Part shown: piece after piece, positions 1 to 64,000 of the stretch
Numbering within the stretch: the stretch's first letter is position 1
Layout of the letters: every line of letters starts with the position of its first letter
DNA from: Blastocatellia bacterium
GTDB taxonomy: Bacteria > Acidobacteriota > Blastocatellia > Pyrinomonadales > Pyrinomonadaceae
Assembly (NCBI GenBank): GCA_003168335.1
Contig: PMSM01000007.1
Coordinates: forward strand, 62,001 to 126,000
Direction: 5' to 3'
Length of the DNA: 64,000 bases
Position numbers and translations under genes: made by a program
Notes under the pieces: generated by a model
What the model was told of the DNA's origin: nothing
What the model saw: only the letters and a program-made list of their open reading frames with translations
Database searches by the model: none

Positions 1-1228
1 CCCAACCGTTGTTTTCATCGATGAAAGTGATCGCGTCCAGACGCACGTTCGTGCCGGAGGGCCGGACCGTCCAGAGCTTGCCGCCTGAGTTGGTCGCCAG
101 AATTTTTCCGTGCCCGCCGACCGCCCAGCCGCGCGAATTATCCAGAAAGAAAATGTCGGCCAGATCGTCGCGCCCGCCTTCGGTCAGACGCTGCCAGCCC
201 AGGCCACCATCATCGCTCCGCAGCACCAGGCCGTCGTTGCCCGCGGTCCAGCCCGTGTTCTCGTCAGCAAAGTAAACGGTCACCAGCCGCGGATTGGTCC
301 TGACGCTGGCGGGCAACCAAAGCTTGCCGCCGGTCGCTGTGCTTAGCACCAGGCCATTGTCACCGGAGATCCACCCATGCTGCTCGTCTGAAAAAAAGAC
401 TGAGAACAAATCGTTGGTCATCAGAACGTCGACGGGTTCCCAGGTCAAGCCGGCGTCGTTGCTCAAGATCACACGTCCGCCATAGCCTACGGCCAGGGCC
501 CGTTTGGGCGTGATGAAAGTTGCGCTCGTAAACGGAAGCGAGCCCAGCCGCACAGCTTCTTTCCAATGGCGCCCGCCATCAATTGTTCGCAGCACGGTGC
601 CGCGATCGCCGGTGGCCAATCCGGTGTTCTTGTTGGCAAACGAAACTGTGTAAAGGTGAACGCGGGTCGGACTTTTTTGCGCGGTCCAGGTCAAACCGCC
701 ATCAGTCGTCGTGATGATGCAACCGTAAGTACCCACGGCCCAACCATGAGATGGACTGTCGGTGGCAAACGTAATCGAGTAGAGATGATCTTTGGTCGGC
801 GTGTGGATCTCGGTCCATTTCTCGCCGCCGTTTTTCGTAATCACTACGGTGCCACGCGCGCCGACAACTACGGCGCGCTTCGGATCCTGCACGTAGATTC
901 CGTTGAGACTCGCGACCAGTCGCGCACGCTGGCTCTCCCACTGAAAGCCGCCGTCCGCGGAGTAAAGAATCACTCCGTCTGAGCCCACCGCCCAACCGTG
1001 GAGCTTGTCGCCGGCGAAACGAATGGCGTTGATGGCGTTACCCTGCGGCCGAGGGTTCTGCCATTCCCAGCCGCGGTCGGTCCTTTGGGCGAGGGTAGTA
1101 GCGGCCGGCGAAGTGACGATGAAGAGAATTGAAATCAACAGACTGAAACGCAGCGAAGTTCCTGGCAAAGAGCGCAAAGGAGTACCGCTTCGCGTTCCTT
1201 TGTGGGTACCCTTTGCGTTGAGGCTCAT
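1..1228 (-). CDS. YCF48/BNR-repeat protein with signal peptide (3' end outside window)
   Basis: Reading the minus strand from an ATG at 1228 gives an open frame of 409 codons that leaves the window before a stop. Residues about 25-48 form a hydrophobic signal segment ending near TLAQ, so the product should be exported. The rest is a chain of repeats of about 40-45 residues with the signatures GWAVG, ILYSADGG, ITKNGG, TTTDGGLTW and LSNDAGLTW, typical of the YCF48/BNR beta-propeller family (photosystem II assembly factor HCF136-like and sialidase-like Asp-box repeats). In heterotrophs such proteins are secreted or cell-surface propellers of unknown ligand. The start is uncertain because there is no good ribosome binding site before the ATG. 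Confidence 0.8.
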   Translation of the reverse strand, partial: MSLNAKGTHKGTRSGTPLRSLPGTSLRFSLLISILFIVTSPAATTLAQRTDRGWEWQNPRPQGNAINAIRFAGDKLHGWAVGSDGVILYSADGGFQWESQRARLVASLNGIYVQDPKRAVVVGARGTVVITKNGGEKWTEIHTPTKDHLYSITFATDSPSHGWAVGTYGCIITTTDGGLTWTAQKSPTRVHLYTVSFANKNTGLATGDRGTVLRTIDGGRHWKEAVRLGSLPFTSATFITPKRALAVGYGGRVILSNDAGLTWEPVDVLMTNDLFSVFFSDEQHGWISGDNGLVLSTATGGKLWLPASVRTNPRLVTVYFADENTGWTAGNDGLVLRSDDGGLGWQRLTEGGRDDLADIFFLDNSRGWAVGGHGKILATNSGGKLWTVRPSGTNVRLDAITFIDENNGW

Positions 1229-1579
1229 CGATTTGTCTTCAGTCAACGAATTTTCGTCACGTTGGCCTTCCGCCTTCGTCGCGAGACGGAGAAAGAGCGG
1301 CCTACGGTAACGAACTGGTTTTGACGACTGTGATAACACGTGTTCTCGATGAAATGAATGGCTGTCTGGGTTTGCCGGTAGCGAGGATTATAGATTCCTA
1401 CGAATGGGAAAGCGAGCGCGAGGCGAGACCAGAACGAGTCCGCCGATTACGCGGATTTCACAGATTAGACAAACTTAGAAAAAGAGCATGGCAAAGCAGG
1501 CGGTTTACTGAAAGGTCCCTAATCTGATTATCTTGATAGTAATCGGTGAAATCTGCGTAATCTACGGATTAGGCCGGCC
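1229..1579. repeat. Intergenic region with nonamer-based inverted repeat
   Basis: No convincing gene lies here. Positions 1443-1467 and 1540-1567 are an imperfect inverted repeat. The left arm is built of 9-bp steps that each begin with GATT (GATTACGCG, then GATTTCACA). The right arm read on the minus strand shows the same GATT spacing. It resembles the 48557-48666 element in wording (CGGATTACGCAGATT-like) and belongs to the broader set of periodic inverted repeats in this window. Confidence 0.6.
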
Positions 1580-2101
1580 TTAAAACAATTCCGGCCCGTC
1601 TTCAACTCCGTCTTCAGGCTCGGTCACACCCACCCTATCCACCGCGTCCTGCAGGACGCTGGGCTCAACATGACCCAGCGCGGCGATTTTGCGTGCGGCG
1701 CGATCGGCGGCTTCCTGGATCAAGTGGCCGGCATGACCCTGCTCCCAATTCCATTCGACTTGATGACGGGCCGCCGCATTGTCCAGGCGCTTCCACCATT
1801 CGTGATTTGTCTTGCGACGAAAACGGCCACACATTGTCTCGACGACATAGCGCGAGTCGGTGTACAGACGCACGGCACAGGGTTCGGTTAAGGCTTCGAG
1901 GCCGAGAGCGGCGGCGGCAATCTCGGCCTGCTGATTGGTTGCTTTACCCAGATAGGTTCCGAACGCGCGCCACAGTCCGCGGAAACCGAGCATCGCTACC
2001 GCCGCCGCGCGCGTTTCCTCGCGGCCATTGCCGAGGCTCGAGCCGTCGCAAAAGATGGTGACGGATTTCGCGGGTCTGCGGTTGGGATTGATATCGCTCA
2101 C
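1580..2101 (-). CDS. rnhA: Ribonuclease HI family protein
   Basis: A 173-residue protein read from a GTG start. RNase HI degrades the RNA strand of RNA-DNA hybrids (R-loops, Okazaki primers) in the cytoplasm using a DEDD metal site. The first Asp is in FCDGSSLGNG, the Glu in NQQAEIAAAA, the second Asp in YTDSRYV and the last Asp in QEAADRAA. The region after about residue 145 is an acidic tail with no family match. It lies 9 bp downstream of the TPR gene and is probably co-transcribed with it. No strong ribosome binding site is visible, so translation may be coupled. Identification as the RNase H fold is firm, paralogue assignment less so. Confidence 0.85.
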   Translation of the reverse strand: MSDINPNRRPAKSVTIFCDGSSLGNGREETRAAAVAMLGFRGLWRAFGTYLGKATNQQAEIAAAALGLEALTEPCAVRLYTDSRYVVETMCGRFRRKTNHEWWKRLDNAAARHQVEWNWEQGHAGHLIQEAADRAARKIAALGHVEPSVLQDAVDRVGVTEPEDGVEDGPELF

Positions 2102-2110
2102 AGGCTCAGT

Positions 2111-3748
2111 CTAAAGAACGGCGACGGTCAGTTTCGTATCCGCATTCTTCCACGCCTTTTCGAACTCTTTTTGAATTACCGCGGCCTCCGAAGTTTTCTT
2201 TTGCGCCTTCAGACTCTCCATCAATCCAAAAAGCGATCGGCCGCTGTGTTTATTTCTTTCCAGATCGGCGCGAAACAATCCTGACGCATCGACGTAGTTT
2301 CCGATGCGCAGCAAGAAACCGCCGAGCGATTCGCGCACCGGATGAAACCATTGCGGTGGTTCGTCATAAGCCAGAGAGTCTTCGTCTTTGATTCCTTTGA
2401 AGAAGTTGTCCAGAGCTTTCTGGTAGTCATGCTTTGCTTCGGCAATTCGTGCGGCAAGCACATCTTCAGCGATTGTGAGAATCTTGCCGGTCGGATTCAA
2501 GGATGACATCGAATCGGGAGGAACGGTCTTTTCAGCTCTTAGGAATGCCCGTTGTTCAGCTTCCGCGTTGGCGATATCGCCGCGCGCAGCAAACGCCACC
2601 CCGCGCGCAAAATGCCAAACGGCGATGGTTGACGGCAGCGAAGCATCGGGCTGAGGCTGCTTCATGATTTCGTCCCATTTATGAAAGCGTTCCCACATCA
2701 GGATGGACTTCGCCAAAATTGGTTCGACCGTCGGCATGTCTTTGACCATCGGCCTGGTGAAGTCAACCAACTTGATCGACGCATCGAGCGCATCGCGGTA
2801 ACGACCCAACATGCTGTTGGCTACCGCCAGGAAGTCGAGATTATGCGCATAGTACATCGAGTAGGTACCCTGCACGCCGGTTGCTTTGAAATAAGCCTCA
2901 TCCGCGGTGGCGGCTTCGGCATTGCTGCGCGCCGCCGCCGGGTAATCTCCAACCCGTTCATAGATATGCGCGGGCATGTGCACGAGGTGACCGGCCATCG
3001 GCATCAATTGCGGCAGCTTGGGCGCATAAGCCAGTGCGCGCTCGGGATGCGGCGAAGCTTCGACCGCGTGAATGTAATAGTGAATCGCGCCGGCGTGATT
3101 TGGATTGCGCCGGAGAACTGATTCGAGCACGGTGATGATTTCTTCCGTTCCTTCAGCCGGCTTGCCGTCAGCGCTCCAAAGCTGCCACGGGCGCAGGTCC
3201 ATCGCACTTTCAGCGTAAAGCACGGCCGCATCCAAATCGTCCGGATACTTCTTTACCAGCTCGCCCATCGCGTTCTTGTAATCGACGGCGAGCTTTTTCA
3301 GATCGGCTTTGGGATCGATCGAGTAACGTTTGCCGAGTGCTTCAATGTAGGCGCGCTCAATCTCAGGTTTGTTCTTCGCCAGCGCGAGCGCCTTCTGCGC
3401 CGCGTCAGTCGCGGCCTGTTCACGCGCCAGGTCGACGTCCATATTAATGTTCGGACCCAGAGCGAGCGCCACTCCCCACCAGGCCATGGCCATCTGCGGA
3501 TCGAGTTCAGCAGCGCGCTTGAATGAACGCACTGCTTCATCGTGGTTGAAAGCAAATACTAACGAGAGGCCTTGATCGAAAAAGCGCTGCGCTTCGGGTT
3601 TGGTCGTGGCAACCGGATGATGCAGCGAGCCCAGGCCGGACATCAACGTCGCCGGCTTTTCCGCCAGGCCCATCTTCATGTCTGATTGCTGCGCGGAGAT
3701 TGTGCTAGTTCCAAGCAGTAACAGAGCAATGATTAAGCAGTTCTTCAT
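2111..3748 (-). CDS. Exported tetratricopeptide-repeat protein
   Basis: The ATG at 3748 is preceded by a GGAG motif at good spacing and followed by a clear signal peptide (MKNCLIIALLLLGTSTISA). The longer frame to 3832 adds an Arg-rich stretch that would hide the signal, so I reject it. The 545-residue product is helical with TPR-like units, for example FFDQGLSLVFAFNHDEAVRS followed by FKRAAELDPQMAMAWWG, and later GAIHYYIHAVE and AGHLVHMPAHIYERVGDY. Similar proteins in Acidobacteriota and Proteobacteria are annotated only as TPR proteins. A role as a periplasmic scaffold is inference. RNase HI follows on the same strand. Confidence 0.8.
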   Translation of the reverse strand: MKNCLIIALLLLGTSTISAQQSDMKMGLAEKPATLMSGLGSLHHPVATTKPEAQRFFDQGLSLVFAFNHDEAVRSFKRAAELDPQMAMAWWGVALALGPNINMDVDLAREQAATDAAQKALALAKNKPEIERAYIEALGKRYSIDPKADLKKLAVDYKNAMGELVKKYPDDLDAAVLYAESAMDLRPWQLWSADGKPAEGTEEIITVLESVLRRNPNHAGAIHYYIHAVEASPHPERALAYAPKLPQLMPMAGHLVHMPAHIYERVGDYPAAARSNAEAATADEAYFKATGVQGTYSMYYAHNLDFLAVANSMLGRYRDALDASIKLVDFTRPMVKDMPTVEPILAKSILMWERFHKWDEIMKQPQPDASLPSTIAVWHFARGVAFAARGDIANAEAEQRAFLRAEKTVPPDSMSSLNPTGKILTIAEDVLAARIAEAKHDYQKALDNFFKGIKDEDSLAYDEPPQWFHPVRESLGGFLLRIGNYVDASGLFRADLERNKHSGRSLFGLMESLKAQKKTSEAAVIQKEFEKAWKNADTKLTVAVL

Positions 3749-3917
3749 GCTAAACTCCAAAGTCAACAACCTCTTTGGCCACTTAGTGAGCCAGAGTCTC
3801 CAGGCACGCTGGAGTATGAATCGCTTTCGCAACCCGTCTATTGTTGTTGACGAATTTTCTCACGTCAACTCTCGCGTAGTATTGAAGCCGGCTTAGAGTT
3901 TTCAACGGAGGTATCCC

Positions 3918-5198
3918 ATGTATCGTCGCCAGGTCGTTCGCCGCGGAGCGCTCTTATCTATGATCCTGCTGAGCATCATTGCCCAGCAAGTCTCAACTAC
4001 TCATATCAGCCGGGCCACGAACCGATCGACCCAACGTCCTTTCAGGATGCTGGTCCTCGGCGATTCAGTAATGTGGGGTCAGGGCCTGGCGGACGAGCAC
4101 AAATTCTCTTACCTGGTTCGCCAATGGATCTGCGAACAACGAAATAGTGGAAATTGCCGGGATAAGGACGATGTGCAAATCCACGTTGAAGCTCACTCTG
4201 GCGCGGTGATCGCTAAACCCGAAAAGGATAATCAGAAGAAGGAAGAAGATCGATTTACTCGGACGAATTCCCCAATCAGATATCCGGGTGAAGTCAACAA
4301 CGTATACCCGACCGTCTGGGGCCAGGTCGACCTCGCGCATCGCTACTATTTGGACAACTCAATTCCACCCGAGGAGGTCGATCTGATCCTGGTTAATGGC
4401 GGGATCAACGATATGGGCGCCCCCAGTCTACTTGCGCCCAAGGTTCTGGGGTTCCTCGCCGGCAACATCAACGACTTTGCCAGGAAGTATTGCGAAGATG
4501 ACATGAAACTCCTGCTCGAAAAGGTAGCGAACAACTTTCCCAACGCCCGGATCGTTGTGCCCGGTTATTTCCCGCTCGTTTCCCTCAACACCCCGGAGAA
4601 CTTACTGATGGAGACGATAGGATATTTGTTTCTAGGTAAGAAAGAGAAAGCGAATAATGCGGAAGCGATTGAGGAAGAATCAGCCAATCCCCCGAATGAA
4701 GTTGCCGCTTCGCACAAACCGAGCAAATCTCTTGTGCACATGGCAAACCGATCAAGGGATTGGACGGTCGCTTCAAACGCGGCCCTGGCAACGGCCGTCA
4801 AGAGCTTCAACAGCAGTCGTGCTGGATTGCCAGTGACTGGAAATAATTCCCCTGCGCCACCTCCAGACGCATCCGCGCGGGCCCTGTTCGTGCCCGTCCT
4901 GTTCTCTGACGAAAATGCTTATGCGGCAAAGAGCGCCCTCCTCTGGAAATTAATCCGCAAGGGTCCCGACGTCGTGTTGGAGTGTGCCGAGACGAACCCC
5001 CTCAAGAATCTAATAGCGAATGACGAGCTGCAAACCAAACGCGGGTGCATGTGTGAGCAGGCCGGCAAAAGAAACGATGTGATCTGTATGCGGGCGGGCG
5101 CCTTTCACCCTAACGTGCAGGGCGCAGAGCTATATTTCAGATCCATCACCAAAGAGCTGGAGAGAATCTTTCCCTTTACCGGGTGGGCGTCCAAATGA
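3918..5198 (+). CDS. SGNH/GDSL-family hydrolase, exported
   Basis: A 426-residue protein that starts with an ATG preceded by GGAGG at 3906-3910. Residues 1-30 form a signal peptide with an Arg-rich n-region. SGNH esterase blocks are visible: block I as LGDSVMWGQGL (nucleophile Ser), block III as VNGGINDMG (Gly and Asn of the oxyanion hole) and a C-terminal GAFHPNVQGAEL carrying the presumed catalytic His. The family removes acyl or acetyl groups from lipids and polysaccharides, but the substrate cannot be read here. A long insertion between blocks III and V (about residues 230-330) is polar and low in conservation features. It stands alone between divergent and convergent neighbours. Confidence 0.78.
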   Translation: MYRRQVVRRGALLSMILLSIIAQQVSTTHISRATNRSTQRPFRMLVLGDSVMWGQGLADEHKFSYLVRQWICEQRNSGNCRDKDDVQIHVEAHSGAVIAKPEKDNQKKEEDRFTRTNSPIRYPGEVNNVYPTVWGQVDLAHRYYLDNSIPPEEVDLILVNGGINDMGAPSLLAPKVLGFLAGNINDFARKYCEDDMKLLLEKVANNFPNARIVVPGYFPLVSLNTPENLLMETIGYLFLGKKEKANNAEAIEEESANPPNEVAASHKPSKSLVHMANRSRDWTVASNAALATAVKSFNSSRAGLPVTGNNSPAPPPDASARALFVPVLFSDENAYAAKSALLWKLIRKGPDVVLECAETNPLKNLIANDELQTKRGCMCEQAGKRNDVICMRAGAFHPNVQGAELYFRSITKELERIFPFTGWASK

Positions 5199-5231
5199 TG
5201 ATCGGGGTTGGCGCGTGTACTTAACCAAGAG

Positions 5232-7031
<1,800 letters not shown>

Positions 7032-7103
7032 TGGCGATTGTCAGTTGTTAGTAACGTTCAAAATAACAAAATGCGCGCTCATCCGCACGTGGGCATGGCT
7101 CTT

Positions 7104-7402
7104 CAGCCTGCGAAGCAGGCGCCGGCAGAGAGCCTGGGATGGAGCGAAGGATCGGAGGAGCATAAGAACCGAGCCCGCGAAACGGGCGACAGCACAGATC
7201 TCGGCGAAGGGCGCGCTATTTCAAACACCGACATGAGAGAAAAACAACGACGCCATCGGAATAATGGAGCGGCTGCCGCCCGTTTACACGGGCTTGGGTT
7301 GACCTTCACTGCTTTCCCGGGGCTTGCGGCCCCAGGGCGGGGTCCCCAGCCGAGCATCTCGGCTGGGGTGCTAGACTTTATGCGGGCGCCTGCTTCGCCG
7401 GC
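7104..7402. repeat. Cluster of REP-like palindromes bounded by an inverted repeat
   Basis: Between lepA and icd there are at least four separate hairpins: 7104-7126 (GCCTGCGAAGCAGGC core), about 7170-7190 (GCCCGCGAAACGGGC), 7319-7333 (GGGGCTTGCGGCCCC) and 7344-7368 (CCCCAGCCGAG...CTCGGCTGGGG). The outer copies, GCGAAGCAGGCGCC near 7110 and GGCGCCTGCTTCGC near 7386, are inverted relative to each other, so the whole block could fold as one structure. No ORF here looks real. Confidence 0.6.
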
Positions 7403-7508
7403 TCACGGTGTCGCGCAGCATAGAAAGAGCTCTCTCGCTTTGCTCACTCCCGGCTTTTGGAATATATTCGTCAACTTCTTAAAACAAGAAAGAAAGGCAC
7501 TCAGCTTA

Positions 7509-8963
7509 ATGCAAACCATACCTATCACGGTCGCTTACGGCGACGGCATCGGCCCTGAAATAATGGAGGCGACGCTTCACATATTGAAAGAAGCGGGCGC
7601 GAAACTTCAGATCGAAAAGATCGATATTGGCGAAAAGCTTTTTCTGGCGGGGAACTCTTCCGGGATCGATCCCAGTGCGTGGGATTCACTTCACGACACC
7701 AAGGTCTTTCTTAAGGCGCCCATCACCACGCCCCAGGGCGGCGGTTACAAGAGCCTGAACGTGACGGTGCGCAAGACACTCGGACTTTACGCGAACGTGC
7801 GGCCCTGCGTTTCGTATCATCCGTTTATTGAGACGAAGCACCCCAACATGGACATTGTGATCGTGCGCGAAAATGAAGAGGACCTTTACGCCGGCATCGA
7901 GTATCGCCAGACGGACCAGGTGATGGAGTGTTTGAAGTTGATATCGCGACCCGGCTCGGAAAAAATTGTCCGCTACGCTTTCGAATACGCCCGCCATCAT
8001 AACCGCAAGAAAGTTACCTGCTTTACCAAAGACAACATCATGAAACTGACCGACGGTCTGTTTCACAAAGTCTTCAACGAGCTCGCGGCTGAATATCCCG
8101 ACATTGAAAACGAGCATTGGATCGTGGACATCGGCGCGGCGAAGATGGCGGACACCCCAAACGTTTTTGACGTGATCGTAATGCCAAATCTTTACGGCGA
8201 CATTTTGTCGGATGTGGCCGCCCAGATTGCCGGTTCGGTTGGTCTCGCCGGCTCGGCGAACATCGGCGAGAACGTCGCTATGTTCGAAGCCATCCACGGA
8301 TCGGCGCCGCGGCGGGCGGGGCAAAACCTGGCCAACCCATCCGGGTTGCTGTTGGGCGCGGTGATGATGCTGGTGCACATCGGCCAGACGGGCACTGCCG
8401 AGAAGGTCCACAACGCCTGGCTGCGGACGATTGAAGATGGAGTTCATACCTACGATATCTACGACGAAGGCAGCAGCCAACAAAAAGTAGGGACTAAAGA
8501 ATTCGCGCAGGCGGTTGTCGATCGGCTCGGCAAGAAGCCGAAGACTCTGCGAGCCGTTACTTACAAGCAGGCGGACGTAGAGCAGGTTTATAGCGAGACG
8601 ATCGTGAAAGAGCGATCCGATACCAGAAAAGAGTTGGTGGGTATCGATGTGTATCTCGACTGGTTGAAAGGCTCGCCCGACAATCTGGGTGACGCGCTCA
8701 AAAAAATTACCCCCGACAATCTGCAACTCGGGATGATCAGTAACCGTGGGGTCAAGGTTTGGCCCGGTGGCAAATCCGAGACGTTCTGCTCGGATCACTG
8801 GCGCTGCCGGTTTATGGCCAAAGAAAAAGGCGCCACCATCACCCATCAAGAGGTCGTTGATCTGCTCGGCCGCATTGCCGGCGCCGGCTTCGATTTCGTT
8901 CAAACTGAAAGCCTCTGCAATTTTGACGGCGAGCGCGGGTATTCGCTGGATCAGGGTGAGTAA
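7509..8963 (+). CDS. icd: NADP-dependent isocitrate dehydrogenase, long (Thermus-type) form
   Basis: The ATG at 7509 gives 484 residues beginning [20 protein letters not shown], the expected N-terminus. The upstream frame from 6558 runs antisense through lepA and is rejected. The enzyme decarboxylates isocitrate to 2-oxoglutarate in the TCA cycle. Visible motifs are the substrate loop [17 protein letters not shown], the active-site region [15 protein letters not shown], the metal-binding stretch [20 protein letters not shown] and the cofactor loop [18 protein letters not shown]. The extra C-terminal domain of about 130 residues, including [19 protein letters not shown], matches the larger Thermus-type enzymes. 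Just past the stop codon a heptamer array begins. Confidence 0.93.
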
Positions 8964-9088
8964 GAATTGCGGATAGCGAAATTCGAATTGCGAATTTGTT
9001 AAATCCAAACCGCGGATCCGAGGCACGACAAATGGTGAAAAGGCGACGGTCTGAAAATCCGAAATCCGAAATCCGCAATTCGAAATCG
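8964..9088. repeat. Heptamer inverted repeat between icd and purE
   Basis: Starting one base after the icd stop, 8964-8998 is five exact 7-bp units (GAATTGC, GGATAGC and variants). At 9053-9088 the opposite arm reads as GAAAATCC followed by 7-bp units such as GAAATCC and GCAATTC. Its reverse complement again contains GAATTGC and GGATTTC in 7-bp register. The right arm lies inside the predicted purE reading frame. Confidence 0.75.
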
Positions 9089-9562
9089 CTGGTGGCCGTC
9101 ATCATGGGCAGTAAGTCGGACTGGGAGACGATGCGGGTGACGTCCGAGACACTTGATCGTTTTGGCGTCGCGCACGAATGTCGGGTCATGTCCGCTCATC
9201 GCACGCCGACGCTTGCGTCCGAATTCGCCGGCACCGCCGAATCTCGCGGCCTGGAGGTAATCATCGCCGCCGCCGGCGGCGCGGCGCATCTGGCCGGAGT
9301 CATCGCCGCGCATACCGTGTTGCCGGTGTTGGGCGTGCCGATGAAAAGCGACGCGCTTAACGGACTGGATTCACTGCTCTCCACGGTGCAGATGCCGGCA
9401 GGTATTCCGGTCGGAACGTTGGCGATTGGAAAAGCGGGCGCGACCAACGCGGCGCTGTTCGCGGTGGCAATTCTGGCTAACAGCAGACCGGCGTTAAGAG
9501 AAAAGCTGCACGAGTTCCGTGCCGAGCAGGAAAAGAAGATTCGCGAAGTGACGTTGGATTGA
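9032..9562 (+). CDS. purE: N5-carboxyaminoimidazole ribonucleotide mutase (PurE)
   Basis: PurE converts N5-CAIR to CAIR in de novo purine synthesis. The body starts with [14 protein letters not shown] and continues with [10 protein letters not shown] and [18 protein letters not shown], all family signatures. The frame is complete to EIREVTLD. From the ATG at 9032 the first about 20 residues (rich in Arg, Ser, Asn) are not PurE-like; residues 8-19 are encoded by the right arm of the heptamer repeat. A GTG at 9092 immediately before AVIMGSKSD is an alternative start, but neither start has a clear ribosome binding site. No purK follows; the next gene is on the opposite strand. Confidence 0.92.
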
Positions 9563-9591
9563 TGAAGTGGCACGCGCATCCCGCGCGTGAA

Positions 9592-10554
9592 TCAAACGGG
9601 CGCGACGCCCGTCCCACCAAAATCCCGCGCCAGCAGCGCCGCTCCGATGGCCACTCCATCCGCTCCCAGTTCAGCCGCGACAATCGTAGTGGCTTCAAAG
9701 CAGGGTTGGAACGAGCGCTTTTGCGCTTCTTCGATTATTGGTTTGAGGATCAGATCGCCGGCTTCCATGATCGCGCCACCCAGAATGATCCGCTCGATGC
9801 TCAAAAGGTTGATCATGCTGGCCACGGCCGTGCCGATCGATTTACCGGTGCGCTCGAGCATCATCACCGAAAAGTCATCGCCGTTGTTCGCTTCGCGGGC
9901 CACATCGGCGGCGGTAAAGCTTTCTTCCAGCAACAGCTTCGACAGCGATGAGGTTGAGTCTCGATCCAGACGCTCGCGCGCCCGACGTACAATGTTCGGC
10001 CCCGAAGCCACGGTTTCCAGGCAGCCGGTATTTCCGCACTCACATTCAGCGCCCTCGGTGTTGATGGTGATGTGACCGATTTCTCCGGCGCAACCGGAAG
10101 CGCCGATCCAGAGTTTCCCGTCCAGAATGATCGCGCCGCCAATGGCTTCGCCGATACCGATGTAAAAAATATCGCGCGCATCGCGGCCCGCACCTGACTT
10201 GTATTCGCCGTAAGCAGCGGCGTTGGCATCGTTCTCGAGTTCAAACCGCAGGCCCGTTGCTTTCATCAACTCAGAGTGGATGTCGTCTCGGGCGGCGGAA
10301 GGCAGCCCGGTTGAGATCAGCACGCGGTCGGTTTCGCGATTTACCAATCCGGGAATTCCCAACCCGACAGACTTGATTGGCCCGGCTTCGCGCAGGCCAG
10401 TCACCAGGTTGGCAATTTCGCCGATCAGATTTTCTGGTTGGTAGGTTGCTTCACGCCGCGCGATCACATCACCGGCAGCGGAAATCACGACGCCACGCAT
10501 CGTCGTTTGAGCAACTTCAATCCCGGCATAGTTGGTTTCCGAAGTTTCCGGCAT
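9592..10554 (-). CDS. ROK-family sugar kinase (glucokinase-like)
   Basis: A 320-residue ROK protein. The ATPase phosphate-1 region is YAGIEVAQTTMRGVVIS; the sugar-binding segment is ELENDANAAAYGE with catalytic Asp; GEIGHITI and the zinc motif CECGNTGCLE are the ROK signature. There is no N-terminal helix-turn-helix, so it is a kinase rather than a NagC/XylR repressor. Glucose or another hexose is the likely substrate. The last residues (GGTGVAPV) are encoded by a palindromic repeat (GGGCGCGACGCCC near 9599), indicating that the natural C-terminus was extended or replaced by repeat DNA. Confidence 0.88.
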   Translation of the reverse strand: MPETSETNYAGIEVAQTTMRGVVISAAGDVIARREATYQPENLIGEIANLVTGLREAGPIKSVGLGIPGLVNRETDRVLISTGLPSAARDDIHSELMKATGLRFELENDANAAAYGEYKSGAGRDARDIFYIGIGEAIGGAIILDGKLWIGASGCAGEIGHITINTEGAECECGNTGCLETVASGPNIVRRARERLDRDSTSSLSKLLLEESFTAADVAREANNGDDFSVMMLERTGKSIGTAVASMINLLSIERIILGGAIMEAGDLILKPIIEEAQKRSFQPCFEATTIVAAELGADGVAIGAALLARDFGGTGVAPV

Positions 10555-10677
10555 GAGCGAGAGCCTTTCACATGAGCTTCGCAGATCAAGGGCAGGGATT
10601 TCCTGGTCATCTTATTAAAGGGCTGAGGGGCTGTCAAACCGCGCGTTGTGCGTGTAGAATGCCGTCGCATTGAGCCC

Positions 10678-11181
10678 ATGCCGGACACACCTGACAATTC
10701 GCAGGCGACCGCGCTGCAACTTCGCCGGATTTTGTTGCCGACTGACTTCAGCGGTTGCGCGAACTATGCGCTCCCCTATGCGGCCGCGATTGCCCGCGCG
10801 ACCGGGGCCGCAATCATCTGTGTGCACGTGGTTGAGCCGCTCGCGCCGGCGGTGGGATATTCGGGCTTGCCCGAGCCAATGCCGATCGCGGACATTAGTG
10901 AGCAGTTGGAAGACTCAGCCGAGCGCGAGTTGCCACAACTCGCCCGGTGCGAAGACTTCAGTGGCCTCGATGTCGAAGAGGTTATCGTGCATGGAGATGC
11001 TGCCGCCGAGATTGTGCGCGTGGCCGGCGAACGCGAAGTCGATCTGATTGTAGTGTCGTCGCACGGTCGCACGGGCCTGGGCCGAATTATCTTTGGTTCG
11101 ACCGCAGAGGCGGTTGTGCGCCATGCCAGTTGCCCCGTCCTGGTCGTAAAACCTCCACCACAGGAAGAGGAGTCGGATTAG
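10678..11181 (+). CDS. Universal stress protein (UspA family)
   Basis: 167 residues from ATG 10678; an in-frame ATG at 10648 adds ten residues without family similarity. The single Usp domain begins RRILLPTDFSGCANYALPYA and ends with the nucleotide loop HGRTGLGRIIFGSTAEAVV and CPVLVVKPP. The G-x2-G-x9-G-S/T pattern indicates the ATP-binding subclass. Usp proteins are cytosolic stress-responsive dimers of imprecise function. The stop codon is the first point of a heptamer repeat that runs up to the downstream dedA gene. Confidence 0.9.
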   Translation: MPDTPDNSQATALQLRRILLPTDFSGCANYALPYAAAIARATGAAIICVHVVEPLAPAVGYSGLPEPMPIADISEQLEDSAERELPQLARCEDFSGLDVEEVIVHGDAAAEIVRVAGEREVDLIVVSSHGRTGLGRIIFGSTAEAVVRHASCPVLVVKPPPQEEESD

Positions 11182-11270
11182 TGAGCAGTAAGCAGTGAAC
11201 AGTGGGCCCGCGCCGGCGCTGCGTGCCTTTTACTGCGACTGCTTACTGCTCACCGCTTACTGCTCACTGA
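11181..11270. repeat. Heptamer inverted repeat (GTAAGCA type) between usp and dedA
   Basis: The left arm at 11181-11208 is four 7-bp units (GTGAGCA, GTAAGCA and variants), starting on the last base of the usp stop codon. The right arm at 11232-11270 is the same vocabulary inverted (read on the minus strand: CAGTGAG, CAGTAAG, repeated). The centre, 11209-11231, is GC-rich. The right arm ends one base before the dedA ATG, so the element fills the whole gap. Confidence 0.8.
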
Positions 11271-11271
11271 T

Positions 11272-11994
11272 ATGAATAGCCTCCAGTTTTTGTCTCGTTT
11301 GATCGAACTGTACGGTCCCTACGCCGTTTTCGTCCTGTCTATGATCGAGGGCGACATCACGCTCCTACTGGCGGGGGTGCTGGCCCACAACGACTTTTTC
11401 GGCAGTTACAGCTTCGCGCGCGTCCTGCTGTGGGGCACGCTGGGCGGGTTCGCGAGTGACAACGTCGCCTTTGCGGCCGGTCGCGCCTTCAACAAGACAG
11501 TTCGCAACTTTCGCTTCTATCGGAGCGCGCAGGGTCGTATGGAGCGGTTGACCAGGCACTTTGGCACGCTCTCAATTTTTGTCTCGAAATACATCTATGG
11601 TTTGCGTTGGGCCTCATGCACTTTCTACGGCGTCGCTCGGATGAGTTACGTGCGTTTTCTCCCGCTCTCGCTGGCGAGTTGTTTTTTGTGGGTTTTCATT
11701 CTCAGCGGCGTCGGCTATTTTTTCAGCAGCGCCGTGATGGGGTTGATTGGCGACTTTCGTCATGTGGGCAAGGTGCTCCTGGTGATCGTAGTAGCCGGAG
11801 TGCTTGGGTTCTATCTAATTAAGCGACTTTGGCTTTCGAAGAAAGTTGAAGAGGCCCAGCCTGAACGGCTACAGGAAATCGAGCACGCGGCGATCGAAGG
11901 CATCAAGGAATTGTCGGGAGAGATCCAGGAAAAAATTCATTTGAAATCAAAGCGGCGACGAGAAAACTCGCACTCGTCCAAACGACGCGATTGA
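11272..11994 (+). CDS. DedA/SNARE-associated family membrane protein
   Basis: 240 residues with four to five hydrophobic segments: about 15-35 (YAVFVLSMIEGDITLLLAGV), 55-75, 120-155 and 160-185, followed by a basic C-terminal tail of about 55 residues. The pattern and the early acidic residue in MIEGD agree with the DedA family, inner-membrane proteins implicated in lipid carrier recycling and membrane homeostasis (undecaprenyl phosphate or PE flipping in characterised members). The usual G-x-x-x-G and Arg elements are seen only roughly. The stop codon overlaps a TTG that could begin the downstream GHMP kinase frame, so the two genes are likely coupled. Confidence 0.75.
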   Translation: MNSLQFLSRLIELYGPYAVFVLSMIEGDITLLLAGVLAHNDFFGSYSFARVLLWGTLGGFASDNVAFAAGRAFNKTVRNFRFYRSAQGRMERLTRHFGTLSIFVSKYIYGLRWASCTFYGVARMSYVRFLPLSLASCFLWVFILSGVGYFFSSAVMGLIGDFRHVGKVLLVIVVAGVLGFYLIKRLWLSKKVEEAQPERLQEIEHAAIEGIKELSGEIQEKIHLKSKRRRENSHSSKRRD

Positions 11995-12035
11995 AAAGTA
12001 AACAGTCGCCAAATAAAAGAACCAGGAATAATAAA

Positions 12036-13040
12036 GTGATCATTGAATCTTCTGCCCCAACCCGCGCCGATCTTGCCGGCGGTACCATCGACATCTGGCC
12101 GCTTTATTTGTTTCATCCGGGCGCCATGACCGTTAACTTTGCGCTGTCTTTGCGGGCCCACGTGCGCATTGAAACGCGCGCCGACGACCGCCTGATTCTG
12201 GAATCACGCGACCGCGGGATCCGTTTTGAAACGACTGTCGATCGCATAGATGAGTTGGCGCGCGATGAGCAACTCGAACTCGTCTCGAAGATGGTCCACT
12301 TCTTCCGGCCCGAAACGGGCTTTCATCTCATCGCGCACAGCGAAGCCCCTGCCGGCGCGGGCATCGCCGGATCGTCGGCCCTGGCAATCGCTTTGATCGG
12401 GGGACTGAATAGCCTGGTGGGGAATCGTTACGATCGCGATCAGTTCATCGAGATCGCCGCGAACGTGGAAACCACTGTCATAAAAGTCCCGGCCGGATTT
12501 CAGGATTACTATCCGGCGTTTTACGGCTCGACTTCCTGTGTACATCTTCGTCTTGAGGGGGTCGAGCGTGAACATCTGGCGGTCGACGATGACGAAATTA
12601 AGCGCCGTTTCGTGATTTGTTACACCGGTGAACCGCGTCACTCGGGAATTAATAACTGGGAGATGTTCAAACGTCACATTGATGGCGATGCCGAGCAGTT
12701 TGCGATCTTTGAACGCATCCGTGACGCCGCGGTGCAGATGCGCGCCGCGCTGCTGCGAAACGACTGGCAGGCAGCAGCGGAAACGATGCGCGCCGCGTAT
12801 CCAAACCGCAAGCGCCTGGCGCCCGCGATCACGACGCCGCAAATGGATCATCTGGTTGAGAGGGCCCTGGCTAACGGCGCCGAAGCCGCGAAGGTCTGCG
12901 GCGCTGGTGGCGGTGGCTGCATTGCGTTTCTTTGCGCTGAGGGCCGCAAGCCTGACGTTGAACGCGCTTTGGGGGAAGAAGGAGCGGAGATTTTGAAATG
13001 GGAAGTTGCTCACGAGGGGTTGAAGGTGAGCGAGAGCTAG
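12036..13040 (+). CDS. GHMP-family sugar kinase (heptose/fucose kinase-like)
   Basis: 334 residues from a GTG at 12036 with AGGA upstream; the frame can be extended to a TTG at 11991 overlapping dedA. The GHMP signature is clear: the N-terminal APTRADLAGGTID, the ATP loop EAPAGAGIAGSSALAIALIG and the C-terminal loop KVCGAGGGGCIAFLC. The layout resembles D-glycero-D-manno-heptose 7-phosphate kinase (HddA) and fucokinase/galactokinase relatives that feed nucleotide-sugar pathways. No other heptose genes are nearby, so the substrate is open. Co-transcription with dedA is likely from spacing. Confidence 0.82.
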   Translation: MIIESSAPTRADLAGGTIDIWPLYLFHPGAMTVNFALSLRAHVRIETRADDRLILESRDRGIRFETTVDRIDELARDEQLELVSKMVHFFRPETGFHLIAHSEAPAGAGIAGSSALAIALIGGLNSLVGNRYDRDQFIEIAANVETTVIKVPAGFQDYYPAFYGSTSCVHLRLEGVEREHLAVDDDEIKRRFVICYTGEPRHSGINNWEMFKRHIDGDAEQFAIFERIRDAAVQMRAALLRNDWQAAAETMRAAYPNRKRLAPAITTPQMDHLVERALANGAEAAKVCGAGGGGCIAFLCAEGRKPDVERALGEEGAEILKWEVAHEGLKVSES

Positions 13041-13121
13041 ATACCCAAGGCGAATTTCGTCAACCGATCAAAATCGTTTGTTCAATCAGTTAAAGATTTG
13101 GCCCAGCTACCCGATCCCTCT

Positions 13122-13177
13122 TCAACCGCGAAGCGGTTGTGACCTCCAGCCCAACGTTGCCGAAGGCTACGTTGGGT
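13122..13177 (+). repeat. Left inverted repeat of the REP-transposase unit
   Basis: A 56-bp sequence made of two smaller palindromes, AACCGCGAAGCGGTT and CCCAACGTTG...CTACGTTGGG. It is repeated in inverted orientation at 13802-13861 with only a few differences (a short insertion in the second loop). A further stem-loop, GCAACCCTGTAAGGGTTGC, lies at 13198-13216. Confidence 0.85.
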
Positions 13178-13308
13178 AACGAGGAATGATGATTTGGGCA
13201 ACCCTGTAAGGGTTGCGTCACCACTCAGGAGATGCAACCAGAGTTGCAAACAACCTTCTTGCATCATGATGTAAACTCACCCTTCAAAAAAAAGGAGACT
13301 GCACTCCC

Positions 13309-13761
13309 ATGCCGCAATCGCTCTCCGCTGTTTACATCCACCTCGTCTTTTCGACGAAAGAACGACGCCCATTTCTAAGAGATGGGACACTCCGCGAGTT
13401 GCTGCATTCTCAGATTGGCGGCATCTCGAAAGAGCTTGGCAGCGCACCGATTATCACTGGAGGAGTAGAAGATCATGTGCATCTCCTGGCCCGTTTTGGC
13501 CGCACGATCACACAAGCGGAATGGGTGAAGGAACTGAAGCGGGTATCAAATCTATGGCTGAAGGAGAATTACTCGATCCGCGATTTCGAGTGGCAGGGAG
13601 GTTATGCGGACTTTTCGGTCAGCGCATCGAATCTTGAACGAGTCAAGACGTACATTGCCAACCAGCATGAGCATCATCACAAGATGAATTTTCAAGATGA
13701 GTTGCGAACGTTGCTCCGGCGTCACAAAGTTGAGTGGGACGAACGCTATATCTGGGATTGA
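13309..13761 (+). CDS. REP-associated tyrosine transposase (RAYT, Y1/IS200-like)
   Basis: 150 residues, starting at an ATG preceded by AAAGGAG at 13291-13297. The HUH motif is HVH at residues 56-58 within GGVEDHVHLLARF, and the presumed nucleophile is Tyr115 in VKTYIANQHEHH. The region FEWQGGYADFSVS is conserved in IS200/RAYT proteins. RAYTs nick and join single-stranded REP hairpins and are thought to disperse them. The flanking 56-60-bp inverted repeats, each carrying hairpins, and the smaller stem-loops just outside the gene (13198-13216, 13764-13780) are the expected REP context. The gene is intact. Confidence 0.9.
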   Translation: MPQSLSAVYIHLVFSTKERRPFLRDGTLRELLHSQIGGISKELGSAPIITGGVEDHVHLLARFGRTITQAEWVKELKRVSNLWLKENYSIRDFEWQGGYADFSVSASNLERVKTYIANQHEHHHKMNFQDELRTLLRRHKVEWDERYIWD

Positions 13762-13763
13762 CG

Positions 13764-13861
13764 CAACCGCGTTGCGGTTGATGGACCTTTGTTCGCCAAA
13801 AACCCAACGTAGCCGCTGCGCAGCAACGTTGGGCTGGAGGTCACAACCGCTTCGCGGTTGA
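13764..13861 (-). repeat. Right REP hairpin and inverted repeat of the transposase unit
   Basis: 13764-13780 is a perfect stem-loop, CAACCGC-GTT-GCGGTTG, immediately after the transposase stop. 13802-13861 is the inverted partner of 13122-13177 and again contains the CGCGAAGCGG-type hairpin and the CAACGTTGGG segment. The rest of the 13762-13951 gap shows no gene. Confidence 0.85.
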
Positions 13862-13951
13862 CGTCAGATGTCCAAATCGGAAAATTGAGTCTTCCTACAC
13901 CCGGCGATATTAATTGGCGTGCTAACGAACTTCGTCGGGCTCGGTTTTTAT

Positions 13952-15022
13952 TTACCCGCCCTCTTCCGACTTCTGCTTGGCCGCCGCGGCGAGTTTGGTT
14001 AGTCGCTCGATCTTTTGTTCGTGAGTCTCACCGGGAATTGGTCCCGTATCAACTACCCCAGCGTAAGTCGATCTTCTCATCAAGGTCCGATCGGGTTCAT
14101 CACTCGAGGCGTGTGCGGCAGTGGGCACGGGCGCCGCGGCCGGCGCAACTTTGTCAGGCGCGAGGTCGGTTGGAGTCTCGGCTACCGGCGAAGCATTCGC
14201 GGCCGCCGCGCTCGGTGGAATTGCGGAAGTAGATCCGGCCTCGGCTTCCGTCGCCGTCCTGGGCGGGTCCGCAGTAGGCGACGAATCGGCAACGGTGACC
14301 GCCGCCGCGGGCTCGGCTCCGCCTTCCTCCGAGCGTTGCTTTGCTCCCGCGACGACTTTCTGCAAGCGCTCGATCTTTTGTTCCCTGGTTTCGCCCGCAA
14401 CTGGTCCGGTATCGACTACACCAGCATAGGTTGATCTCTTAAACAGAGTCCGGTTGATTTCACCCGCAGGTTTTGGAGCAGCCGCCGCGGCCACCGTTTT
14501 GTCAGCAACCTCAGCCGTCTGGGGCGCGGCTGGAGCCGGCTTGGCAGCAAGGGCGGGTGGAGTCGCAACTGCTGGTGGCGTTGCAGCGGCAGGTGGTTTT
14601 GCGGCAGGCGCGGGTGCGGCGTGCCCATGACCACCACCGCCCTGTTCGACGATTACGTAAACGCCTTTTTCATTCTTCTCGATGACCGGAAGTGTGCCGC
14701 CGGCGGCTTGCAGCAAAGCAGAGAGTTCAGCTTCGACAAAGCGGCTCTGCTTTTCGGGATCGCGCACATGCCCGAGCGGTGGACCCATGTAGAGCGTGCC
14801 GCACAAGTGACACTTGGACAGCACGTCATCGCCACGCAGATGGACCTCGGAAAGTTCGCCGGCAGTCTTCAACTGCTTTAAGTGACCGTTGCAGAGTTTT
14901 TTCTTCTCGTTCCGCTCGTTGCAGACGGTTTGAGCGTTGGTGATGCGCTTTGGCACCGCCGGCGTTGTTGCCGATACAGTTTCCGGAGTGGTTGAATTAG
15001 CTGCTGCGATATTGGCTGACAT
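13952..15022 (-). CDS. Unknown protein: cysteine-motif domain plus duplicated 45-residue module
   Basis: 356 residues. I do not recognise a family. Residues 30-80 hold four cysteines, C34, C44, C71 and C74 (CHLCG), with H47 near them, suggesting a metal site. Residues 95-130 form a short globular region (FVEAELSALLQAAG, then GVYVIVEQGGGGH). The remainder is Ala/Pro-rich linker containing two copies of a 45-residue module at 191-235 and 312-356, each reading RTL-x-x-RSTYAGVVDTGP, then GET-x-EQKIERL, and ending SEEGG. No signal peptide or membrane segment is seen, so it is probably cytosolic. The duplicated module looks like a peptide docking or modification site; that is inference. Confidence 0.7.
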   Translation of the reverse strand: MSANIAAANSTTPETVSATTPAVPKRITNAQTVCNERNEKKKLCNGHLKQLKTAGELSEVHLRGDDVLSKCHLCGTLYMGPPLGHVRDPEKQSRFVEAELSALLQAAGGTLPVIEKNEKGVYVIVEQGGGGHGHAAPAPAAKPPAAATPPAVATPPALAAKPAPAAPQTAEVADKTVAAAAAPKPAGEINRTLFKRSTYAGVVDTGPVAGETREQKIERLQKVVAGAKQRSEEGGAEPAAAVTVADSSPTADPPRTATEAEAGSTSAIPPSAAAANASPVAETPTDLAPDKVAPAAAPVPTAAHASSDEPDRTLMRRSTYAGVVDTGPIPGETHEQKIERLTKLAAAAKQKSEEGG

Positions 15023-15268
15023 GATTCGCTTTCGCGCGCCTGATGATTTGTCTCTTCCCCAAAGCTTTAAGAAAACGGAGTGTCCGAATATTAGCTATGA
15101 ACGCAGACGCGGTCAAACTCTATGCACTGAGCGCGGAGCGCGAACCTTTTGAATCCGAACTTTTGAGCGCCTGGCGGCGCTGTGCGGACGGGACGTCCGC
15201 GCTCCCGGCATTACGCGCAAAGGATAAAAGCGTGCGTCATCGCCGCCCGTGATATTCTTGCCATCCTA

Positions 15269-15742
15269 ATGCTTATTGAATTTCTCGGGACAATTTGGCG
15301 GCATTTGCCGGGCGTTGCGCGGCGTCGTCTGGTGCGCATGGGCCAGAGGCGTTTCACGGTTACCGCCGGCGCGATGATCTTTGACGAGGAGGGCCGGATC
15401 CTCCTGCTTGACCATGTTTTTCGTCCCGATAGCGGCTGGGGAATTCCGGGTGGTTTTCTAACTAAAGGCGAACAGCCAGAGGCGGCCCTGCGGCGCGAGT
15501 TGAAAGAGGAAGTTGGAATTGACCTTGAAGCTGTCGAGATGCTTTTAGCGCGCACGCTTCCAAAACCGCGGCAGATCGAAATCTACTTTCGTGCCAGGGC
15601 GATCGGACGGCCAGAGCCGTGCAGCTTTGAAATCAGGAGTGCCGGCTGGTTTTCGATCGACGATCTGCCGCCCGAACTTTCGCCAGATCAGCGTCGCCTG
15701 ATCGAGTGCGCGCTGGCGCTCAGTGAAAACTCTAATCAATGA
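15269..15742 (+). CDS. Nudix hydrolase
   Basis: 157 residues from ATG 15269 (MLIEFLGTIWRHLPG); an upstream in-frame start at 15182 would translate palindromic intergenic DNA. The Nudix box is complete: G-F-L-T-K-G-E, seven residues, then RELKEEVGI. An N-terminal hydrophobic/basic stretch precedes the domain, which starts at RRFTVTAGAMIFDEEG. The family cleaves nucleoside diphosphates linked to another group; the substrate here is unknown. It sits upstream of a PyrE-like gene in the same direction. A GCGGACGGGACGTCCGC palindrome lies at about 15183-15199 in the preceding gap. Confidence 0.85.
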   Translation: MLIEFLGTIWRHLPGVARRRLVRMGQRRFTVTAGAMIFDEEGRILLLDHVFRPDSGWGIPGGFLTKGEQPEAALRRELKEEVGIDLEAVEMLLARTLPKPRQIEIYFRARAIGRPEPCSFEIRSAGWFSIDDLPPELSPDQRRLIECALALSENSNQ

Positions 15743-15799
15743 TGTTATGCTACGCGCCGCAAACGCAATCAATAAATCATGAATCGCTGAGGAGAAGCT

Positions 15800-16423
15800 A
15801 TGGCAGGAGCACCAGGCGTCCAACTAATTCCATCGCCCGAAGAAATAATGCAGATTCTGAAACGCACCGGAGCGTTTCGCGAAGGGCACTTTGTCTACCC
15901 TAACGGCAAGCACACCGCGCACTATTTCCAGATGCCGCTGGCGTTTCGTTACTACGATACGGCCCGCGTGTTGGCCGTTGCGCTTAGCCGCAAGTTTCGT
16001 GTCGACCGCGACATCGCCAGCCAGTTGCCGAAAGTCTCGATCATCAGTCCCAGTTCGGGTGGAATCCCGGTCGCGTTCGGCGTGCGCGACGCGCTGAGCG
16101 CGGAACAGATTTACTGGGCCGAGCAGGAGAACGGCAAGCGCATGTTTCGCCAATACGTGAACCAGGGCGACATCAATCCCTGCATCATCGTCGACGACAT
16201 CATTCGCAGCGGCCACGCAATTGAAGAGACGGTCGGACTGGTGCGCAGCCTCGGCGCGCCGATCATCGGCTGTGGCGCGATTGTGCGTTTCACCTCGGCT
16301 CCTGATCAGCTTGAAGGCGTAGCGATCAAGTCACTGGTGGAGTTTGACGAGAAGTATTACGACTCGGCTGAGACCTGCGTCGAGTGCACGAAAGGCGCGC
16401 CGGAAGAACATGTGCGGTTCTGA
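15800..16423 (+). CDS. pyrE: Orotate phosphoribosyltransferase-like enzyme
   Basis: 207 residues with an AGGAG ribosome binding site at 15789-15793. The type I phosphoribosyltransferase PRPP loop is CIIVDDIIRSGHAIEE (two acidic residues followed by the phosphate-binding loop). Features shared with PyrE are FREGHFVYPNGKHTAHYFQM near the N-terminus and SPSSGGIPVAFGVR. PyrE makes OMP from orotate in pyrimidine synthesis. The C-terminal TCVECTKGAPEEHVRF is unusual for PyrE and is seen in a divergent OPRT-like subgroup, so adenine/orotate specificity is inferred, not shown. The stop is followed within ten bases by the IVP element. Confidence 0.78.
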   Translation: MAGAPGVQLIPSPEEIMQILKRTGAFREGHFVYPNGKHTAHYFQMPLAFRYYDTARVLAVALSRKFRVDRDIASQLPKVSIISPSSGGIPVAFGVRDALSAEQIYWAEQENGKRMFRQYVNQGDINPCIIVDDIIRSGHAIEETVGLVRSLGAPIIGCGAIVRFTSAPDQLEGVAIKSLVEFDEKYYDSAETCVECTKGAPEEHVRF

Positions 16424-16431
16424 AAGAGCTA

Positions 16432-16490
16432 GTCGGCAGACCGCAGGAAGCAGACAGCAGGAACAAAACGACAAGACAGGAAGCAGGAGG
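16432..16490 (+). repeat. Left heptamer arm of the IVP element
   Basis: 16432-16463 consists of 7-bp steps of the type GCAGACC, GCAGGAA, and matches the inverse of 16875-16899. The left arm has exactly one additional unit (ACCGCAG) compared with the right. The arm continues imperfectly to 16490, where its last unit supplies AGGAGG, the ribosome binding site of the enclosed gene. Confidence 0.85.
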
Positions 16491-16494
16491 ATCT

Positions 16495-16869
16495 ATGCCA
16501 ACCCCACAGGGCTTTAGAGATCTCAAGGTCTACCAGTTGGCTTATCGACTGGCAATGGAGGTCTTTCGTGAGTCAAAGTCCTTTCCCCGAGAAGAAAGAT
16601 ATTCGCTGACAGATCAGATTCGTCGAGCGTCAAGAAGTGTCGCTAGTAATATTGCCGAGGGTTATCGCAAGAAACGCTACCCCAAGATGTTCGTGAGCAA
16701 GATGGCTGACGCTGACGGTGAGGCGACGGAGACTCAAGTATGGCTGGATTTCGCCCGCGACTGCGGATACCTCGCCCAACAACGCCAAGGGGAATTAACG
16801 AGCGGCTATGAAGAAGTAGGCCGAATGCTGGGAAGCATGATTCTCAAGCCGGAGAGGTTCAGCGGTTGA
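16495..16869 (+). CDS. Four-helix-bundle protein of the 23S rRNA intervening-sequence (IVP/S23) family
   Basis: 124 residues. The family pattern is present: FRDLKVYQLAYRLAMEVF, then SLTDQIRRASRSVASNIAEG, YRKKRYPKMF and ETQVWLDFARDCGYL. These small basic four-helix bundles form pentamers, and the family includes Avd of diversity-generating retroelements and the protein encoded in 23S rRNA intervening sequences of Leptospira and Coxiella. Their molecular function is not established. Here the gene is not in rRNA; it sits between two heptamer arms that replace the pyrE-recR intergenic region. Its ribosome binding site lies inside the left arm, and the stop codon is followed within five bases by the right arm. 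Confidence 0.9.
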   Translation: MPTPQGFRDLKVYQLAYRLAMEVFRESKSFPREERYSLTDQIRRASRSVASNIAEGYRKKRYPKMFVSKMADADGEATETQVWLDFARDCGYLAQQRQGELTSGYEEVGRMLGSMILKPERFSG

Positions 16870-16912
16870 ACTGCTTCCTGCTGTCTGCCTCCTGCCGACT
16901 GCCTTCTGTTGT
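16870..16912 (-). repeat. Right heptamer arm of the IVP element
   Basis: 16875-16899 is the inverse of the left arm minus one heptamer. Further CTGCC-type units extend to about 16908. The arm ends seven bases before the recR stop codon, so the element separates two convergent genes. Confidence 0.85.
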
Positions 16913-16918
16913 TGTTCT

Positions 16919-17533
16919 CTACATTTCGTGCCGATTAGTCAGCGCCTTGTCCATCGTTACTTCATCGACGTATTCCAGATCGCTGCCCACGGGCATTCCC
17001 ATCGCCAGACGCGTAACCCTTAGACCCAGAGGCTTCAACAAACGGCTGATGTAGTTCGCCGTCGCTTCGCCTTCAGTGTTGGGGTTGGTGGCCAGAATTA
17101 CTTCTTGCATTTCCACGCCTTCGTTGTTCTCCGGCTTCAAACGCGGCAGCAAATTCTCCAGCCGCAGATCACTCGGACGGATGCCGCGAATGGGCGAGAG
17201 GCTTCCATGCAAAACGTGATACAGACCTTTATAGCTGCGTGTCTTTTCAACAGCTACCAGGTCGTAGGGCTGCTCTACAATGCAGATCAGGGAATGATCG
17301 CGGGATGGCAGGGTGCAGAAGCGGCAGGGATTGACGTCGGTGAGATTATTACAGACTGAGCATTCGGTGATGCGCTGCTTCACTTCACGTAAAGCTTCGA
17401 TGAAGCGCTCGACCTCGGCTGCGGGCGTGCGCAAAATGTGAAACGCAAGTCGCTGGGCAGACTTCTGCCCGATGCTGGGCAGGCGTTTGAATTCGTCGAT
17501 TAGTTTTGTAACGGGCTCTGCGTAATCAAGCAT
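16919..17533 (-). CDS. recR: Recombination mediator RecR
   Basis: 204 residues, normal for RecR. The N-terminal helix-hairpin-helix region is LPSIGQKSAQRLAFHIL. The zinc finger is C58, C61, C70 and C73 (CSVCNNL...CRFC). The Toprim domain carries ICIVEQPYDLVAVEKT and ILATNPNTEGEATANYI. RecR acts with RecO/RecF to load RecA on gapped DNA. As in many bacteria it lies downstream of ybaB, but the 147-bp gap between them is occupied by a heptamer inverted repeat. The start codon has no visible ribosome binding site because the repeat abuts it. Confidence 0.97.
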   Translation of the reverse strand: MLDYAEPVTKLIDEFKRLPSIGQKSAQRLAFHILRTPAAEVERFIEALREVKQRITECSVCNNLTDVNPCRFCTLPSRDHSLICIVEQPYDLVAVEKTRSYKGLYHVLHGSLSPIRGIRPSDLRLENLLPRLKPENNEGVEMQEVILATNPNTEGEATANYISRLLKPLGLRVTRLAMGMPVGSDLEYVDEVTMDKALTNRHEM

Positions 17534-17539
17534 TGCGAT

Positions 17540-17660
17540 CTTTGTACTTTGAACTTGGAGCTTGGTGCTTTGTATTCTCCCCCCGAATGGGGTGTCTGTG
17601 CGATTCTGCCGCGCACGGTTCTTAAGAGATCAAAGTTCAAAGTACGAAGTACAAAGAACA
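17540..17660. repeat. Heptamer inverted repeat (ACAAAGT type) between ybaB and recR
   Basis: Read on the minus strand the left arm (17540-17577) is a 7-bp series ACAAAGC, ACCAAGC and so on. The right arm (about 17626-17660) on the plus strand is TCAAAGT, TCAAAGT followed by ACGAAGT-type units. The loop contains a CCCCGAATGGGG hairpin. No gene is carried. Confidence 0.8.
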
Positions 17661-17680
17661 CAGCTCACTCAATCGGGTGG

Positions 17681-17995
17681 TTAGAACAAATTGCCAAGCC
17701 CGGGCGGCAGCATCGAACCCAACTTGCTTTTCATGGCTTCGTTCACCTTGCGGTTGCCTTCATTGATGGCGGCGACAATCATGTCCTGCAACATTTCGAT
17801 ATCATTGTCTTTGACGATTTCTGGATCGACCTTGAGCGAAATGATTTCGTGGTCGCCTTTCATCGTCACGTTGACTACTCCGCCTCCGGCTGAGGCCTCA
17901 ACGCGCAGTTCTTCCATTTCGCGCGCCATCTTCTCTTGCATCTGCTGCGCCTGCTTCATCATTCCCTGAATGTTGAGCCCGCCAGGAAATTTCAT
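17681..17995 (-). CDS. ybaB: YbaB/EbfC nucleoid-associated protein
   Basis: 104 residues, the usual family size. It starts [20 protein letters not shown], continues with the long helix [21 protein letters not shown] and contains [21 protein letters not shown]. The protein is a DNA-binding homodimer that coats the chromosome. It is transcribed toward recR, the standard pairing. An extended GGxxN-like C-terminus ([12 protein letters not shown]) is typical. Confidence 0.95.
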
Positions 17996-18140
17996 TGTGC
18001 TAACCTCGCTTCTGGTTTGATAATAATCTTTGAACTGAGCGACGCGAGCATCGTAACTGTCATTGAAGATGAATGCAAAGCTGACCGGCGCCAGTGACTA
18101 GTGTCCCGATCTGGATTTCGTGTTTTCTTTCAGCTTAGCA

Positions 18141-18214
18141 AGAGCGATCCACGAAGACGCACGAAACCGCACGAATAGGAACTATTGCCGCTTCGTGTTG
18201 TTTCGTGGATCCGC
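18141..18214. repeat. CACGAA-family inverted repeat, copy 1
   Basis: The left arm at 18145-18178 has CACGAA recurring every 10-11 bp. The right arm at 18191-18214 (TTCGTGTTGTTTCGTGGATC) is its inverse. The sequence before it, ATTTCGTGTTTTCTTT at about 18116-18131, is shared with copy 3 near 50404. Copies 2 and 3 are at 42041-42107 and 50431-50504. The rest of the 17996-18258 gap holds no gene. Confidence 0.8.
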
Positions 18215-18258
18215 TTCGCTTCTTTCCATGCGGCATGCTATAAGGCTGCTCGACGCCG

Positions 18259-18963
18259 ATGAACACTGAACCCACCAGACAGACCGCGGCGACCGAGCGC
18301 TCGCTTTCCGCCGCCAGCAAACTCTATTACGATCTTCAGACGCCGGCCTCCCGGCCTGCGCCGCTCCTGATCGCGCTGCATGGCTATGGCGCCAGCAAGC
18401 GACAGATGATGCGCGAAGCGCAAGCTATCGCACCCGAAAGTTTCGCTCTGGCGTCTTTGCAGGGGCCGCACCAGCATTTGAAGGAACCGAAAGAGCCGGG
18501 CGGTCCTTTGCGATTTGGTTTTGGCTGGCTGACCAACTTTCGACCGGAAGATTCGGTGGCGATTCATCATCAGGCGCTGCTTGACCTGATTGATTCACTC
18601 ACCGCCGAAGGCGTCGCGGATCCAAAGCGGATCTTTCTACTCGGCTTTTCACAGTCATGCGCGCTGAACTATCGCTTCGCCTTTACGCATTCAAATTTGC
18701 TGCGCGGGGTGATTGGCATTTGCGGTGGGGTGCCGGGCGATTGGGAGACCAGCGAAATTTACAAGCAAACCAACACGGCGGTTTTTCATCTGAGTGGTGA
18801 GCGCGATGAGTTCTATCCGCCGTCGCGGACCGCCAATTACGCTGCGCAGCTGCACGATCGAGCGACAGACATGGAATTCCGAAGTTATGACGCGGCGCAT
18901 GAAATAGTTCAATCGATGCGAGACGATGCGCGCTCGTGGTTGGAACAAAGGATCCTTAGTTAG
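18259..18963 (+). CDS. Phospholipase/carboxylesterase-type alpha/beta hydrolase
   Basis: 234 residues. The fold begins at LLIALHGYGASKRQMMREA (oxyanion hole HGYG). The nucleophile elbow is LLGFSQSCALNYR (Ser in GFSQS), the acid is probably Asp in SGERDEFYPPSR and the His is in YDAAHEIVQSM. This is the family of short-chain and acyl-protein esterases (dienelactone/YpfH-like). No signal peptide is visible, so it is likely cytosolic. DUF1287 follows after 65 bp in the same direction. Confidence 0.85.
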   Translation: MNTEPTRQTAATERSLSAASKLYYDLQTPASRPAPLLIALHGYGASKRQMMREAQAIAPESFALASLQGPHQHLKEPKEPGGPLRFGFGWLTNFRPEDSVAIHHQALLDLIDSLTAEGVADPKRIFLLGFSQSCALNYRFAFTHSNLLRGVIGICGGVPGDWETSEIYKQTNTAVFHLSGERDEFYPPSRTANYAAQLHDRATDMEFRSYDAAHEIVQSMRDDARSWLEQRILS

Positions 18964-19028
18964 AGACCGCCCTTGTGCGGTTGCGGAACCTACCGGCCAA
19001 CTCCGGCGTCTAAACGGACTATCAGCCC

Positions 19029-19694
19029 ATGAAATCAACACCGACAACTCAAGTTCTGCTGGCGCTGGGGGTATTTCTTTCCGCAGCCTGCCAGCAACAG
19101 ATTGCCCGGACGGCCAAACCGCTAAAGCCGCCGGAGCAACAGACGGAAACGCGCGACCTGCCCGCGAACAGTTCACCAAACCTCAAACTCGTGATCGACG
19201 GCGCCACGGATCAGGTCGGCAAGACGACCGGCTACGATCCTTCATATCAAAAGATCGATTATCCCAACGGCGACGTGCCGATCGAAACGGGCGTTTGTTC
19301 CGATGTGATCGTGCGGGCCTTTCGCAAAGCCGGGATCGATTTGCAGAAGGACCTTCACGAGGACCTGAAAGGCAACTTCGCGGCGTATCCAACGCGGTGG
19401 GGACTGAAGGGAGCCGACGCGAACATCGATCATCGCCGCGTGCCCAACCTGCAGACCTACTTCTCGCGCAAAGGAAAATCGCTATCGACCGGCGGTAGCA
19501 GCGAAACATTCTTGCCGGGAGACATCATAACGTGGGACCTCGGACTGGGAGGCACCGAACACATTGGCATGGTCGTCAACGTCTGGTACAAGCCCGAGCA
19601 GCGTTACCTGATCGTGCACAACATCGGCGCCGGCACACGCATGGAAGACGTGCTGTTCGCGTGGAAAATTACCGGGCACTATCGTTACTTCTGA
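19029..19694 (+). CDS. DUF1287 lipoprotein
   Basis: 221 residues with a lipoprotein-type signal (LLALGVFLSAAC, Cys21 as the lipidation site), so the product is probably tethered in the periplasm. The core has the DUF1287 features: a TTGYDPSYQKIDYPNGDVP segment, VCSDVIVRAFRKAGIDLQKD, the Trp-containing ITWDLGLGGTEHIGMVV and YLIVHNIGAGTRMEDVLF. The Cys-Ser and later His pattern is compatible with an NlpC/P60-like papain fold, but an enzymatic role is inference. It is 65 bp downstream of the esterase. Confidence 0.85.
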   Translation: MKSTPTTQVLLALGVFLSAACQQQIARTAKPLKPPEQQTETRDLPANSSPNLKLVIDGATDQVGKTTGYDPSYQKIDYPNGDVPIETGVCSDVIVRAFRKAGIDLQKDLHEDLKGNFAAYPTRWGLKGADANIDHRRVPNLQTYFSRKGKSLSTGGSSETFLPGDIITWDLGLGGTEHIGMVVNVWYKPEQRYLIVHNIGAGTRMEDVLFAWKITGHYRYF

Positions 19695-19860
19695 AGTCTC
19701 GTCAGGGATGGAATATTAATAGGCCGGCGTGGTGATTGAAAAACTAGCGCCGTCGGGCGCGGCATGTTACAGTGCGGCGCCTGACGGCGGTTTTTGATCT
19801 GTGATCACTGCTACAAACATTCGGCTCCTAACGGAGCCATCCGGTTGCTGAGAAGAGTCT

Positions 19861-20331
19861 ATGAAAGCCAGCCTTGTTAACCTCGTTAGCGTTGTCTTGT
19901 TCGCCAGTATTGCCACGTCGCTTGTCCGGGGTGGTGCGCAACCTGCATCAAAGCCTGACCCCAAAGCCGAAGCCGCCGTCCGCGCGGTGCTCGACACGCA
20001 GCGCGATGCCTGGAATCGCGGCGACCTCGAGGGCTACATGGACGGTTATGATCGTTCGCCGCGGACAGAGTTCGTGGGCGGCGACACGATTACTCGTGGC
20101 TGGCAGACGGTCCTGGATCGTTATAAGAAGAACTACAACTCGCGCGAGAAGATGGGCGTGCTTACTTTCTCAGAGGTCGAAATCACCATGCTGAGCAAAG
20201 ACGCTGCCCTGGTGCTGGGTCGCTGGCATCTGAAACGCGCGCAGGACGACCCACACGGGACGTTTTCTCTGCTTTTCCGGAAGACGAAAGCAGGTTGGAG
20301 GATCGTGCACGACCACAGTTCGTCGGCGTGA
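19861..20331 (+). CDS. Exported SnoaL/DUF4440-like protein
   Basis: 156 residues with an N-terminal signal segment (about 1-25). The NTF2-like fold is seen from AEAAVRAVLDTQRDAWNRGD, then YMDGYDRSPRTEFVGGDTIT, ITMLSKDAALVLGRWHL and LLFRKTKAGWRIVHDHSSS. Such cone-shaped domains bind or isomerise small ligands, or associate with partners; nothing specifies which. A second relative with the same closing pattern (TIVFRRVGKDWKAIHLHTS) lies at 31207-31851. The end of the gene abuts a palindromic region (20332-20443). Confidence 0.8.
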   Translation: MKASLVNLVSVVLFASIATSLVRGGAQPASKPDPKAEAAVRAVLDTQRDAWNRGDLEGYMDGYDRSPRTEFVGGDTITRGWQTVLDRYKKNYNSREKMGVLTFSEVEITMLSKDAALVLGRWHLKRAQDDPHGTFSLLFRKTKAGWRIVHDHSSSA

Positions 20332-20443
20332 ACTGGGAGCGCGGGCGCCCTCGCCCGCACTGAGCGCGAAGCGCGAACCGGTTTGTATTCGGGCAAGGTC
20401 AACCAGCAAAAGTTTGACGCGAGCTGCGCCCGCGTTCCCAGTA
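20332..20443. repeat. REP-like inverted repeat after the SnoaL-like gene
   Basis: ACTGGGAGCGCGGGCG near 20332 and its inverse CGCCCGCGTTCCCAGT near 20426 bound the region. Inside are GGGCGCCCTCGCCC and GAGCGCGAAGCGCG hairpins. It lies immediately after a stop codon and could stop transcription, though no T-run follows. Confidence 0.6.
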
Positions 20444-20482
20444 TCATGTCGCCACTGATTTTCAGAAATTGTCACACCGGCT

Positions 20483-21940
20483 ATGTCTGAATCGCACGAT
20501 AACGTTCCTTCAGATCTCGCCGCAATCGAACGCGACGTCGCACAGCACAGCGCTGTCTTCAAGAAGGAACTCGGCCTGTTCGATCTTGTGCTCACGCAAG
20601 TTGTTTTTGTTGTCGGTACGATCTGGGTGGGTACAGCGGCAAAGCTGGGCGCTGCGCAGAATGTCTTCTGGCTGCTGGCCATCGTTACTTTCTATCTGCC
20701 GCTGGCGGCGGCGGTAATTTTTCTCAACCGATTATTGCCGCTCGAAGGCGGTCTTTATCAATGGGCCAAGGCGGCTTTCGGCGATTTTGTCGCGTTCATG
20801 GTGGCGTGGAACCTTTGGGTCTTCGCCATTTCAATTCTGGCGGGCATCGGGTTGCTCGTGACTACCAATATCTCCTATGCGATTGGGCCACCGGCAGCCT
20901 GGATGAAAGAGAGCAAGTGGTTCATAACAGTTATCAGTTGCGTGCTGGTCGTGGGGATGGTGCTCGCAGCCACGCGCGGGCTCGGCTTGGGGAAGTGGGT
21001 GCACAATGCCGGCGGCATAATGCTGCTGATCACTTTCGCAGCACTGATCTTGCTTCCACTTCTTAGTCTTGCGCGGGGCGTGCCGGTCAACTATCACCCG
21101 TTCGCCATCGCCTGGCCCACCGCATCGGCCCTTAACCTAAACGTCTTCAGCAAGCTCGCCCTCGGTGCGCTGACAGGTTTTGAATACATTGCGATCCTGG
21201 CGGGCGAAACGCGCGCTCCGGCGCGCAACATTGGGCGCTCGGTAATAATTTCCGCGCCGATCATCGCCGTGATGTTCATCCTCGGCACCAGCTCGGTACT
21301 CGCGTTTGTTTCACCGGACAAGGTCGATCTGATCGCGCCAATTCCGCAGGTGCTCAGCTTGGGATTCGGCTCGTTCGGCTGGGTTAGCATCGTGATTAAG
21401 ATAGCCATCATTGGGGTCGTCGTGAGATCGATCGCTCTGATGAGCATCTACTTCGCCGGTAATACGCGTCTGCCGCTGGTGGCCGGCTGGGATCATTTAC
21501 TGCCCGCATGGTTCACGCGCCTGCATGACAAATACAAGACGCCGGTGAATTCGATCCTGTTTGTGGGCGCAGTGACTCTGGTGCTGGGCCTCGCCAGTTT
21601 GATCGGAGTGAATGAACAAGAGGCGTTTCAGTTGCTGGACAATGCGGGCGGTGTCTTCTATGCAGTAACCTACGTCGTCTTGTTCCTCATCCCGCTGTTT
21701 GGCCTGAAGGCTTTCGGCGTGCGCGTGCCCTGGTGGCTGAAGATTGCCTGCGCTTCCGGGGTGTTGGTTTCGCTGCTCTATATCGGCTTTACCATCGTCC
21801 CGATTATTAGTGTGGGCAGCCGTCTCTCGTTTGCATTGAAGATCATTAGTGTAGTCGTGATTGCCAACGCGATCGGCGTAGCGATCTTTGCCCTCGGCCG
21901 CGCGCGCGCGGATCGCGCCGCCGGCGCTGCAAATACCTAA
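20483..21940 (+). CDS. APC-superfamily amino acid permease
   Basis: 485 residues with about 12 membrane helices. The first helix region is FDLVLTQVVFVVGTIWVGTA and the second is FWLLAIVTFYLPLAAAVIFL, followed by the APC consensus LPLEGGLYQWAKAAFG. LGALTGFEYIAILAGETRAP is the conserved TM6-loop region of amino acid transporters. Substrate cannot be assigned. The N-terminal 30 residues are polar and cytoplasmic. A second, unrelated APC member is encoded at 48700-50202. Confidence 0.85.
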   Translation: MSESHDNVPSDLAAIERDVAQHSAVFKKELGLFDLVLTQVVFVVGTIWVGTAAKLGAAQNVFWLLAIVTFYLPLAAAVIFLNRLLPLEGGLYQWAKAAFGDFVAFMVAWNLWVFAISILAGIGLLVTTNISYAIGPPAAWMKESKWFITVISCVLVVGMVLAATRGLGLGKWVHNAGGIMLLITFAALILLPLLSLARGVPVNYHPFAIAWPTASALNLNVFSKLALGALTGFEYIAILAGETRAPARNIGRSVIISAPIIAVMFILGTSSVLAFVSPDKVDLIAPIPQVLSLGFGSFGWVSIVIKIAIIGVVVRSIALMSIYFAGNTRLPLVAGWDHLLPAWFTRLHDKYKTPVNSILFVGAVTLVLGLASLIGVNEQEAFQLLDNAGGVFYAVTYVVLFLIPLFGLKAFGVRVPWWLKIACASGVLVSLLYIGFTIVPIISVGSRLSFALKIISVVVIANAIGVAIFALGRARADRAAGAANT

Positions 21941-22040
21941 ATCAATCTCAATAAAGACTGGTTTTCATTTTCGCCCTGTGATAAGAGTCTGACCGACAAT
22001 CAGTGCGAGTCACGCAATCACACTTCCGGAAGGAGACAAC

Positions 22041-22463
22041 ATGGGTAAGATAAACTTTGGTCGGGTGTTGCTCGGCGGTTTGGTGGCCGGCGTGATCCTG
22101 ACCATCGGTGAGTATCTGATAAACGACGTGATACTCGCCAAACAGATGGCAGAGACTTATCGCCACTTCAACGTTCCGAAACCCGGAAACCACTTCATAA
22201 TTGCTGCCACCGTAGTCACCATTCTGCTGGGAATTGTACTGGTCTGGCTCTATGCGCTAATTAGAAGTCGATTGGGTCCCGGCCCGAAGGCCGCAGTTGT
22301 CGCCGCCATCATCCTTTGGTTCGGCATCTACGTCTACGGTGGCGTCATCTACGGTATGCTGTTTCAGATTCCGATGAACTTAATGCTAATCGGATTTGCC
22401 TGGGGCTTCGTGGAGTATATCGTCGCTGCTCTTGCCGGCGGCGCGCTGTACAGCGAAAGTTAG
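22041..22463 (+). CDS. Small four-helix membrane protein, unknown
   Basis: 140 residues, preceded by AAGGAG at 22030-22035. Four hydrophobic stretches are visible: about 7-25 (RVLLGGLVAGVILTIGEYLI), 50-72, 85-105 and 112-135. Short conserved-looking elements are GEYLINDVIL and FVEYIVAALAGGALY. I do not recognise a named family, but related small proteins are common next to metabolic genes in environmental Acidobacteriota. hutI follows after 36 bp. Confidence 0.75.
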   Translation: MGKINFGRVLLGGLVAGVILTIGEYLINDVILAKQMAETYRHFNVPKPGNHFIIAATVVTILLGIVLVWLYALIRSRLGPGPKAAVVAAIILWFGIYVYGGVIYGMLFQIPMNLMLIGFAWGFVEYIVAALAGGALYSES

Positions 22464-22499
22464 TAACGCGCGCGTACGTGCCGCCACACCCTAAACTCC

Positions 22500-23759
22500 G
22501 TGCCTGAAACTCTCGCAGTCGTCAATTGTTCGCAACTGGTGACACTCGCCGGGGCCAGGCGGCCGCGTGCCGGCGGCGATCTGCGTCAGCTCTCGATCAT
22601 TGAAGACGGCGCGATGCTGGTGCGCGGTGACCTGATCGAAGCCGTCGGCAGGCGACGCGAGATCGAGAGCCTTATCAAAGACGATTGCGAGATCGTCGAC
22701 GCCGGGCGCCGCGTAGTGATGCCGGGATTTGTGGACGCGCACACGCATCCCGTGTTTGCCGGGATCCGCGCCAACGAATTCGAACAGCGTTCAAGCGGTG
22801 CCACCTATCGCGAGATCGCTGCTCGCGGTGGTGGCATCAGATCCACCGTGAGAGCCACGCGGACGGCGTCGTTGACTGATCTGGTCAAAGCCGGCAAGCG
22901 TTATGCGCAGTGGTTTCTGCGCTGTGGTACCACGACCATCGAAGCCAAGTCCGGCTATGGCTTAACGGTCGAAGATGAGTTAAAGATTCTTCGTGCGATC
23001 AAGCAACTGAACGCGGAAACGCCGCTCAGTTACGTTTCCACCTTTCTCGGCGCGCACGACATTCCCTCGGAATACAAATCGCGACGGGCCACTTACGTCA
23101 GTCTGGTTGTGAACGAGATGCTGCCGCGCGTCGCGCAGGAAAAGTTAGCTGAGTACTGTGATGTGTTCTGCGAAGAAGATGTATTCACCACCGAAGAATC
23201 ATGGCAGATACTTTCGGCCGCGCGTTGTCATGGGCTGGGTTTGCGTGTGCATGCGGATCAGCTTTCGCTTTCCGGCGGCGCGAAGCTGGCGGCGGAACTG
23301 AATGCGGCCACCGCGGATCATCTGGAACACACCGATGCCGCGGGAATCCTGGCGTTAAAGACCGGGAAAGTTCAGCCGGTGCTCTTACCCGGTTCGGTTT
23401 ACGCCCTCGGTTCGAGTCAATACTCGCCGGCGCGCCAGATGATCGACGCGGGTTTGGCCGTGGTCCTGGCCACTGACTTCAATCCCGGATCTTCGCCGAC
23501 GCCTTCGATGCTGATGATCCTCTCGCTGGCTTGCACCCAGATGAAAATGACGCCCGCCGAGGCAGTAACCGCAGCGACAATCAATGCTGCCTACTCGCTC
23601 GGACGCGGTGATGTAATTGGCAGCCTGGAAAAAGGGAAGCGTGCCGATTTCGTGATTCACGATTGCGCAGACTATCGCGAGTTGGCTTACTTTTTTGGCA
23701 TCGAGCATCCGCATCAAGTGTACTCTGGTGGACTGCTCGCTTTTTCGCGCAGCTCGTAG
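22500..23759 (+). CDS. hutI: Imidazolonepropionase (HutI)
   Basis: 419 residues from a GTG start. HutI hydrolyses 4-imidazolone-5-propionate to N-formimino-glutamate in histidine breakdown. The metal site HTHP is in [28 protein letters not shown], the substrate loop and the second metal His in [20 protein letters not shown] are typical, as is the C-terminal Asp in [17 protein letters not shown]. No other hut genes are visible in the window, so the rest of the pathway must be encoded elsewhere. Confidence 0.96.
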
Positions 23760-23806
23760 TGTCGGTTGCCCTCCCTTACGGTCGGGCTGCTGACACAAAA
23801 TATTTA

Positions 23807-23835
23807 TTGACGAGTTCGCAGTTTGCTTTTATTAT
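23807..23835 (+). promoter_or_regulatory. Sigma-70-type promoter for the small leader ORF/RNA
   Basis: TTGACG at 23807-23812, exactly 17 bp, then TATTAT at 23830-23835. Initiation is expected near 23842, leaving a 30-nt leader that contains the ribosome binding site. This is the clearest promoter consensus I saw in the window. Confidence 0.7.
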
Positions 23836-23871
23836 CACCTCAACACTGGAAAGGAGGTGATCAAAAAGTAT

Positions 23872-23907
23872 ATGAGTTCTAATCACAGTGAGGTGGCTGA
23901 GACCTAG
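23872..23907 (+). CDS. Short leader peptide ORF (MSSNHSEVAET) with near-complete anti-SD complement
   Basis: An ATG at 23872 and TAG at 23905-23907 enclose 11 codons. The ribosome binding site AAAGGAGGTGATC at 23850-23862 matches the complement of the whole 16S 3' tail. This extreme complementarity, the promoter just upstream and the lack of overlap with another gene make real translation plausible. The peptide has no recognisable motif. It may act through ribosome occupancy, not as a product. Confidence 0.55.
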   Translation: MSSNHSEVAET

Positions 23908-24016
23908 CCTCAGGATTGATAATCGCGATTGTTCGGATTGTCTTCCTGAGAAGTTCTCTGTGACACCTTCTTTCCGAAGCGGTCACAGCCACAGGTCAAT
24001 CCCAACAGTTCACCGG

Positions 24017-24049
24017 AAAGCCGCTTGCGAACAGTCGCGAGCGGCTTTT
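24017..24049 (+). terminator. Rho-independent terminator of the small RNA
   Basis: AAAGCCGCT and GCGA pair with TCGC and AGCGGCTTT around the loop ACAG, giving about 14 pairs including one G-T wobble, followed by TTTTCTT. Confidence 0.75.
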
Positions 24050-24168
24050 CTTCCGTCAGCCGAGCAACAAGCAATCTTGCTCCTTGACTATCAACGCGCG
24101 GCCCGTTATAGACATGTAACACCGTCCGCAACTCACAACCCTCCCGGTTGCTGAAAAAGAACGGTTCA

Positions 24169-27100
24169 ATGTCTGAGAAGTTACCCAATTCCCCTGTCTT
24201 CTACGATCCGCGCGGCCGGCGCTGGCGACGTGTACGTCGCACCTATCTGGCCCTGGGCATAGCAGTCACTGCGATCACCGCCATCTTCATCGCCAGCGTG
24301 CTGGCGAATCCTCTGCTGCCGCGGCTGAATCTGCGCCAGCTGCAGAATCTGCCGCAAACCTATCGCATCAAACCGCAACTACCCCCAATTCTGCCGAACC
24401 CTCGCGAAGCTAAAGCGAAAAAAGCACAAGAGGAATTGAAGAAGGCTTACGCGCAGACTAAGCAGGTGCCGGCACGGCGTTCAGAGTTGACGCCGATTGT
24501 GCCGCCGCCCGCGAACACGCCTCTGCCGGCGCCCGCCAGCTTTAATTCGAAGCAGCTGGCTATCGGTTTCTATATCAACTGGGACGAATCCAGCTACGCT
24601 TCGCTGCAACGAAATCTGGATCACCTCGATTGGGTCGTAGCCCAATGGTCGCATCTCGTGGATGCAAAGCCCGGCAGCAGCCCGATCGAAATCGAGTTGG
24701 ACGCAAAGGCCCTGAACCTGATTCGCCAGCAGCGGCCTCAAACCTCGATCATTCCGATGGTGCAGAACCTCAACGATGAAAAATGGGAGGCAGACGTGCT
24801 GGCGCGGATGGTCGTCGACGAAGACTCGAGACAGAGGTTGGTGACAGCGCTGACCCAGTTCGTTGAGCAGAACAAGTTTGCCGGCATCTGCGTCGACTTT
24901 GAAGAGCCCACCAGGGAAACGCAGCCGAACCTGCTGCGTTTCATGCAGGAGCTACATGCTGCGTTTCAGTCTCGTGGTTGGGTGGTCGTACAAGCGGTTC
25001 CCTTCGACGATGCCGAGTGGAACTATCGCGAATACGCGGCCGCCACGGACTATTTGATGTTGATGGCTTATGACGAGCACTGGGCGGGGAAAATAGCGGG
25101 CTCGGTGGCGTCGCAAACTTGGTACGAAGGCACTCTGGCCACCCGGATGCGCGAGTTGACTCCGGCGAAGACGATCATCGCGCTGGGTAATTATGGTTAC
25201 GACTGGACGGAAGGTGCTGATGCCAAGGAGGTCAGCTTCCAGGAAGCAGTGATATCCGCCAAAGACTCTGACGCTCAGATCGAATTCGACCCCGCCACTC
25301 GAAACCCGCACTACGAGTATGACGAAGAAGACAATTCGCACCACATAGTCTGGTTCCTCGACGGCGTTACTGCCTTCAACCAGATGCGGGCTGCGAGCGG
25401 TTACAACCCGGCCGGGTTCGCGCTGTGGCGGCTGGGCTCTGAGGACCCATCGATCTGGACAGTTTTCGGGACTGACCAGCCGAATCCTCCGCCCGACGCC
25501 CTCAAACGAATTCTCTATGGTTACGAGGTGGACTTTGAAGGCTCAGGTGAGTTACTGCGCGTCCAGGCCAGTCCGCATGACGGCGAGCGCGGGTTGAATA
25601 TCGATCAGAAGTCGGGGTTCATAACTGCCGAGACCTATGACAATAATAAGATCCCGTCGTCGTATGTGATCGAACGCACCGGAGACCATCCGGGCATGAT
25701 CGCTTTGACCTTTGACGATGGGCCCGATCCCGAATGGACGCCGGCGATTCTTGACATACTGAAACAGGAAAACGCGCCGGCAACATTCTTTGTGATTGGC
25801 AAGAACGGCCAGGCGCATCCCGATTTGCTGCGGCGCATCGTCAATGAAGGCCACGAACTTGGCAATCATACTTTCACGCATCCCAACCTCGGTGAAATTC
25901 CGGGACGAATTACCGATCTGGAACTGAACGCGACCCAGCGTCTGATCGAATCGGTCACCGGTCGCTCGACGGTCTTCTTTCGTCCTCCTTACTTTGGAGA
26001 CGCCGAAGCTGACAAGCCGGAAGAGGTTGAGCCGGCAATTCGCGCCGAAAAGTTGGGCTACATAATAGTGGGTCTGCGAATCGATCCGGGCGACTGGAAG
26101 CCCAATGTAACGCCTGACGAGATTGTTCAGAAGACCATCGTCAAGGCCATGGATACCAATCCCGAGACCCGTGGCCAGGTCGTGCTGTTGCATGACTCAG
26201 GCGGTGACCGCCAGGCAACTATCGTCGCCCTGCCTCGAATTATTCATGAGCTGCGCGCGCGCGGATTCAAGTTCGTACTGGTTTCAGATCTCGGCGGCTG
26301 GACTCGCGATCAGGTAATGCCGCTGCTGCCCCCGAGTCTGAGCGTATATACCCGCACAGATGCCCTGGCTTTCTTATTCCTTTCGACCGGCGGCTGGCTG
26401 CTGCAGTGGGCCTTCATCATCGGCATCGTGTTGGGGTTGGGGAGGCTGAGCGTGATTGGCGCACTGGCATTTGCGCAATGGGTGCGTTCCCGCCGCCGCG
26501 AACGCGTGCACTCCGGTGAACAGTACGAGCCATTCGTCTCGATCATCGTGCCCGCCTACAACGAAGAGCGCGTCATTGAGGCGACTATTCGCAGCCTCCT
26601 GAATTCCAACTATGAAAACTTTGAGATCGTCGTCGTCGATGACGGCTCGCAGGATCGAACCAGCGAAGTTGTGCGCGAACATTTTGGCGACCAGCCTTTA
26701 GTCAGACTGTTCACTGAACCGAACGCCGGCAAGGCTGGCGCCCTCAATCTTGGCCTGCGACACGCCAAAGGCGATGTGATCGTTGCCCTGGATGCCGACA
26801 CTCAGTTTCCCGGCGACACCATTCGGGTGCTGGCCCGCCGGTTTGTCGATCCGCAGATTGGCGCTGTAGCCGGTAATGCCAAGGTCGGCAACCGGATAAA
26901 CATCGTGACGCGGTGGCAGGCGCTGGAATACATCACTTCTCAGAACATGGATCGCCGCGCGTTTGCGAGCCTGAACTGCATCACCGTAGTACCGGGATCG
27001 GTGGGCGCGTGGCGGCGAGAACTGATCGAACGCTGTGGAGGATTCAGCTCCGATACTCTCGCGGAAGACCAGGATCTCACGCTGCGCATACGCAAACTCG

Positions 27101-27645
27101 GTTACAAGATCGGTTACGAAGAAAGCGCGGTCGGCTGGACCGAAGCGCCGCACAGCTTGAGGATGCTGGCGCGCCAACGGTTCCGCTGGGCGTATGGCAC
27201 TTTGCAGTGTCTGTGGAAGCATCGCGACACATTATTCCGTCCGCGCTACGGCGCCCTTGGGTTCGTCGCCATCCCAAACGTGTGGATCTTCCAAATTCTG
27301 TTTCCGCTGATCTCACCGGTGATGGATCTGATTCTAATCTACACCCTAATCTCGGCCCTGCTCGATCGCTTACAGCAGCCATCCGCCTACTCGTTCACTA
27401 ACTTGCGGCAAGTACTTTTTTACTATGCGCTGTTTCTGGCCGTCGATTGGAGCGCGGCCTGCTTTGCGTTCGTGCTCGAACGCAAAGAGCGCTGGAGTTT
27501 GCTTTGGTGGTTGTTCCTCCAACGCTTCTGCTATCGCCAGGTGATGTACTACGTGATGGTCAAGTCAGTTACCACCGCCGTGCGCGGCGCCCTTGTTGGT
27601 TGGGGCAAGCTGGAGCGGAAAGCGACCGTCGAAGTACAGCCGTGA
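24169..27645 (+). CDS. Three-domain membrane enzyme: GH18 / polysaccharide deacetylase / GT2 synthase
   Basis: 1158 residues from ATG 24169. A membrane anchor lies at residues 26-46, then a Pro/Lys linker. A GH18-like barrel occupies about 130-440 with the catalytic strand FAGICVDFEEP. A NodB deacetylase (CE4) domain occupies about 500-710 with FDDGPDPEW, GNHTFTHPN and RPPYFG. After membrane helices near 725-765 comes a family 2 glycosyltransferase (about 790-1050) with VPAYNEERVIEATI, DADTQ, EDQDLTLRI and QRFRW, then C-terminal helices. The order resembles enzymes that make, de-acetylate and trim a GlcNAc-type exopolysaccharide (PgaB/PgaC functions in one chain). Substrate is inference. The next gene overlaps by 4 bp. 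Confidence 0.9.
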   Translation: MSEKLPNSPVFYDPRGRRWRRVRRTYLALGIAVTAITAIFIASVLANPLLPRLNLRQLQNLPQTYRIKPQLPPILPNPREAKAKKAQEELKKAYAQTKQVPARRSELTPIVPPPANTPLPAPASFNSKQLAIGFYINWDESSYASLQRNLDHLDWVVAQWSHLVDAKPGSSPIEIELDAKALNLIRQQRPQTSIIPMVQNLNDEKWEADVLARMVVDEDSRQRLVTALTQFVEQNKFAGICVDFEEPTRETQPNLLRFMQELHAAFQSRGWVVVQAVPFDDAEWNYREYAAATDYLMLMAYDEHWAGKIAGSVASQTWYEGTLATRMRELTPAKTIIALGNYGYDWTEGADAKEVSFQEAVISAKDSDAQIEFDPATRNPHYEYDEEDNSHHIVWFLDGVTAFNQMRAASGYNPAGFALWRLGSEDPSIWTVFGTDQPNPPPDALKRILYGYEVDFEGSGELLRVQASPHDGERGLNIDQKSGFITAETYDNNKIPSSYVIERTGDHPGMIALTFDDGPDPEWTPAILDILKQENAPATFFVIGKNGQAHPDLLRRIVNEGHELGNHTFTHPNLGEIPGRITDLELNATQRLIESVTGRSTVFFRPPYFGDAEADKPEEVEPAIRAEKLGYIIVGLRIDPGDWKPNVTPDEIVQKTIVKAMDTNPETRGQVVLLHDSGGDRQATIVALPRIIHELRARGFKFVLVSDLGGWTRDQVMPLLPPSLSVYTRTDALAFLFLSTGGWLLQWAFIIGIVLGLGRLSVIGALAFAQWVRSRRRERVHSGEQYEPFVSIIVPAYNEERVIEATIRSLLNSNYENFEIVVVDDGSQDRTSEVVREHFGDQPLVRLFTEPNAGKAGALNLGLRHAKGDVIVALDADTQFPGDTIRVLARRFVDPQIGAVAGNAKVGNRINIVTRWQALEYITSQNMDRRAFASLNCITVVPGSVGAWRRELIERCGGFSSDTLAEDQDLTLRIRKLGYKIGYEESAVGWTEAPHSLRMLARQRFRWAYGTLQCLWKHRDTLFRPRYGALGFVAIPNVWIFQILFPLISPVMDLILIYTLISALLDRLQQPSAYSFTNLRQVLFYYALFLAVDWSAACFAFVLERKERWSLLWWLFLQRFCYRQVMYYVMVKSVTTAVRGALVGWGKLERKATVEVQP

Positions 27646-29462
27646 AATCCATCGTTCGCCATCTGGTTAGTCACATAGAGGGACAGGTGGTTAGTCACAT
27701 AGAGGGACAGGTCGTCGTTATCGATGCATTTGTTTCCGACCTTCGTCGTATCATAAACAACCAACGCAACAGATGGGTTTTCTTTCTTGTGCTGATTGCC
27801 GTAGCAGCACTGTTTCGCATCGCTGTCGTGCACTGGCTCCCAAACGACGCGCCGGATGATGGACGCGTCTATTCGCAGATTGCCCGCAATGTACTTGAGC
27901 AGCATGTTTATTCTCACGAGACTGAAGCACCTTTCGATCCCTCGCTGATCCGGGTTCCCGGATATCCGCTTTTTCTTGCCGGCATCTATTCGGTTTTTGG
28001 ACACACAAATAACGGCGCGGTGCGCATCGCCGAGGCGTTGACTGACACGGGAAGTTGCGCGCTGGTAGCGCTGCTCGCGTGGCTCTGGCAACCGGACGAA
28101 AGGAGAAAGTTTGCGACTGCGATCGCGGCGCTAGCTGTTGCGGCCGTAAATCCATTCACTACGATTTATGCGGCCACGATTCTCAGCGAAGTGCCGACGA
28201 TGTTTCTGGCGCTGTCGACGTTTGTCGCCGCGACTATGGCTTTCCGCGCCGGCGATCTCAGACGCTCTTTGAAGTGGTGGAGCATCGCCGGCTTACTCGC
28301 TGGATTGGGAGCGATGTTTCGGCCTGACAGTGGGCTCTTTGCGGCGGTAATCGGTTTCGTTTTGTTGATAGCCGCAGCTCTTCGCTTCAGACAACGATGG
28401 CGCCGCTCTCTGCTATCGGCCGCCACGCTTTCTGTCGCTTTCATCCTCGTGTTGGCGCCGTGGACGATTCGCAACTGGCGCGTATTCCATGTATTTCAAC
28501 CCCTGGCGCCGACCCACGCGAATATGCCGGACGAGTTTGTTCCGCTGGGTTATGTCCGTTGGCTGAAAACTTGGATCGACGATCAGCAATACATCGACCC
28601 CTTCTGGTGGGAAGTTGATATTCAGCCGATGTCGGCCGATGACCTGCCCGATAGTGCCTTCGATTCCGACGCTGAGCGCGATCGCGTCACCGAGCTGTTC
28701 GACCGATATAATCACCCATCGCCGGACCGCACTGCGAACCCCGAGGCAACGCCTACACCAGCGCAGGCAAGCGCTACGCCGGCAGCTTCGCCGACGCCAA
28801 CACCTGCGAAGGGAAAACCATCGGTTGCGACTGCCACGCCAACCCCCAGCACACAATCACAAAACGACAATTCAAACACCGCCGACACGGAAGACGCCAG
28901 CGACGAAAATGATCAAAACAACGACAGCAGCGATCAAAGCGACGAGAAAGGCGACAGCGAAGCGGATCAGTCTGAACCATCAAACAAAGAAGCCGGCGGA
29001 CCCGTTAAGATGACGCCGGAGATCGATGCTGCGTTTGGTCAAATCGCCAACGAACGCATCGCGCGGAATCCGCTGCGGTACTATTTATTATTGCCCGCCA
29101 AAAGAGCGCACATCCTCTGGTTCAATACTCACTCGGATTTTTATCCGTTTGAGGGCACCCTGCTTCCGTTGAGCGATTTGGATCACACGACGCATCAGCA
29201 GATCTGGCTCCCGCTGTTTGCAGCGTTGGTGGCGATCTACACGTTGCTGGGCCTGGCCGGGATAGCCTTCTTGTGGATGACGCAGGATTTTTACGCGCGC
29301 ATCTGGGCCTCGCTCGTCGTGCTCATCATCGTTACCCGGCTCGCATTCTTTTCAACGATTGTGAGTCCCGAGCCACGCTACGTGGTGGTGCTGTTTCCTT
29401 TTCTGGCAGTGCTGGGCGGCATAGCCATTGCGCGATTACTGAAGCGCTCGGGGGCCGGCTGA
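27642..29462 (+). CDS. GT-C family membrane glycosyltransferase (PMT/ArnT-like)
   Basis: 606 residues from a GTG overlapping the previous stop by four bases, indicating translational coupling. The first periplasmic loop has the acidic pair in NDAPDDGRVYSQIARN typical of polyprenyl-phosphate-sugar-dependent GT-C enzymes, and RVPGYPLFLAGIYSVFG follows. About ten membrane helices are visible. An insert at roughly 365-455 is a low-complexity Thr/Pro then Asp/Asn/Ser stretch, presumably an extracytoplasmic linker. The N-terminus contains a perfect 24-bp tandem duplication (27665-27712, residues LVSHIEGQ, VVSHIEGQ). It likely acts with the polysaccharide synthase upstream. Confidence 0.82.
   Translation: MKSIVRHLVSHIEGQVVSHIEGQVVVIDAFVSDLRRIINNQRNRWVFFLVLIAVAALFRIAVVHWLPNDAPDDGRVYSQIARNVLEQHVYSHETEAPFDPSLIRVPGYPLFLAGIYSVFGHTNNGAVRIAEALTDTGSCALVALLAWLWQPDERRKFATAIAALAVAAVNPFTTIYAATILSEVPTMFLALSTFVAATMAFRAGDLRRSLKWWSIAGLLAGLGAMFRPDSGLFAAVIGFVLLIAAALRFRQRWRRSLLSAATLSVAFILVLAPWTIRNWRVFHVFQPLAPTHANMPDEFVPLGYVRWLKTWIDDQQYIDPFWWEVDIQPMSADDLPDSAFDSDAERDRVTELFDRYNHPSPDRTANPEATPTPAQASATPAASPTPTPAKGKPSVATATPTPSTQSQNDNSNTADTEDASDENDQNNDSSDQSDEKGDSEADQSEPSNKEAGGPVKMTPEIDAAFGQIANERIARNPLRYYLLLPAKRAHILWFNTHSDFYPFEGTLLPLSDLDHTTHQQIWLPLFAALVAIYTLLGLAGIAFLWMTQDFYARIWASLVVLIIVTRLAFFSTIVSPEPRYVVVLFPFLAVLGGIAIARLLKRSGAG
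27665..27712 (+). repeat. Perfect 24-bp tandem duplication
   Basis: GGTTAGTCACATAGAGGG followed by ACAGGT occurs twice head to tail without a mismatch, in frame within the N-terminal codons of the glycosyltransferase. Confidence 0.95.
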
Positions 29463-29466
29463 GAGA

Positions 29467-31176
29467 TTAAACCAGACTCTTGCGGCGAGAAGTCCTGAAT
29501 CCAAAGCTGACGAATAATACTAAACCGGCAACAAACAGCGCTGAGACTAAAGCACCCACCGCGCGGTCGCGCGTGCGCCGAAAAGTTATTTCGATGTGAT
29601 GAGAGCCGGCTGCTAAAGGCAGAAGAATTTGACCCGTCTTTGGCGCCGTCGCCGCGGCGACAGTGTTGCCGTCTATGCGAATGTCCCAGGCAGGATAATT
29701 GAAGAGCCTGAGCCCGAGCGTTACAGCATCCTCACTGGTGGCGTCAAACACTTTAGTCTCCGGAGACCACTGCTGAATACTCACGGCCCCGTCTTCCGGA
29801 TCGAATTCGCCGACATCACCGTCTTCCGGATCGAATTCGCCGACCAGCGGACTTTCGTCATCCAACTCATCGATGTTTGCGTTAATTGGCTGAAAGCCTT
29901 CGATGCCTTCATAGCCCCGGCCTGCCCGCACGTCCTCAACTAACGCGGGCACATCTTCGTTGTCCCATCCCGTGTCTCCGGCGATCACGGCGCCGGTCGC
30001 CCACATTGCGCAGGCCAATGTTAACCACGCCCACCTGCGGGTTGGCGATCTCGCGGCGGCGACAAAGAATGCAAATATCAGGTTGAGCACCAACAGCCAT
30101 CGCCAGGGAAATTGCAGGAACTTCAGCTCCGGCAGATGCCTCCACAAGAAAGCGCTCGGTGGCAGCATCAGGAAAACGGCGGCTACTGCGAGAGTGAGAA
30201 ACAACCACCAGACGTGCGGCAAGTCGCGGCGGTGCTTGAAAGAAGCTGCAACGCCGAGCACCGTAAAAAGGATCACGCCCACTGCGAGCGTCGAAAGTTT
30301 CCAGTTGAAGTGAATAAAATCCGGATCGTTTATCCGCGTGAACAGGAAGTTGCGCTGGGGATCGTAGGTCGTGGCCACTGTCCTGGAGATTTGTACCCAA
30401 CGTTGTTCCCACCAGGCGGGCACCAGATAAAATGCGGCCAGCCCAAATCCCGCAAACATTCCCAGACCGCCAAGCAGGAGTGGCCGTACGCTGCGGCCAC
30501 GGACACACGCCGCAACAAGTATTAATGCGAGTGAGTAAGTGGCTATCACTCCGGCCGGCGCGTTTGATAACCAGATACCCGCGAAGGCAATAGCGAGGAG
30601 AGGCAAGCGCCGCCATTCACCGCGAATCAAGCCCAGCGCTCCCCAAAGCATGAGCGGGAAGAACGCACTGGCCAGCAGCTCAGCAAAATCGCTGCGGTAG
30701 TAAACGATCGCCAGGTGATAAGGATTTGCGGCAAAGAAGACCGCCGCGGCCACGGCCGGCGTCGGCGCGAGCCATTCGCGCGCCAGCTTCCACATCGACA
30801 GGCCGGCCGCAATAATTGTGAGCCAGACGAAAGCGCCGGGCACCATTCGCCATGGCAGCACGGATCCCAGGGCGCCTCCCAGCATCCAGGAAGCAGGCGG
30901 ATAGAAAATAAATCGGGGCTCGCCATATCCGAAATTGGCCCACTGTGCCCAACGAGGGAAGAAAATTCCCTGGTGCCACTGGCCGGCTGCTTCAATCCAG
31001 GAAGCGACGTGCGGTTGAAAATCATGACCCGAAGCGTTGCCGAGAAAACACATCGGCAAGACGATCGCAGTCGCCACCAGCGTGACAGCATAAAGTGCAA
31101 TCAGCCCACTCCGCGCGGTTTGCCTGGGAGCCGGCGAAGCAGCCTGGATTGTTGATTCTTTCACGCCTACAGTCAT
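29467..31176 (-). CDS. Polytopic membrane protein, PTPS-related/GT-C-like
   Basis: 569 residues from ATG 31176; a TTG at 31206 would add ten residues. About 11 membrane helices are present. The first loop contains NASGHDFQPHVASWIEAAGQ and FPRWAQWANFGYGEPRFIFY, then PPASWML, features of the 6-pyruvoyl-tetrahydropterin synthase-related membrane family, which has a GT-C-like design. The C-terminal about 120 residues form a soluble beta domain with an acidic 10-residue tandem duplication. Function unknown; a lipid-linked sugar substrate is inference. It converges on the glycosyltransferase with a 4-bp gap and follows a SnoaL-like gene. Confidence 0.7.
   Translation of the reverse strand: MTVGVKESTIQAASPAPRQTARSGLIALYAVTLVATAIVLPMCFLGNASGHDFQPHVASWIEAAGQWHQGIFFPRWAQWANFGYGEPRFIFYPPASWMLGGALGSVLPWRMVPGAFVWLTIIAAGLSMWKLAREWLAPTPAVAAAVFFAANPYHLAIVYYRSDFAELLASAFFPLMLWGALGLIRGEWRRLPLLAIAFAGIWLSNAPAGVIATYSLALILVAACVRGRSVRPLLLGGLGMFAGFGLAAFYLVPAWWEQRWVQISRTVATTYDPQRNFLFTRINDPDFIHFNWKLSTLAVGVILFTVLGVAASFKHRRDLPHVWWLFLTLAVAAVFLMLPPSAFLWRHLPELKFLQFPWRWLLVLNLIFAFFVAAARSPTRRWAWLTLACAMWATGAVIAGDTGWDNEDVPALVEDVRAGRGYEGIEGFQPINANIDELDDESPLVGEFDPEDGDVGEFDPEDGAVSIQQWSPETKVFDATSEDAVTLGLRLFNYPAWDIRIDGNTVAAATAPKTGQILLPLAAGSHHIEITFRRTRDRAVGALVSALFVAGLVLFVSFGFRTSRRKSLV
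29791..29850 (-). repeat. 30-bp in-frame tandem duplication
   Basis: GTCTTCCGGATCGAATTCGC at 29791 and at 29821 begin two 30-bp units that differ near their ends. They encode GEFDPEDGDV then GEFDPEDGAV in the polytopic membrane protein. Confidence 0.9.
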
Positions 31177-31206
31177 CAGATTTCTTTCGGCGTGCGCGTC
31201 AAACAA

Positions 31207-31851
31207 TCACGGTTTAGAGGGAGCCGTTTGCTCGGATGCCGGGATGCGCGAGGGATCAGGCCTGTCGGGCGACGTGTGCAAATGAATGGCCTTCCAGTCC
31301 TTTCCTACTCTACGGAACACGATGGTCATGCGACCGCTGTCGGTTTCGGGTGCCCCGCGGAAGGTCATTGATTGAGTCCACTGACACGTAATCAACGCCG
31401 CGTCGCGGCCCAGCATGGTGACGCGCAGATCTTTTACGTCAAGCTTGACGTCTTTCATTTCGGGGTAGGACGCTTCGCGGTTTTGCTTTAACTGGTCCCA
31501 TCCTCTGGTTACGGTGCCGTTGTAGTTGAAGAGCACGAGGCGCGCGGTGTTTTGATAGGCGCCGGTCGCCCCCTTCACATCTGCGTGCCGAATGCCGTCG
31601 AGCAGGTTATTGAAAGCTGCCAGCACCGCGCTCGACGGCGCCACCTGGCCGGCGGCCTGGGTACGCTTCTGAGTTGCCGGTGAAGCTTCGGTGTCGGTGG
31701 ACTTCGTCGCCGTCTTAGGCGTCGGAGAGGGCTTCGGCGCCACGGTGCGCGTGCGCGTCGACTGGGTCGTTGACGAATTTGTGTTCTGCGCCCACGCCAG
31801 AGTGGCGCAGGCGAGCACGACTGAAACAATCACGAAAAATCTTTTCACCAT
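31207..31851 (-). CDS. Exported SnoaL/DUF4440-like protein with Ser/Thr linker
   Basis: 214 residues from ATG 31851 with GAGGAG at ideal spacing; the longer frame to 31875 runs into a repeat and is rejected. A signal peptide (MVKRFFVIVSVVLACATLAWA) precedes a linker of about 50 residues rich in Thr, Ser, Lys and Pro. The NTF2-like domain spans about 85-205: VLAAFNNLLDGIRHADVKGA, LVLFNYNGTVTRGWDQLK, VTMLGRDAALITCQWTQSM and FRRVGKDWKAIHLHTS. It is a relative of the 19861-20331 protein. Located upstream of the PTPS-related gene with only 30 bp between, so probably one transcript. Confidence 0.8.
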   Translation of the reverse strand: MVKRFFVIVSVVLACATLAWAQNTNSSTTQSTRTRTVAPKPSPTPKTATKSTDTEASPATQKRTQAAGQVAPSSAVLAAFNNLLDGIRHADVKGATGAYQNTARLVLFNYNGTVTRGWDQLKQNREASYPEMKDVKLDVKDLRVTMLGRDAALITCQWTQSMTFRGAPETDSGRMTIVFRRVGKDWKAIHLHTSPDRPDPSRIPASEQTAPSKP

Positions 31852-31867
31852 AGTTAGCTCCTCAAGA

Positions 31868-31970
31868 TTAGCCACAGAGGCAGAGAGACGCAGAGACTAA
31901 GTGAAAGCAAAAAAAGGTGGTAACTCTCTCCTTAATGAGTTTTCTCAGTGCCTCTGTGTCTCTGTGGCGA
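31868..31970. repeat. CACAGAG-type inverted repeat between gltX and the SnoaL-like gene
   Basis: The left arm at 31868-31900 (GCCACAGAGGCAGAGAGACG) and the right arm at 31942-31970 (GCCTCTGTGTCTCTGTGGCG) are inverted copies with units of about 8 bp (CACAGAGG/CACAGAGA). The end of the repeat touches the gltX stop at 31975. Confidence 0.75.
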
Positions 31971-31974
31971 TCCC

Positions 31975-33480
31975 TCAACTAAATTCGTGCCACGGGCGCT
32001 GGCTGCGCAGACGCATCGCCGAACGCTCGCGGCCGATTATCTCAAAGACCTCAAACATTGACGGTCCCACTGCCTGTCCGGTCAACATGGTGCGCGAAGC
32101 ATTGATCAAAAGTCCAGCTTTCACCCCCGCTTCATCGGTGAAGGCCCTGAGCGCGGCTTCCGCTTGCGCAGCGCTAAATGGCTCGACGGTCTCCAGACGA
32201 TCAGCCAGCAGGGGCAGAAGTTCGTTCAGCTTTGGTTCCTTCAGAATGTTCTTGCGGACGGCCGCGTCGTCAAAATCGAAATCTTCCGAAAAGTAAGCGC
32301 GGCCCTGCGACGAAAAATCCTTCAGAGTGAAAAAGCGCTGCCGGATCAGATCGACGGCCGTCTCGATCCACGCGCTTTCATCCTCGTCGTATTCTTCGCG
32401 CCAGAGCTTCTCAGCTCGCAGCTCGGTCTTTACCATCGGCAACAACTCAGCGAGCGGCATCGTGCGGATGTACTCAGCATTCATCCATAACGCCTTGTCG
32501 TCGGTCCAATGGCGCGGATCACTCTCCTGGAAGTTAAAGATGGCCGGGGCACGATGGATTTGATCCAGCGAAAACTGCTGTACTAACTCTGCCACGGTCA
32601 GAATTTCTTTTCCCCCTGGTGGAGGAGTCCAGCCGAGTAGCGCCAGAAAATTTCGAAATGCCGCGGGTACAAATCCGCGATCGCGGTAAGTAGTTAACGA
32701 GACGACTTCGCCATGTTTGCGCTTGGAAAGCTTGGCTTTGTTTGGTGCGAGAATCAGCGGCAGGTGCGCGAATTGTGGCACCTCCTTGCCGAAGGCTTGA
32801 TACAGCAGAATCTGTTTGTGCGTATTCGTCAGGTGATCCTGACCGCGAATGACGTGTGTGATGCCCATCTCGATGTCATCGAGGACAACGGACAGGTTGT
32901 ACAGCGGGTGCCCGTCTGATCGCAACAGCACCAGGTCTTCAATCTCGGAAAAGGCACGCTCCTGATCGCCGTAAACGATGTCGGCGAAGCGCGACACACC
33001 TTCGCGCGCAACTTTCAAACGGATGGCAAAGGGTTCACCGGCGGCCGCCCGTCGTTCGGATTCTTCCCCTGCCAGGTCGCGATATTGATTGCTGCGATGA
33101 TCGATGCCCTCGGCGGCATGCGCGCGCGCGCGGTCGACGATGCCCTGCTTGACCGATTTGTCTTCGCGTTGTTCTTTCGGGGTAAAGTCGCGATAGGCTT
33201 TGCCTTCTGCCACCAACTTGCGCGCCGCCGAGCGATGCTTTTCAGCATTGTCAGACTGAAAGACAATATCTTCGTCATAGACGAGTCCCAGCCATTCCAG
33301 CCCTTCGATGATCGAGCGCGTTGATTCGTCAGTCGAGCGCTGCAGATCGGTGTCTTCGATGCGCAGCAGGAACTTGCCGCCCATCTGGTGCGCGAACAGC
33401 CAGTTAAAAAGCGCCGAGCGCGCCGCGCCTATGTGCAGATAACCGGTGGGTGATGGAGCAAAGCGAACGCGAACAGTCAT
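31975..33480 (-). CDS. gltX: Glutamyl-tRNA synthetase
   Basis: 501 residues from ATG 33480 (MTVRVRFAPSPTGYLHIG). Class I signatures are present: the HIGH-type LHIGAARSALFNW, and the KMSKS-type KLSKRKHGE. GltX charges tRNA-Glu, or both tRNA-Glu and tRNA-Gln. Longer starts at 33495 and 33531 would add residues encoded by the heptamer repeat upstream, so I use 33480, though none has a clear ribosome binding site. The tRNA-Ser gene lies just upstream on the same strand. Confidence 0.96.
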   Translation of the reverse strand: MTVRVRFAPSPTGYLHIGAARSALFNWLFAHQMGGKFLLRIEDTDLQRSTDESTRSIIEGLEWLGLVYDEDIVFQSDNAEKHRSAARKLVAEGKAYRDFTPKEQREDKSVKQGIVDRARAHAAEGIDHRSNQYRDLAGEESERRAAAGEPFAIRLKVAREGVSRFADIVYGDQERAFSEIEDLVLLRSDGHPLYNLSVVLDDIEMGITHVIRGQDHLTNTHKQILLYQAFGKEVPQFAHLPLILAPNKAKLSKRKHGEVVSLTTYRDRGFVPAAFRNFLALLGWTPPPGGKEILTVAELVQQFSLDQIHRAPAIFNFQESDPRHWTDDKALWMNAEYIRTMPLAELLPMVKTELRAEKLWREEYDEDESAWIETAVDLIRQRFFTLKDFSSQGRAYFSEDFDFDDAAVRKNILKEPKLNELLPLLADRLETVEPFSAAQAEAALRAFTDEAGVKAGLLINASRTMLTGQAVGPSMFEVFEIIGRERSAMRLRSQRPWHEFS

Positions 33481-33486
33481 AGAATT

Positions 33487-33584
33487 AGAGGTCATAGTGA
33501 TAGAGGTCAGAGGCCAGGAGTCAGAGGTCAATAGGAAAGGAGTTGAACGCCTTTACTGACCGCTGATCTCTGACCGCTGACCTC
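33487..33584. repeat. Heptamer inverted repeat (AGAGGTC type) between tRNA-Ser and gltX
   Basis: The left arm (33487-33532) is a 7-bp series AGAGGTC, AGAGGCC with a partly decayed start. The right arm (33555-33584) inverts to GAGGTCA, GCGGTCA and so on. The right arm ends nine bases before the tRNA 3' end. Confidence 0.8.
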
Positions 33585-33592
33585 ACGATTTC

Positions 33593-33683
33593 TGGCGGAG
33601 ATGACAGGATTCGAACCTGTGAAGGGCTTTTGACCCTTAACGGTTTAGCAAACCGCCGCCTTCAGCCACTCGGCCACATCTCC
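33593..33683 (-). tRNA. tRNA-Ser (GCT)
   Basis: Class II tRNA of 91 nt with encoded CCA (33593-33595 complement). The acceptor GGAGATG pairs with CATCTCC. The anticodon loop on the minus strand is GGTTTGCTAAACC, giving GCT, which reads AGC/AGT codons. The variable arm is long (AAGGGTCAAAAGCCCTT) and the T loop is GGTTCGAATCC. It is upstream of gltX with a repeat between them. Confidence 0.97.
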
Positions 33684-33764
33684 GCGGCTGTGTCGAGAAG
33701 TTATTCTAAGCGCGGTGTGGGCAAAGTCAAGGCTGGCCCTCGACGTCAAATCAAATTTGCGCTA

Positions 33765-34157
33765 CTACGCTGCCAAATCCAATGGTCGTGGCGCGCGCCG
33801 CAGTTGCACGGGAAGAGTGGCCGCACAACAAACCTGCAAGAGCTTCGCGCGATCCCGCTGAAACTCCGGATGCTCTGCCAGCGAGGCGCGGACTTCGCGA
33901 AAGATGCGCGCCGCGTGTTTGTCAGGTGGTTCAGCGAGACGGTAGTGCATCCACTTGCCTTCGCGCCGGGCGTTGACGATGCCGGCACGGCGTAAGTAAG
34001 CCAGATGCCGCGAGATCTTTGGTTGGCTGATTTTCAGAATTGCGACGAAGAAGCAGACGCAAACCTCGGAATCACCAATCAGGCCGATCAGCCGCAGCCG
34101 GGTACGATCGGCCAGAGCTTTGAAAAGAAATTCGACGTTGTAGTTCTTTTTCACCAT
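33765..34157 (-). CDS. ArsR/SmtB-family metalloregulator
   Basis: 130 residues. The winged helix begins LFKALADRTRLRLIGLIGDS; the recognition helix is ISQPKISRHLAYLRRAGIV. The metal motif EVCVC (C33, C35) matches the arsenite site of ArsR-type repressors at the start of the recognition helix; further cysteines lie at VCCAAT near the C-terminus. As a rule it would release DNA on binding As(III), Sb(III) or a similar ion. No efflux pump or arsenate reductase is adjacent, so its targets are elsewhere or it controls the divergent small ORF. Confidence 0.85.
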   Translation of the reverse strand: MVKKNYNVEFLFKALADRTRLRLIGLIGDSEVCVCFFVAILKISQPKISRHLAYLRRAGIVNARREGKWMHYRLAEPPDKHAARIFREVRASLAEHPEFQRDRAKLLQVCCAATLPVQLRRAPRPLDLAA

Positions 34158-34233
34158 GGTTAATCAATTCCAATTCGAGCTGTAGCTTGCCCTCGTATGC
34201 GCTAAGGCGTATGTGAGCTTAGGGAGGTTTCAA

Positions 34234-34482
34234 ATGGAAAGCAAGCCGAAAACCAAATCACGTGCTCAGAAGCCGAAAAAGCGGCGCCGCCGAATTGGCG
34301 ACACCGCTTCATGGCTGCTCAGACTTACCGTGATAAATCGGACTATGGGTTCGATGGTTTTTGCGGCGGTGGATTACCCTGTCCGGGTCGACCGGAAAAT
34401 CCACGAGGGCCGCCGCCGCGTTCATGTTTGGCCCGTTGGTCTTTCATCAACTGCTCCGCCTTTGCTTTCTGCTCGGGCGTAA
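34234..34482 (+). CDS. Possible small basic protein divergent from arsR
   Basis: An ATG at 34234 follows AGGGAGG at 34221-34227 and opens with an extremely Lys/Arg-rich segment (MESKPKTKSRAQKPKKRRRR). The frame runs 82 codons, but from 34343 it overlaps the Spy-like gene on the other strand, and the second half has no protein-like features. It may be real only for its first about 35 codons, or it may be spurious. It lacks any family match I know. Confidence 0.3.
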   Translation: MESKPKTKSRAQKPKKRRRRIGDTASWLLRLTVINRTMGSMVFAAVDYPVRVDRKIHEGRRRVHVWPVGLSSTAPPLLSARA

Positions 34483-34894
34483 GCACCGCGGCTATCTTTG
34501 TTTCCGTGTCCTTCATCGAGGCGAACATCTGCTCGCGAAGTGTTTTGGCCCGCGCCTGCTCTTCCGGGGTAAGCGTGCCCTGGCGTCTTTTCTCACCAAG
34601 TTGTTGCATCTCTTCGCGGACAGCTTTATTGCCGGCGAAGGTCTGCTCGACGATGGCGCGAACCTGGTGCTTCTGATCGTCGGTAAGATTGAGTTCGCGC
34701 AGTACACCGGGGCCAAAGCCGCCGCCTGGTCCGGGTCCGCGACGGAAGCCGCGACCTTCTCCGCGTCCCATTTGTCCCGGCCCCTGAGTTCCCGGACCGG
34801 GGTCTTGAGTCGCAGGCTGTTGGGCCTGGACTACGGCGCTGGTCAACAATCCGAGCATCAAACCGGCCATTGTAAGTTTCGTGCGTAAAAACAT
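34343..34894 (-). CDS. Spy/CpxP-family periplasmic protein
   Basis: 183 residues with a signal peptide (AGLMLGLLTSAVVQA). A Gly/Pro/Arg-rich linker precedes a helical domain from about 65 with the LTxxQ pattern twice: LNLTDDQKHQVRAIVEQTF and AVLTPEQKAKAEQL. The family comprises chaperone-like or metal-binding hooked hairpins (Spy, CpxP, ZraP, CnrX). The C-terminus is again Gly/Pro-rich. It stands alone, unlike the two Spy-like genes in sigma modules at 47991 and 62359. Position next to ArsR suggests metal stress, as inference. Confidence 0.8.
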   Translation of the reverse strand: MFLRTKLTMAGLMLGLLTSAVVQAQQPATQDPGPGTQGPGQMGRGEGRGFRRGPGPGGGFGPGVLRELNLTDDQKHQVRAIVEQTFAGNKAVREEMQQLGEKRRQGTLTPEEQARAKTLREQMFASMKDTETKIAAVLTPEQKAKAEQLMKDQRAKHERGGGPRGFSGRPGQGNPPPQKPSNP

Positions 34895-35169
34895 TTTTTC
34901 AGCTACTCCTTTGGCTGCAAACTTTGATTTATAGTATTGGGGAAGTTATTAAGGCCCCTTCATATGTGAGGTCTTAGACGCTTGAACAGGCGCAATGGTC
35001 TAAAGAAGTTCTTGACTAGCAGTGTGTTTCCGGGATACAAACTACTTTGTCCGGCAAAGCTATGGCCCGAGATCGGTTGCGGGCAGGGCGGCGCCAGGCG
35101 CCAGGCCGTAAGAAATGAATCTTTTATGAGATAGCAAAAGCCCGCGTCAGGGTTTACAATTCCGCCCGC

Positions 35170-37089
35170 ATGAAACTGCTTCAAAATATTAACTCACCCG
35201 CGGATTTGCGGCTCCTGCAGCTTGATCAGTTGCAGGAGGTCGCCGACGAAGTCCGTGCGTACATCCTGGAAACAATGTCCCGCGTAGGCGGGCACACCGG
35301 CGCTTCGCTGGGCGCGGTTGAATTGGCGGTGGCGCTGCACTACGCCTTTGACACGCCGCGGGATCGACTGGTCTGGGACGTGGGGCATCAGGCATACGCG
35401 CACAAGATTCTCACCGGGCGGCGCGACCAGTTGCCCACCGTCAAGCAGTATGGCGGCATCAGCGGCTTCTTGCGCCGGGATGAATCGGAATACGATGCGT
35501 TTGGCGCGGGCCACGCCTCGACTTCGCTTTCCGCGGCGTTGGGGATGGCGATCGCCCGCGATCGCAAAGGCGAGGATCACCACGTGGTCGCCTTGATTGG
35601 CGATGCCTCACTTGCCGGAGGCATGGCGATGGAAGCGGTAAATCAGGCGGGACATTTGAAGACGCGCCTGATCGTCGTGCTCAACGATAACGAGATGTCG
35701 ATTGCCCCCGCCGTGGGCGCGCTTACCGGCTATCTCAATCGGATTCGCGAAGCGCATGGCTATCACCGGTTCAAGGATGAAGTGGAAGAAACGCTGTTGT
35801 CGATTCCAACCGTGGGAGAGCGTCTGCATCACGCGGCCAAAACGGTGAAAGATGCCATCGCCGCGGCGGTCCTGCCGGGCGCGCTGGTGAACGAACTTGG
35901 ATTCAAGTACATCGGCTATGTTGACGGCCACAACGTGCGCGCGCTGGTCGCGGCTTTGCGTGAAGCGCAGCAGATCAAGGACGGCCCGGTGATCGTCCAC
36001 GCGTTGACGACCAAGGGTAAAGGTCATCCGGCTGCCGAGAGCGACTACTACAAATGGCACGCTACGGGGCCGTTTGATTTGAAAACCGGCAAGCCGATCA
36101 AGTCACCCGCGAAAGCTCCTACTTACACGCAGGTGTTTGGCGAGACCCTCTGCCAGTTGATGGAGAAAGATGAGAAGGTAGTAGCCCTGACCGCGGCCAT
36201 GCCCGATGGCACCGGCGTCTGCCTGCCACTGGAAAAGTTTCCCGAGCGATCATTCGATGTCGGTATTGCTGAGCAGCATTGCGTGACCTTTGCCGCCGGG
36301 TTGTCGTGCGAAGGATTGACGCCCGTCTGCGCCATCTATTCAACCTTCCTGCAGCGCGCGTTCGATCAGTTGGTTCACGACGTCTGCATCCAGAACCTGA
36401 ACGTCAAATTCTGCCTGGATCGGGGCGGCATTGCCGGCGGCGATGGACCGACGCATCACGGACTGCTGGACATTGCTTATCTGCGCGGTGTGCCCAACCT
36501 CGTGTTGATGGCGCCGAAGGACGAAGGCGAGATGCGCGACATGATGTTGACGATGATCGAGCACGTGGGACCGGCGGCCATGCGTTATCCGCGCGGCAAC
36601 GGAATGGGTGTGGATATTGTTCGCGAGCCGCGGATCCTGGAGATTGGCAAAGCCGAGCTGTTGCGAGACGGCGGCGAGATTGCCATCGTCGCGTACGGAT
36701 CTATGGTTCATCCGTCTTTGCAAGCAGCCGAGAACCTGGCGAAGGAGGGAATCGAAGCCACCGTCGTGAACGCGCGTTTCGTGAAGCCTCTGGACAGCGG
36801 GTTGCTGCTGGCGCTGGCACGCACCAAGCGCCTGATAGTCACGGTGGAAGAGGCTTATCTCGCCGGTGGTTTCGGCAGTGCCGTGCTCGAGTTATTGGAA
36901 GAGAATGGACTACAGGACAAGGTCCGCGTGGTGCGCATGGGTGTTCCCGATCGGATTGTCACCCACGGCGATCCCAAACTTCTGCTGGCGAAATATGGTT
37001 TGGACGCCGACGGCATCTACACGCGCGTAAAAGAAGCGGTGGAAGTCCTGGAAGATCGGCGCGCCAAGCCACAGAAGGTGACGGCTTAA
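35170..37089 (+). CDS. dxs: 1-deoxy-D-xylulose-5-phosphate synthase
   Basis: 639 residues, full length. The enzyme joins pyruvate and glyceraldehyde 3-phosphate in the first step of the MEP isoprenoid pathway. Motifs: VWDVGHQAYAHKILTGR, GHASTSLSAALGMA, the TPP-binding loop GDASLAGGMAMEAVNQAG with LNDNEMSI, and the catalytic Glu in DVGIAEQHCVTFAAGL. The C-terminal transketolase domain ends in VRVVRMGVPDRIVTHG. A strong hairpin follows at 37165-37198. It appears monocistronic. Confidence 0.97.
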   Translation: MKLLQNINSPADLRLLQLDQLQEVADEVRAYILETMSRVGGHTGASLGAVELAVALHYAFDTPRDRLVWDVGHQAYAHKILTGRRDQLPTVKQYGGISGFLRRDESEYDAFGAGHASTSLSAALGMAIARDRKGEDHHVVALIGDASLAGGMAMEAVNQAGHLKTRLIVVLNDNEMSIAPAVGALTGYLNRIREAHGYHRFKDEVEETLLSIPTVGERLHHAAKTVKDAIAAAVLPGALVNELGFKYIGYVDGHNVRALVAALREAQQIKDGPVIVHALTTKGKGHPAAESDYYKWHATGPFDLKTGKPIKSPAKAPTYTQVFGETLCQLMEKDEKVVALTAAMPDGTGVCLPLEKFPERSFDVGIAEQHCVTFAAGLSCEGLTPVCAIYSTFLQRAFDQLVHDVCIQNLNVKFCLDRGGIAGGDGPTHHGLLDIAYLRGVPNLVLMAPKDEGEMRDMMLTMIEHVGPAAMRYPRGNGMGVDIVREPRILEIGKAELLRDGGEIAIVAYGSMVHPSLQAAENLAKEGIEATVVNARFVKPLDSGLLLALARTKRLIVTVEEAYLAGGFGSAVLELLEENGLQDKVRVVRMGVPDRIVTHGDPKLLLAKYGLDADGIYTRVKEAVEVLEDRRAKPQKVTA

Positions 37090-37164
37090 AGGCCCGCGGA
37101 TATCTGGTTTTCGCTCCGTCCAGGAGCTGGACCTTCATAGAACGGTCAGCCTTTTTTTGGTAAG

Positions 37165-37198
37165 TGCTCCGCAAAGCGTGACTGTGCTTTGCGGAGCA
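37165..37198 (+). terminator. Hairpin terminator after dxs
   Basis: TGCTCCGCAAAGC pairs perfectly with GCTTTGCGGAGCA across an 8-nt loop (13 bp), followed by a weak T-rich stretch (TTCTATTTT). The rest of 37090-37484 contains only a GGGCCCTGCCGGGCCC palindrome near 37233 and no gene. Confidence 0.7.
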
Positions 37199-37484
37199 GT
37201 TCTATTTTGGTTGCAGTCATAAGCTAAAAATGTTGGGCCCTGCCGGGCCCAAGTCCGCCATCAGAGTCCGGCCAAACTTTGGTTTGTCGAACAAGTAAGA
37301 AAAGATTGTTGACCTCTCGTCGCTGCCGTGGCATGATGCGCTTGAGGCGTACGAGAGTCTGAAAATTTTCTTGGTTCGCCTTGCCCTGTAATTCCTCCAA
37401 ACAATCAGCACCCGACGTAAGGATCTATTCCGATCTTGACATCGAAGCTCGCGCGGTGCGGCGCGAGAGGAAGGGCCAGCCTCT

Positions 37485-37742
37485 ATGAAGAAGCAGTTCA
37501 TGTTTGAAAGAGAATGCGTACATCGAGACCGTGGAGCAGACGGAGACGTCTACAACGGAATGTTTTTTGTGCAGGCGTTGCAGCGTTTGCAGGGTTCCGA
37601 CGCGGTGAAGATGGCCGGGAAAGTAACCCCCTTTTACTGGGTCGACGCCCCGCGAGTCGTAGTGTGGCTGTGCCGCGACTGCGCTGCCGAGTTGCATATC
37701 AGCGACGCTCCCCGCGCGGTGCTGCAGGGCGCACGACGTTAG
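37485..37742 (+). CDS. Small cysteine-containing protein, unknown
   Basis: 85 residues starting MKKQFMFERECVHRDRGADG, with a second cysteine pair in WLCRDCAAELHI. Cys pairs spaced across the protein suggest a small metal-binding domain, but no family is recognised. Codon and charge distribution look protein-like, the start has only a weak GGAAGG upstream, and the ORF ends right before a repeat (37751). A real gene is likely but not certain. Confidence 0.5.
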   Translation: MKKQFMFERECVHRDRGADGDVYNGMFFVQALQRLQGSDAVKMAGKVTPFYWVDAPRVVVWLCRDCAAELHISDAPRAVLQGARR

Positions 37743-37750
37743 GGTCCGCA

Positions 37751-37803
37751 AGCCCGACCGTGAGGGAGCAGGTTAAGAAAGAGCCCTCCCTGACGGTCGG
37801 GCT
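37751..37803. repeat. GCCCGACCGT-type inverted repeat before tlyA
   Basis: AGCCCGACCGTGAGGGAG at 37751-37768 and its inverse CTCCCTGACGGTCGGGCT at 37786-37803. A single arm of the same family, CCCTTACGGTCGGGCT, is seen at 23773-23788 after hutI. Confidence 0.75.
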
Positions 37804-37841
37804 ACTGCCAATCGTGCGCTTTTGCGGTAGAGTTTCCCTCG

Positions 37842-38591
37842 ATGAAGCGCGAGCGCATCGATAAGCTGATCGTCGACCGCGGGCTGGCGCCCTCCCGCAC
37901 GAAGGCGCAGGCGCTGGTGATGGCCGGCGTCGTCCTGGTCGATGAACAACTGGTTAATAAACCCTCCGAAGTATTTGCCCCCGCCGCGAACATCCGTGTC
38001 AAGGGCGATGGCGATCCAGCCTCACGCTATGTCAGTCGTGGTGGACTGAAACTGGAAGCTGCGCTACGAGAATTTCACATCGACGCCAATGGATTAATTT
38101 GTCTGGACGTAGGATCGTCGACGGGCGGGTTCACCGATTGCCTCTTGCAGCATGGCGCGCGCAGGGTCGTGAGTGTCGATGTCGGTCACAATCAATTCGA
38201 CTGGCGATTGCGTAACGAGCCTCGCGTCGAGCTGCGCGAGGGTGTCAATGCTCGTTATCTGAAGCCGGAAGACTTCGATGTGAAGTTTGATCTTGCGACC
38301 ATCGACGTCGCCTTCATCTCCGCCACCAAAATCCTGCCGGCAGTCGTTCCTTTGTTGCTCGACCGAGGGAAGATCATCACGCTGATCAAGCCGCAGTTCG
38401 AAGTGGGCAAAGGCGAAGTGGGCAAAGGCGGCATCGTCAAAGACCCGGCCCAGCACGAGCGCGTCATCGCCGAGGTGAACAGCGCCGCCGAACGGTTGGG
38501 TCTGCGGGTTGTTGGCGTCATTGAATCGCCGATTCACGGCGCCGACGGGAATGTCGAATTCCTGGCGCTGTATGAGCAACGTGGAAATTAG
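37842..38591 (+). CDS. tlyA: TlyA-family rRNA 2'-O-methyltransferase
   Basis: 249 residues. An S4 RNA-binding domain covers about 1-62 (RIDKLIVDRGLAPSRTKAQA). The RrmJ/FtsJ-like methyltransferase has the SAM loop CLDVGSSTGGFTDCLLQHGA and DLATIDVAFISATKILPAV. TlyA methylates C1409/C1920 of 16S and 23S rRNA in actinobacteria, and its homologs are also called hemolysin A. A 15-bp tandem duplication (38400-38429) encodes EVGKG twice at residues about 188-197. It is followed by a palindrome cluster and then nadK. Confidence 0.9.
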   Translation: MKRERIDKLIVDRGLAPSRTKAQALVMAGVVLVDEQLVNKPSEVFAPAANIRVKGDGDPASRYVSRGGLKLEAALREFHIDANGLICLDVGSSTGGFTDCLLQHGARRVVSVDVGHNQFDWRLRNEPRVELREGVNARYLKPEDFDVKFDLATIDVAFISATKILPAVVPLLLDRGKIITLIKPQFEVGKGEVGKGGIVKDPAQHERVIAEVNSAAERLGLRVVGVIESPIHGADGNVEFLALYEQRGN

Positions 38592-38606
38592 CTCAGCTAA
38601 TAGTTG

Positions 38607-38715
38607 GTGGCTTTGCCACAGCCCAGTGCGGTAAGGCTCTGCCTTACCGTTCGATGACACAGAGGTTTGGCGGCGAGGCTCAGCCTCGACCGCACTGTGG
38701 AGCGGCAAGCCGCAA
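38607..38715. repeat. REP-like palindrome cluster between tlyA and nadK
   Basis: Nested hairpins: GTGGCTTTGCCAC near 38607, GCGGTAAGGCTCTGCCTTACCG near 38628, CGAGGCTCAGCCTCG at about 38674, and GCGGCAAGCCGC near 38702. CAGTGCGGT and ACCGCACTG at the edges pair over the whole block. Confidence 0.65.
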
Positions 38716-38814
38716 AATGCCAGGGCTAATTGTCTCTCACCTGAGCCACTTCCGTTGACACTCAGATCCGCGCACAGATATCATCCGCGCGTTTCCAGCA
38801 ATGTCTGCAAACTC

Positions 38815-39699
38815 ATGACTCAAGCTTCCATCAAACGCATCGGTGTCGTCGTCAAGCCGCATCAACCTGATGTGCTCGAGACTCTCTGTCGCCTCACCCA
38901 ATGGTTGAGCGAGCGAGGAATTCAGGTGGTCGGGGCCGCGGAGATCAAGCACGAGCAAATCAAACAGCAAACCGGATGTTCCGTTGAGTTGGTCACGGAC
39001 GAAGAGTTGGCGCGATCCGTTGATTTGATTCTGGTGCTCGGCGGTGACGGCACCATGATAGCCACCGCGCGGATGATCGGCGACGCGGAAGTGCCGGTCA
39101 TTGGGGTGAACTATGGCGGCCTGGGTTATCTCGCGGAATTCCCGATTGAAGAACTCTTCTCGGCGCTGGAAGCGATTCTCGCGGGTCAATACAAAGTCCA
39201 AAAGCGCGAGATGCTGGCCGTTGAGCTTTGCCGCGGCGAAGAGTTGATCACGCGCAGTCGTGTGCTGAACGATGTCGTGGTGAACAAATCAGCGTTGGCT
39301 CGGATAGTCGAAATCGAAGCGTATCTTGACGGTCAGTTCGTTAATCTGTTTCGGGCTGATGGGCTGATCGTGGCCACGCCGACGGGCTCGACCGCGTATA
39401 ACCTCTCGGCCGGAGGTCCGGTCATCTATCCTTCGATGAATGCGGTTGTGATTACGCCCATCTGTCCATTCACTCTCTCGAACCGGCCCATCGTCGTGCC
39501 TGATGAGTCGGTGATCGAAGTGCGCCTGATGACCGATAAAGAAGAAGTGGCCTTGACGCTGGATGGGCAGGTTGGTTTTCCTTTGCAGGTTCACGATCGG
39601 ATCGTGATTCGCAAGAGCAGAACGACTTTCAATCTGGTGCAAGCGGCGAATCGAAATTATTTTGATGTGTTGCGCGATAAGTTGAAGTGGGGAAGATAG
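38815..39699 (+). CDS. nadK: NAD kinase
   Basis: 294 residues from ATG 38815; the 38755 frame start adds 20 residues lacking family similarity. NadK phosphorylates NAD to NADP. Core motifs: LVLGGDGTMIATAR, VNYGGLGYLAEF, the LNDVVVNKSALARIVEIEAY segment and DGLIVATPTGSTAYNLSAGGP. The C-terminal QVHDRIVIRKSRTTFNLV completes the fold. The gene ends at 39699 before an inverted-repeat hairpin. tlyA-nadK adjacency is common (with recN elsewhere in many genomes). Confidence 0.96.
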   Translation: MTQASIKRIGVVVKPHQPDVLETLCRLTQWLSERGIQVVGAAEIKHEQIKQQTGCSVELVTDEELARSVDLILVLGGDGTMIATARMIGDAEVPVIGVNYGGLGYLAEFPIEELFSALEAILAGQYKVQKREMLAVELCRGEELITRSRVLNDVVVNKSALARIVEIEAYLDGQFVNLFRADGLIVATPTGSTAYNLSAGGPVIYPSMNAVVITPICPFTLSNRPIVVPDESVIEVRLMTDKEEVALTLDGQVGFPLQVHDRIVIRKSRTTFNLVQAANRNYFDVLRDKLKWGR

Positions 39700-39715
39700 G
39701 AAAACACTCTGGCGT

Positions 39716-39783
39716 GTTTAGAGGCGGGCTATTGCCCGCCTTGAAAATTTCCGGGAATGGCGGGCGGTAGCCCGCCTCTAAAC
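39716..39783. terminator. Double-hairpin inverted repeat between nadK and the carrier gene
   Basis: GTTTAGAGGCGGGCTATTGCCCGCC at the left side and GGCGGGCGGTAGCCCGCC plus CTCTAAAC on the right; each side is a hairpin and the two sides are inverse of each other. It looks like a REPIN-type doublet that may also end transcription. Confidence 0.65.
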
Positions 39784-39796
39784 AGTTGGAAGGCTA

Positions 39797-41143
39797 ATGG
39801 CTGAAGCATCTCAAACAAAAGTTGAGCGTCGCCCCTGGTATCGACCTTCCCTGACCACACAGATTCTGATTGGCCTGGTGCTCGGCGGATTACTTGGCTA
39901 CCTGAGCCCCAAGTGGGGCAACAACGTCTATTTTCTCCGCGACATCTTCCTTAATCTCATCAAGTCGATCATTGCGCCGCTGATCTTCTCGACGCTGGTC
40001 GTGGGCATTGCCGGCGGCGGAGATTTGAAGCAAGTCGGACGCATGGGGGCCAAGGCGCTACTTTATTTTGAGGTCATTACAACCGCAGCGCTGTTCATCG
40101 GTTTGGCCATCGTGAACCTGACCAGGCCCGGCGCCGGAGTTCTGCTCACCGGCGGCGGAGACATCAGTCAACTGGTCAAGACCCAGCCACAGGGCTTCCG
40201 CGATCTTCTGGTCCACATTTTTCCCTCGAGCGTGATCGATTCGATGGTGCGTGGTGACGTGCTGCAGATTGTAGCGTTCACGGTTTTGTTTGCGATGGCC
40301 GTGTCGGCGATGGGTCAAAGGGCAGCGCCGATTCTGCGCGGCTGTGAAGCGCTGTCGCAGGTGATGTTCAAGTTCACCAACTACGTGATGATGTTCGCGC
40401 CCATCGGCGTGGGCGCGGCGATGGCCCACACGATCGCGACGAACGGACTCACGGTGCTCAAGAACCTCGGGCTGCTGATAGGTTCACTGTATTTGGCGCT
40501 GGTCATTTTGGCGGTCTTTGTCTTTGGCACAGTCATGATCATTGCGCGCGTGCCCATCCGGCAATTTCTGAAGGCAGTGCGCGAGCCTTTCACGATCGCC
40601 TTTGCGACGACCAGCAGCGAATCTGCTTTGCCAAAGGCCATGGAGAACATGGAGCGTCTGGGTGTGCCGCAAAGGATTGTCGGCTTTGTCATGCCGACCG
40701 GGTACAGTTTCAATCTGGACGGCACTACGCTTTATCTCGCGATGGCTTCCGTGTTTGTCGCGCAAGCGGCTGAACCGGTGATCGGTCACATGAGCTTCGG
40801 CCGCCAGATCGTGATGATGCTTACATTAATGATCACGTCCAAAGGTGTCGCGGGCGTGCCCCGTGCAGCGCTGGTGATTTTGCTGGCGACGCTGAACAGC
40901 TTTATGCCCGGCGGCCTGGGCCCAATCGGAGTCGCGGTGATTTTTGGCGTCGACGAATTGATGGACATGGGCCGCACTTCGGTGAATGTTTTGGGAAATT
41001 GTCTGGCGACGGTGGTCGTCGCGCGTTGGGAAGGTGAGTTTGACGACGACAAAGCGCGCGTGTTCGGCACGTCTGAAGAAGTGCGCCGGGATCTTGCCGC
41101 CGGGGATCTGGCGTTTGCCGACGCGGCGGCGGAAGGGGACTAA
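39797..41143 (+). CDS. Dicarboxylate/amino acid:cation symporter (DAACS)
   Basis: 448 residues with about eight helices plus re-entrant loops. Family signatures are IAPLIFSTLVVGIAGGGDLK, the serine-rich hairpin TIAFATTSSESALPKAMENM, VMPTGYSFNLDGTTLYLA and the Asp/Asn cation-site region VFGVDELMDMGRTSVNVLGN. The family (GltP, DctA) imports glutamate, aspartate or C4-dicarboxylates with Na+ or H+. The ATG is preceded by GGAAGG at 39788. The downstream rhomboid gene starts 49 bp after the stop. Confidence 0.92.
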   Translation: MAEASQTKVERRPWYRPSLTTQILIGLVLGGLLGYLSPKWGNNVYFLRDIFLNLIKSIIAPLIFSTLVVGIAGGGDLKQVGRMGAKALLYFEVITTAALFIGLAIVNLTRPGAGVLLTGGGDISQLVKTQPQGFRDLLVHIFPSSVIDSMVRGDVLQIVAFTVLFAMAVSAMGQRAAPILRGCEALSQVMFKFTNYVMMFAPIGVGAAMAHTIATNGLTVLKNLGLLIGSLYLALVILAVFVFGTVMIIARVPIRQFLKAVREPFTIAFATTSSESALPKAMENMERLGVPQRIVGFVMPTGYSFNLDGTTLYLAMASVFVAQAAEPVIGHMSFGRQIVMMLTLMITSKGVAGVPRAALVILLATLNSFMPGGLGPIGVAVIFGVDELMDMGRTSVNVLGNCLATVVVARWEGEFDDDKARVFGTSEEVRRDLAAGDLAFADAAAEGD

Positions 41144-41192
41144 GAGCGGGAAAGATGCCGGCGCTCCACAAGCGCAAGGTACGCCACAACTG

Positions 41193-41972
41193 ATGCTTTT
41201 TCCGATCGCAGACGAAAACGATGATCGCCGGTCTACGCCGTGGGTCAACTACACAATCATTGCAATCAACCTGCTGGTCTTTGTGTTCTTGCAGGGATTG
41301 GGATCGAACGACAAGTTCACTTACGCCTTTTCCACGGTGCCGGCCGAGATCATTTCCGGTCACGACATCGTCACACCGGATCGCCTTCTGGTCGAGCCGA
41401 CCACTGGTCAGCGCGTCGCGGTGCCGGGGTTGCAGCCGACACCGGTTCCGGTCTGGCTCACTCTGATCACGTCGATGTTCATGCACGGCGGTCTCGCGCA
41501 CATTTTCGGCAACATGCTTTACCTCTGGATCTTTGGCGACAACATCGAAGATCGTGTGGGCCACTTTCGATATCTCATTTTTTATCTTCTCTGCGGTGTG
41601 CTGGCGGGATTGGCGCACGTGTTTAGTACCGCTATCTTTGCGGGTAACAACGAAGCCAGTCTGTTGGTTCCCAGTCTGGGGGCTTCGGGCGCCATCTCCG
41701 GCGTGCTTGGCGCGTACATCCTGCTGTTTCCAACCAGGCGGGTGACCGTGCTGCTGTCGTGGTTCGTGACTCAGGTCCCGGCCTTCGTTGCGATCGGTCT
41801 CTGGTTTGTGTTCCAGTTAATCAGCGGGCTCGGCATGCTGGGCAGCGGCTCGCAACAGGGCGGAGTGGCTTACGCGGCGCACATCGGCGGATTCATTTCG
41901 GGTCTGGCTTTGATTAAGATTTTTGAGATCGGGCGGCCGCGAGCTGACGAATACTATCCGCGCGGTTATTAG
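41193..41972 (+). CDS. Rhomboid-family intramembrane serine protease
   Basis: 259 residues from ATG 41193; the longer frame from 40986 overlaps the symporter. The catalytic serine is Ser165 in LGASGAISGVLG and the general base is His230 in AYAAHIGGFISGLAL. MFMHGGLAHIFGNMLYLWIFG is the conserved HxxxN helix. The N-terminal loop 40-85 is an extended periplasmic segment. Rhomboids cleave membrane proteins within the bilayer; the substrate is unknown. Confidence 0.9.
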   Translation: MLFPIADENDDRRSTPWVNYTIIAINLLVFVFLQGLGSNDKFTYAFSTVPAEIISGHDIVTPDRLLVEPTTGQRVAVPGLQPTPVPVWLTLITSMFMHGGLAHIFGNMLYLWIFGDNIEDRVGHFRYLIFYLLCGVLAGLAHVFSTAIFAGNNEASLLVPSLGASGAISGVLGAYILLFPTRRVTVLLSWFVTQVPAFVAIGLWFVFQLISGLGMLGSGSQQGGVAYAAHIGGFISGLALIKIFEIGRPRADEYYPRGY

Positions 41973-42040
41973 TTCCAGCAAGAATAATGTAGAGAGAGTG
42001 TTGTCTTAGTTTGGTCTCGGGGCTTTTCCGCGCGGCAGGG

Positions 42041-42107
42041 ACGATCCACGAAATCACACGAAACCGCCACGAACAGAATCATTTCCTTCGTGTACTTCGT
42101 GGATCGC
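42041..42107. repeat. CACGAA-family inverted repeat, copy 2
   Basis: ACGATCCACGAAATCACACG at 42041 and inverse arm CTTCGTGTACTTCGTGGATC at 42086-42105. CACGAA steps recur every 10-11 bp. It sits between the rhomboid gene and queF. Confidence 0.85.
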
Positions 42108-42153
42108 TTTACCTGGCAAACAGCAATTTCTAAAACAGGACACGACCGTAAGA

Positions 42154-42588
42154 ATGACTGCTCAAATGCAACCATCAAATCAACAAGGCCTCGACATTCA
42201 ATCGACGCCGCGCGCGGAGATGAATCTCTTTCCGCTCGACACGTTTGCTTACGAGTTTCCCGGCCGCGAGATCAAGATCAAATTCGAGATGCCGGAGTTC
42301 ACCTGCATTTGTCCCTTCTCGGATTTCCCGGACTTTGCCACGATTCGTTTGGAGTACGCGCCGAACGAGCGCTGCGTCGAGCTGAAGAGCCTGAAGCTTT
42401 ACATCAATTCGTGGCGCGACATGAAAGTCTTTCACGAACACGTCGTCAACATGATTCTCGAAGATTTTGTGAAGGCCTGCGATCCGCTCAGCGTCGAGAT
42501 CGAAGGTGATTTCAATGTGCGCGGAAACATCAAGACGAGGGTGAGCGCGAGCTACCGAAAACAGAAGGCTACAAGCAGTAAGCAGTAG
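42154..42588 (+). CDS. queF: NADPH-dependent preQ0 reductase QueF
   Basis: 144 residues, the short single-domain form. It reduces the nitrile of preQ0 to preQ1 in queuosine synthesis. The thioimide-forming Cys is C53 in [12 protein letters not shown] and the general acid D60. [20 protein letters not shown] is the QueF motif. The last four residues (SSKQ) and the stop codon are encoded inside a heptamer array beginning at 42574, so the repeat has been recruited as the gene end. No other que genes are nearby. Confidence 0.93.
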
Positions 42589-42629
42589 GCAGTAAGCAGT
42601 AGGTAGGAAGCAGGAGGCAATCAGCAGTG
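42574..42629 (+). repeat. Heptamer array (AGCAGTA type), eight units, no second arm found
   Basis: Eight 7-bp units in exact register from 42574 to 42629 (AGCAGTA, GGCAGTA, AGCAGGA and variants). The queF stop (42586-42588), an AGGAGG ribosome binding site (42612-42617) and the GTG start of the next gene (42627-42629) all lie inside the array. Confidence 0.9.
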
Positions 42630-42866
42630 TTCACGACCGTCGCAACCGGTTTGGTCGTCTTTGTCGTCGTCGCGCTTTTCCTGTTCATTGCCCGGCGCGT
42701 TTTTCGTTTGGCTCTGAAGCTTGCTCTCGTAGGAGCGCTGGTTCTGCTAATAGTGATCACCGCCGCGTTTGGCTGGTGGCGCGGCTGGTTCGGCTCATCT
42801 TCACCAACCCAGCGACCGCCTTCACAATCTAATCAACGTTCAAATTCAAACCGACGTTCACGCTGA
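42627..42866 (+). CDS. Small membrane protein
   Basis: 79 residues from a GTG whose AGGAGG is supplied by the heptamer array. Two hydrophobic segments are visible, about 5-23 (ATGLVVFVVVALFLFI) and 31-50 (LALVGALVLLIVITAAF), then a short Ser/Arg/Pro tail. No family recognised. The gene is followed by a GCGCAAGCTAACAGCTTGCGC hairpin (42900-42920). Confidence 0.5.
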   Translation: MFTTVATGLVVFVVVALFLFIARRVFRLALKLALVGALVLLIVITAAFGWWRGWFGSSSPTQRPPSQSNQRSNSNRRSR

Positions 42867-42899
42867 GTCCGACACAAACACGTTCGCGCCAGGTCGAGC

Positions 42900-42920
42900 G
42901 CGCAAGCTAACAGCTTGCGC
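42900..42920. repeat. GCAAGCT/AGCTTGC palindrome, one of two
   Basis: GCGCAAGCT-AAC-AGCTTGCGC followed by TACA. A similar unit, CGCAAGTTGGCAACTTGCG-CTACA, is at 51882-51905 upstream of gspE. Both end in CGCTACA next to a gene start. Confidence 0.7.
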
Positions 42921-42962
42921 TACATCAGTGCGCCGCCGTTCCTTTTGTGGCAGAGTGAAGAC

Positions 42963-43271
42963 ATGAGCATTGAAGTCGAGCGATGGGGTGGATCGACAAC
43001 CCCGGATGAGCAGGAACTGAAAACGAAACTGATCGGCGAAGGTTACAGCGTCTTTGTTTGGACCGATGCACCCGGCACAAAGTACGGCCAGCACTCTCAC
43101 GGGGAAGATCAATCACATTGGATACTGAATGGCGAGCTGGAGCTGCGCGTAGGTTATGAAATCTATACGCTGGGCCCCGGTGATCGAGATTTTCTTCCTG
43201 CCAACACAATGCACTCCGCATTTGTTCCGGGCGACGAACCCGTGACCTATCTGATCGGCGCGAAGCACTAA
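42963..43271 (+). CDS. Cupin-domain protein
   Basis: 102 residues from ATG 42963. Cupin motif 1 is GQHSHGEDQSHWILNGELEL (metal-binding His, His, Glu pattern) and motif 2 is GDRDFLPANTMHS. Small single cupins include dioxygenases, isomerases and ligand-binding regulators; no substrate can be assigned. Followed by a long palindrome-rich gap. Confidence 0.88.
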   Translation: MSIEVERWGGSTTPDEQELKTKLIGEGYSVFVWTDAPGTKYGQHSHGEDQSHWILNGELELRVGYEIYTLGPGDRDFLPANTMHSAFVPGDEPVTYLIGAKH

Positions 43272-43280
43272 GAAAAAATA

Positions 43281-43674
43281 ATTAGCCGCAAAAAAAGCAC
43301 ATGCACGAAACAGTTTAGTCGGTGCAGGTAGAGCTTATCTGCGGGAGCAGGGCTTCCAGTCATCTCAGCCGTCTTCAGACGGCTTTCCCGCAGGGTTGCT
43401 AGACCAGCGCTTTTATAGCGCTGGGTCCGCCGCATTACGTTGATGCTTTAGCGCGCTTCAGCGTGCTTTGAAGGCAGCCTCCTTAGGTAGACGGCTAACG
43501 CCTCCACCTCAAGCCCGTTGAAACGGGCTGTGAGATAAGCCACGTCCGTACCCCCGGGCGTAAAACGCCCGGTCTAGTAACCCTGCGGGCAAGCCGCGTG
43601 AACGCGGCTTAAGGAACGGCGACCCTGCCTAGCAATTTTCGGTTTGTGCTTTTTGCGCATTTTTGTGGCTAAAT
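43281..43674. repeat. Nested palindrome island
   Basis: Outer inverted repeat: 43281-43311 (ATTAGCCGCAAAAAAAGCAC) and 43640-43674 (inverse). Middle inverted repeat: TTCCCGCAGGGTTGCTAGACC at 43385-43405 and its inverse at 43571-43592. Inside are perfect or near-perfect hairpins: AGCCGTCTTCAGACGGCT, CCAGCGCTTTTATAGCGCTGG, AGCCCGTTGAAACGGGCT, CCGGGCGTAAAACGCCCGG and AAGCCGCGTGAACGCGGCTT. No ORF is credible in this 425-bp gap. Confidence 0.85.
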
Positions 43675-43696
43675 CAAGTGGCTAACTCAATTAGTC

Positions 43697-45475
43697 ATGA
43701 ACACGCAGTACCAGATCATCACCAACGCCGCAGAACTGCGCCGCGCGGTCGACGAGCTTTCGCATAAGCACGCCGTCGGTCTGGATACGGAAACCACTGA
43801 GCTTGATCCTTATCTTGGCCGCTTACGCCTGATTCAGCTCGCCACACCCGATGCCGTCTACATCGTCGATCTCAATCGCTTCGCGGATGGCGACCTGAAG
43901 CAGAGCGAAGCGCTGGCGCCCCTGCGGCAACTATTTGTCTCGCCGCGGCCGATTAAGATCGCGCACAACGCAAAGTTCGACGCGAAGTTCATCAAGTACA
44001 ACCTCGGCGTCGACCTCGTGGGATTGTTCGACACCCTCCTTGCCAGCCAACTCGTTTCCGCCGGAGACATCGAAGCGCGTCATGGCCTGGCTGCAATCAC
44101 CGAGCGCTATCTCAACGAAACTGTCGATAAGACCGAGCGTCTGAGCAACTGGGAATTCGAACTCTCTGAAGCGCAGTTGGAATACGCCGCACGCGATGCG
44201 GCCGTACTGCTGCCGCTGCGCGATAAGCTGATTGAGAAGATCAAATCGCTGGATCTGGTGCAGTGCGCGCAGCTCGAGTTTGAATGCGTAATGCCCGTGG
44301 TGGATATCGAGCTCACCGGTTTCTACATGAACAAGCACCGGTGGCTGGAACAACTGGTGACCGTGGGAGAGCGGCGAGCCGAACTGGCCAACGAACTGCA
44401 AGAGATGATGGGCGAAGGCGTGGCGCAAGCGTCGCTGTTCGGACCGGCCCGCGCGAACATCAATCTGGATTCGCAGCAGCAAGTGACCGAGTGTTTGAAT
44501 CGGCTGGGCATTCCGTTGCCTGACTCGACCCGGAACTGGAAGTTGCAGCCGCTGGCCGCGCAGTATCCGGTGGTGGCCAAGCTGCTCGAGTACCGCACCA
44601 TGCAAAAGGCGCTGACCAGCTATGGCCAGAACATGATTGAGTTTATCAATCCGAAGACGGGGCGACTGCATGCGGACTTTCGCCAGATCGGCGCGCCGGC
44701 CGGACGCTTTGCCTGCACGAATCCCAACATCCAGCAGGTGCCGCACGCGGTCGAGTATCGCCGTTGCTTCACGGGCCATCCCGAAGGACGCAAACTGGTG
44801 ATCGCCGATTATTCGCAGATCGAGTTGCGCATACTGGCCGAGTTCTCTGGCGACCAGGCCTTCATCGACGCGTTCAAATCGGGCGCGGACCTGCATCGGG
44901 TGACGGCCGCGCAGGTATTTGGGGTGGCGCAGGATCAGGTGACCGCCGATCAACGTTCGTTCGCAAAGCGGCTGAACTTTGGCGTCGTGTACGGCATCGG
45001 CGCGCAACGCTTCTCCATGATGACGGGATTGGGTGTGACGGAAGCCGAAGATGTTTTGCGGCGTTACTTTTCGACTTATCGCGGGCTTGATACGTACTTG
45101 CGTGAGTCGGCGAACCGGGCGGTGAACGAAAAACAAGCGCGCACAGCTTCCGGCCGACTGGTGCGTTTCAATTTCGATCCGTCCGATCGGCAACAGGTTT
45201 CGATGACCCAGCGTTACGGCAAGAACGCGCCGATCCAGGGCACCAGCGCAGACATTCTGAAACGCGCGCTGCGACTCTTGAATGACGACTTGCGCAGCAC
45301 CTCCGGCCGGATTGTGAACATCATTCACGACGAGATCGTAGTCGAAGTCGACGAAGGGGAATCTGAGGACGTCGCGCGGAAGGTTGAGCGTGCGATGTGC
45401 ACGGCGGGTGAAGAGTATTTACAGACTGTGCCGGTGAAAGTGGAATTTCAGATTGCTCGCGAGTGGGCGAAGTAG
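43697..45475 (+). CDS. polA: Family A DNA polymerase with 3'-5' exonuclease domain only
   Basis: 592 residues. The N-terminal about 195 residues are a DnaQ/RNase D-type exonuclease (LDTETTELDPYLG with the DxE pair, HNAKFDAKF, and YAARDAAVLLPL). The polymerase follows with motif A ADYSQIELRILAEFSGD, motif B RSFAKRLNFGVVYGIG and motif C IIHDEIVVEV. The 5'-3' exonuclease domain of typical Pol I is missing, so RNA primer removal needs another nuclease. Similar bifunctional forms are annotated in several environmental phyla. No partner nuclease is next to it. Standalone gene with ATG at 43697. Confidence 0.93.
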   Translation: MNTQYQIITNAAELRRAVDELSHKHAVGLDTETTELDPYLGRLRLIQLATPDAVYIVDLNRFADGDLKQSEALAPLRQLFVSPRPIKIAHNAKFDAKFIKYNLGVDLVGLFDTLLASQLVSAGDIEARHGLAAITERYLNETVDKTERLSNWEFELSEAQLEYAARDAAVLLPLRDKLIEKIKSLDLVQCAQLEFECVMPVVDIELTGFYMNKHRWLEQLVTVGERRAELANELQEMMGEGVAQASLFGPARANINLDSQQQVTECLNRLGIPLPDSTRNWKLQPLAAQYPVVAKLLEYRTMQKALTSYGQNMIEFINPKTGRLHADFRQIGAPAGRFACTNPNIQQVPHAVEYRRCFTGHPEGRKLVIADYSQIELRILAEFSGDQAFIDAFKSGADLHRVTAAQVFGVAQDQVTADQRSFAKRLNFGVVYGIGAQRFSMMTGLGVTEAEDVLRRYFSTYRGLDTYLRESANRAVNEKQARTASGRLVRFNFDPSDRQQVSMTQRYGKNAPIQGTSADILKRALRLLNDDLRSTSGRIVNIIHDEIVVEVDEGESEDVARKVERAMCTAGEEYLQTVPVKVEFQIAREWAK

Positions 45476-45510
45476 TTATTCGATCAATTATCGCCGGCGC
45501 GTTCCCGCGA

Positions 45511-45921
45511 TTAGGGTGCGTGCTCGCAGTTAACCATCCAGGGGATTCCGAATCGATCAACGCACATGCCGAAACCTGGGGACCAGAAAGTCTGCTGAAA
45601 CGGCATCTGCACGGTTCCATTTTCAGCTAACGAATTAAAGATACGCTCGCACTCAGCGATATCTTTCAGATGGAGCGACACATTCATGCCGGTTGGCTGA
45701 AGGTAGCGGCCCGGCGGAGAATCAGCACCCATCAATATTTCGTCGCCGACACTGAGCGTCGCATGCATGATTAGTCCGTGCGATTCAGCCGGAAATTGGT
45801 CAGCACCAGGCATTTCACCCCAGGTCATCATGAAGGTGATTGTTCCGCCAAGAACTTTTTCGTAAAACTTGAACGCGGCCTCGCACTGGCCATTGAAATT
45901 GAGATAGGGATTCAGCTGCAT
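45511..45921 (-). CDS. VOC-superfamily (PhnB/3-demethylubiquinone-type) protein
   Basis: 136 residues. The paired beta-alpha-beta-beta-beta architecture begins MQLNPYLNFNGQCEAAFKFY and EKVLGGTITFMMTWGEMPG; VSLHLKDIAECERIFNSLAE opens the second half, and the end is FWSPGFGMCVDRFGIPWMVN, the classic PhnB-like ending. Members are metal-dependent dioxygenases, glyoxalases or resistance proteins; function here unknown. GGAG near 45930 precedes the start on this strand. Confidence 0.9.
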   Translation of the reverse strand: MQLNPYLNFNGQCEAAFKFYEKVLGGTITFMMTWGEMPGADQFPAESHGLIMHATLSVGDEILMGADSPPGRYLQPTGMNVSLHLKDIAECERIFNSLAENGTVQMPFQQTFWSPGFGMCVDRFGIPWMVNCEHAP

Positions 45922-46064
45922 GTTGGACTCCTCCGGGAGTTTTATTTTATTCGTTGCATTATCGGTTTCTCAAGCTGAGGCTGCGCGACGCTCATGCACC
46001 CGGCAGCGTGATCCCGGGTTGAAAACCAAAGACCACCTTTAAGTGCGCAAAGTAGGTTCTCGGA

Positions 46065-46622
46065 ATGCTAATCGATTCATTCGCGCCAAATCCGGACACG
46101 GTCGAAAGGCACAGCATCGCGATTAACGCCTCGCCTGAGACTGTCTATCGTGCGCTCTGGACAGCCGACCTGGGTGGTTCGCTAATCATCAAGCTGTTGC
46201 TCGGACTTCGCGCTCTGCCCGAGCTTGTTTTGCATGGAGCGCGCGGCCTGCCGCGAGATCGGAGGATCACCTTACAGACCGTGATCAATTCCGGCTTCGG
46301 CATTCTGGCCAACGAGCCCCAGGAGATCGTGCTCGGAATCACGGGAAAGTTTTGGCGGCCGACCGGCAATCTGCTGCCGTTCAATCGCGAGAGTTTTACC
46401 GGCGCGGTACGCCCCGGCCTGGCGCGCGCAGTTTGGAATTTCAGTATCAAAGAGAGCAGCCCCGGCGAAACGATCCTGTCTACCGAGACAAGGGTGGTTT
46501 GCGGCGATGACGACAGTCGCCGGAATTTTCGCCGCTACTGGTTCTTTGTGCGGCCATTCAGTGGCCTGATTCGTCTCTTAATGCTGCGAGCAGTGAGGCG
46601 CGCCTGCGGGAAGACGCAGTAG
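46065..46622 (+). CDS. SRPBCC/START-like protein, unknown
   Basis: 185 residues. The N-terminus has HSIAINASPETVYRALWTAD, the usual first helix-grip segment. Later segments are FGILANEPQEIVLGITGKFW, LLPFNRESFTG and ILSTETRVVCGDDDSRRNFR, consistent with a single hydrophobic-ligand-binding fold. The C-terminus is strongly basic (LRAVRRACGKTQ). No ligand or pathway can be named. The gene ends before an inverted repeat and a sigma factor operon. Confidence 0.7.
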   Translation: MLIDSFAPNPDTVERHSIAINASPETVYRALWTADLGGSLIIKLLLGLRALPELVLHGARGLPRDRRITLQTVINSGFGILANEPQEIVLGITGKFWRPTGNLLPFNRESFTGAVRPGLARAVWNFSIKESSPGETILSTETRVVCGDDDSRRNFRRYWFFVRPFSGLIRLLMLRAVRRACGKTQ

Positions 46623-46631
46623 TCCGTATGT

Positions 46632-46730
46632 GAGGTCAGTGCCGGGAGCGGTAGCGACCGGGTCGCAACGTTCCACTGACCCGCGATCGCGAGGCGAGAC
46701 CTGGTCGCTACGGCTCCCGATACTGACCTC
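46632..46730. repeat. 33-bp imperfect inverted repeat upstream of the sigma module
   Basis: GAGGTCAGTGCCGGGAGCGG and following bases at 46632-46663 invert to 46698-46730 with a few mismatches. The middle contains CGCGATCGCG. It begins ten bases after the SRPBCC stop. Confidence 0.75.
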
Positions 46731-46894
46731 CCTCCTAAACGGTTGCGCTGGTGCCGCTTGACGGACTGAACAAAGCTCACAAAAGCCTCGACAAGCAGGA
46801 GGTCTTAGAACAATTTCGGCATCTGAGTCATATAATTCGCTCGCTCGAGCGACTAATACTTCGAACCCGGATTGGATCCGTGGGAATAGACCTG

Positions 46895-47452
46895 ATGGAC
46901 ATTGCGGAGTTTAAGGCTGAACTGGAAGCGCTCCACAGCGCTAGTTTCGGCTGGGCCCTGAGTTGTTGCCGCCGCGACCGGGCTGAGGCCGAAGAAGTTT
47001 TGCAGACGGTCTATTTGAAGATCTTTGAAGGCAAAGCGAGTTTTCGCGGCGAGGCCAGCTTAAAGACGTGGCTGTTTGCGGTGATTCGAAAAACCGCTAT
47101 CGGCGAGCATCGCAAGAACCTTTTGCGCCAGCTGAGATGGTCTGACAGTTCAGAGCAAGTCACGTTGGTTTCGCCGTTGGAACAGCCCGGGGTGGCTTTC
47201 GAAAAATTCGAAGCCCAGGCGCTCTTCCAGAACGCGATGAAAAGTTTGCCCCGGCGACAACGCGAGGCCTTGCACCTGGTCTTTTACCAGGACCTCAGCT
47301 TGAGCGAGGCCGCCGCTGTGATGGGTATTTCGATTGGCAGTGCCCGGCAGCATTACGACCGTGGCAAAAAACGCTTACGTGAATCTTTGGGACAGACAGA
47401 AAGTGCTTATGGAATTGGTTGGCGAGGAAAAGAGAATCCAGGCGCTGTTTAG
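46895..47452 (+). CDS. ECF-type RNA polymerase sigma factor (module 1)
   Basis: 185 residues from ATG 46895 with GGGA upstream; the frame is open back to a GTG at 46751. Sigma region 2 is ASFGWALSCCRRDRAEAEEV followed by LQTVYLKIFEGKASFRGEAS and LKTWLFAVIRKTA; region 4 is LPRRQREALHLVFYQDLSLS followed by EAAAVMGISIGSARQHYDRG. It is followed, with 44 bp overlap, by a one-helix membrane protein and then a Spy-like protein, the same order as in module 3 at 61.2 kb. This is the layout of metal-responsive CnrH/CnrY/CnrX-like systems. Confidence 0.88.
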   Translation: MDIAEFKAELEALHSASFGWALSCCRRDRAEAEEVLQTVYLKIFEGKASFRGEASLKTWLFAVIRKTAIGEHRKNLLRQLRWSDSSEQVTLVSPLEQPGVAFEKFEAQALFQNAMKSLPRRQREALHLVFYQDLSLSEAAAVMGISIGSARQHYDRGKKRLRESLGQTESAYGIGWRGKENPGAV

Positions 47453-47960
47453 CGAGGTCAGGCTCGCGGACGAACAGACTACTCCGAGCTTTGCGGGAGT
47501 ATGGAACCGCGCGCAGCCGAAGACGGTGCGCACGCAAAGAGCGTTCAGTCTTTCGTTTGTGGCGGCTACGGCCCTGTTGGTTTGCGCGTTGGTTTCACTG
47601 GCCTGGTGGTCGAGACACTGGCAGCGGAGCCCGGAGGTAATCGCGACCGCTCCCGCGGTCCCGGCGACGAGCCCGGTGAAAGCCGGCATCGATAATGAGG
47701 AAGTGAAGCCGTCTCAGCCGGTGGGAAGACGCGTTGCCTTCAGCTCGAAATCAAACGCCGTGAGGTTGGCGTCGCGCCGCGAGGCGTTGCTGGTGGCGGC
47801 TAACAGGACAGCCACGCACGAGGCGAAAGCCATCGCGAGTTGGAAATCACCGACGGTCACGCTACTTGATTCCTCGAGCGGGGAGTTGCTCAAGTCGCTG
47901 CCACAACTGAATCAAACTGTTGACGAGTTGAAATCATTTCTGCCCAGCCAGCCTAGATAG
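47409..47960 (+). CDS. Single-pass membrane protein, likely anti-sigma factor (module 1)
   Basis: 183 residues from ATG 47409, overlapping the sigma gene end. A cytoplasmic segment of about 44 residues includes EEKRIQALFSEVRLADEQ and PSFAGVWNRA, a short helical pattern typical of ECF anti-sigma domains. One membrane helix is at 45-67 (FSLSFVAATALLVCALVSLA), with a periplasmic tail of about 115 residues rich in Ser, Ala and Pro. There is no zinc motif. The role is inferred from order and topology. Confidence 0.65.
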   Translation: MELVGEEKRIQALFSEVRLADEQTTPSFAGVWNRAQPKTVRTQRAFSLSFVAATALLVCALVSLAWWSRHWQRSPEVIATAPAVPATSPVKAGIDNEEVKPSQPVGRRVAFSSKSNAVRLASRREALLVAANRTATHEAKAIASWKSPTVTLLDSSSGELLKSLPQLNQTVDELKSFLPSQPR

Positions 47961-47990
47961 CCGGCTGGCTTAATTAGAAGGAGAAAGTTA

Positions 47991-48560
47991 ATGAAGAAGA
48001 GAATCGGATTGTTAGTCGCAATGTTCGCCGCCGCATTTCTTTTGAGCGCAGGGCTGGTGTCGGCGCAACCGCAGCCGCCACCACCGCAAGGTCAAAAGCC
48101 TCAGCAAGGACCGCCGCCGCCGCGTCCGCCCATGGATCCGCTCGGCGATACGATGTTCCCGCCGGATATGGTGATGCAACATCAGCGAGAACTGGGGCTG
48201 ACTGACGAACAAAAAACTTTCATGCGCGGCGAGATCAATCGAACGACGACGCGCTTTAACGAGCTGCAGTGGCAGTTGCAGGATGCTACGGAAGCTCTGC
48301 ACGAGACCATGAAAGCCAGTTCGGTGAACGAGCAGTTGGCGTTGTCTCAGCTCGACAAAATTCTCGATGGTGAGCGCGAGATCAAACGCGCGCACATGGA
48401 GTTGGCAATTCGTATCAAGAACAAGCTGACGCCGGACCAGCAGACGAAGCTTCAATCGATGAGGCGACAGGGTGGTCCGGGTCAGGGTCCGGGAGGCCCC
48501 GGCGGTCCGGGTGGGCCAGGACAAAGACCGCCTGACGATTCGCCAGATCAGGAATACTAG
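47991..48560 (+). CDS. Spy/CpxP-family periplasmic protein (module 1)
   Basis: 189 residues with GAAGGAG at 47978-47984. Signal peptide MKKRIGLLVAMFAAAFLLSA and Pro/Gln-rich linker precede the helical hairpin: LGLTDEQKTFMRGEINRTTT and LTPDQQTKLQSM. The C-terminus is Gly/Pro-rich (PGQGPGGPGGPGGPG). As with CnrX/ZraP it may sense metal or misfolded protein in the periplasm and control the membrane anti-sigma; this is inference from the gene order. Confidence 0.8.
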   Translation: MKKRIGLLVAMFAAAFLLSAGLVSAQPQPPPPQGQKPQQGPPPPRPPMDPLGDTMFPPDMVMQHQRELGLTDEQKTFMRGEINRTTTRFNELQWQLQDATEALHETMKASSVNEQLALSQLDKILDGEREIKRAHMELAIRIKNKLTPDQQTKLQSMRRQGGPGQGPGGPGGPGGPGQRPPDDSPDQEY

Positions 48561-48666
48561 CCGCGGATGAACGTGGATTACGCAGATCCGGAAAGGGCGT
48601 TCTCAAAGTTGCTAACTGGTCTTGTTGTTGTCTGGTCCGGGTAAATCCGCGTGTATCTGCGGCTAG
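48557..48666. repeat. Inverted repeat (GGATTACGCAGAT type) after module 1
   Basis: Left arm 48557-48591 begins in the stop codon of the preceding gene (CTAGCCGCGGATGAACGTGG). Right arm 48634-48666 is the inverse, ending GTATCTGCGGCTAG. Same wording as 1443-1567. Confidence 0.75.
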
Positions 48667-48699
48667 TTTGTTTTGTGAATAGAAGAGGGCAGGCCTGAG

Positions 48700-50202
48700 C
48701 TATGAAGTTTTGGCCTGCCTTCGCCATAAGAAGTAAACGGGGATTCCCGTGAGCACGATCAAGTATCCAATGCCGGATGTGCCCGGCTTCAAGTAACCCA
48801 GGTCGATCACGAATAGCGCGGCCAGGGCCACGTAGAGCAAAGGAACCAAAGGATAGCCGAAAGTCCGATAGGGGCGCTCAAGCTGCGGGGCTTTGCGGCG
48901 CATGACAATCACCGCTCCAACCATCAACGCATAAAGAATCAGATCGGCCGAAACAATGTATTCGAGTAGTTGATCGTAAACATTGCCGTAGGTGACGGCG
49001 GCAGTGTGCGGATCGGTGATGACCGTTCGTGGCAAAGTCAGAATCGAGGCCCAGATGCCCTGCGCGACGAGCGCGACTACGGGCACGTGACGCGCGTTCA
49101 GCGTGCCCACGCGTTTGAAGAACAAACCATCGCGGGCCATTGCGTAATACACGCGGGCGCCGGCGAGAATCAATCCATTGTTACATCCGAACGTGGAGAT
49201 CATGATCGCTACCGCCATCAGGATCGTACCCGGCCGATTGAAAACAGCTTGCATCGTCGCCGTGGCAATGCTGGAACCTGGTTTCTGCATTGTGTCGAGC
49301 GGAAGTGTCACGACATAAGCGAAATTGGCGAGCAGATAAAGGGCCACAACCGTAAGACAGCCGATGAGCAGAGCACGTGGCAGGTTGCGGCCGGGGTCGC
49401 GGATTTCGCTGCCCGCAAACGTCACGTTGTTCCACGCGGATTGGGCAAACAATGGTCCGACCATCGCCAGGCCCACCAACATCACCAGCGCCGTAGTGCC
49501 GCTGGTTGTAATACCCGGCTGCGCGGTCTGCGGATTCCAGCCGTTCAATGCCGGATGCCACCATGACGAAAGGTAAGCCGCACTGCCGTGGTTCCAGCCA
49601 AACACGAGACCGACCACGATCAGACCCACCAGCGCGGCAGTCTTGGTGAAAGTAAAAGTATTTTGGATCAGCGTGCCCGTCTTCAGACCGCGCGTGTTCG
49701 TTGCTGTCAGCAGGAGAATCAAGAGGATTGCGATCAGTTGTGCAGTCGAAAGACTGATCGCATAGCTGCCAAAAAGATGAGTCGGCGCCACGATGTAATT
49801 CGACTCAGAGATTGCCGGTGCCAGCACACCCATGAAGCGAGCGAAAGCGACGGCCACGGCGGCGATCGTTCCGGTTTGAATCACCAGAAGCAACGACCAG
49901 CCAAAGAGAAAACCGACCGGCCGGCCGTAGGCTTCGCGCAGAAAAACGTATTGCCCGCCGGCCCGCGGCATCATCGCCGCCAACTCGGCGCACGACAACG
50001 CGCCGGTAATAGTCAACACACCAGCAAGCCCCCACGCTACCAGCAGCCATCCAGGCGAGCCGACCAATAGCGCTGACTTGGCCGATGTGATGAAGATGCC
50101 CGAGCCAATCATCGACCCGATTACGATCATCGTCGCATCGAGAACGCTGAGGCCGCGAACCAGCCGCATAGGTTCACTTGATGTCTGCTCAGTTGAGTCC
50201 AT
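48700..50202 (-). CDS. APC-superfamily amino acid/polyamine permease
   Basis: 500 residues with 12 or more membrane helices. It begins with GLSVLDATMIVIGSMIGSGI and continues GALSCAELAAMMPRAGGQYV, FLREAYGRPVGFLFGW, the standard APC helices 1-2 sequence. NNVTFAGSEIRDPGRNLPRA is the TM6-TM7 loop. It resembles LAT/PotE-type exchangers. Substrate unknown. The gene faces the sigma module and lies alone. Confidence 0.88.
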   Translation of the reverse strand: MDSTEQTSSEPMRLVRGLSVLDATMIVIGSMIGSGIFITSAKSALLVGSPGWLLVAWGLAGVLTITGALSCAELAAMMPRAGGQYVFLREAYGRPVGFLFGWSLLLVIQTGTIAAVAVAFARFMGVLAPAISESNYIVAPTHLFGSYAISLSTAQLIAILLILLLTATNTRGLKTGTLIQNTFTFTKTAALVGLIVVGLVFGWNHGSAAYLSSWWHPALNGWNPQTAQPGITTSGTTALVMLVGLAMVGPLFAQSAWNNVTFAGSEIRDPGRNLPRALLIGCLTVVALYLLANFAYVVTLPLDTMQKPGSSIATATMQAVFNRPGTILMAVAIMISTFGCNNGLILAGARVYYAMARDGLFFKRVGTLNARHVPVVALVAQGIWASILTLPRTVITDPHTAAVTYGNVYDQLLEYIVSADLILYALMVGAVIVMRRKAPQLERPYRTFGYPLVPLLYVALAALFVIDLGYLKPGTSGIGYLIVLTGIPVYFLWRRQAKTS

Positions 50203-50597
50203 AAAGGAATTGTCCCTTCGCTGATCTCGGTCGCAGAGCTTTCAGACCACCTTCAAAACGCGCGGACGATATGCCAATCGATGCGAAAGATCAATAACTA
50301 AAACACGTTTTCTGCAACCAAAGGGTAGTTGTCAGCGTGTTGATTGTCTTCCTTCTCTCTTGGGGAGGGGGCCGGCGAGTAGTTGAGTAGTTGTCCTATC
50401 TTGATTTCGTGCTTTCTTTTCGCTGGGACGAGAGCGATTCACGAAATCACACGAAGTTGCCCGAACAAAACTGGTTCCGCTTCGTGTATTTCGTGGATCG
50501 CTCTACATGGCGAGGAAATCCCTCGGTTGGCAGCGGCTTCTTTAGACGGTTCTAAACACCCGTTCGATCAGCGCGTGATATACTCCGATTCGAAATT
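50203..50597. repeat. Intergenic region with CACGAA-family inverted repeat, copy 3 (50431-50504)
   Basis: Left arm 50431-50468 (GAGCGATTCACGAAATCACA) and right arm 50479-50504 (CTTCGTGTATTTCGTGGATC then GCTCT). TTGATTTCGTGCTTTCTTTT at 50401 matches the flank of copy 1. No gene found in the gap; gspF begins at 50598. Confidence 0.8.
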
Positions 50598-51830
50598 ATG
50601 GCTGAGTTTATTTGTCGTTTAGGAACGCCGGGAGGCGAGATTGTGACGCGCACGGTCGAAGCGATGGCCGCGAACGAAGCGCGCACGCGACTGGAGCGCG
50701 AAGGCTTCAAAGTCTTTGCGATCACGCCCCCGAAAGCTGAAGGCCTGACCTCGTTTACCAGAACCAGCGGCCCGGCGCGCAGTCGCGTCAAGGCGAACGA
50801 CTTTCTGCTTTTCAATCAGCAGCTCGCGGCGTTGCTGAGGGCGGGCATTCCCATTCTGCAAGCGATAACCATGCTGCGCCGGCGAGCCACGTCGGTGCGT
50901 TTGCGCGTGGTGCTGGAAGAAGTCGAGGCGGCGATTCGTGGCGGCGCGGCGCTCTCGCAGGCTTTCGCGGCCCAGGGCGCAACGTTTCCGCGGATTTACA
51001 CAGCTTCGATTTTAGCCGGTGAGCGTTCGGGCGCGCTGGACGAAGTGCTTTCGCGATATGTGACTTACATGCGGCGCTCAGTTGGTCTGCGCCGAAAGAT
51101 TCGCGGCGCCCTGGCGTATCCGGCCTTTCTGCTGGTCGCTTGTCTCGGGATGGTGATCTTTCTGACGACATTTGTCGTACCGAGAATGTCCGATTTGTTC
51201 GCAGGATTTGGCAACGATCTGCCGACGGTGACGCAGATTGTCCTCGGACTTTCAAATTGGTTAACCGGCAACCTGTTTTGGTTTGCGCCCCTGGTGATTA
51301 TTGGATCCGCCGCTATTTTCATTTGGTCGCGGACGCCGGCGGGGAGTCTAACGATCGACCGGTCGACGCTGAGACTGCCACTCGTGGGAAAGCTTTTGAT
51401 TCAGATGTCGACGGCCCAGGCCGCGCGCTCGCTGGCAACGCTCCTGGCCGGCGGCATCCCGCTGGTCGAGTCCTGGGAGATCGCGGCCGAATCGATCACG
51501 AACCTGGAATTACGCCGGCGCAGCTCGGCGATACTGCCATTGATTCGTGAAGGTCGATCGTTCACCGAAAGCCTGGAGGCTGCAAGTTGGATGCCCGAGC
51601 TGGCTCTCGATATGATCGGTATTGGCGAACGCTCAGGCAGTTTGCGCGAGATGCTGGACGAGGTGGCGACCTTCTACGACGCTGAATCAGAAGTGCGATT
51701 AGAGCAGTTGACGACCACGCTTGAGCCTGCGATTCTGGTGGTGATGGGCGGCGTCGTGGTGGTAATTCTGCTGGCGATCTATTTGCCCATCATCAAGTCG
51801 ATTTCGAACGGGCCGACGATGAGGCATTAG
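50598..51830 (+). CDS. gspF: Type II secretion/type IV pilus inner-membrane protein GspF/PilC
   Basis: 410 residues, full length. It starts with the GspF N-terminal segment MAEFICRLGTPGGEIVTRTV, includes two T2SF domains (LLRAGIPILQAITMLRRRAT and TLLAGGIPLVESWEIAAESI) and three hydrophobic segments (about 175-200, 225-245 and 375-400). GspF is the platform protein of the pseudopilus machinery. It is first in an operon with gspE, a secretin, two pseudopilins and a PilM-like gene. Confidence 0.93.
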   Translation: MAEFICRLGTPGGEIVTRTVEAMAANEARTRLEREGFKVFAITPPKAEGLTSFTRTSGPARSRVKANDFLLFNQQLAALLRAGIPILQAITMLRRRATSVRLRVVLEEVEAAIRGGAALSQAFAAQGATFPRIYTASILAGERSGALDEVLSRYVTYMRRSVGLRRKIRGALAYPAFLLVACLGMVIFLTTFVVPRMSDLFAGFGNDLPTVTQIVLGLSNWLTGNLFWFAPLVIIGSAAIFIWSRTPAGSLTIDRSTLRLPLVGKLLIQMSTAQAARSLATLLAGGIPLVESWEIAAESITNLELRRRSSAILPLIREGRSFTESLEAASWMPELALDMIGIGERSGSLREMLDEVATFYDAESEVRLEQLTTTLEPAILVVMGGVVVVILLAIYLPIIKSISNGPTMRH

Positions 51831-51881
51831 TCCGGCGCAAGCTCGTAGCCGGCAGGTTGAGTCAGAAACAAACACGAGGAA

Positions 51882-51905
51882 CGCAAGTTGGCAACTTGCG
51901 CTACA
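51882..51905. repeat. CGCAAGTT/AACTTGCG palindrome before gspE
   Basis: CGCAAGTTGGCAACTTGCG and CTACA directly before the gspE ATG at 51908. Related to 42900-42923. It probably carries no ribosome binding site, so the gspE start relies on context. Confidence 0.65.
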
Positions 51906-51907
51906 AG

Positions 51908-53635
51908 ATGAAGCAATTCACTGAAGAACAGGTTGAGACTCCGGCCGCTGATGCGATCACGGGCGGCGCTCAGCCGGCCAGCGATAACCTGGCGCCGCTG
52001 CCGGCGGCGGCTGAGCCGCCGGAAATGCGACAAGCCAGAGAATTGGCGAGTCGTTACCGGCTGCCTTTCGTGAATTTGTTGCCACCAGACGGTGCTTCTC
52101 CCATCGACTATGCGTTGCTCAGCGAGCTTCCGGTCGACCTGATGGTGCGCCATCAGTTTGTGCCGCTGCGCCGTGAAAACGGAAAGCTGCACATCGCTAT
52201 GGCCGATCCAACTGACCTGGATCTGCTGGATGATTTAGCCGGCGCGCTCCGTATGCGGTTGGTGCCGCACGTGGCCACTGCCGGCGCGATCGATGTTGTG
52301 TTGCGCAAGGGCGACGCCACCCAGCGGGTGTTGCAGGAAGCGGCTTCCGGTTTTCGCATTTCGCTGGTCCGCGAAACCGAGACCGGCGAGGAAGTTCTCG
52401 ATCTCGACCGGTTGGCGACTGACAGCGAGATGTCGCCGATCATCAAACTGGTCGACACGATCATCTACAACGCGATGGAGTCGCGGGCCTCTGATATTCA
52501 TATCGAAACTCGCGATACTGAGGTGCAGGTAAAATACCGCATCGATGGCGCGCTGTACGCGAAGGTCGATCCGATCGATCTCGCTTATCACCAGACGCTA
52601 ATCTCGCGCATCAAGGTCATGTCGGAGCTCGACATTGCCGAACGCCGCGTGCCGCAGGATGGCCGTTTTCGGGTGCGCTACAAAGGGCGCAACGTTGATT
52701 TCCGCGTCTCGATCATGCCGACCGTGCACGGGGAAGACGCCGTGATTCGTATTCTCGACAAGGAACAGATTAATGAAGAGTTTAAGAATCTGGATCTGAA
52801 TGTTGTCGGTTTTGATCCGGATGATCTGCGAAAGTTTCGTCGTTACATCGCCGAGCCTTACGGCATGGTGCTGGTGACCGGACCGACCGGTTCGGGGAAA
52901 ACGACTACGCTGTATGCCGCGCTAAACGAAATCCGAAACGAAGAAGACAAGATCATTACGATCGAAGACCCGGTCGAATACCAACTGCACGGCATCACAC
53001 AGATTCCGGTGAATGAGAAGAAGGGTTTGACGTTCGCGCGCGGGTTGCGTTCAATCCTGCGCCACGACCCGGACAAGATCATGGTGGGTGAGATTCGCGA
53101 CGAAGAGACGGCTCAGATCGCGATTCAGTCTGCCCTGACCGGACACCTTGTGTTCACCACCGTGCACGCGAACAACGTCATCGACGTCATTGGCCGCTTC
53201 CTGAACATGGGCGTCGAGCCCTACAACTTTGTTTCGTCTTTGAATTGCGTGCTGGCTCAGCGTTTGATTCGGGTGCTCTGTCCGGTTTGCCGTCGTGCTT
53301 TCCATCCTTCCGACACTGAACTGCTCGAATCCGGCTTGCGACCGGAAGAGCATCGTGGCAGTGTCTTTTATGGAAACGTGGGTTGCGATGCGTGCAATCA
53401 CACCGGCTATCGCGGTCGCACGGCGATTCATGAGCTGCTCGATCTCAGCGACAATATTCGCGAGATGATCGTCGAGCGTCGCCCCGGCTCGGAAGTTCGC
53501 CGCGCAGCCGAGGCTGAAGGCCTGACCAGTTTGCGCGAATCCGCCCTGAAGAAAGTCTTTTCCGGCGTTTCGACACTGCATGAAATTAATCGCGTCACCT
53601 TTGTTGAGGAAGTGAATCTAAGTGGTCCGCGTTAG
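51908..53635 (+). CDS. gspE: Type II secretion/pilus assembly ATPase GspE
   Basis: 575 residues from ATG 51908; a frame start at 51857 would translate a palindrome. The N1 domain is at about 50-150 and the ATPase after 190. Walker A is VTGPTGSGKTTTLYAALNEI, the Asp box follows at IITIEDPVEYQL, and Walker B is DPDKIMVGEIRDEETA. The tetracysteine zinc site is CPVCRRAF...CDACNHTGYRGR. It powers pseudopilus assembly from the cytoplasm. Second gene of the operon. Confidence 0.95.
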   Translation: MKQFTEEQVETPAADAITGGAQPASDNLAPLPAAAEPPEMRQARELASRYRLPFVNLLPPDGASPIDYALLSELPVDLMVRHQFVPLRRENGKLHIAMADPTDLDLLDDLAGALRMRLVPHVATAGAIDVVLRKGDATQRVLQEAASGFRISLVRETETGEEVLDLDRLATDSEMSPIIKLVDTIIYNAMESRASDIHIETRDTEVQVKYRIDGALYAKVDPIDLAYHQTLISRIKVMSELDIAERRVPQDGRFRVRYKGRNVDFRVSIMPTVHGEDAVIRILDKEQINEEFKNLDLNVVGFDPDDLRKFRRYIAEPYGMVLVTGPTGSGKTTTLYAALNEIRNEEDKIITIEDPVEYQLHGITQIPVNEKKGLTFARGLRSILRHDPDKIMVGEIRDEETAQIAIQSALTGHLVFTTVHANNVIDVIGRFLNMGVEPYNFVSSLNCVLAQRLIRVLCPVCRRAFHPSDTELLESGLRPEEHRGSVFYGNVGCDACNHTGYRGRTAIHELLDLSDNIREMIVERRPGSEVRRAAEAEGLTSLRESALKKVFSGVSTLHEINRVTFVEEVNLSGPR

Positions 53636-53815
53636 GCAAGCGGCCTCCTCTAAGGGTAAGATGTTGCACCAGTCGTTAGTCTCCTGTCCCCTTAAAATAG
53701 GCCTGCTTTTCTGTTAGACTGCTTGAGTTTTTGGCATTGCGGAACTGGTTCAGGCTGTTCGCGTGTAATGAGCAAGACACCCGAACTTTTCAAGTCGTTC
53801 CGAAAGGGTTCAATT

Positions 53816-56545
53816 ATGAAATCAAGAAACCGTTGGCACTCGATTGTCGCGCTCGTCATCGTCACCTGCATGCTGGCCGTGCCGGTGAGCGCCCTTGGGA
53901 AAAAGGGGAAAGACAACTTCAACCGCGGGATGAAGTACGAGCAGGCACAGCAATGGGAGAAAGCCGCGCAGGAGTTCACGCTGGCGGTCGCCGCCGATCC
54001 GTCGAACGTGGATTATCAACTCCACTTTCGGCGCGCGGTCTTCAACGCCTCGCAGGTGTTCATGCAGCAGGGGCGGTCGCTGGCAGAGCAACGCGACTAT
54101 GTCGGTGCGTACAACGCGTTTCGCCAGGCCCTGGGTTACGATCCGGTAAACCAACTGGCGGTTTCAGAAATGGAAAGAATGGTGCGACTGCAGGAAGTCA
54201 AAGAAGGGAAGACTTCGCCGGCTGGTGCAAACGACGGGGCCTCGAAACCCTCACAGCCTGACGGCGCCGGAACTCCACCCCTGTCTTCGACGGCGCGTCC
54301 GCAAGACACAGCAGTCTTGACACCACAAGAGACGCCGCGCGTGATTCTTTTCAATATGGATCTGAAACAGTTTATTCGCAAGATGGCTGATGAGCTAAAC
54401 CTCAACGTGATCTTTGATCGGCAGTCTTTCGTCACGCCACGAAATATCGATGTCAATCTTCGCGACGTGACGGCTGCAAAGGCGCTGGACTACGTCTTTT
54501 TGCAAGAAAATCTGTTCTTTCAAAAGCTGGATCGCCGCACCATTCTGGTCGCTGATCAAGCTCGCCGTCAGCAGTATCAGCAATTGGTGGTGCGCACCTT
54601 CTACCTTTCAAATGCCAAACCTTCAAGAGCGAAGGAAGTGATTACCCAGGCCTTGCCGGCATCCGTCGGACGACCGCAGTCTATTACCGTAATAGACGAA
54701 GACACCAACAGTTTAACGGTGCGCGACACGGCCGAGAATGTTCAGCTCATCGGCGAGCTGATCAGAAGCATCGACAAGGATCGCGCCGAGGTCGTGATGG
54801 ATGTGAACATCTACGAAGTGTCGCGATCCAACTTGCTGCAATTGGGAAATCAGATGGGAAGCGGCACCTTCAATCTGGGTGGCTCGCCCGGGTTGGCGGT
54901 TCTCACCTCAAACGGCACGACGAGTAATAGCACGGGCGTGAATCTGAGCAGCCTGGTCGGTCTCACTCCTACGGGCGCAGCGGCGGCCCTGGTGATTCCG
55001 TCCTCGGTGCTTACTGCCTTTCAGAGCAAGAACAACTCCAAGTTGCTCGCCTCGACACAGATCCATGCATTTAATAATGAAGAGTCCACTGCCCGCATCG
55101 GCCAACGGGTACCAGTGCAGACGGCGCAACAGTATCCGTTTGGCGTCCAGACAGGAACCACGACCAATACGCAGACGGGATTTCCTTCTGGAGGCTTTCC
55201 GGTAATCAACTATGAGCCGACCGGTTTGACCTTGAGCTTTACGCCCATCGTTTTTCCCAATCTCGATGTGCAGGTCAAGATGAAAATCGAGTCGAAGGAT
55301 GTAAGCGGAGCCAGCTCGCTGACGCCGACCTTCACCGAGCGCACTATCACCGGGACGGCGCGGGTCCAGAACAACCGCACGATGATGCTGGCGAGCGTAA
55401 CGCAAGACGTGCAATCGGATGGACGCCAGGGATTACCGTTTATAAGCGGACTTCCCATTCTCGGTCGATTCTTCACTTCGCCGACTAAGGATAATCGGCA
55501 GGTAGACATTGTCATCGCCGTAACGCCTCGGGTACTGCGGGCTCCGGCGGTCACCCCACGCGACGAAGAGATGAGGCCCAGCGGGACGCTGACCTCGCCG
55601 ACGACGGGCTCGATCGCCACGATGCTGCAGGAAAACGCCCGCGAAGAGCAGCAGTATGCTGCCGCGCGGAGAATTCCAAAGGACGTCACGCTGCAATTGC
55701 CCAACGCGCCGGCGACCTATGAACCGGCGGCGCTCGCCGTTAATCAGTCCAGCGCTGATCCGACTAAGCCGGTTGATACTACGGCCACGCAAGTCGCGTC
55801 GGTCTCGCAGAGCAATAGCGTAGCGCCGCCGCAGACACAGACCGTCGCTTTAACGGCACCGGCCAAACAGAACGAAGTCGCCGGTGGATCGACGGACCCG
55901 GCAATGCCTCAGCCCAAATCTTTGGCCGTCACCTCTCAAGGTGGGCCGCCGCCGCCGCAGAAGATGGATGTAGCCAGTGCGCTCAAGAGTATCGTGTCGC
56001 CAACCACTACCGTCACCGGAACCGCGGCGACCACGAAGCAGGACGCAACGTTGACCCCGGTCAGCGAACAACTTGCGCCAAAGAGCGAGCAGACCGACAC
56101 GAGCGCCAAGCCTAATGAGTCAGCAGCCGGCATTGTCGAGTTGACCCTTGCTCCCGGGCAAAGCGAAATGCGAGTGGGCGAGAAGCGGCAACTCGCCTTG
56201 GCAGTAAGAACTGGCGCGCCGCTGGGACTCGCAGTAGTGACCCTTCGTTTCGATCCGCATGTGATCAAAGTCAGCTCTGTTACCGCGGGCAGTCTCTTCG
56301 CGAATGCGAAGACCGCGCCGGCTTTGACACAGTCAATGGATCAGAACGGCATGTTGCTGGTTTCATTAGCGCCGGCCGCCGGCTCGCCCGTTAATGGCGC
56401 AGGTGTCTTGCTCAACATTGAATTCGAAGCCATCGCAGCCGGTGACAGCTTGCTGGCCTTTGATCTGGCGAACGTGCACCTGGTAGCGAGCGATGGCCGC
56501 AATATTCTGCTTCAGGTCGAGCCAGTTAAGTTGACGGTGAAGTAG
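53816..56545 (+). CDS. gspD: Secretin with TPR and cohesin-like domains (GspD/PilQ-type)
   Basis: 909 residues from ATG 53816, preceded by AAAGGG. Signal peptide VALVIVTCMLAVPVSA, a TPR-like region about 25-120, then a secretin N-domain (DLKQFIRKMADELNLNVIFD) and repeats, and the outer-membrane secretin core (about 340-610) with VPVQTAQQYPFG, GRQGLPFISGLPILGRFFTS and VDIVIAVTPRVL. After a long Thr/Pro/Ala linker (620-770) comes a cohesin-like beta sandwich (about 775-909: ELTLAPGQSEMRVGEKRQLA, VVTLRFDPHVIKVSSVTAGS). It forms the outer-membrane pore of this system; the fused cohesin domain may bind a surface partner. Confidence 0.9.
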   Translation: MKSRNRWHSIVALVIVTCMLAVPVSALGKKGKDNFNRGMKYEQAQQWEKAAQEFTLAVAADPSNVDYQLHFRRAVFNASQVFMQQGRSLAEQRDYVGAYNAFRQALGYDPVNQLAVSEMERMVRLQEVKEGKTSPAGANDGASKPSQPDGAGTPPLSSTARPQDTAVLTPQETPRVILFNMDLKQFIRKMADELNLNVIFDRQSFVTPRNIDVNLRDVTAAKALDYVFLQENLFFQKLDRRTILVADQARRQQYQQLVVRTFYLSNAKPSRAKEVITQALPASVGRPQSITVIDEDTNSLTVRDTAENVQLIGELIRSIDKDRAEVVMDVNIYEVSRSNLLQLGNQMGSGTFNLGGSPGLAVLTSNGTTSNSTGVNLSSLVGLTPTGAAAALVIPSSVLTAFQSKNNSKLLASTQIHAFNNEESTARIGQRVPVQTAQQYPFGVQTGTTTNTQTGFPSGGFPVINYEPTGLTLSFTPIVFPNLDVQVKMKIESKDVSGASSLTPTFTERTITGTARVQNNRTMMLASVTQDVQSDGRQGLPFISGLPILGRFFTSPTKDNRQVDIVIAVTPRVLRAPAVTPRDEEMRPSGTLTSPTTGSIATMLQENAREEQQYAAARRIPKDVTLQLPNAPATYEPAALAVNQSSADPTKPVDTTATQVASVSQSNSVAPPQTQTVALTAPAKQNEVAGGSTDPAMPQPKSLAVTSQGGPPPPQKMDVASALKSIVSPTTTVTGTAATTKQDATLTPVSEQLAPKSEQTDTSAKPNESAAGIVELTLAPGQSEMRVGEKRQLALAVRTGAPLGLAVVTLRFDPHVIKVSSVTAGSLFANAKTAPALTQSMDQNGMLLVSLAPAAGSPVNGAGVLLNIEFEAIAAGDSLLAFDLANVHLVASDGRNILLQVEPVKLTVK

Positions 56546-57282
56546 TGACAAGGAAGAGAGGCGGAGATATGGAGACGCGGAGACGCGGTGAAACTTTTTT
56601 CTCCGCGTCTCCGCGTCTCCGCGTCTCCGTGTCTCATCAGGGCTTCTCGCTGATAGAGTTGGTGATCACGATCACCGTGCTTGCCATTCTCACTCTCGGC
56701 GTCGTGCCTCTTGCTCAGGTAGCGGTCAAGCGACAGAAAGAGCAGGAACTGCGCGAGTCGCTGCGCGAAATGCGCGAAGCGATCGATCAGTTTCACCGGG
56801 AGGCTTTGGCCGGCGCGCAAATGCAAGCTAATCAACAGCAGGGGCAGACAACGACAACGCCCAATCAGCCCAACCCGAACCAGCAAAATCAGCCGCCGAA
56901 TATATTCGGCGATCCGCGCGTCCGGGTTGCGATCACCGACCAGACAATTTTCACGGCGGACAACATTGATCGCTATCCGCCTGATTTGGACACGCTCGTT
57001 AAGGGCGTCAGCGTGCTGCCCATAACCGCCGGAGGACTGGGTGGGCGTGGCAATGCGAATGTGACGGCGCTTCAGGCAACCAGCGAAGCGGCCCCGATTC
57101 CGAAGACCAAAGTTTATCTGCGCCGGATCCCGGTTGATCCAATGACCGGCAAAGCCGATTGGGTATTTCGCTCTTGTTACGATCCTTCGGACTCAACCTC
57201 TACGGGCGGGGAAAACGTTTTCGACGTCCACTCGAAATCGGAAGGTAAGGCATTGAATGGAGAGAAGTACAGTGACTGGTGA
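56545..57282 (+). CDS. Type II pseudopilin (GspG-like), leader partly repeat-derived
   Basis: 245 residues; a GTG overlaps the secretin TAG, with an ATG at 56569 as alternative. The prepilin peptidase site is at G33/F34 (SHQGFSLIELVITITVLAIL) with the required Glu at +5. The processed body is helical, then has VKRQKEQELRESLREMREAI, and a C-terminal PVDPMTGKADWVFRSCYDPS loop as in GspG. Residues about 9-31 of the leader are encoded by a perfect octamer inverted repeat (GGAGACGC/GCGTCTCC). The leader is unusually long. Confidence 0.85.
   Translation: MTRKRGGDMETRRRGETFFSASPRLRVSVSHQGFSLIELVITITVLAILTLGVVPLAQVAVKRQKEQELRESLREMREAIDQFHREALAGAQMQANQQQGQTTTTPNQPNPNQQNQPPNIFGDPRVRVAITDQTIFTADNIDRYPPDLDTLVKGVSVLPITAGGLGGRGNANVTALQATSEAAPIPKTKVYLRRIPVDPMTGKADWVFRSCYDPSDSTSTGGENVFDVHSKSEGKALNGEKYSDW
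56553..56635 (+). repeat. Octamer inverted repeat inside the pseudopilin leader
   Basis: GGAGACGC tandem units at 56571-56588 pair with GCGTCTCC tandem units at 56601-56635 around a short loop (GTGAAACTTTTTT). The whole element is translated in frame. Confidence 0.9.
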
Positions 57283-57745
57283 GAACAGTAAGCAGAAGGC
57301 AGTAAGCAGTAAGCAGACAGGGCTAAGCCGCAGAGTGCTGCCTACTGCCGCCTGCCTACTGCCTTCTAATTCCCGAGGTTTCACCCTCCTCGAACTAATG
57401 ATCGTTATTTCGATCATCATCATTCTGGCGTCCGTGGCGTTGCCGCAATATCAAAAGACAATCATGCACGCGCGTGAGACGGTTCTGCACGACGACCTTT
57501 TCAGGATGCGGTCGTTACTCGATCAGTACGCGGCAGACAAAGGCAAACTACCGCAATCGCTCGATGATCTCGTCTCTGAGCATTACTTGCGCGAGATTCC
57601 GAAAGACCCGATTACCGACAACAAGGATTGGACGGTAGTGACCGGCGATGATCCCTACTCGACTGAAGGCTCGAGCGGAGTTACCGACGTGCACAGTTCA
57701 TCGGGCGACACTTCGACTGAAGGCACGCCATATAGTGAATGGTGA
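57257..57745 (+). CDS. Second type II pseudopilin, leader partly repeat-derived
   Basis: 162 residues from ATG 57257, overlapping the first pseudopilin by 26 bp. The cleavage site is G41/F42 (SRGFTLLELMIVISIIIILA) with Glu at +5. The mature part has a pilin body and ends with LREIPKDPITDNKDWTVVTG and DDPYSTEG, a GspG-like C-terminus. Residues 10-37 of the leader are encoded by a heptamer inverted repeat at 57284-57367. The frame is kept by the repeat on both sides. Confidence 0.83.
   Translation: MERSTVTGENSKQKAVSSKQTGLSRRVLPTAACLLPSNSRGFTLLELMIVISIIIILASVALPQYQKTIMHARETVLHDDLFRMRSLLDQYAADKGKLPQSLDDLVSEHYLREIPKDPITDNKDWTVVTGDDPYSTEGSSGVTDVHSSSGDTSTEGTPYSEW
57284..57367 (+). repeat. Heptamer inverted repeat inside the second pseudopilin leader
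   Basis: Left arm 57284-57325 in 7-bp steps (AGCAGAA, GGCAGTA) and right arm 57337-57367 inverse (CTACTGCCTTCT end). It begins one base after the stop codon of the first pseudopilin. The unit vocabulary is the same as at 42574 and 11181. Confidence 0.9.
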
Positions 57746-57748
57746 AGA

Positions 57749-57837
57749 CGTCAGTCGTTAGTAATCAGTCAGTTGGTACGACAATTAGCAACTGACTACT
57801 AAACCAATCTGAAATTTGAAATCAGAAATCCAGAGAA
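57749..57837. repeat. Two short heptamer repeats before the PilM-like gene
   Basis: 57749-57804 is an inverted repeat with 7-bp steps (ATCAGTC, AGTTGGT; inverse CAACTGACTACTAA). 57810-57837 is a direct heptamer run (TGAAATT, TGAAATC, then AGAAATC). The first starts three bases after the pseudopilin stop, and the second ends six bases before the ATG. Confidence 0.75.
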
Positions 57838-57843
57838 TCTTCG

Positions 57844-58788
57844 ATGCCCGCGAACCCCCTCGATAAACTTCTGAAGCCTCGTTTTCCCTCCTGCGCTGTC
57901 GGTATCGATAGTGGCGCCGCCTCAGCGGTGCAACTGGATCGGGTTCGCGGCGGATTCGTCGTGAAACGCGCAGCCTCGGTCCACCTGCCGTCGGATTTGG
58001 TGCGCGCGAGCTTCGATGAAAGTAATATCGCGGACCCGGCAGAGTTAACCAGGGCCCTCTCTGATCTGCTGGCCGGCGCCGGCCTGCTCCGCCAGCGCAA
58101 ATGGTCGGTGACCCTGCCCGAAACCTCTATCCGCGCCGCGGTGTTGGCACTGGAAGGGGTAGCCAGTTCACGCCGCGAGTTGGAAGAAGTGCTCGAGTGG
58201 AAAATAGAGCGCAGCTTTGGCGCGCCCTTGTCTGAACTGCGCGTGTCCCGCGAGCAGCTGGCGCCCGACGCTCAAAGACAGTCGCGCTATCTGATCACTG
58301 CGGTGCGGCTCTCGGTACTGGCGGAATATGAGGCAGTTTTCGCTGCCCTGGGATGGCAAGCCGGCTTGATCTTGCCTCGTCACGCGGGTGAAGAACAGTG
58401 GTTGCGAAATGGCCATCACGGCGATGGCTTGTTGCTGACCGCGCATGAGGAGGGCTTCACGGCAGTGCTTATGCGCAACAACCAGCCCATCACTTTGCGG
58501 GCAGTTTTTTGTGAGGCCGAGGAGTGTGACGACGAACTTCATCGCGTGCTACTGTTCTACCGCGAACGCTCGGGATCTACTGGACCAGGCGATGGTGCCG
58601 CAGTCGATCGATTATTGGTAGTCGGCGATTGGTTGGACAAACAAAGGGTCGTCGCCATTGCGCAAGAGACATTGGGAGTAAACTTGAAGCCACTGAACGC
58701 CGCGGACGTCGGACTGGCTATTCCCCCTGGCGATTTGGCCTTCGATACTATTGCCGCGCCGGCCGGCCTGGCTAGTCTGGCATGGTAA
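57844..58788 (+). CDS. PilM/GspL-like actin-fold assembly protein
   Basis: 314 residues starting MPANPLDKLLKPRFPSCAVG. The ASKHA-type start IDSGAASAVQLDRVRGGFVV, VTLPETSIRAAVLALEGVAS and EVLEWKIERSFGAPLSELRV match PilM/GspL-like cytoplasmic assembly factors. The C-terminus ends in DVGLAIPPGDLAFDTIAAPA. It should dock to an inner-membrane PilN/GspM-type partner, which is not encoded here. Followed by a hairpin terminator, so it closes the operon. Confidence 0.78.
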   Translation: MPANPLDKLLKPRFPSCAVGIDSGAASAVQLDRVRGGFVVKRAASVHLPSDLVRASFDESNIADPAELTRALSDLLAGAGLLRQRKWSVTLPETSIRAAVLALEGVASSRRELEEVLEWKIERSFGAPLSELRVSREQLAPDAQRQSRYLITAVRLSVLAEYEAVFAALGWQAGLILPRHAGEEQWLRNGHHGDGLLLTAHEEGFTAVLMRNNQPITLRAVFCEAEECDDELHRVLLFYRERSGSTGPGDGAAVDRLLVVGDWLDKQRVVAIAQETLGVNLKPLNAADVGLAIPPGDLAFDTIAAPAGLASLAW

Positions 58789-58833
58789 AGAGAAATATAG
58801 GACCGATATAACCTATTGGGCCTATATTTCTCT
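58789..58833 (+). terminator. Hairpin at the end of the secretion operon
   Basis: AGAGAAATATAGG (58789-58801) pairs with CCTATATTTCTCT (58821-58833), a 13-bp stem with a 19-nt loop, immediately after the stop codon. The loop (GATATAACCTATTGGG) also carries internal repeats. Confidence 0.65.
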
Positions 58834-58881
58834 CTGAAACTTTCCCTGCTCTGACGACGTAAAACCGGAGCAATTGCAACG

Positions 58882-59484
58882 ATGAGCGCAGCGATTTCGA
58901 TAGCAAAACTCGGCGCCCTGGCTGATGGCGAGTTGGTTCAGAGTGCACTCGCCGGTCGCGAAACGTCGTTTGAAGAACTGGTGCGCCGGTATCAGCGGCC
59001 CATCGCGGCGTACGTGTATCGCATGGTCGGCGACTATGATGCGGCGCTCGATTTGACGCAGGAAGTCTTTATCAAGGTTTACAAGTCGCTGACGCGCTAT
59101 CGTTCCGAGTTCAAGTTCTCTACCTGGATCTACAAGATTGCGCACAACGCCGCGATCGATCATCTGCGCCGCCACGCCGTGCGCGAGCACTCGTTGACCA
59201 CGGGAATTGACGGCGAGCACCGGGAAATTTCAATCGAGAGCCGCCGCCTTACGCCTGAGCAGGAAAGCGAACGAAAGGAACGAGTTTCCGAAATTGAATC
59301 CGTAGTGCAATTGCTGCCGGCTGCGTATCGTGAGTTGATCGTGCTGAGACATTCGCAGGATTTGAGCTATGACGAAATTGCCGAGGTCACAGGTCTCCCT
59401 CTCGGTACCGTCAAGAACCGTCTGTTCCGCGCGCGGGAAGCCATGCGCGATCATCTGCTTCAGCGGGGTATTACCAGTCCGTAG
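58882..59484 (+). CDS. ECF RNA polymerase sigma factor (module 2, RpoE-like)
   Basis: 200 residues. Region 2: FEELVRRYQRPIAAYVYRMV, GDYDAALDLTQEVFIKVYKS, KFSTWIYKIAHNAAIDHLRR. Region 4: LPAAYRELIVLRHSQDLSYD then EIAEVTGLPLGTVKNRLFRA. It is followed by a zinc-finger anti-sigma gene and a bactofilin-like membrane protein. The gap between sigma and anti-sigma holds a REP-like inverted repeat (59486-59567). Confidence 0.95.
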   Translation: MSAAISIAKLGALADGELVQSALAGRETSFEELVRRYQRPIAAYVYRMVGDYDAALDLTQEVFIKVYKSLTRYRSEFKFSTWIYKIAHNAAIDHLRRHAVREHSLTTGIDGEHREISIESRRLTPEQESERKERVSEIESVVQLLPAAYRELIVLRHSQDLSYDEIAEVTGLPLGTVKNRLFRAREAMRDHLLQRGITSP

Positions 59485-59485
59485 C

Positions 59486-59567
59486 GTGTCCGACAAACTT
59501 TCGGTTTGTCGCTTGTTTAGAAATGAGTCTGACGTGCGGAAACGACAAGCTGAAGTTTGTCGGACAT
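59486..59567. repeat. REP-like inverted repeat between sigma and anti-sigma genes
   Basis: GTGTCCGACAAACTTTCGG and following bases at 59486-59512, inverse at about 59543-59567. Each half is itself a hairpin (GACAAACTTTCGGTTTGTC; CGACAAGCTGAAGTTTGTCG), a REPIN-type doublet. Confidence 0.75.
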
Positions 59568-59585
59568 AAGGCGAAGACAACTTCT

Positions 59586-60173
59586 ATGAAGGCTCCAACC
59601 ATTGATAGGCAGGGATGCCAACTCGAGGAAGTGGCTGCTTATCTCGACGGCGAGTTAAGTGGAGCCGCGTTGGAGACTTTCGAGGCGCACTTGAAACAGT
59701 GTGCCGATTGCGCCACCGAACTCCGCGGGCAGCGGCAACTGCTTTGCACCTTGGACCTCGCTTTTAATGAGTCGCGTTCTTTCGAGTTGCCCCATAACTT
59801 TACGCGAGTGGTTGCGGCGCATGCCGAAAATGATCTGGGTGGAATGCGCAAGAAGAGCGAGCGCCGGCGCGCTTTTCAATTGTGCGCAATTCTGGCGCTG
59901 GTTTCTTTTGCCTTGCTGGGCGCCGCTATGCGCACACTGGTTTTTGATCCGGTCCGGTCTTTTCTCCGCGTCACCGGAAGCCTGCTTAATCTTCTGTGGC
60001 AGACGCTCTACGATGCCGGCACCGGCGTAGGCGTAATCGTTCGCGTCGTCGGACGCGGGGCCGTTCCTGGTCCGCATGGCTGGTGGTTGTTCGTGGCCCT
60101 GGCTTTTATCATCTCGCTTGCTCTGCTTCCTTTTCTGATTGCCAGATATCATCGCGCACAAATCATTGAATAG
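59586..60173 (+). CDS. Zinc-finger anti-sigma factor (module 2)
   Basis: 195 residues from ATG 59586. The anti-sigma zinc motif is H35-x3-C39-x2-C42 (FEAHLKQCADC), preceded by LEEVAAYLDGELSGAALETF. After a linker there are two membrane helices (about 97-117 and 168-190) with a short loop. It should sequester the upstream sigma factor at the inner membrane until a signal breaks the interaction. The downstream bactofilin-like gene begins 21 bp later. Confidence 0.9.
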   Translation: MKAPTIDRQGCQLEEVAAYLDGELSGAALETFEAHLKQCADCATELRGQRQLLCTLDLAFNESRSFELPHNFTRVVAAHAENDLGGMRKKSERRRAFQLCAILALVSFALLGAAMRTLVFDPVRSFLRVTGSLLNLLWQTLYDAGTGVGVIVRVVGRGAVPGPHGWWLFVALAFIISLALLPFLIARYHRAQIIE

Positions 60174-60194
60174 GAGACCGAAAATTCTATTCAA

Positions 60195-61181
60195 ATGAAT
60201 GTGAAACGGCTCTCTCAAGAGAATCAAATCAGCGCCGGCGCGGCGCAGGCCTTCCGCAAAACAATCGCATTACTGGGAGCGCTGCTGGTCTGGATGGCTG
60301 TGGCCCAGGCGCAGGTCGCCACTGACGACCATCCGACCGACCCTCAGGCAAGGGTGATCGATGGGGCCAGCAATACCACGGTTTTCGGACTCGGACAGTC
60401 GATCAGGATTACGGGTTCAGTGAAAGAGGGCGCCATAGCTTTTGGCGGCGACGTGATTGTCGAAGGCTCAGTTGACGGAGACGTGGCGGCCATCGGCGGT
60501 TCGGTAATCCAGCGCGAGGGATCGCGAATCGGAGGCGATGTCATCGTGGTTGGCGGCCTTTACCATCACGACAAGGCCGCGCTCGGACGCGATCCGCAAA
60601 GCGTCACCATCATGTATGCCGGCTATGAAGATCAGTTGCGGCAGGTGATGCGCGACCCTTTCAGTCTGTTGCGCCCGCAGTTGTCGGCAGTGTTCTTCGG
60701 CACGCGCCTGCTCGCGATTCTGGTGTGGTTCATTATTTCGCTGGCGATTACTGCGGTAATGCCTAACACGGTCAGTCGAGCAGCGGCGCGCCTGCAGTTC
60801 TCGAGTTTGCGGGTGGCGCTGATCGGCGTGCTGGGATCGGTGGCCGTCATTCTGGGCGGGTTCGGTAGTTTATTGACCTTACCGCCGGTTATCGGGGCGG
60901 TAATTTCAATCATGGCGTTGCTGCTTATAGTTGTCTCCTCGCTTTTTGGTCGAGTGGTCATTTTCGCGACGACCGGGCGATGGCTGCAGCGCCGCTTTTG
61001 GCCGCGCCTGAAATCTGAGTCGGTCACGCTGCTGCTCGGGGTGACGTTCTGGGTCATCATGGCCTCGTTGCCTTATGTTTGGCCTATAGTAATCGCGGGC
61101 TTATTCGTGGTTAGTATGGGCCTGGCGCTAACGGCCCGATACCGCATTAGTTGGAAGAAGCCGCGACATCGCGAAGCTTAA
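60195..61181 (+). CDS. Bactofilin-like polymer-forming domain with membrane region (module 2)
   Basis: 328 residues. Signal or first membrane segment at about 22-40 (KTIALLGALLVWMAVAQAQ). A beta-helical polymer-forming region follows: GQSIRITGSVKEGAIAFGGD, VIVEGSVDGDVAAIGGSVIQ and REGSRIGGDVIVVGGLYHHD. The second half has about four membrane helices (170-190, 205-250, 290-315). Similar proteins follow RpoE/anti-sigma pairs in environmental bacteria and are called polymer-forming cytoskeletal proteins; a role at the cell envelope under stress is inference. Confidence 0.8.
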   Translation: MNVKRLSQENQISAGAAQAFRKTIALLGALLVWMAVAQAQVATDDHPTDPQARVIDGASNTTVFGLGQSIRITGSVKEGAIAFGGDVIVEGSVDGDVAAIGGSVIQREGSRIGGDVIVVGGLYHHDKAALGRDPQSVTIMYAGYEDQLRQVMRDPFSLLRPQLSAVFFGTRLLAILVWFIISLAITAVMPNTVSRAAARLQFSSLRVALIGVLGSVAVILGGFGSLLTLPPVIGAVISIMALLLIVVSSLFGRVVIFATTGRWLQRRFWPRLKSESVTLLLGVTFWVIMASLPYVWPIVIAGLFVVSMGLALTARYRISWKKPRHREA

Positions 61182-61235
61182 TGACCGCAGACTGTATTTC
61201 ATTTGTTCGAAGTAGGAAAGATTCGGTAGACGCTT

Positions 61236-61814
61236 GTGGTCCCATCAGCAGAGTGGACAGATGACGCGCTGGTCGCCGCTGCCGGCGCGGGCGACGAAGC
61301 AGCTTTCGAGCAATTGTTCGAACGTCACCGCCGTCAGGTAGCCCGCACGGCGGGTCGCTTTTTCTCTCAACGCGAACAAATAGAAGAGATCATCCAGGAC
61401 AGCTTTACCAAGGCCTACTTCGCCCTCGGCACCTATCACGGCACGCACGAGGCGTCCTTCAGAGCATGGTTGACGCAGATTGCGGTCAACACCTGTTACG
61501 ACGAACTGCGTCGCGCGCGGCGCCGGCCGGAGCATGCGATTGAGGATTTTGATGATAATGAAGCCCATGAATTTGCCGGACAGCTTCGCGGCGTCGCCAG
61601 CGATGTCGAAAGCGCTCTCGTCTCGCGCGATCTGGCCGTGAAGCTTCTGGCGCGACTGAGTCCCGACGATCGACTGGTGCTGACCCTCCTCGATGTCGAA
61701 GGTTACTCAGTTGCTGAGATCGCCGCATTGACCAACTGGTCAGTCTCGAAAGTTAAGGTGCGAGCACATCGGGCACGCGCTCATTTGCGCCGGGTGGTGC
61801 AGCGGTTCTTATAG
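61236..61814 (+). CDS. ECF RNA polymerase sigma factor (module 3)
   Basis: 192 residues from a GTG. Region 2: FEQLFERHRRQVARTAGRFF, SQREQIEEIIQDSFTKAYFA and FRAWLTQIAVNTCYDELRRA; region 4: LSPDDRLVLTLLDVEGYSVA then EIAALTNWSVSKVKVRAHRA. It is followed by a one-helix protein and a Spy-like protein, the same layout as module 1. No ribosome binding site better than AGGAAAG (61214-61220) is visible. Confidence 0.93.
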   Translation: MVPSAEWTDDALVAAAGAGDEAAFEQLFERHRRQVARTAGRFFSQREQIEEIIQDSFTKAYFALGTYHGTHEASFRAWLTQIAVNTCYDELRRARRRPEHAIEDFDDNEAHEFAGQLRGVASDVESALVSRDLAVKLLARLSPDDRLVLTLLDVEGYSVAEIAALTNWSVSKVKVRAHRARAHLRRVVQRFL

Positions 61815-61875
61815 CTTCCCGGCGTTGGTTACTATGTTGACCCGATGAAGAATTCTTGTAACTTCCAAGGGTCCC

Positions 61876-62358
61876 ATGTCGTCTTTCTTGAGGAAGGCGC
61901 GAAAATGGCAGGCGCCGCTGGATCTCAAAATGTTTAGAACAAATCGGCAAATTGAAGAAGAATCCGACCGCGCGGGTCGTTTAGTATTGCTCGCCGCGGC
62001 CCGAAATGACGACGAGGTTGAGGCCGCTGCTTCGGCACCGTTTCTTTACACACGGCTGCGGGCCCGGATAGCGGAAGAGGAGCGCCGGCGAGAGGAAGCG
62101 GGCAACTGGCTGTCTTTGCTTTTCGAGGCGCGCCGCGCGATTCCGGCGATGGCGTTGATTGCCGTACTGGCTGCGGTACTGACCGTGTGGTCGATGCCGC
62201 CGACCAGCGCTCCCGCGGCGGGGTATGGACTGGAAGAAGAAGCCCTGACCGACACGCGAGACCCGGGAGTTGAACAGACGATACTAGCCAGGAATGGTCT
62301 CTCGCGTGATGAAGTATTCAGCCTCGTCGTTGATCGCAATGATCGGGAGAAGCGGTAG
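61876..62358 (+). CDS. Single-pass membrane protein, likely anti-sigma factor (module 3)
   Basis: 160 residues from ATG 61876 (or ATG 61930). The cytoplasmic part has a helix around APFLYTRLRARIAEEERRRE, and the membrane helix is at 87-107 (AIPAMALIAVLAAVLTVWSM). The periplasmic part is short and acidic (YGLEEEALTDTRDPGVEQTI). No zinc motif. Inferred to hold the sigma factor of module 3; the Spy-like gene begins right after the stop. Confidence 0.65.
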   Translation: MSSFLRKARKWQAPLDLKMFRTNRQIEEESDRAGRLVLLAAARNDDEVEAAASAPFLYTRLRARIAEEERRREEAGNWLSLLFEARRAIPAMALIAVLAAVLTVWSMPPTSAPAAGYGLEEEALTDTRDPGVEQTILARNGLSRDEVFSLVVDRNDREKR

Positions 62359-62766
62359 ATGACTACAGGTCGTACAACGTTGAAAGTTTGGCTGGTGTTG
62401 TTAGTAGTATTCGTGCTGGGTTGCGTGACCGGCGCGGCGCTGACTGGATTGTATCGATCGCGGGCCGGCGCCGGCGCGGGTGGCCCTGAAGCGCGTGAGA
62501 AAGCAATGCATGAGCGCTTCGAAAAAATGCGTAATGAATTGAAATTGACCGATCAGCAGACCACCGCCATCCGGACCATCCTCGATGAAACGCGCAACGA
62601 GTATAAAACGCTGCGCACCGACTTAAGACCACGTTTTGAAGAACCGCGAATGAAGGCGCGAGCACGAATTCGCGCACTGCTGACTCCGGAACAACAGCAG
62701 AAGTTCGACGCGATGGTGGCGCAGCAGGATGCGCAACACGACGAAGATCAGAAATCGCGGCGTTGA
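62359..62766 (+). CDS. Spy/CpxP-type membrane-anchored periplasmic protein (module 3)
   Basis: 135 residues. An N-terminal membrane segment at about 9-31 (VWLVLLVVFVLGCVTGAALT) is followed by the helical hairpin with MRNELKLTDQQTTAIRTILD and RALLTPEQQQKFDAMVAQQD. The pattern resembles CnrX/NccX, the periplasmic metal sensors anchored next to CnrY. It starts directly at the end of the anti-sigma gene (no gap), implying translational coupling. Confidence 0.8.
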   Translation: MTTGRTTLKVWLVLLVVFVLGCVTGAALTGLYRSRAGAGAGGPEAREKAMHERFEKMRNELKLTDQQTTAIRTILDETRNEYKTLRTDLRPRFEEPRMKARARIRALLTPEQQQKFDAMVAQQDAQHDEDQKSRR

Positions 62767-62883
62767 GTGGACCTGTTTCCCGGCTTCCTGGTTTCGGCAT
62801 CCAACCTATTGCTCCCGAATACACGAATTTGGAGCCGGAGTCGTAAAACTTTTGCAACTATCAAGCTTAGTGAGGCGTAGATA

Positions 62884-64000
62884 ATGGATAACTTCCGAGC
62901 GAGCGAGAGAACCTTCGTGACCAGACTATCGATATTGACATTGGCGGTTATCGGCGTACTCAGTTTGAGCTTTTGTGCTTTCGGACAAACTCCGAGCGCG
63001 TCTCCTCCCACGATTGTCGGGGTTATTGGCGAGGTCAAGGCGCTGGACACCGCCGCCAACCAAATAATTGTCAGGGCCGATAGTGGCGTGCTCTTCACCG
63101 TCAATCTTAGTGACAAAACACAATACAAGCGCATGGCCCCAGGCGCAAAGACGCTGGACACTGCGACCGCCATCACTTTGGCGGATGTGGGCCAGGGAGA
63201 TCGCGTGTGGGCGCGCTGGAGAGCGGGCTCGGATCAAAAGACGGTGCCAACACCGCAACTCATTGTGATGAGCAAGGCGGACCTGGCGAAAAAGCAGGAA
63301 CAGGATCGGGCCGAGTGGCGCCGCCGCGGCGTCAGTGGCATTGTTGCTTCGCTCAATCCTTCGACGAAGGAAATAACGGTTTCCAGTCGGACGATGGCGG
63401 GGGTTCCACAGTCAGTCGTAATTCCCGTAACCGACAAGGTGATGTTCCGGCGATACCCGCCCGATGCGATTCCTAAGTACAGCGACGCCAGGCCCAGCAA
63501 GTTTGAAGAAGTCAAAGTTAACGATCAGTTGCGCGCTCTTGGTGACAAGTCCGCGGACGGCACTCATTTGACTGCTGAGGAAGTTGTGTTCGGCACGTTC
63601 AGGATCGCCGGGGGAATTGTGACTGCGATCGACATGGCGACCAGCCAAGTCAAGATTAATGATCTACAGACAAAGAAATCCGTGACGATTATTCTTAAAC
63701 CGGAATCCGTGCTGCGCCGCTTTGCCGCGGGCGGCATGTTCGGCGGTGGATCCGGTGGTCCAGGGGCGGCTCCGGGTGCGCAGGGACAAGGTCAAGGTCA
63801 GACACAACCGCGACCGCCAGGCGCAGGTGGGCCCGGCGGACCACAGGGTGGCGGCATGCGCGGTGGCATGAACATGGCGGACCTGCTTGAGCGGTTGCCG
63901 ATTATCTCGATTAATGATTTGAAAGTCGGCGATACGATCATCATGTCGGGCCTACAGGGTTCAGATCCAACCCAATTGACCGCGGTCTCGCTGGTAACCG
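62884..64000 (+). CDS. Exported DUF5666-like repeat protein (3' end outside window)
   Basis: At least 372 residues from ATG 62884. Signal peptide (LSILTLAVIGVLSLSFCAFG) then three or more beta-rich modules of about 80-100 residues, each with I-x-G-x-V-x-x-(L/I)-(D/N) and VGDxI-type edges (VIGEVKALDTAANQIIV, VSGIVASLNPSTKEITVSSR, IAGGIVTAIDMATSQVKIND, ISINDLKVGDTIIMSG). A Gly/Pro/Gln-rich segment (about 285-335) separates modules. These features match DUF5666-type OB-like repeats; function unknown. It is close downstream of module 3. Confidence 0.7.
   Translation, partial: MDNFRASERTFVTRLSILTLAVIGVLSLSFCAFGQTPSASPPTIVGVIGEVKALDTAANQIIVRADSGVLFTVNLSDKTQYKRMAPGAKTLDTATAITLADVGQGDRVWARWRAGSDQKTVPTPQLIVMSKADLAKKQEQDRAEWRRRGVSGIVASLNPSTKEITVSSRTMAGVPQSVVIPVTDKVMFRRYPPDAIPKYSDARPSKFEEVKVNDQLRALGDKSADGTHLTAEEVVFGTFRIAGGIVTAIDMATSQVKINDLQTKKSVTIILKPESVLRRFAAGGMFGGGSGGPGAAPGAQGQGQGQTQPRPPGAGGPGGPQGGGMRGGMNMADLLERLPIISINDLKVGDTIIMSGLQGSDPTQLTAVSLVT

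Follow-up and report, generated by a model that had tools for sequence, protein, structure and literature searches.

A gene-less heptamer hairpin between usp and dedA, a candidate relative of intercistronic elements that carry IVP genes

The usp-dedA hairpin and period-7 arrays

The window analysed here is the whole 64,000-nt stretch of DNA from a Blastocatellia bacterium of the family Pyrinomonadaceae. It contains a usp gene followed by a dedA-type gene whose closest named relatives come from gp4 Acidobacteria and Pyrinomonadaceae (Table 1). The usp stop codon (TAG) occupies 11179-11181, the dedA ATG lies at 11272, and the whole gap between the two genes is an inverted repeat with arms of 27 and 27 nt, which are 89% complementary and enclose 41 nt. 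A preliminary description had the array begin on the usp stop and end one base short of dedA. We confirmed this span except for its 3' end: the 3' arm reaches 11271, so that the inverted repeat runs right up to the ATG, one base further than described.

Table 1. Positions of genes, hairpin arms and heptamer arrays in the window.
Feature	Position	Strand	Remarks
Single array	9055..9086	+	AAATCCG unit
usp	10678..11181	+	PF00582; upstream neighbour of the hairpin
5' arm of gene-less heptamer hairpin	11177..11203	+	GTGAGCA/GTAAGCA-like units; overlaps usp stop
Hairpin loop	11204..11244	+	differs among most congeners
3' arm of gene-less heptamer hairpin	11245..11271	+	TTACTGC/TCACTGA-like units; abuts dedA ATG
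dedA-type gene	11272..11994	+	VTT domain, PF09335; downstream neighbour of the hairpin
5' arm of gene-bearing (IVP) element	16435..16463	+	
IVP/four-helix-bundle gene	16495..16869	+	PF05635, TIGR02436; weaker match to Avd
3' arm of IVP element	16871..16912	+	
Gene-less hairpin	17540..17668	.	CAAAGTA-like unit; same place and unit, other loop in G006
Gene-less hairpin	33503..33584	.	GAGGTCA-like unit; GTCAGTG-like hairpin there in G006
Single non-inverted array	42577..42619	+	AGTAAGC unit; across queF end
Gene-less hairpin	57287..57367	.	CAGTAAG-like unit, before pseudopilin; GGGCAAA-like hairpin there in G006
Single array	57806..57830		

Folded as RNA, the usp-dedA hairpin reached -55.1 kcal/mol (z -8.1), which none of 200 shuffled sequences equalled, and the opposite strand folded too (-54.7 kcal/mol, z -7.7). 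An Rfam search of positions 9000-18000 matched no family. The synteny of usp and dedA is kept in six congeners (L006-L010 and L022; L labels denote loci and G labels genomes, G000 being the source genome). Heptamer arms made of GTGAGCA-like units are present in every one of them and stretch from the usp stop, or near it, until a few bases short of the dedA start. Loop sequence and length vary among the congeners, with the exception of L009 and L010, which share one loop. This shared loop contains an extra palindrome (GTTCCGCCTTCAGGCGG-like), which means that other repeats can enter the loop of a hairpin. At six other loci that were read (L011-L016) no heptamer array was evident by eye. A comparison of arm pairing at usp-dedA gave no signal of compensatory pairing, with -38.2 kcal/mol for arms of the same species and -37.2 kcal/mol for arms combined across species. 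Because swapping arms between species leaves the pairing intact, the unit is conserved and co-variation is not proven.

The preliminary description had proposed a genome-wide check for period 7, and we found that this period is indeed enriched. In 800 kb of contig C14 of the source genome, 31 lag-7 arrays (score of at least 12) are intergenic and 6 lie in coding sequence, compared with 0-3 intergenic arrays at each of the remaining lags from 4 to 13 and 0.2 at lag 7 in simulated intergenic DNA; lags 14 and 21, harmonics of 7, gave 22 and 9 arrays. The window itself has five segments at lag 7 and none or one at each other lag from 2 to 13. At a lower threshold, C14 and the window together have arrays in 41 gaps (32 of 396 tandem, 5 of 54 convergent and 4 of 72 divergent gaps), and an inverted partner was present for 21 of the 41 arrays, as against 0 of 41 in shuffled sequences. 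A general tie between array ends and gene ends, which had also been suggested, did not reach significance in the source genome. Across its 21 inverted pairs, 19 of 42 edges lay within 10 bp of a gene end, compared with 17.5 when the block was placed randomly within the same gap (P 0.28); both edges were near gene ends in 8 cases, with 5.9 expected (P 0.05, slack-fixed test).

At least seven heptamer loci had been claimed for the window, which is broadly right. We found lag-7 arrays in eight gaps and at a ninth place, 57286-57364, which our simple in-house gene caller, the source of the gene calls in this study, put inside a gene; only some of them are inverted, namely the array at 11181, the three other gene-less hairpins in Table 1 and the IVP element (16435-16912). 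A weak lag-7 array lies at 35090-35106. The leader of the pseudopilin seems to be encoded within the right arm of the heptamer hairpin that precedes it. At 58788-58882 we noticed a short 9-bp-step repeat or hairpin, and the same gap of G006 holds a longer 9-bp ATGTGTCCC-like array.

IVP genes and their flanking arrays

PF05635 denotes the S23 protein that intervening sequences of 23S rRNA encode, and the solved structures 2gsc and 2rld match the window IVP by sequence. The source genome has five PF05635 matches, and the four above the cut-off are all bracketed by heptamer arrays. A match above the cut-off is present in 51 of 60 genomes of the family. We searched the flanks of 94 family IVP loci for lag-7 arrays (score of at least 9, about 170 bp). 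Such arrays lie upstream of the gene at 68 loci and downstream of it at 75; 63 loci have them on both sides and 80 on at least one. IVP genes are thus bracketed by the same kind of arrays as the usp-dedA gap, as had been noted for the window. At the same 94 loci, arrays on either side were found at lag 8 in 4, at lag 9 in 8, at lag 10 in 1 and at the remaining lags in 0-4, with the exception of the harmonic 14, and control stretches 600-790 bp from the IVP genes gave 3 and 3 lag-7 arrays. The first 30 of these loci are the top-scoring PF05635 matches, one per genome, and a further 60 were chosen from among the matches listed, with their flanks unseen at the time of choice; the 94 count one gene twice (L002/L003), and one of 95 (L005) was dropped because it had no blast match.

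The arrays are not confined to the family. Among 27 further IVP loci from Acidobacteria, 19 have an array at lag 7 and 8 at lag 8, one of them at both, which makes 26 of 27 together; the remaining one (L250) fell under the threshold, with 8.8 at lag 7. We also selected 12 plasmid loci among 43 hit records (ten from Cyanobacteria, one each from Azospirillum and Gemmatirosa), and all 12 have arrays, 4 at lag 7 and 8 at lag 8, one of the latter with a stronger signal at lag 9. At three of the plasmid loci (L263, L264 and L267, from Tolypothrix, Nostoc and Brasilonema) a tyrosine recombinase/integrase is annotated after the IVP gene. The link between IVP genes and 7-bp arrays is strong.

These elements have a common anatomy of two inverted arms, each with about 4-5 tandem units at a step of 7 bp (8 or 9 bp in some lineages), and the gene-bearing form has a single IVP/S23 four-helix-bundle gene and a unit of its own. 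The 5' arm agrees with the reverse complement of the 3' arm at 0.79 within an element (n=63) and at 0.49 between elements, and the arms of one element pair at a median of -46 kcal/mol, compared with -17 for mismatched arms. Median arm lengths at steps 7, 8 and 9 are 32, 39 and 42 nt, or 4.6-4.9 units. The 5' arm is purine-rich in 64 of 80 step-7 elements. Unit variation in the 5' arms comprises 136 A/G and 59 C/T mismatches; this strand asymmetry is modest once base composition is allowed for, and we give it no weight. Rotation-aligned units share a weak consensus of 2.86 bits, with at most 2.48 for permuted units.

The unit follows the protein. Across 79 elements, the unit resembled that of the closest IVP relative at 0.78, compared with 0.527 after permutation (sd 0.015, maximum 0.576, 1000 permutations), and leaving out 33 pairs with homologous flanks gave 0.758 versus 0.526 (maximum 0.577, 2000 permutations). 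Below 50% IVP protein identity the units are unrelated; above 60%, 42-51% of the pairs at non-homologous loci have the unit in common.

Gene-bearing elements obey a very strong position rule: they lie between the stop codon of one gene and the start codon of the next, oriented like the operon. We analysed the position of 60 of the 62 distinct two-armed elements, those with both flanking genes called. Of these, 51 point the same way as the two neighbouring genes, 1 points against both, and 8 occupy gaps of mixed orientation. In 52 tandem elements the median start of the 5' arm is at -1.5 bp relative to the upstream stop codon, and the median end of the 3' arm is 5.5 bp ahead of the following start codon. 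The median slack of the IVP elements, which come from many genomes, is 4.5 bp, compared with 325 (per base) or 116 (per gap) expected from the array-free tandem gaps of the source genome. Genes that start within 15 nt after a 3' arm have an SD-like motif in 1 of 39 cases; for comparison, such a motif is found in 160 of 599 genes of the source genome and in 32 of 60 IVP genes.

G014 has one element at MFP-RND and another at gap-pgk, two loci that are unrelated; the elements are 83.5% alike over their whole length, arms included, and this similarity does not continue into the flanks. G042 has a similar two-copy pair (75.7%). Because copies at unrelated sites match exactly up to their outer arm edges, IVP elements are likely mobile. 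At one orthologous site (L160/L168) the cassette is inverted relative to its flanks. Sister species hold different elements in the same gap: at gap-pgk, MFP-RND, HlyD-ZnT, the NuoI gap and others (names read from translations and not from database calls), one has an IVP element where another has a gene-less hairpin with a different unit, a single arm or another palindrome. The idea that gene-bearing and gene-less forms alternate at one intercistronic gap among sister species was thereby upheld. Among five sister-species gaps and the gaps of the window we found no clean empty site or target-site duplication; mostly another element was there.

Relation of the gene-less hairpins to IVP elements and rival explanations

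The preliminary description took the usp-dedA array for a candidate gene-less relative of the IVP element. The shared kind of array and the alternation in gaps agree with this; a match of units and a loop remnant, by contrast, did not emerge. Gene-less units resembled 79 sampled IVP units, those of their own genome included, at 0.722, compared with 0.689 after permutation of positions (P 0.105, n=20), and no IVP remnant was recognisable in the gene-less loops. By this measure the gene-less arms show no significant match to those of an autonomous element of the same genome, as would be expected of a MITE.

We considered whether an IVP could mobilise the gene-less hairpins of its own genome in trans. 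Array densities per 100 kb were 4.7 (G000), 3.0 (G018), 11.0 (G028) and 16.2 (a region of G006) with an IVP, and 34.5 (G007), 22.8 (G055), 0.6 (G026) and 0 (G027) in genomes in which none was detected, where incomplete assemblies could hide one. Pooled, this amounts to 78 arrays in 1,275 kb with and 70 in 623 kb without IVP. G026 and G027 (1 array in 379 kb) fit the idea, whereas G007 and G055 (69 in 245 kb) contradict it, and we dropped it because genomes without a detected IVP have more arrays per base. We also considered that gene-less hairpins are relics of IVP deletion. In relatives, the site of the window IVP holds a broken IVP gene near a contig end (G003), one arm (G005) or a gene-less hairpin (G006). 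As no gene-less loop matches IVP, this site is the one place that suggests deletion. Among 39 lag-7 arrays in 113 kb of G007, some loops (L315, L318, L313 and L320) are similar by eye within a unit family, in a genome that lacks a detected IVP. Gene-less hairpins may therefore be able to spread by themselves or with the aid of some other factor.

On balance we lean towards reading the usp-dedA array as one form, without a gene, of an intercistronic hairpin element that in its other form carries IVP and that is related to rRNA intervening sequences. The transcribed arms would form an RNA stem of 25-35 bp, open to cleavage by, for instance, RNase III, as happens in 23S rRNA intervening sequences, so that insertion between cistrons would be tolerated. 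The stem length at usp-dedA is compatible with RNase III excision. More speculatively, an IVP oligomer might bind the tandem units of its own arms, about one protomer per unit, and this binding might hold the step constant even as unit and protein change together.

A local origin is the rival that survives best, although we judge it unlikely. Without any mobility, replication slippage would grow an array at a gene end, a template switch would copy it to the opposite side of the gap as an inverted arm, the loop would be old intergenic DNA and IVP genes would be passengers that came to settle in such hairpins. Loops that are mostly unshared, arrays that are frequent without IVP and the occurrence of single arms all fit, as does an arm in G059 that is homogenised for a unit variant absent from the other arm. 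In addition, among long simple repeats, those of 7 nt are the most frequent kind in the majority of genomes (PMC4679880). Against this, IVP elements at unrelated sites match as a whole up to the arm edges, the unit tracks the protein across non-homologous loci, several phyla have IVP genes at 7-9-bp arrays, and some gene-less hairpins of G007 have loops that look alike by eye.

We find it rather improbable that the hairpin is an RNA element serving the host, separating or tuning two cistrons by transcript cutting, mRNA protection, attenuation or an effect on the translation start. It is kept at usp-dedA in 7 of 7 readable congeners, folds strongly on either strand and has arms in the place of the SD region, a feature shared with TAACTGA repeats (PMC4679880). 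Yet the hairpin is absent from the outgroup genera, other gaps change unit and element type between sister species, and the neighbouring genes are unrelated.

REPIN-like elements moved by a RAYT transposase are a very improbable source. They would explain short intergenic hairpins, and a RAYT-type Y1_Tnp gene lies nearby (13309-13761), but the palindromes beside it are of another kind, the unit goes with IVP, and the arms are tandem arrays of many different units instead of a fixed palindrome of the 16-mer type. The Y1_Tnp gene (IS200-like) has no match in the syntenic stretch of G003, G005 and G006. Chance or low-complexity sequence can be practically dismissed in view of the fold (z -8.1), the period-7 enrichment, the counts at IVP loci and the inverted partners in 21 of 41 arrays versus 0 of 41 after shuffling.

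Comparison with known repeats and intervening sequences

In 23S rRNA intervening sequences, which are cut by RNase III, an S23/IVP gene lies between inverted repeats (PMC4990558). The IVP elements described here share this arrangement of gene and repeats. The intervening sequence of Coxiella burnetii has three tandem heptamers before its gene and is cut on the 5' side at the first repeat; its stem of about 28 bp, the heptamers in its 5' part and its gene-less or broken forms resemble our elements further (PMC4990558). An S23 protein of Xanthomonas is a homopentamer (PMC4990558). The number of units per arm might reflect such a pentamer. More than 25 years after rRNA intervening sequences were discovered, what they do and where they come from is described as unclear, and S23/IVP proteins as having no known function (PMC4990558). 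Insertions in the rRNA of CPR bacteria contain IVP genes and also occur as short gene-less forms (PMC11270868), and in a CRISPR survey the 23S rRNA IVP is named, in the part consulted, solely in the legend of a figure that deals with associations of adaptation modules (PMC10910872). Whereas intervening sequences lie inside rRNA genes, neither the usp-dedA hairpin nor the IVP elements do; ours lie between protein genes, in many copies with many units. Both have a long stem from inverted ends, and the IVP elements have the S23/IVP gene of ORF-bearing intervening sequences; the usp-dedA hairpin is gene-less.

The TAACTGA repeats of Beggiatoaceae share with our arrays the 7-bp step, the intergenic location, the overlap of some with the upstream stop and the scarcity of SD motifs; many lie directly before a start codon, the largest class 1 nt upstream (PMC4679880). 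They differ in having one fixed unit in direct repeats, with a single inverted case, and the passages searched in that paper contain no mention of an IVP gene (PMC4679880). At usp-dedA the units vary and the arms are inverted, although TCACTGA in the right arm is one change away from TAACTGA. REPINs, with their RAYTs, are likewise extragenic, miniature, inverted doublets that form hairpins and are tied to a protein lineage; in the parts consulted they are described with a fixed palindromic REP and a tyrosine transposase, without heptamer arrays (PMC3116915). The usp-dedA arms do not consist of a fixed REP palindrome. STRR and GGGNATC are heptamer repeats of Nostoc and Xanthomonas. Like our arrays, GGGNATC heptamers are tandem, over-represented in non-coding DNA and often located between aligned genes, with four units preferred; they differ in their G-quadruplex units, and the abstract describes neither an inverted partner nor a gene (PMC4692102). 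In the open-licence literature we recognised no description of IVP genes between inverted heptamer arrays outside rRNA.

The same design at usp-dedA and around the IVP genes of many bacteria suggests a widespread, little-noticed kind of mobile hairpin element. As a broader and clearly more tentative possibility, IVP/S23 could be the unit-reading part of an undescribed class of minimal mobile elements whose ends are set by the step (7-9 bp, about five units per arm) and not by sequence. Each protein lineage would read its own unit, and the elements would target the places in operons where a stop codon is followed by a start codon. On this view 23S rRNA intervening sequences would be copies of the class in rRNA, and many 'simple' heptamer repeats of bacteria would be what is left of it without the gene. 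Should it hold in general that IVP genes move between inverted 7-9-bp arrays whose unit tracks the protein, a single protein and a single short hairpin would be enough to test binding, mobility and RNA excision. If so, several unexplained kinds of bacterial heptamer repeats could trace to one source.

Finally, three gene-less loops of C14 (gaps after 232793, 337134 and 600676; among L035-L074) have a TTCGTGTGATTTCGTGGATC-like insert in common, which belongs to another repeat family.

Follow-up and report, generated by a model that had tools for sequence, protein, structure and literature searches.

The IVP gene of the window (the whole 64,000-nucleotide stretch of acidobacterial DNA analyzed here) and the two inverted arrays of 7-bp units that enclose it probably form a single small mobile element of about 0.45 kb, inserted at a gene boundary and resembling the RAYT/REPIN systems in its organization; we put the probability of this reading at roughly 0.7. 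The element starts directly 3′ of the stop codon of a pyrE-like gene, and its features in the window are as follows.

15800 to 16423, plus strand: pyrE-like phosphoribosyltransferase gene (open reading frame; synteny with recR/ybaB in the family)
16432 to 16463, plus strand: left arm, an array of 7-bp units on the G-rich strand (GTCGGCA, GACCGCA, GGAAGCA, GACAGCA, then GGAA)
16474 to 16490, plus strand: short degenerate continuation of the left array (GACAGGAAGCAGGAGG), which carries AGGAGG; the direct repeat CAGGAAGCAG occurs at 16444 and 16477
16495 to 16869, plus strand: IVP gene encoding a four-helix bundle of 124 amino acids (PF05635, TIGR02436, AlphaFold2 model)
16871 to 16912, minus strand: right arm, an inverted array of 7-bp units, C-rich on the plus strand (arm comparison, TRF)
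16919 to 17533, minus strand: recR, whose 3′ end adjoins the element (open reading frame; orthologs in 56 of 60 family genomes)

An earlier note on this DNA had described an intact IVP gene between inverted arms that differ by exactly one heptamer, and both parts of that description hold. The open reading frame is intact, and the left arm at 16432 to 16463 (GTCGGCAGACCGCAGGAAGCAGACAGCAGGAA) and the reverse complement of the right arm at 16875 to 16899 (GTCGGCAGGAGGCAGACAGCAGGAA) are identical at 24 of 25 bases after the 7-nucleotide unit ACCGCAG is taken out. In an ungapped comparison, positions 16435 to 16463 and 16875 to 16903 match at 26 of 29 bases, and TRF finds period-14 (2 × 7) arrays at 16436 to 16463 and 16871 to 16912. 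The arm score of 23 was reached by none of 3,000 dinucleotide shuffles, which rules out a chance origin of the arms, and at none of 1,047 equally spaced positions in the window. The right array begins 1 to 5 bases past the IVP stop codon, close to it as had been reported. The ribosome binding site had been placed inside the left arm; AGGAGG (16485 to 16490) in fact lies in the separate degenerate piece of the array at 16474 to 16490.

By sequence and by fold, the encoded protein belongs to the IVP/S23 four-helix-bundle family. It scores 117.5 bits against PF05635 (cutoff, 33.8) and 108.2 bits against TIGR02436 (cutoff, 24), and it matches the Avd protein bAvd at 42.7 bits. The AlphaFold2 model consists of four helices with a pLDDT of 96, and the nearest solved folds among the matches listed are 2gsc (Z = 19.7) and 2rld, followed by Avd (Z of about 15), the scores for the three ranging from 14 to 20. 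Domain searches recognized no nuclease or transposase domain and no Y1 domain, and the fold relatives listed by Foldseek/VIA are IVP/Avd proteins and generic helical bundles, none of them enzyme-like. With the query used here, no IVP was found in 50,697 phage records at an E value of 1e−6, and a phage origin was set aside.

The arms are a general property of IVP loci. In seven genomes of the window's genus, the flanks of 29 of 31 IVP genes have a 7-bp periodicity, as the earlier note had asked of related genomes, and in this set the two arms of one locus match each other with a mean score of 19.8 versus 8.7 (standard deviation, 3.2) for arms of different loci. Inverted arms together with a lag-7 array were found at 62 of 100 IVP loci, at 5 of 61 open reading frames neighboring IVP loci, and at none of 288 ordinary open reading frames of the window genome. 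A multiphylum scan with an IVP alignment, covering one genome per species, gave 80 loci chosen by protein alone, of which 73 were usable. Inverted arms scoring at least 15 were present at 49 of the 73, compared to 3.3% of cross-locus pairings, and nine of the 73 had neither arms nor array. The record titles assign the positive loci to at least 11 phyla (Acidobacteriota, Bacillota, Pseudomonadota, Planctomycetota, Kiritimatiellota, Bacteroidota, Gemmatimonadota, Chloroflexota, Cyanobacteriota, Patescibacteria, and Verrucomicrobiota), which rules out a peculiarity of the Acidobacteria.

The best lag was 7 upstream at 74 and downstream at 60 of 104 IVP loci and was sometimes 8 or 9. The period was the same on both sides at 57 of 62 loci; it was 8 at six loci and 9 at one. 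Periods of 8 or 9 were seen in a hairpin of the window (56562 to 56639) and at the IVP loci L071, L101, L104, L110, and L132, and such hairpins and elements are scattered across IVP diversity. At two Xanthomonadaceae IVP loci, only one flank carries an array. Orientation is also regular: the G-rich strand is that of the 5′ arm at 63 of 67 IVP loci, the upstream gene runs in the same direction as the IVP gene in 101 of 116 cases, and its stop codon is mostly no more than about 12 bases from the start of the left arm.

The sequence of the unit varies from locus to locus (TCAGAGG, AAATCGT, TTTCGAG, GTGGTTA, GGACTAG, and others) and follows the protein. At nonorthologous loci, IVP protein similarity predicts unit similarity (Mantel r = 0.20, reached in 0 of 2,000 permutations), and the unit GTGGTTA is common to IVPs of the gammaproteobacterium Thiohalocapsa, a Ruminococcus, and an acidobacterium. 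This suggests that gene and arms move together, with the protein reading the unit. In the window genome (contig C14, 263408 to 264724), the IVP elements L002 (TCAGAGG) and L003 (GAATTTC) are adjacent and on one strand but differ in both protein and unit. A gene flanked by inverted cognate repeats that covary with its protein is also what is found for RAYTs and REPINs, as an analogy, since the repeats here are not REPs.

Presence/absence variation of the kind expected from the earlier note's proposal of an insertion element at a gene boundary was found on cyanobacterial plasmids. On plasmid C of Trichormus variabilis and on a Scytonema plasmid, a conjugation-operon gene is followed, after its stop codon, by arms and an IVP gene (unit AGGAGTC/AGAATTC). 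Plasmids of Fremyella, Nostoc linckia, and Nostoc carneum, about 98% identical around this site, lack the element and have the exact join AAAAAGTAA/TTAACAAATAAATATG, as is general for insertion elements. These empty sites contain no hairpin of any kind; therefore, arms and gene arrived together. One of the filled copies has a left arm exactly 14 bp, or two units, longer than that of the other, and the suggestion that units are gained and lost is thus borne out between orthologous copies. Decay intermediates occur at the same site: a Nostoc copy (C052) is internally deleted, and Brasilonema has a gene-less hairpin with the unit of the filled T. variabilis and Scytonema copies. Further pairs of filled and empty sites were found at two neighboring junctions of a Nostoc conjugation operon and at nrdB-nrdA, cas6-cas4, and cas10-cmr3. 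When three copies that have one unit in common and lie in unrelated contexts were compared, the alignment was confined to the stretch between the arms. The three-copy alignment suggests that TTCTA is part of the end of the element, and TTCTA was for this reason dropped as a target site duplication. No consistent target site duplication was found in the filled/empty comparisons; one pair has GTAA, and the others show sequences that are ambiguous or that the end of the element accounts for.

Heptamer hairpins without a gene are widespread in the same genomes. Five from the window illustrate their units.

8960 to 9090: gene-less inverted heptamer hairpin, unit GAATTTC/CGGATTT, of the unit family of the resident IVP L003
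11176 to 11269: gene-less inverted heptamer hairpin, unit GCAGTAA/TTACTGC (folding z = −4.6)
17537 to 17668: gene-less inverted heptamer hairpin between recR and ybaB, unit TACTTTG/CAAAGTA
33498 to 33590: gene-less inverted heptamer hairpin, unit AGAGGTC, of the unit family of the resident IVP L002 (folding z = −6.7)
57284 to 57367: gene-less inverted heptamer hairpin, unit GCAGTAA/GGCAGTA, which is related to that of the window IVP

Clean empty sites between pyrE and recR, which the earlier note had sought in sister genomes, are mostly not what is there. In the 60 genomes of the family, the pyrE-recR and recR-ybaB junctions mostly hold gene-less hairpins of inverted 7-bp arrays, 60 to 160 bp long, whose unit varies from genus to genus and, in some cases, among members of a single genus; only the window genome and a sister genome (G001) have IVP genes at these junctions. 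The sister genome carries an IVP gene in the recR-ybaB junction, where the window has the gene-less hairpin. Its pyrE-recR IVP is orthologous to that of the window (L001 versus L015; about 80% similar in sequence, with a related unit) and points the other way in these two species of one genus, the outcome expected of recombination between inverted arms.

The window genome has 38 arrays with a lag of 7 in the 464 kb covered, compared to 0 to 6 for each other lag from 4 to 13, and no genes other than IVPs were found between array pairs that lie far apart. The units GAATTTC (L003) and AGAGGTC (L002) recur in several gene-less arrays. Many gene-less hairpins match no resident IVP unit (0 of 5 in genome G006). 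The 5′ arm is the G-rich one in 30 of the 33 gene-less hairpins that have a skew. Within the phylum, 20 genomes with IVP genes had 55 lag-7 arrays in 792 kb and 20 genomes without them had 3 in 619 kb (6.95 versus 0.48 per 100 kb; P = 0.0009), some of the sampled contigs of the former having been selected for carrying IVPs. Several of the IVP-carrying genomes had no lag-7 array in the 40 kb sampled. Abundance of gene-less repeats thus correlates with carriage of the gene, as it does for RAYTs and REPINs.

The IVP protein family also occurs in the intervening sequences (IVSs) of 23S rRNA genes in Leptospira, Coxiella, and others, in which it likewise lies between inverted repeats. The 23S rRNA IVS of Coxiella has a 28-bp terminal inverted repeat and tandem GACAGAT heptamers upstream of the S23p open reading frame, in 2 or 3 copies depending on the strain (published in 2016; PMC4990558). 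In Azospirillum lipoferum, an IVP gene lies inside a 23S rRNA gene (plasmid AZO_p2, 12898 to 16245; Rfam LSU; locus L242) with heptamer arrays on both sides (GGACAGA/GGACGGA and inverse). This locus is a direct bridge between rRNA IVSs and intergenic IVP elements, and the rRNA IVS is a special case of the IVP element that landed in a 23S rRNA gene. The window copy has the architecture of an rRNA IVS, an IVP reading frame between inverted repeats, at a different location, the boundary between the protein genes pyrE and recR. Elements of the window type also differ from rRNA IVSs in having lineage-specific units that follow the protein, gene-less copies throughout the genome, and no RNA pairing signature.

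Excision of the Coxiella IVS by RNase III has been demonstrated (PMC4990558), and one may ask whether all IVP elements act on RNA, their arms pairing in the transcript so that RNase III removes the IVP from an operon mRNA and host expression is protected, with the heptamers incidental. The predominance of codirectional upstream neighbors fits such a role, as does the predicted fold of the window RNA, in which the arms are paired; the latter is only at z = −2.0 relative to shuffled sequences. The mismatches in the arms speak against it. On the sense strand, G-U and A-C mismatches are equally common in IVP arms (81 versus 77), and in the gene-less hairpins transcribed with recR there are 26 and 36, respectively. 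The excess of G-U over A-C expected of arms kept for pairing in RNA is absent, so pairing appears to be kept at the level of DNA and not of RNA, through copying, conversion, or recognition. The emphasis that the earlier note had placed on RNA processing is therefore not supported: no selection for RNA stems is visible. Action on RNA also leaves the dependence of the unit on the protein clade unexplained, and we regard it as quite unlikely.

Alternatively, the hairpins could come first, as independent products of the host into whose loops the IVP gene inserts as a passenger. Gene-less hairpins are far more numerous than IVP genes and occupy the same junctions across the family, including pyrE-recR in most relatives, as expected from this order of events; the unit nevertheless tracks IVP phylogeny across phyla and at nonorthologous sites, the empty plasmid sites have no hairpin, and gene-less arrays are rare in IVP-free genomes, which together make a host origin unlikely. 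Very improbable is a third possibility, that IVP is an RNA- or DNA-binding regulator of its own translation acting through heptamers in the leader, with the right arm and mobility being secondary. It would account for a ribosome binding site in or beside the left array of the window, and TAACTGA repeats just 5′ of start codons in Beggiatoaceae have been proposed as regulator sites (PMC4679880). The right arm, located 3′ of the stop codon, matches the left one better than the arm of any other locus does, and neither presence/absence variation nor gene-less copies would be expected of a leader control site.

The preferred reading, a mobile DNA element consisting of the gene and its arrays, has a parallel in the RAYT (TnpA-REP) systems. 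RAYT genes always lie between inverted REPs with which they coevolve, and REP abundance correlates with the presence of a RAYT gene (PMC2817692). Common to both systems are a single gene with inverted cognate repeats, covariation of the two, an intergenic location, and enrichment of gene-less palindromes in carriers. The proteins are unrelated: IVP, a four-helix bundle of the Avd/IVP type, lacks the Y1 HUH nuclease. The repeats differ as well, being arrays of 7-bp (or 8- or 9-bp) steps in one case and imperfect palindromes of 20 to 40 bp with a conserved tetranucleotide in the other. The IVP element is therefore not a RAYT, as the defining Y1 nuclease is absent, even though it has three of the RAYT features. 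MITEs are similar in that they are short, have inverted repeats but no gene, and descend from a longer element with coding capacity, but their ends are fixed terminal inverted repeats read by a DDE transposase, in contrast to variable tandem heptamer arrays. Avd of the diversity-generating retroelements is homologous to IVP in fold and sequence; unlike those retroelements, the IVP element has no reverse transcriptase and no TR/VR repeats.

We propose that the element inserts at gene boundaries, usually just 3′ of a stop codon and along the direction of transcription, with the IVP protein as its only gene product. The protein would recognize, in DNA form, the array that belongs to its lineage, probably by reading several 7-bp steps as an oligomer or by way of a hairpin of the single-stranded arms, and may then recruit strand-transfer or repair functions of the host to copy or move the DNA between the arrays. 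Hairpins that lost the gene, or that were mobilized in trans, would persist as the gene-less inverted heptamer pairs found between genes. A reverse transcriptase is not required, because genomes with 9 to 17 IVP genes (G006, G056, G190, G198, and others) have no detectable match to one, and its action in trans was rejected. The sole trace of a reverse transcriptase in the window genome is a weak match with an in-frame TAG (contig C10, 225686 to 226234). Most of the IVP-carrying genomes tested have Y1 genes elsewhere; a requirement for Y1/RAYT activity in trans was set aside on the basis of two genomes (G180 and G071) that have 7 to 8 IVPs and no Y1 genes, with the proviso that drafts may miss genes. 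A broader interpretation, for which we consider the chances to be about even, is that IVP elements are a separate minimal class of mobile DNA, in which a nonenzymatic four-helix-bundle protein recognizes the fixed step (7 bp, rarely 8 or 9) at which a lineage-specific tandem unit repeats and mobilizes its own hairpin by means of host enzymes, and that much of the heptamer repetition between bacterial genes stems from them, with the rRNA IVS a minor special case.

Tandem heptamers were the most abundant intergenic periodic repeats in a 2018 survey of 7,006 prokaryotic genomes, which reported no clear clue to their function (PMC6344855). The cyanobacterial STRRs, the Xanthomonas GGGAATC repeats, and the Beggiatoaceae TAACTGA repeats are similar to IVP arms in period, intergenic location, and G-rich units. 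The Xanthomonas repeats form 70 to 75 convergent inverted pairs (PMC4692102), and the complement of TAACTGA, TCAGTTA, is present in an IVP arm (L066). Among the IVP loci collected here, no Xanthomonas IVP with the exact unit GGGAATC was found; the X. codiaei locus (L102) carries CGGGGAC, and in just one of its flanks. In contrast to our reading, these reports regard the repeats as regulatory or quadruplex sequences, and the passages searched name no IVP gene (PMC4692102, PMC4679880); no passage searched in the open-license full text of the heptamer-repeat literature (PMC4692102, PMC4679880, PMC6344855) ties the repeats to IVP genes. The ends of IVP elements probably explain much of these repeats, and the link offers a concrete, testable origin for intergenic heptamers as ends and remnants of such elements. 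The earlier note had raised the question of whether heptamer arms at IVP genes are new. Heptamers as such are not, having been published for the Coxiella IVS, the only paper on IVPs with heptamers found in open-license full text (PMC4990558); no description of their generality, of the covariation of unit and protein, or of the link to gene-less hairpins was found in the same literature. If correct, our reading would give a role to the orphan and very common “four helix bundle protein/S23/23S rRNA IVP” family and a general context to the rRNA IVS.

Some target sites are recurrent, with one junction hit in different genera and, in one case, by different IVP clades with different units. IVPs L007, L018, and L017 lie at a junction before an ABC transporter gene, L099, L102, and L118 lie at carA-carB, and L074 and L117 lie at nuoC-nuoD (carA/carB and nuo identities from translated ends). 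An association of IVP with CRISPR adaptation modules has been published (PMC10910872), and such associations with operons may reflect insertion rather than function. IVP genes lie inside CRISPR operons of Anabaena 90 (cas6-cas4, L225) and Picosynechococcus 7003 (cas10-cmr3, L238), and close relatives lack them. In Dolichospermum, the cas6-cas4 junction (L233) has no IVP gene and is filled by an inverted repeat of a different type, GTTGGGTT...AACCCAAC.

Follow-up and report, generated by a model that had tools for sequence, protein, structure and literature searches.

A heptamer array at the end of queF in a Blastocatellia bacterium is probably the solo terminal array of an IVP cassette

The 3' end of queF in a Blastocatellia bacterium (assembly GCA_003168335.1) consists of heptamer repeat DNA. 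We read this array as the solo end of an IVP cassette, a small element that appears to be mobile, with a probability of roughly 0.7. A full cassette comprises a tandem heptamer array, an IVP gene (PF05635) and the same array inverted. The window analysed is a stretch of 64,000 nucleotides (contig PMSM01000007.1, positions 62,001 to 126,000, forward strand). Judged by its QueF relatives and the QueF tree, the genome is of Pyrinomonadaceae type (Acidobacteriota, Blastocatellia). Because neither an inverted arm nor an IVP gene was found at queF in any of the seven genus members, the assignment of the array to the cassettes, and with it the presumed cassette origin, is drawn from its unit, its position and comparison with relatives. 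It is interpreted as a solo array and not as a complete cassette because the IVP gene is absent here and present in the queF gap of a related genome.

IVP genes (also S23 or "four helix bundle") and heptamer arrays are both common; to our knowledge, the former lack an assigned function and the latter a carrier. Flank statistics, the way in which repeat unit and protein covary across phyla, and the position at stop codons now tie the two together.

Organization of the queF-end array

The queF gene (QueF-II, preQ1 synthase) is an open reading frame at 42154..42588 on the plus strand, matching TIGR03139 (NCBIfam, 1.3e-41) and Pfam QueF (5.2e-33). It runs into a direct array of eight GCAGTRR-type heptamers without an inverted partner (42574..42629, plus strand). 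Read directly, the units are AGCAGTA, AGCAGTA, GGCAGTA, AGCAGTA, GGTAGGA, AGCAGGA, GGCAATC and AGCAGTG, giving 8 x 7 = 56 nt in register. TRF independently called 42573-42628 with a period of 7, 8.0 copies and a score of 56, or, as period 14, a score of 73. The array holds the last five codons of queF, AGC AGT AAG CAG TAG (S S K Q stop), with the TAG straddling units 2 and 3. This bears out the sequence-only reading, which had eight in-register units encoding the last four QueF residues and the stop. It had also claimed that a small gene takes both an AGGAGG and its GTG start from the array, and this holds: a Shine-Dalgarno-like AGGAGG lies at 42612..42617 (plus strand) in units 6-7, followed after 9 nt by the GTG at 42627-42629, which closes unit 8.

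This GTG opens a gene for a small membrane protein of 79 aa (42627..42866, plus strand). No Pfam or NCBIfam family scored above the cut-off for it and our own gene finder missed it, so its reality rests on orthologues. An orthologue follows queF in all seven same-genus genomes, and a homologue search gave a match somewhere in 28 of 60 genomes. Differences at codon positions 1, 2 and 3 numbered 645, 344 and 1003 over 1649 codon comparisons. The hydropathy test revealed two hydrophobic stretches, both within an N-terminal region of the protein that is kept in the alignment. The GTG at 42627 aligns with the ATG of relatives G001 and G002, and the gene start reads TG-TTC-AC in all three. Judged from these alignments, the small gene is real and evolves as coding sequence.

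The queF gap in related genomes

Different species show different states at the one queF site. Direct arrays of the GCAGTRR type occupy the gap in G003, G004, G005 and G006, as in the present genome (G000), and direct arrays of another heptamer, GTCAGRA, occupy it in G001 and G002. In G006, no more than two to three units follow a YRKQ-stop ending. In G003 and G005, near-perfect GCAGTGA runs start from the exact end of queF; such runs, noted in two genus members at L132:2901-3010 and L034, probably reflect active recent slippage and are likely to be a strain marker. The QueF C-termini, whose comparison the sequence-only reading had proposed, end differently among the relatives, contrary to the refutation that it had named, in which relatives would retain the ending without the array. 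The gap of G008 has no repeat, the queF TAG being followed by one base and an ATG.

Outside these direct arrays, GCAGTRR hairpins were found in the queF gap of three loci (L097, L101 and L102), and many other relatives have hairpins of other units. Overall, 24 of 68 queF gaps carried an array or a hairpin; among the other gaps in these loci, 30 of 315 did.

The queF gap of a Pyrinomonadaceae MAG (L095) contains a complete cassette, in which an array over the queF stop is followed by an IVP ORF (PF05635, 5.3e-34), an inverted array and the small gene. The arms are 414 nt apart, and the second array ends just before the next gene. In the QueF tree, the hairpin-bearing L101 is the sister of L095 (support 100/94). 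This complete cassette was the reason for undertaking a general test of IVP flanks.

Period-7 repeats and the GCAGTRR unit elsewhere

Across 410,890 bases (the window and the loci of 68 relatives), 46 period-7 stretches were detected, against 0-8 at the other periods from 4 to 13 and none in shuffled sequence. A 464 kb sample of the genome itself, made up of the window and 20 stretches of 20 kb, gave 17 non-coding period-7 stretches compared with 0-4 at other tested periods; period 14 also gave 17. A genome search with GCAGTARGCAGTARGCAGTARGCAGT, allowing up to 3 mismatches, returned 56 matches, which were grouped by hand into 22 sites, and the reversed-pattern control returned none. The sites occur in both orientations, and seven are two-armed. 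Two two-armed GCAGTRR elements, both without an IVP gene, lie in the window: a cassette-like hairpin at 11177..11271 (GCAGTRR arms 11177-11203 and 11245-11271), which fills a stop-to-start gap, and a GCAGTRR hairpin at 57285..57367, which begins just past the stop of a gene. The RNA fold of the former is -56.5 kcal/mol (z = -6.6), and the five two-armed elements tested fold very stably, with z from -6.3 to -8.5.

Hairpins of like kind were also seen for other heptamer families, TTTGTAC and AATTGCC, at 17534-17662 and L192:1881-2021. At L192, three heptamer families adjoin within a single gap, as though one element had landed beside another. A GATTGCC hairpin at L189:6727-6851 fills a divergent gap, its arms ending 2-4 nt short of either gene start; array-only elements are therefore not confined to gene ends.

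Heptamer arms around IVP genes

The window carries one IVP cassette. Its IVP gene (23S_rRNA_IVP / four-helix-bundle; 16495..16869, plus strand) matches PF05635 (3.9e-34), bAvd PF22296 (9e-11) and PDB 2gsc (1.1e-8). The 5' array, made of GCAGACN/GCAGGAA units, is at 16431..16463 (plus strand), and its inverted 3' counterpart at 16868..16909 (minus strand); the arrays were detected as inverted repeats I6 and I12, with an arm score of 43 for L207. A search of this genome found no IVP gene with GCAGTRR arms, the window cassette being the nearest to it. Such arms do surround IVP genes at L217, L218 and L241, which belong to the same genus, and at L243.

The flank set consisted of 58 usable IVP loci, 56 of them distinct, from this genome and its relatives, after loci with short flanks, loci with identical IVP bodies and L240 (same locus as L207) were dropped. 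L210, for which no ORF was located, was left out. Matching inverted arms were found at 49 of the 56 distinct IVP loci and at 1 of 81 control small genes; seven IVP loci had no arms at the threshold. When IVP flanks were mismatched, 80 of 3080 pairs had inverted arms, and arms in direct orientation were found at 3 of 56 loci. Period 7 was present on both flanks of 33 of the 56 IVP loci and of none of the 81 controls; the flank periodicity is 7 and occasionally 9. The sole scoring control gene is surrounded by a different inverted repeat (13122-13861), whose 39-nt arms are perfectly complementary and lie 662 nt apart.

These data bear on a serious rival to the cassette reading, which is that the array is a local microsatellite: an old queF end, AAGCAGTGA (Lys-Gln-stop), would have slipped into a direct array, and the likeness to cassettes would be convergence. 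Every array in the genus is indeed direct only, and G006 carries two to three units after YRKQ-stop; the near-perfect runs starting exactly at the gene end in G003 and G005 suggest that slippage is acting on the arrays now. Against this reading, the unit recurs at 22 sites in both orientations, seven of them two-armed, and flanks IVP genes within the genus and beyond it. The other heptamer at the same spot in G001 and G002 and the occupation of the queF gap (24/68) relative to other gaps (30/315) also speak against it. We consider slippage from the Lys-Gln-stop end an unlikely origin of the array.

Placement of cassettes between genes

The gene upstream of the cassette lies on the IVP strand in 45 of 47 cases, compared with 47% under a null of random intergenic insertion. 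In 43 of 47 cassettes, no more than 20 nt separate the array from the upstream stop (null 11% when counted per base, 27% when counted per gap), and in 18 of the 47 the array overlaps the end of the upstream gene. On the other side, 37 of 43 downstream genes start no more than 20 nt away. The median distance of the array was 1.5 nt from the upstream stop and 5 nt from the downstream gene, calculated on undeduplicated rows. Gene ends were taken from a simple gene finder of our own, and placement counts were made after one duplicate locus had been removed by hand: L209 is the same element as L208, reducing 50 rows to 49. The strand bias could alternatively arise from selection for co-transcription. 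The queF array matches this placement, as it covers the stop of a same-strand upstream gene and the next start.

Plasmid cassettes and covariation of heptamer and protein

Twenty-seven plasmid records with an IVP relative were found, and inverted arms scoring at least 29 were present at 13 of the 14 loci fetched. The armed loci belong to Cyanobacteria (including Nostocales), Azospirillum and Gemmatirosa. Some of these cassettes sit within operons, including CRISPR-cas operons of cyanobacterial plasmids: L268 lies between the Cmr2 and Cmr3 genes, and L273 and L276 lie between cas6 and cas4.

Among 63 elements, a heptamer was common to 35 of 51 pairs at an IVP identity of at least 60%, to 31 of 109 pairs at 50-60% and to 64 of 1793 pairs under 50%; these pairs are not independent, and family members share a host lineage. 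In a Mantel test, rho was 0.175, none of 999 permutations was as high, and the antisense control stayed near zero throughout. For cross-phylum pairs (plasmid loci against Acidobacteriota), 9 of 11, 11 of 28 and 29 of 611 shared a heptamer in the same identity classes, the 11 pairs, to which only a handful of elements contribute, representing few independent events. The IVP protein and its arms travel together, and the protein may read the arms.

Taken together with the queF data, a probable course of events can be outlined. The first array of a complete cassette lies on the stop of the upstream gene or a few nt past it, co-oriented with that gene, and only a few nt separate the second array from the gene that follows. 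A cassette that lost its IVP gene would be reduced to a hairpin, and the loss of one arm would reduce this to a direct array. In the case of queF, the array would have replaced the old gene end, with the result that the QueF tail and stop are now written in repeat sequence, whose purine-rich strand would by chance offer AGGAGG to the next gene. Such insertions would rewrite gene ends, creating new C-terminal tails, stops and ribosome-binding sites. The cassettes are presumably mobile, with the IVP protein acting on the arrays; neither excision nor insertion was observed. That such arrays form the ends of IVP cassettes, a point missed by the sequence-only reading, explains their position over stop and start codons without any translational function.

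Translation signals within the array

Pairing with the anti-Shine-Dalgarno sequence, which we take to be the usual one (a search for the 16S 3' end of this genome gave no hits), amounts to -11.6 kcal/mol before the small gene. The same pairing is weaker in all six genus relatives: -4.8 in G006, -1.3 in G004, -7.9 in G005, +1.0 in G003, -0.7 in G002 and -3.3 kcal/mol in G001. An alternative GTG within the array of G003 gives -7.9 kcal/mol. As the AGGAGG before the small gene is present in G000 only and absent from all six relatives, a conserved Shine-Dalgarno role was rejected.

Among ATG genes of the own-genome sample, median pairing was -3.9 and only 24% reached -8, and a strong Shine-Dalgarno site is therefore usable but not the rule in this genome. 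IVP genes had a median of -7.85, with 21 of 42 at -8 or below when starts were picked by rule. Inspection by eye of 42 IVP and 12 plasmid starts placed the site in or against the array in a minority; mostly it lay between array and start. The earlier remark that a similar unit provides such a site in the IVP element is correct for the window cassette, where AGGAGG (16485-16490) precedes the IVP ATG by 4 nt.

The sequence-only reading regarded the repeat as part of the translational wiring of two genes. Its physical side stands, in that the stop, the Shine-Dalgarno-like AGGAGG and the start codon all lie in the array; a conserved translational role does not, the site being restricted to G000. 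The AGGAGG may be used in translation, and the site is best read as a local by-product of the repeat.

It is improbable that the array is a regulatory repeat, bound in the mRNA by an S1, Csp or CsrA-like protein that controls translation of the small gene, a role of the kind that MacGregor proposed for TAACTGA repeats. The position just 5' of a start codon and over the upstream stop is the layout reported for TAACTGA repeats in the available text of PMC4679880, but the unit varies even within the genus, similar elements occur in a divergent gap and flank IVP genes, and the Shine-Dalgarno site is not conserved. The least probable alternative is that the array terminates transcription or, as a 3' hairpin, stabilises the mRNA: the two-armed versions are very stable, but the queF array folds near chance (z = -1.5), forms no stem with an inverted arm, has no T run and is followed by the next gene in the same operon-like order, and the lack of an inverted arm and the near-chance fold led us to reject an intrinsic terminator.

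Relation to known elements

The STRR heptamer repeats of heterocystous cyanobacteria are degenerate tandem heptamers between genes. The present arrays resemble them in this respect, and Nostocales plasmids do carry IVP cassettes with heptamer arms. MITEs and REP-BIME palindromes are non-autonomous inverted-repeat elements between genes, as the IVP cassettes are inverted-repeat elements between genes; unlike them, the cassettes have arms of tandem heptamers, varying in unit and length, and no transposase. No target duplication was noticed in the few cassette junctions read by eye.

TAACTGA arrays of Beggiatoaceae, Cyanobacteria and Bacteroidetes lie at start codons, and 14 of ~169 overlap the end of the upstream ORF (MacGregor 2015, PMC4679880, available text). 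The present arrays share both the location at start codons and, in some cases, the overlap with the upstream gene end. According to the same text, horizontal spread of the TAACTGA repeats is suspected, no carrier is known, and a repeat-binding protein is suggested as their possible mobile part. They are one fixed heptamer, nearly always direct and with no IVP link reported in that text, whereas the present arrays have many units, are often inverted and are tied to an IVP protein. By its AGCAGTA-like unit, the queF array is not a TAACTGA repeat.

IVS elements in 23S rRNA with S23p, for example in Coxiella, are described in the available part of PMC4990558. They share with the cassettes the protein family, an ORF inside a stem-loop of complementary ends, and a patchy, apparently horizontal distribution. 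The cassettes differ in lying between protein genes, with tandem heptamer ends at same-strand stop codons and with array-only relics being common; the queF array, which sits between queF and a protein gene, is not a 23S rRNA IVS, which is an rRNA insertion that RNase III cuts out. In the parts available, PMC11270868 reports that rRNA insertions of CPR bacteria contain 23S_rRNA_IVP ORFs, PMC10053308 gives PF05635 as homologous to Avd of diversity-generating retroelements, and PMC10910872 and PMC8700078 name the IVP family only. The window IVP likewise matches Pfam bAvd. No link of IVP genes to heptamer arrays was found in a literature search over titles and abstract openings, with most subscription papers and all preprints outside its coverage.

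The IVP protein is a testable candidate for the repeat-binding protein sought by MacGregor. We consider it possible, at somewhat less than even odds, that many orphan heptamer arrays, among them the queF array and perhaps also STRRs and TAACTGA repeats, derive from a single class of tiny mobile element as its ends or relics. The one four-helix-bundle IVP protein of this element would recognise its own heptamer, and the element would insert at co-oriented stop codons. If so, the ends of host genes, along with ribosome-binding sites and start codons, would have been turned into repeat DNA.

Other repeats in the window

Two different repeat families flank queF: the heptamer array on the 3' side and, ~50 nt upstream of the gene start, an inverted CACGAA-type repeat at 42046-42109 (CCACGAAATCACACGAAACCGCCACGAAC ... 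TTCGTGTACTTCGTGGATC). A long imperfect inverted repeat of another type, with 49 nt arms at 80%, lies 3' of a cupin gene at 43367-43609. At 27664-27712, a stretch of 24 nt is perfectly duplicated in tandem (TGGTTAGTCACATAGAGGGACAGG).
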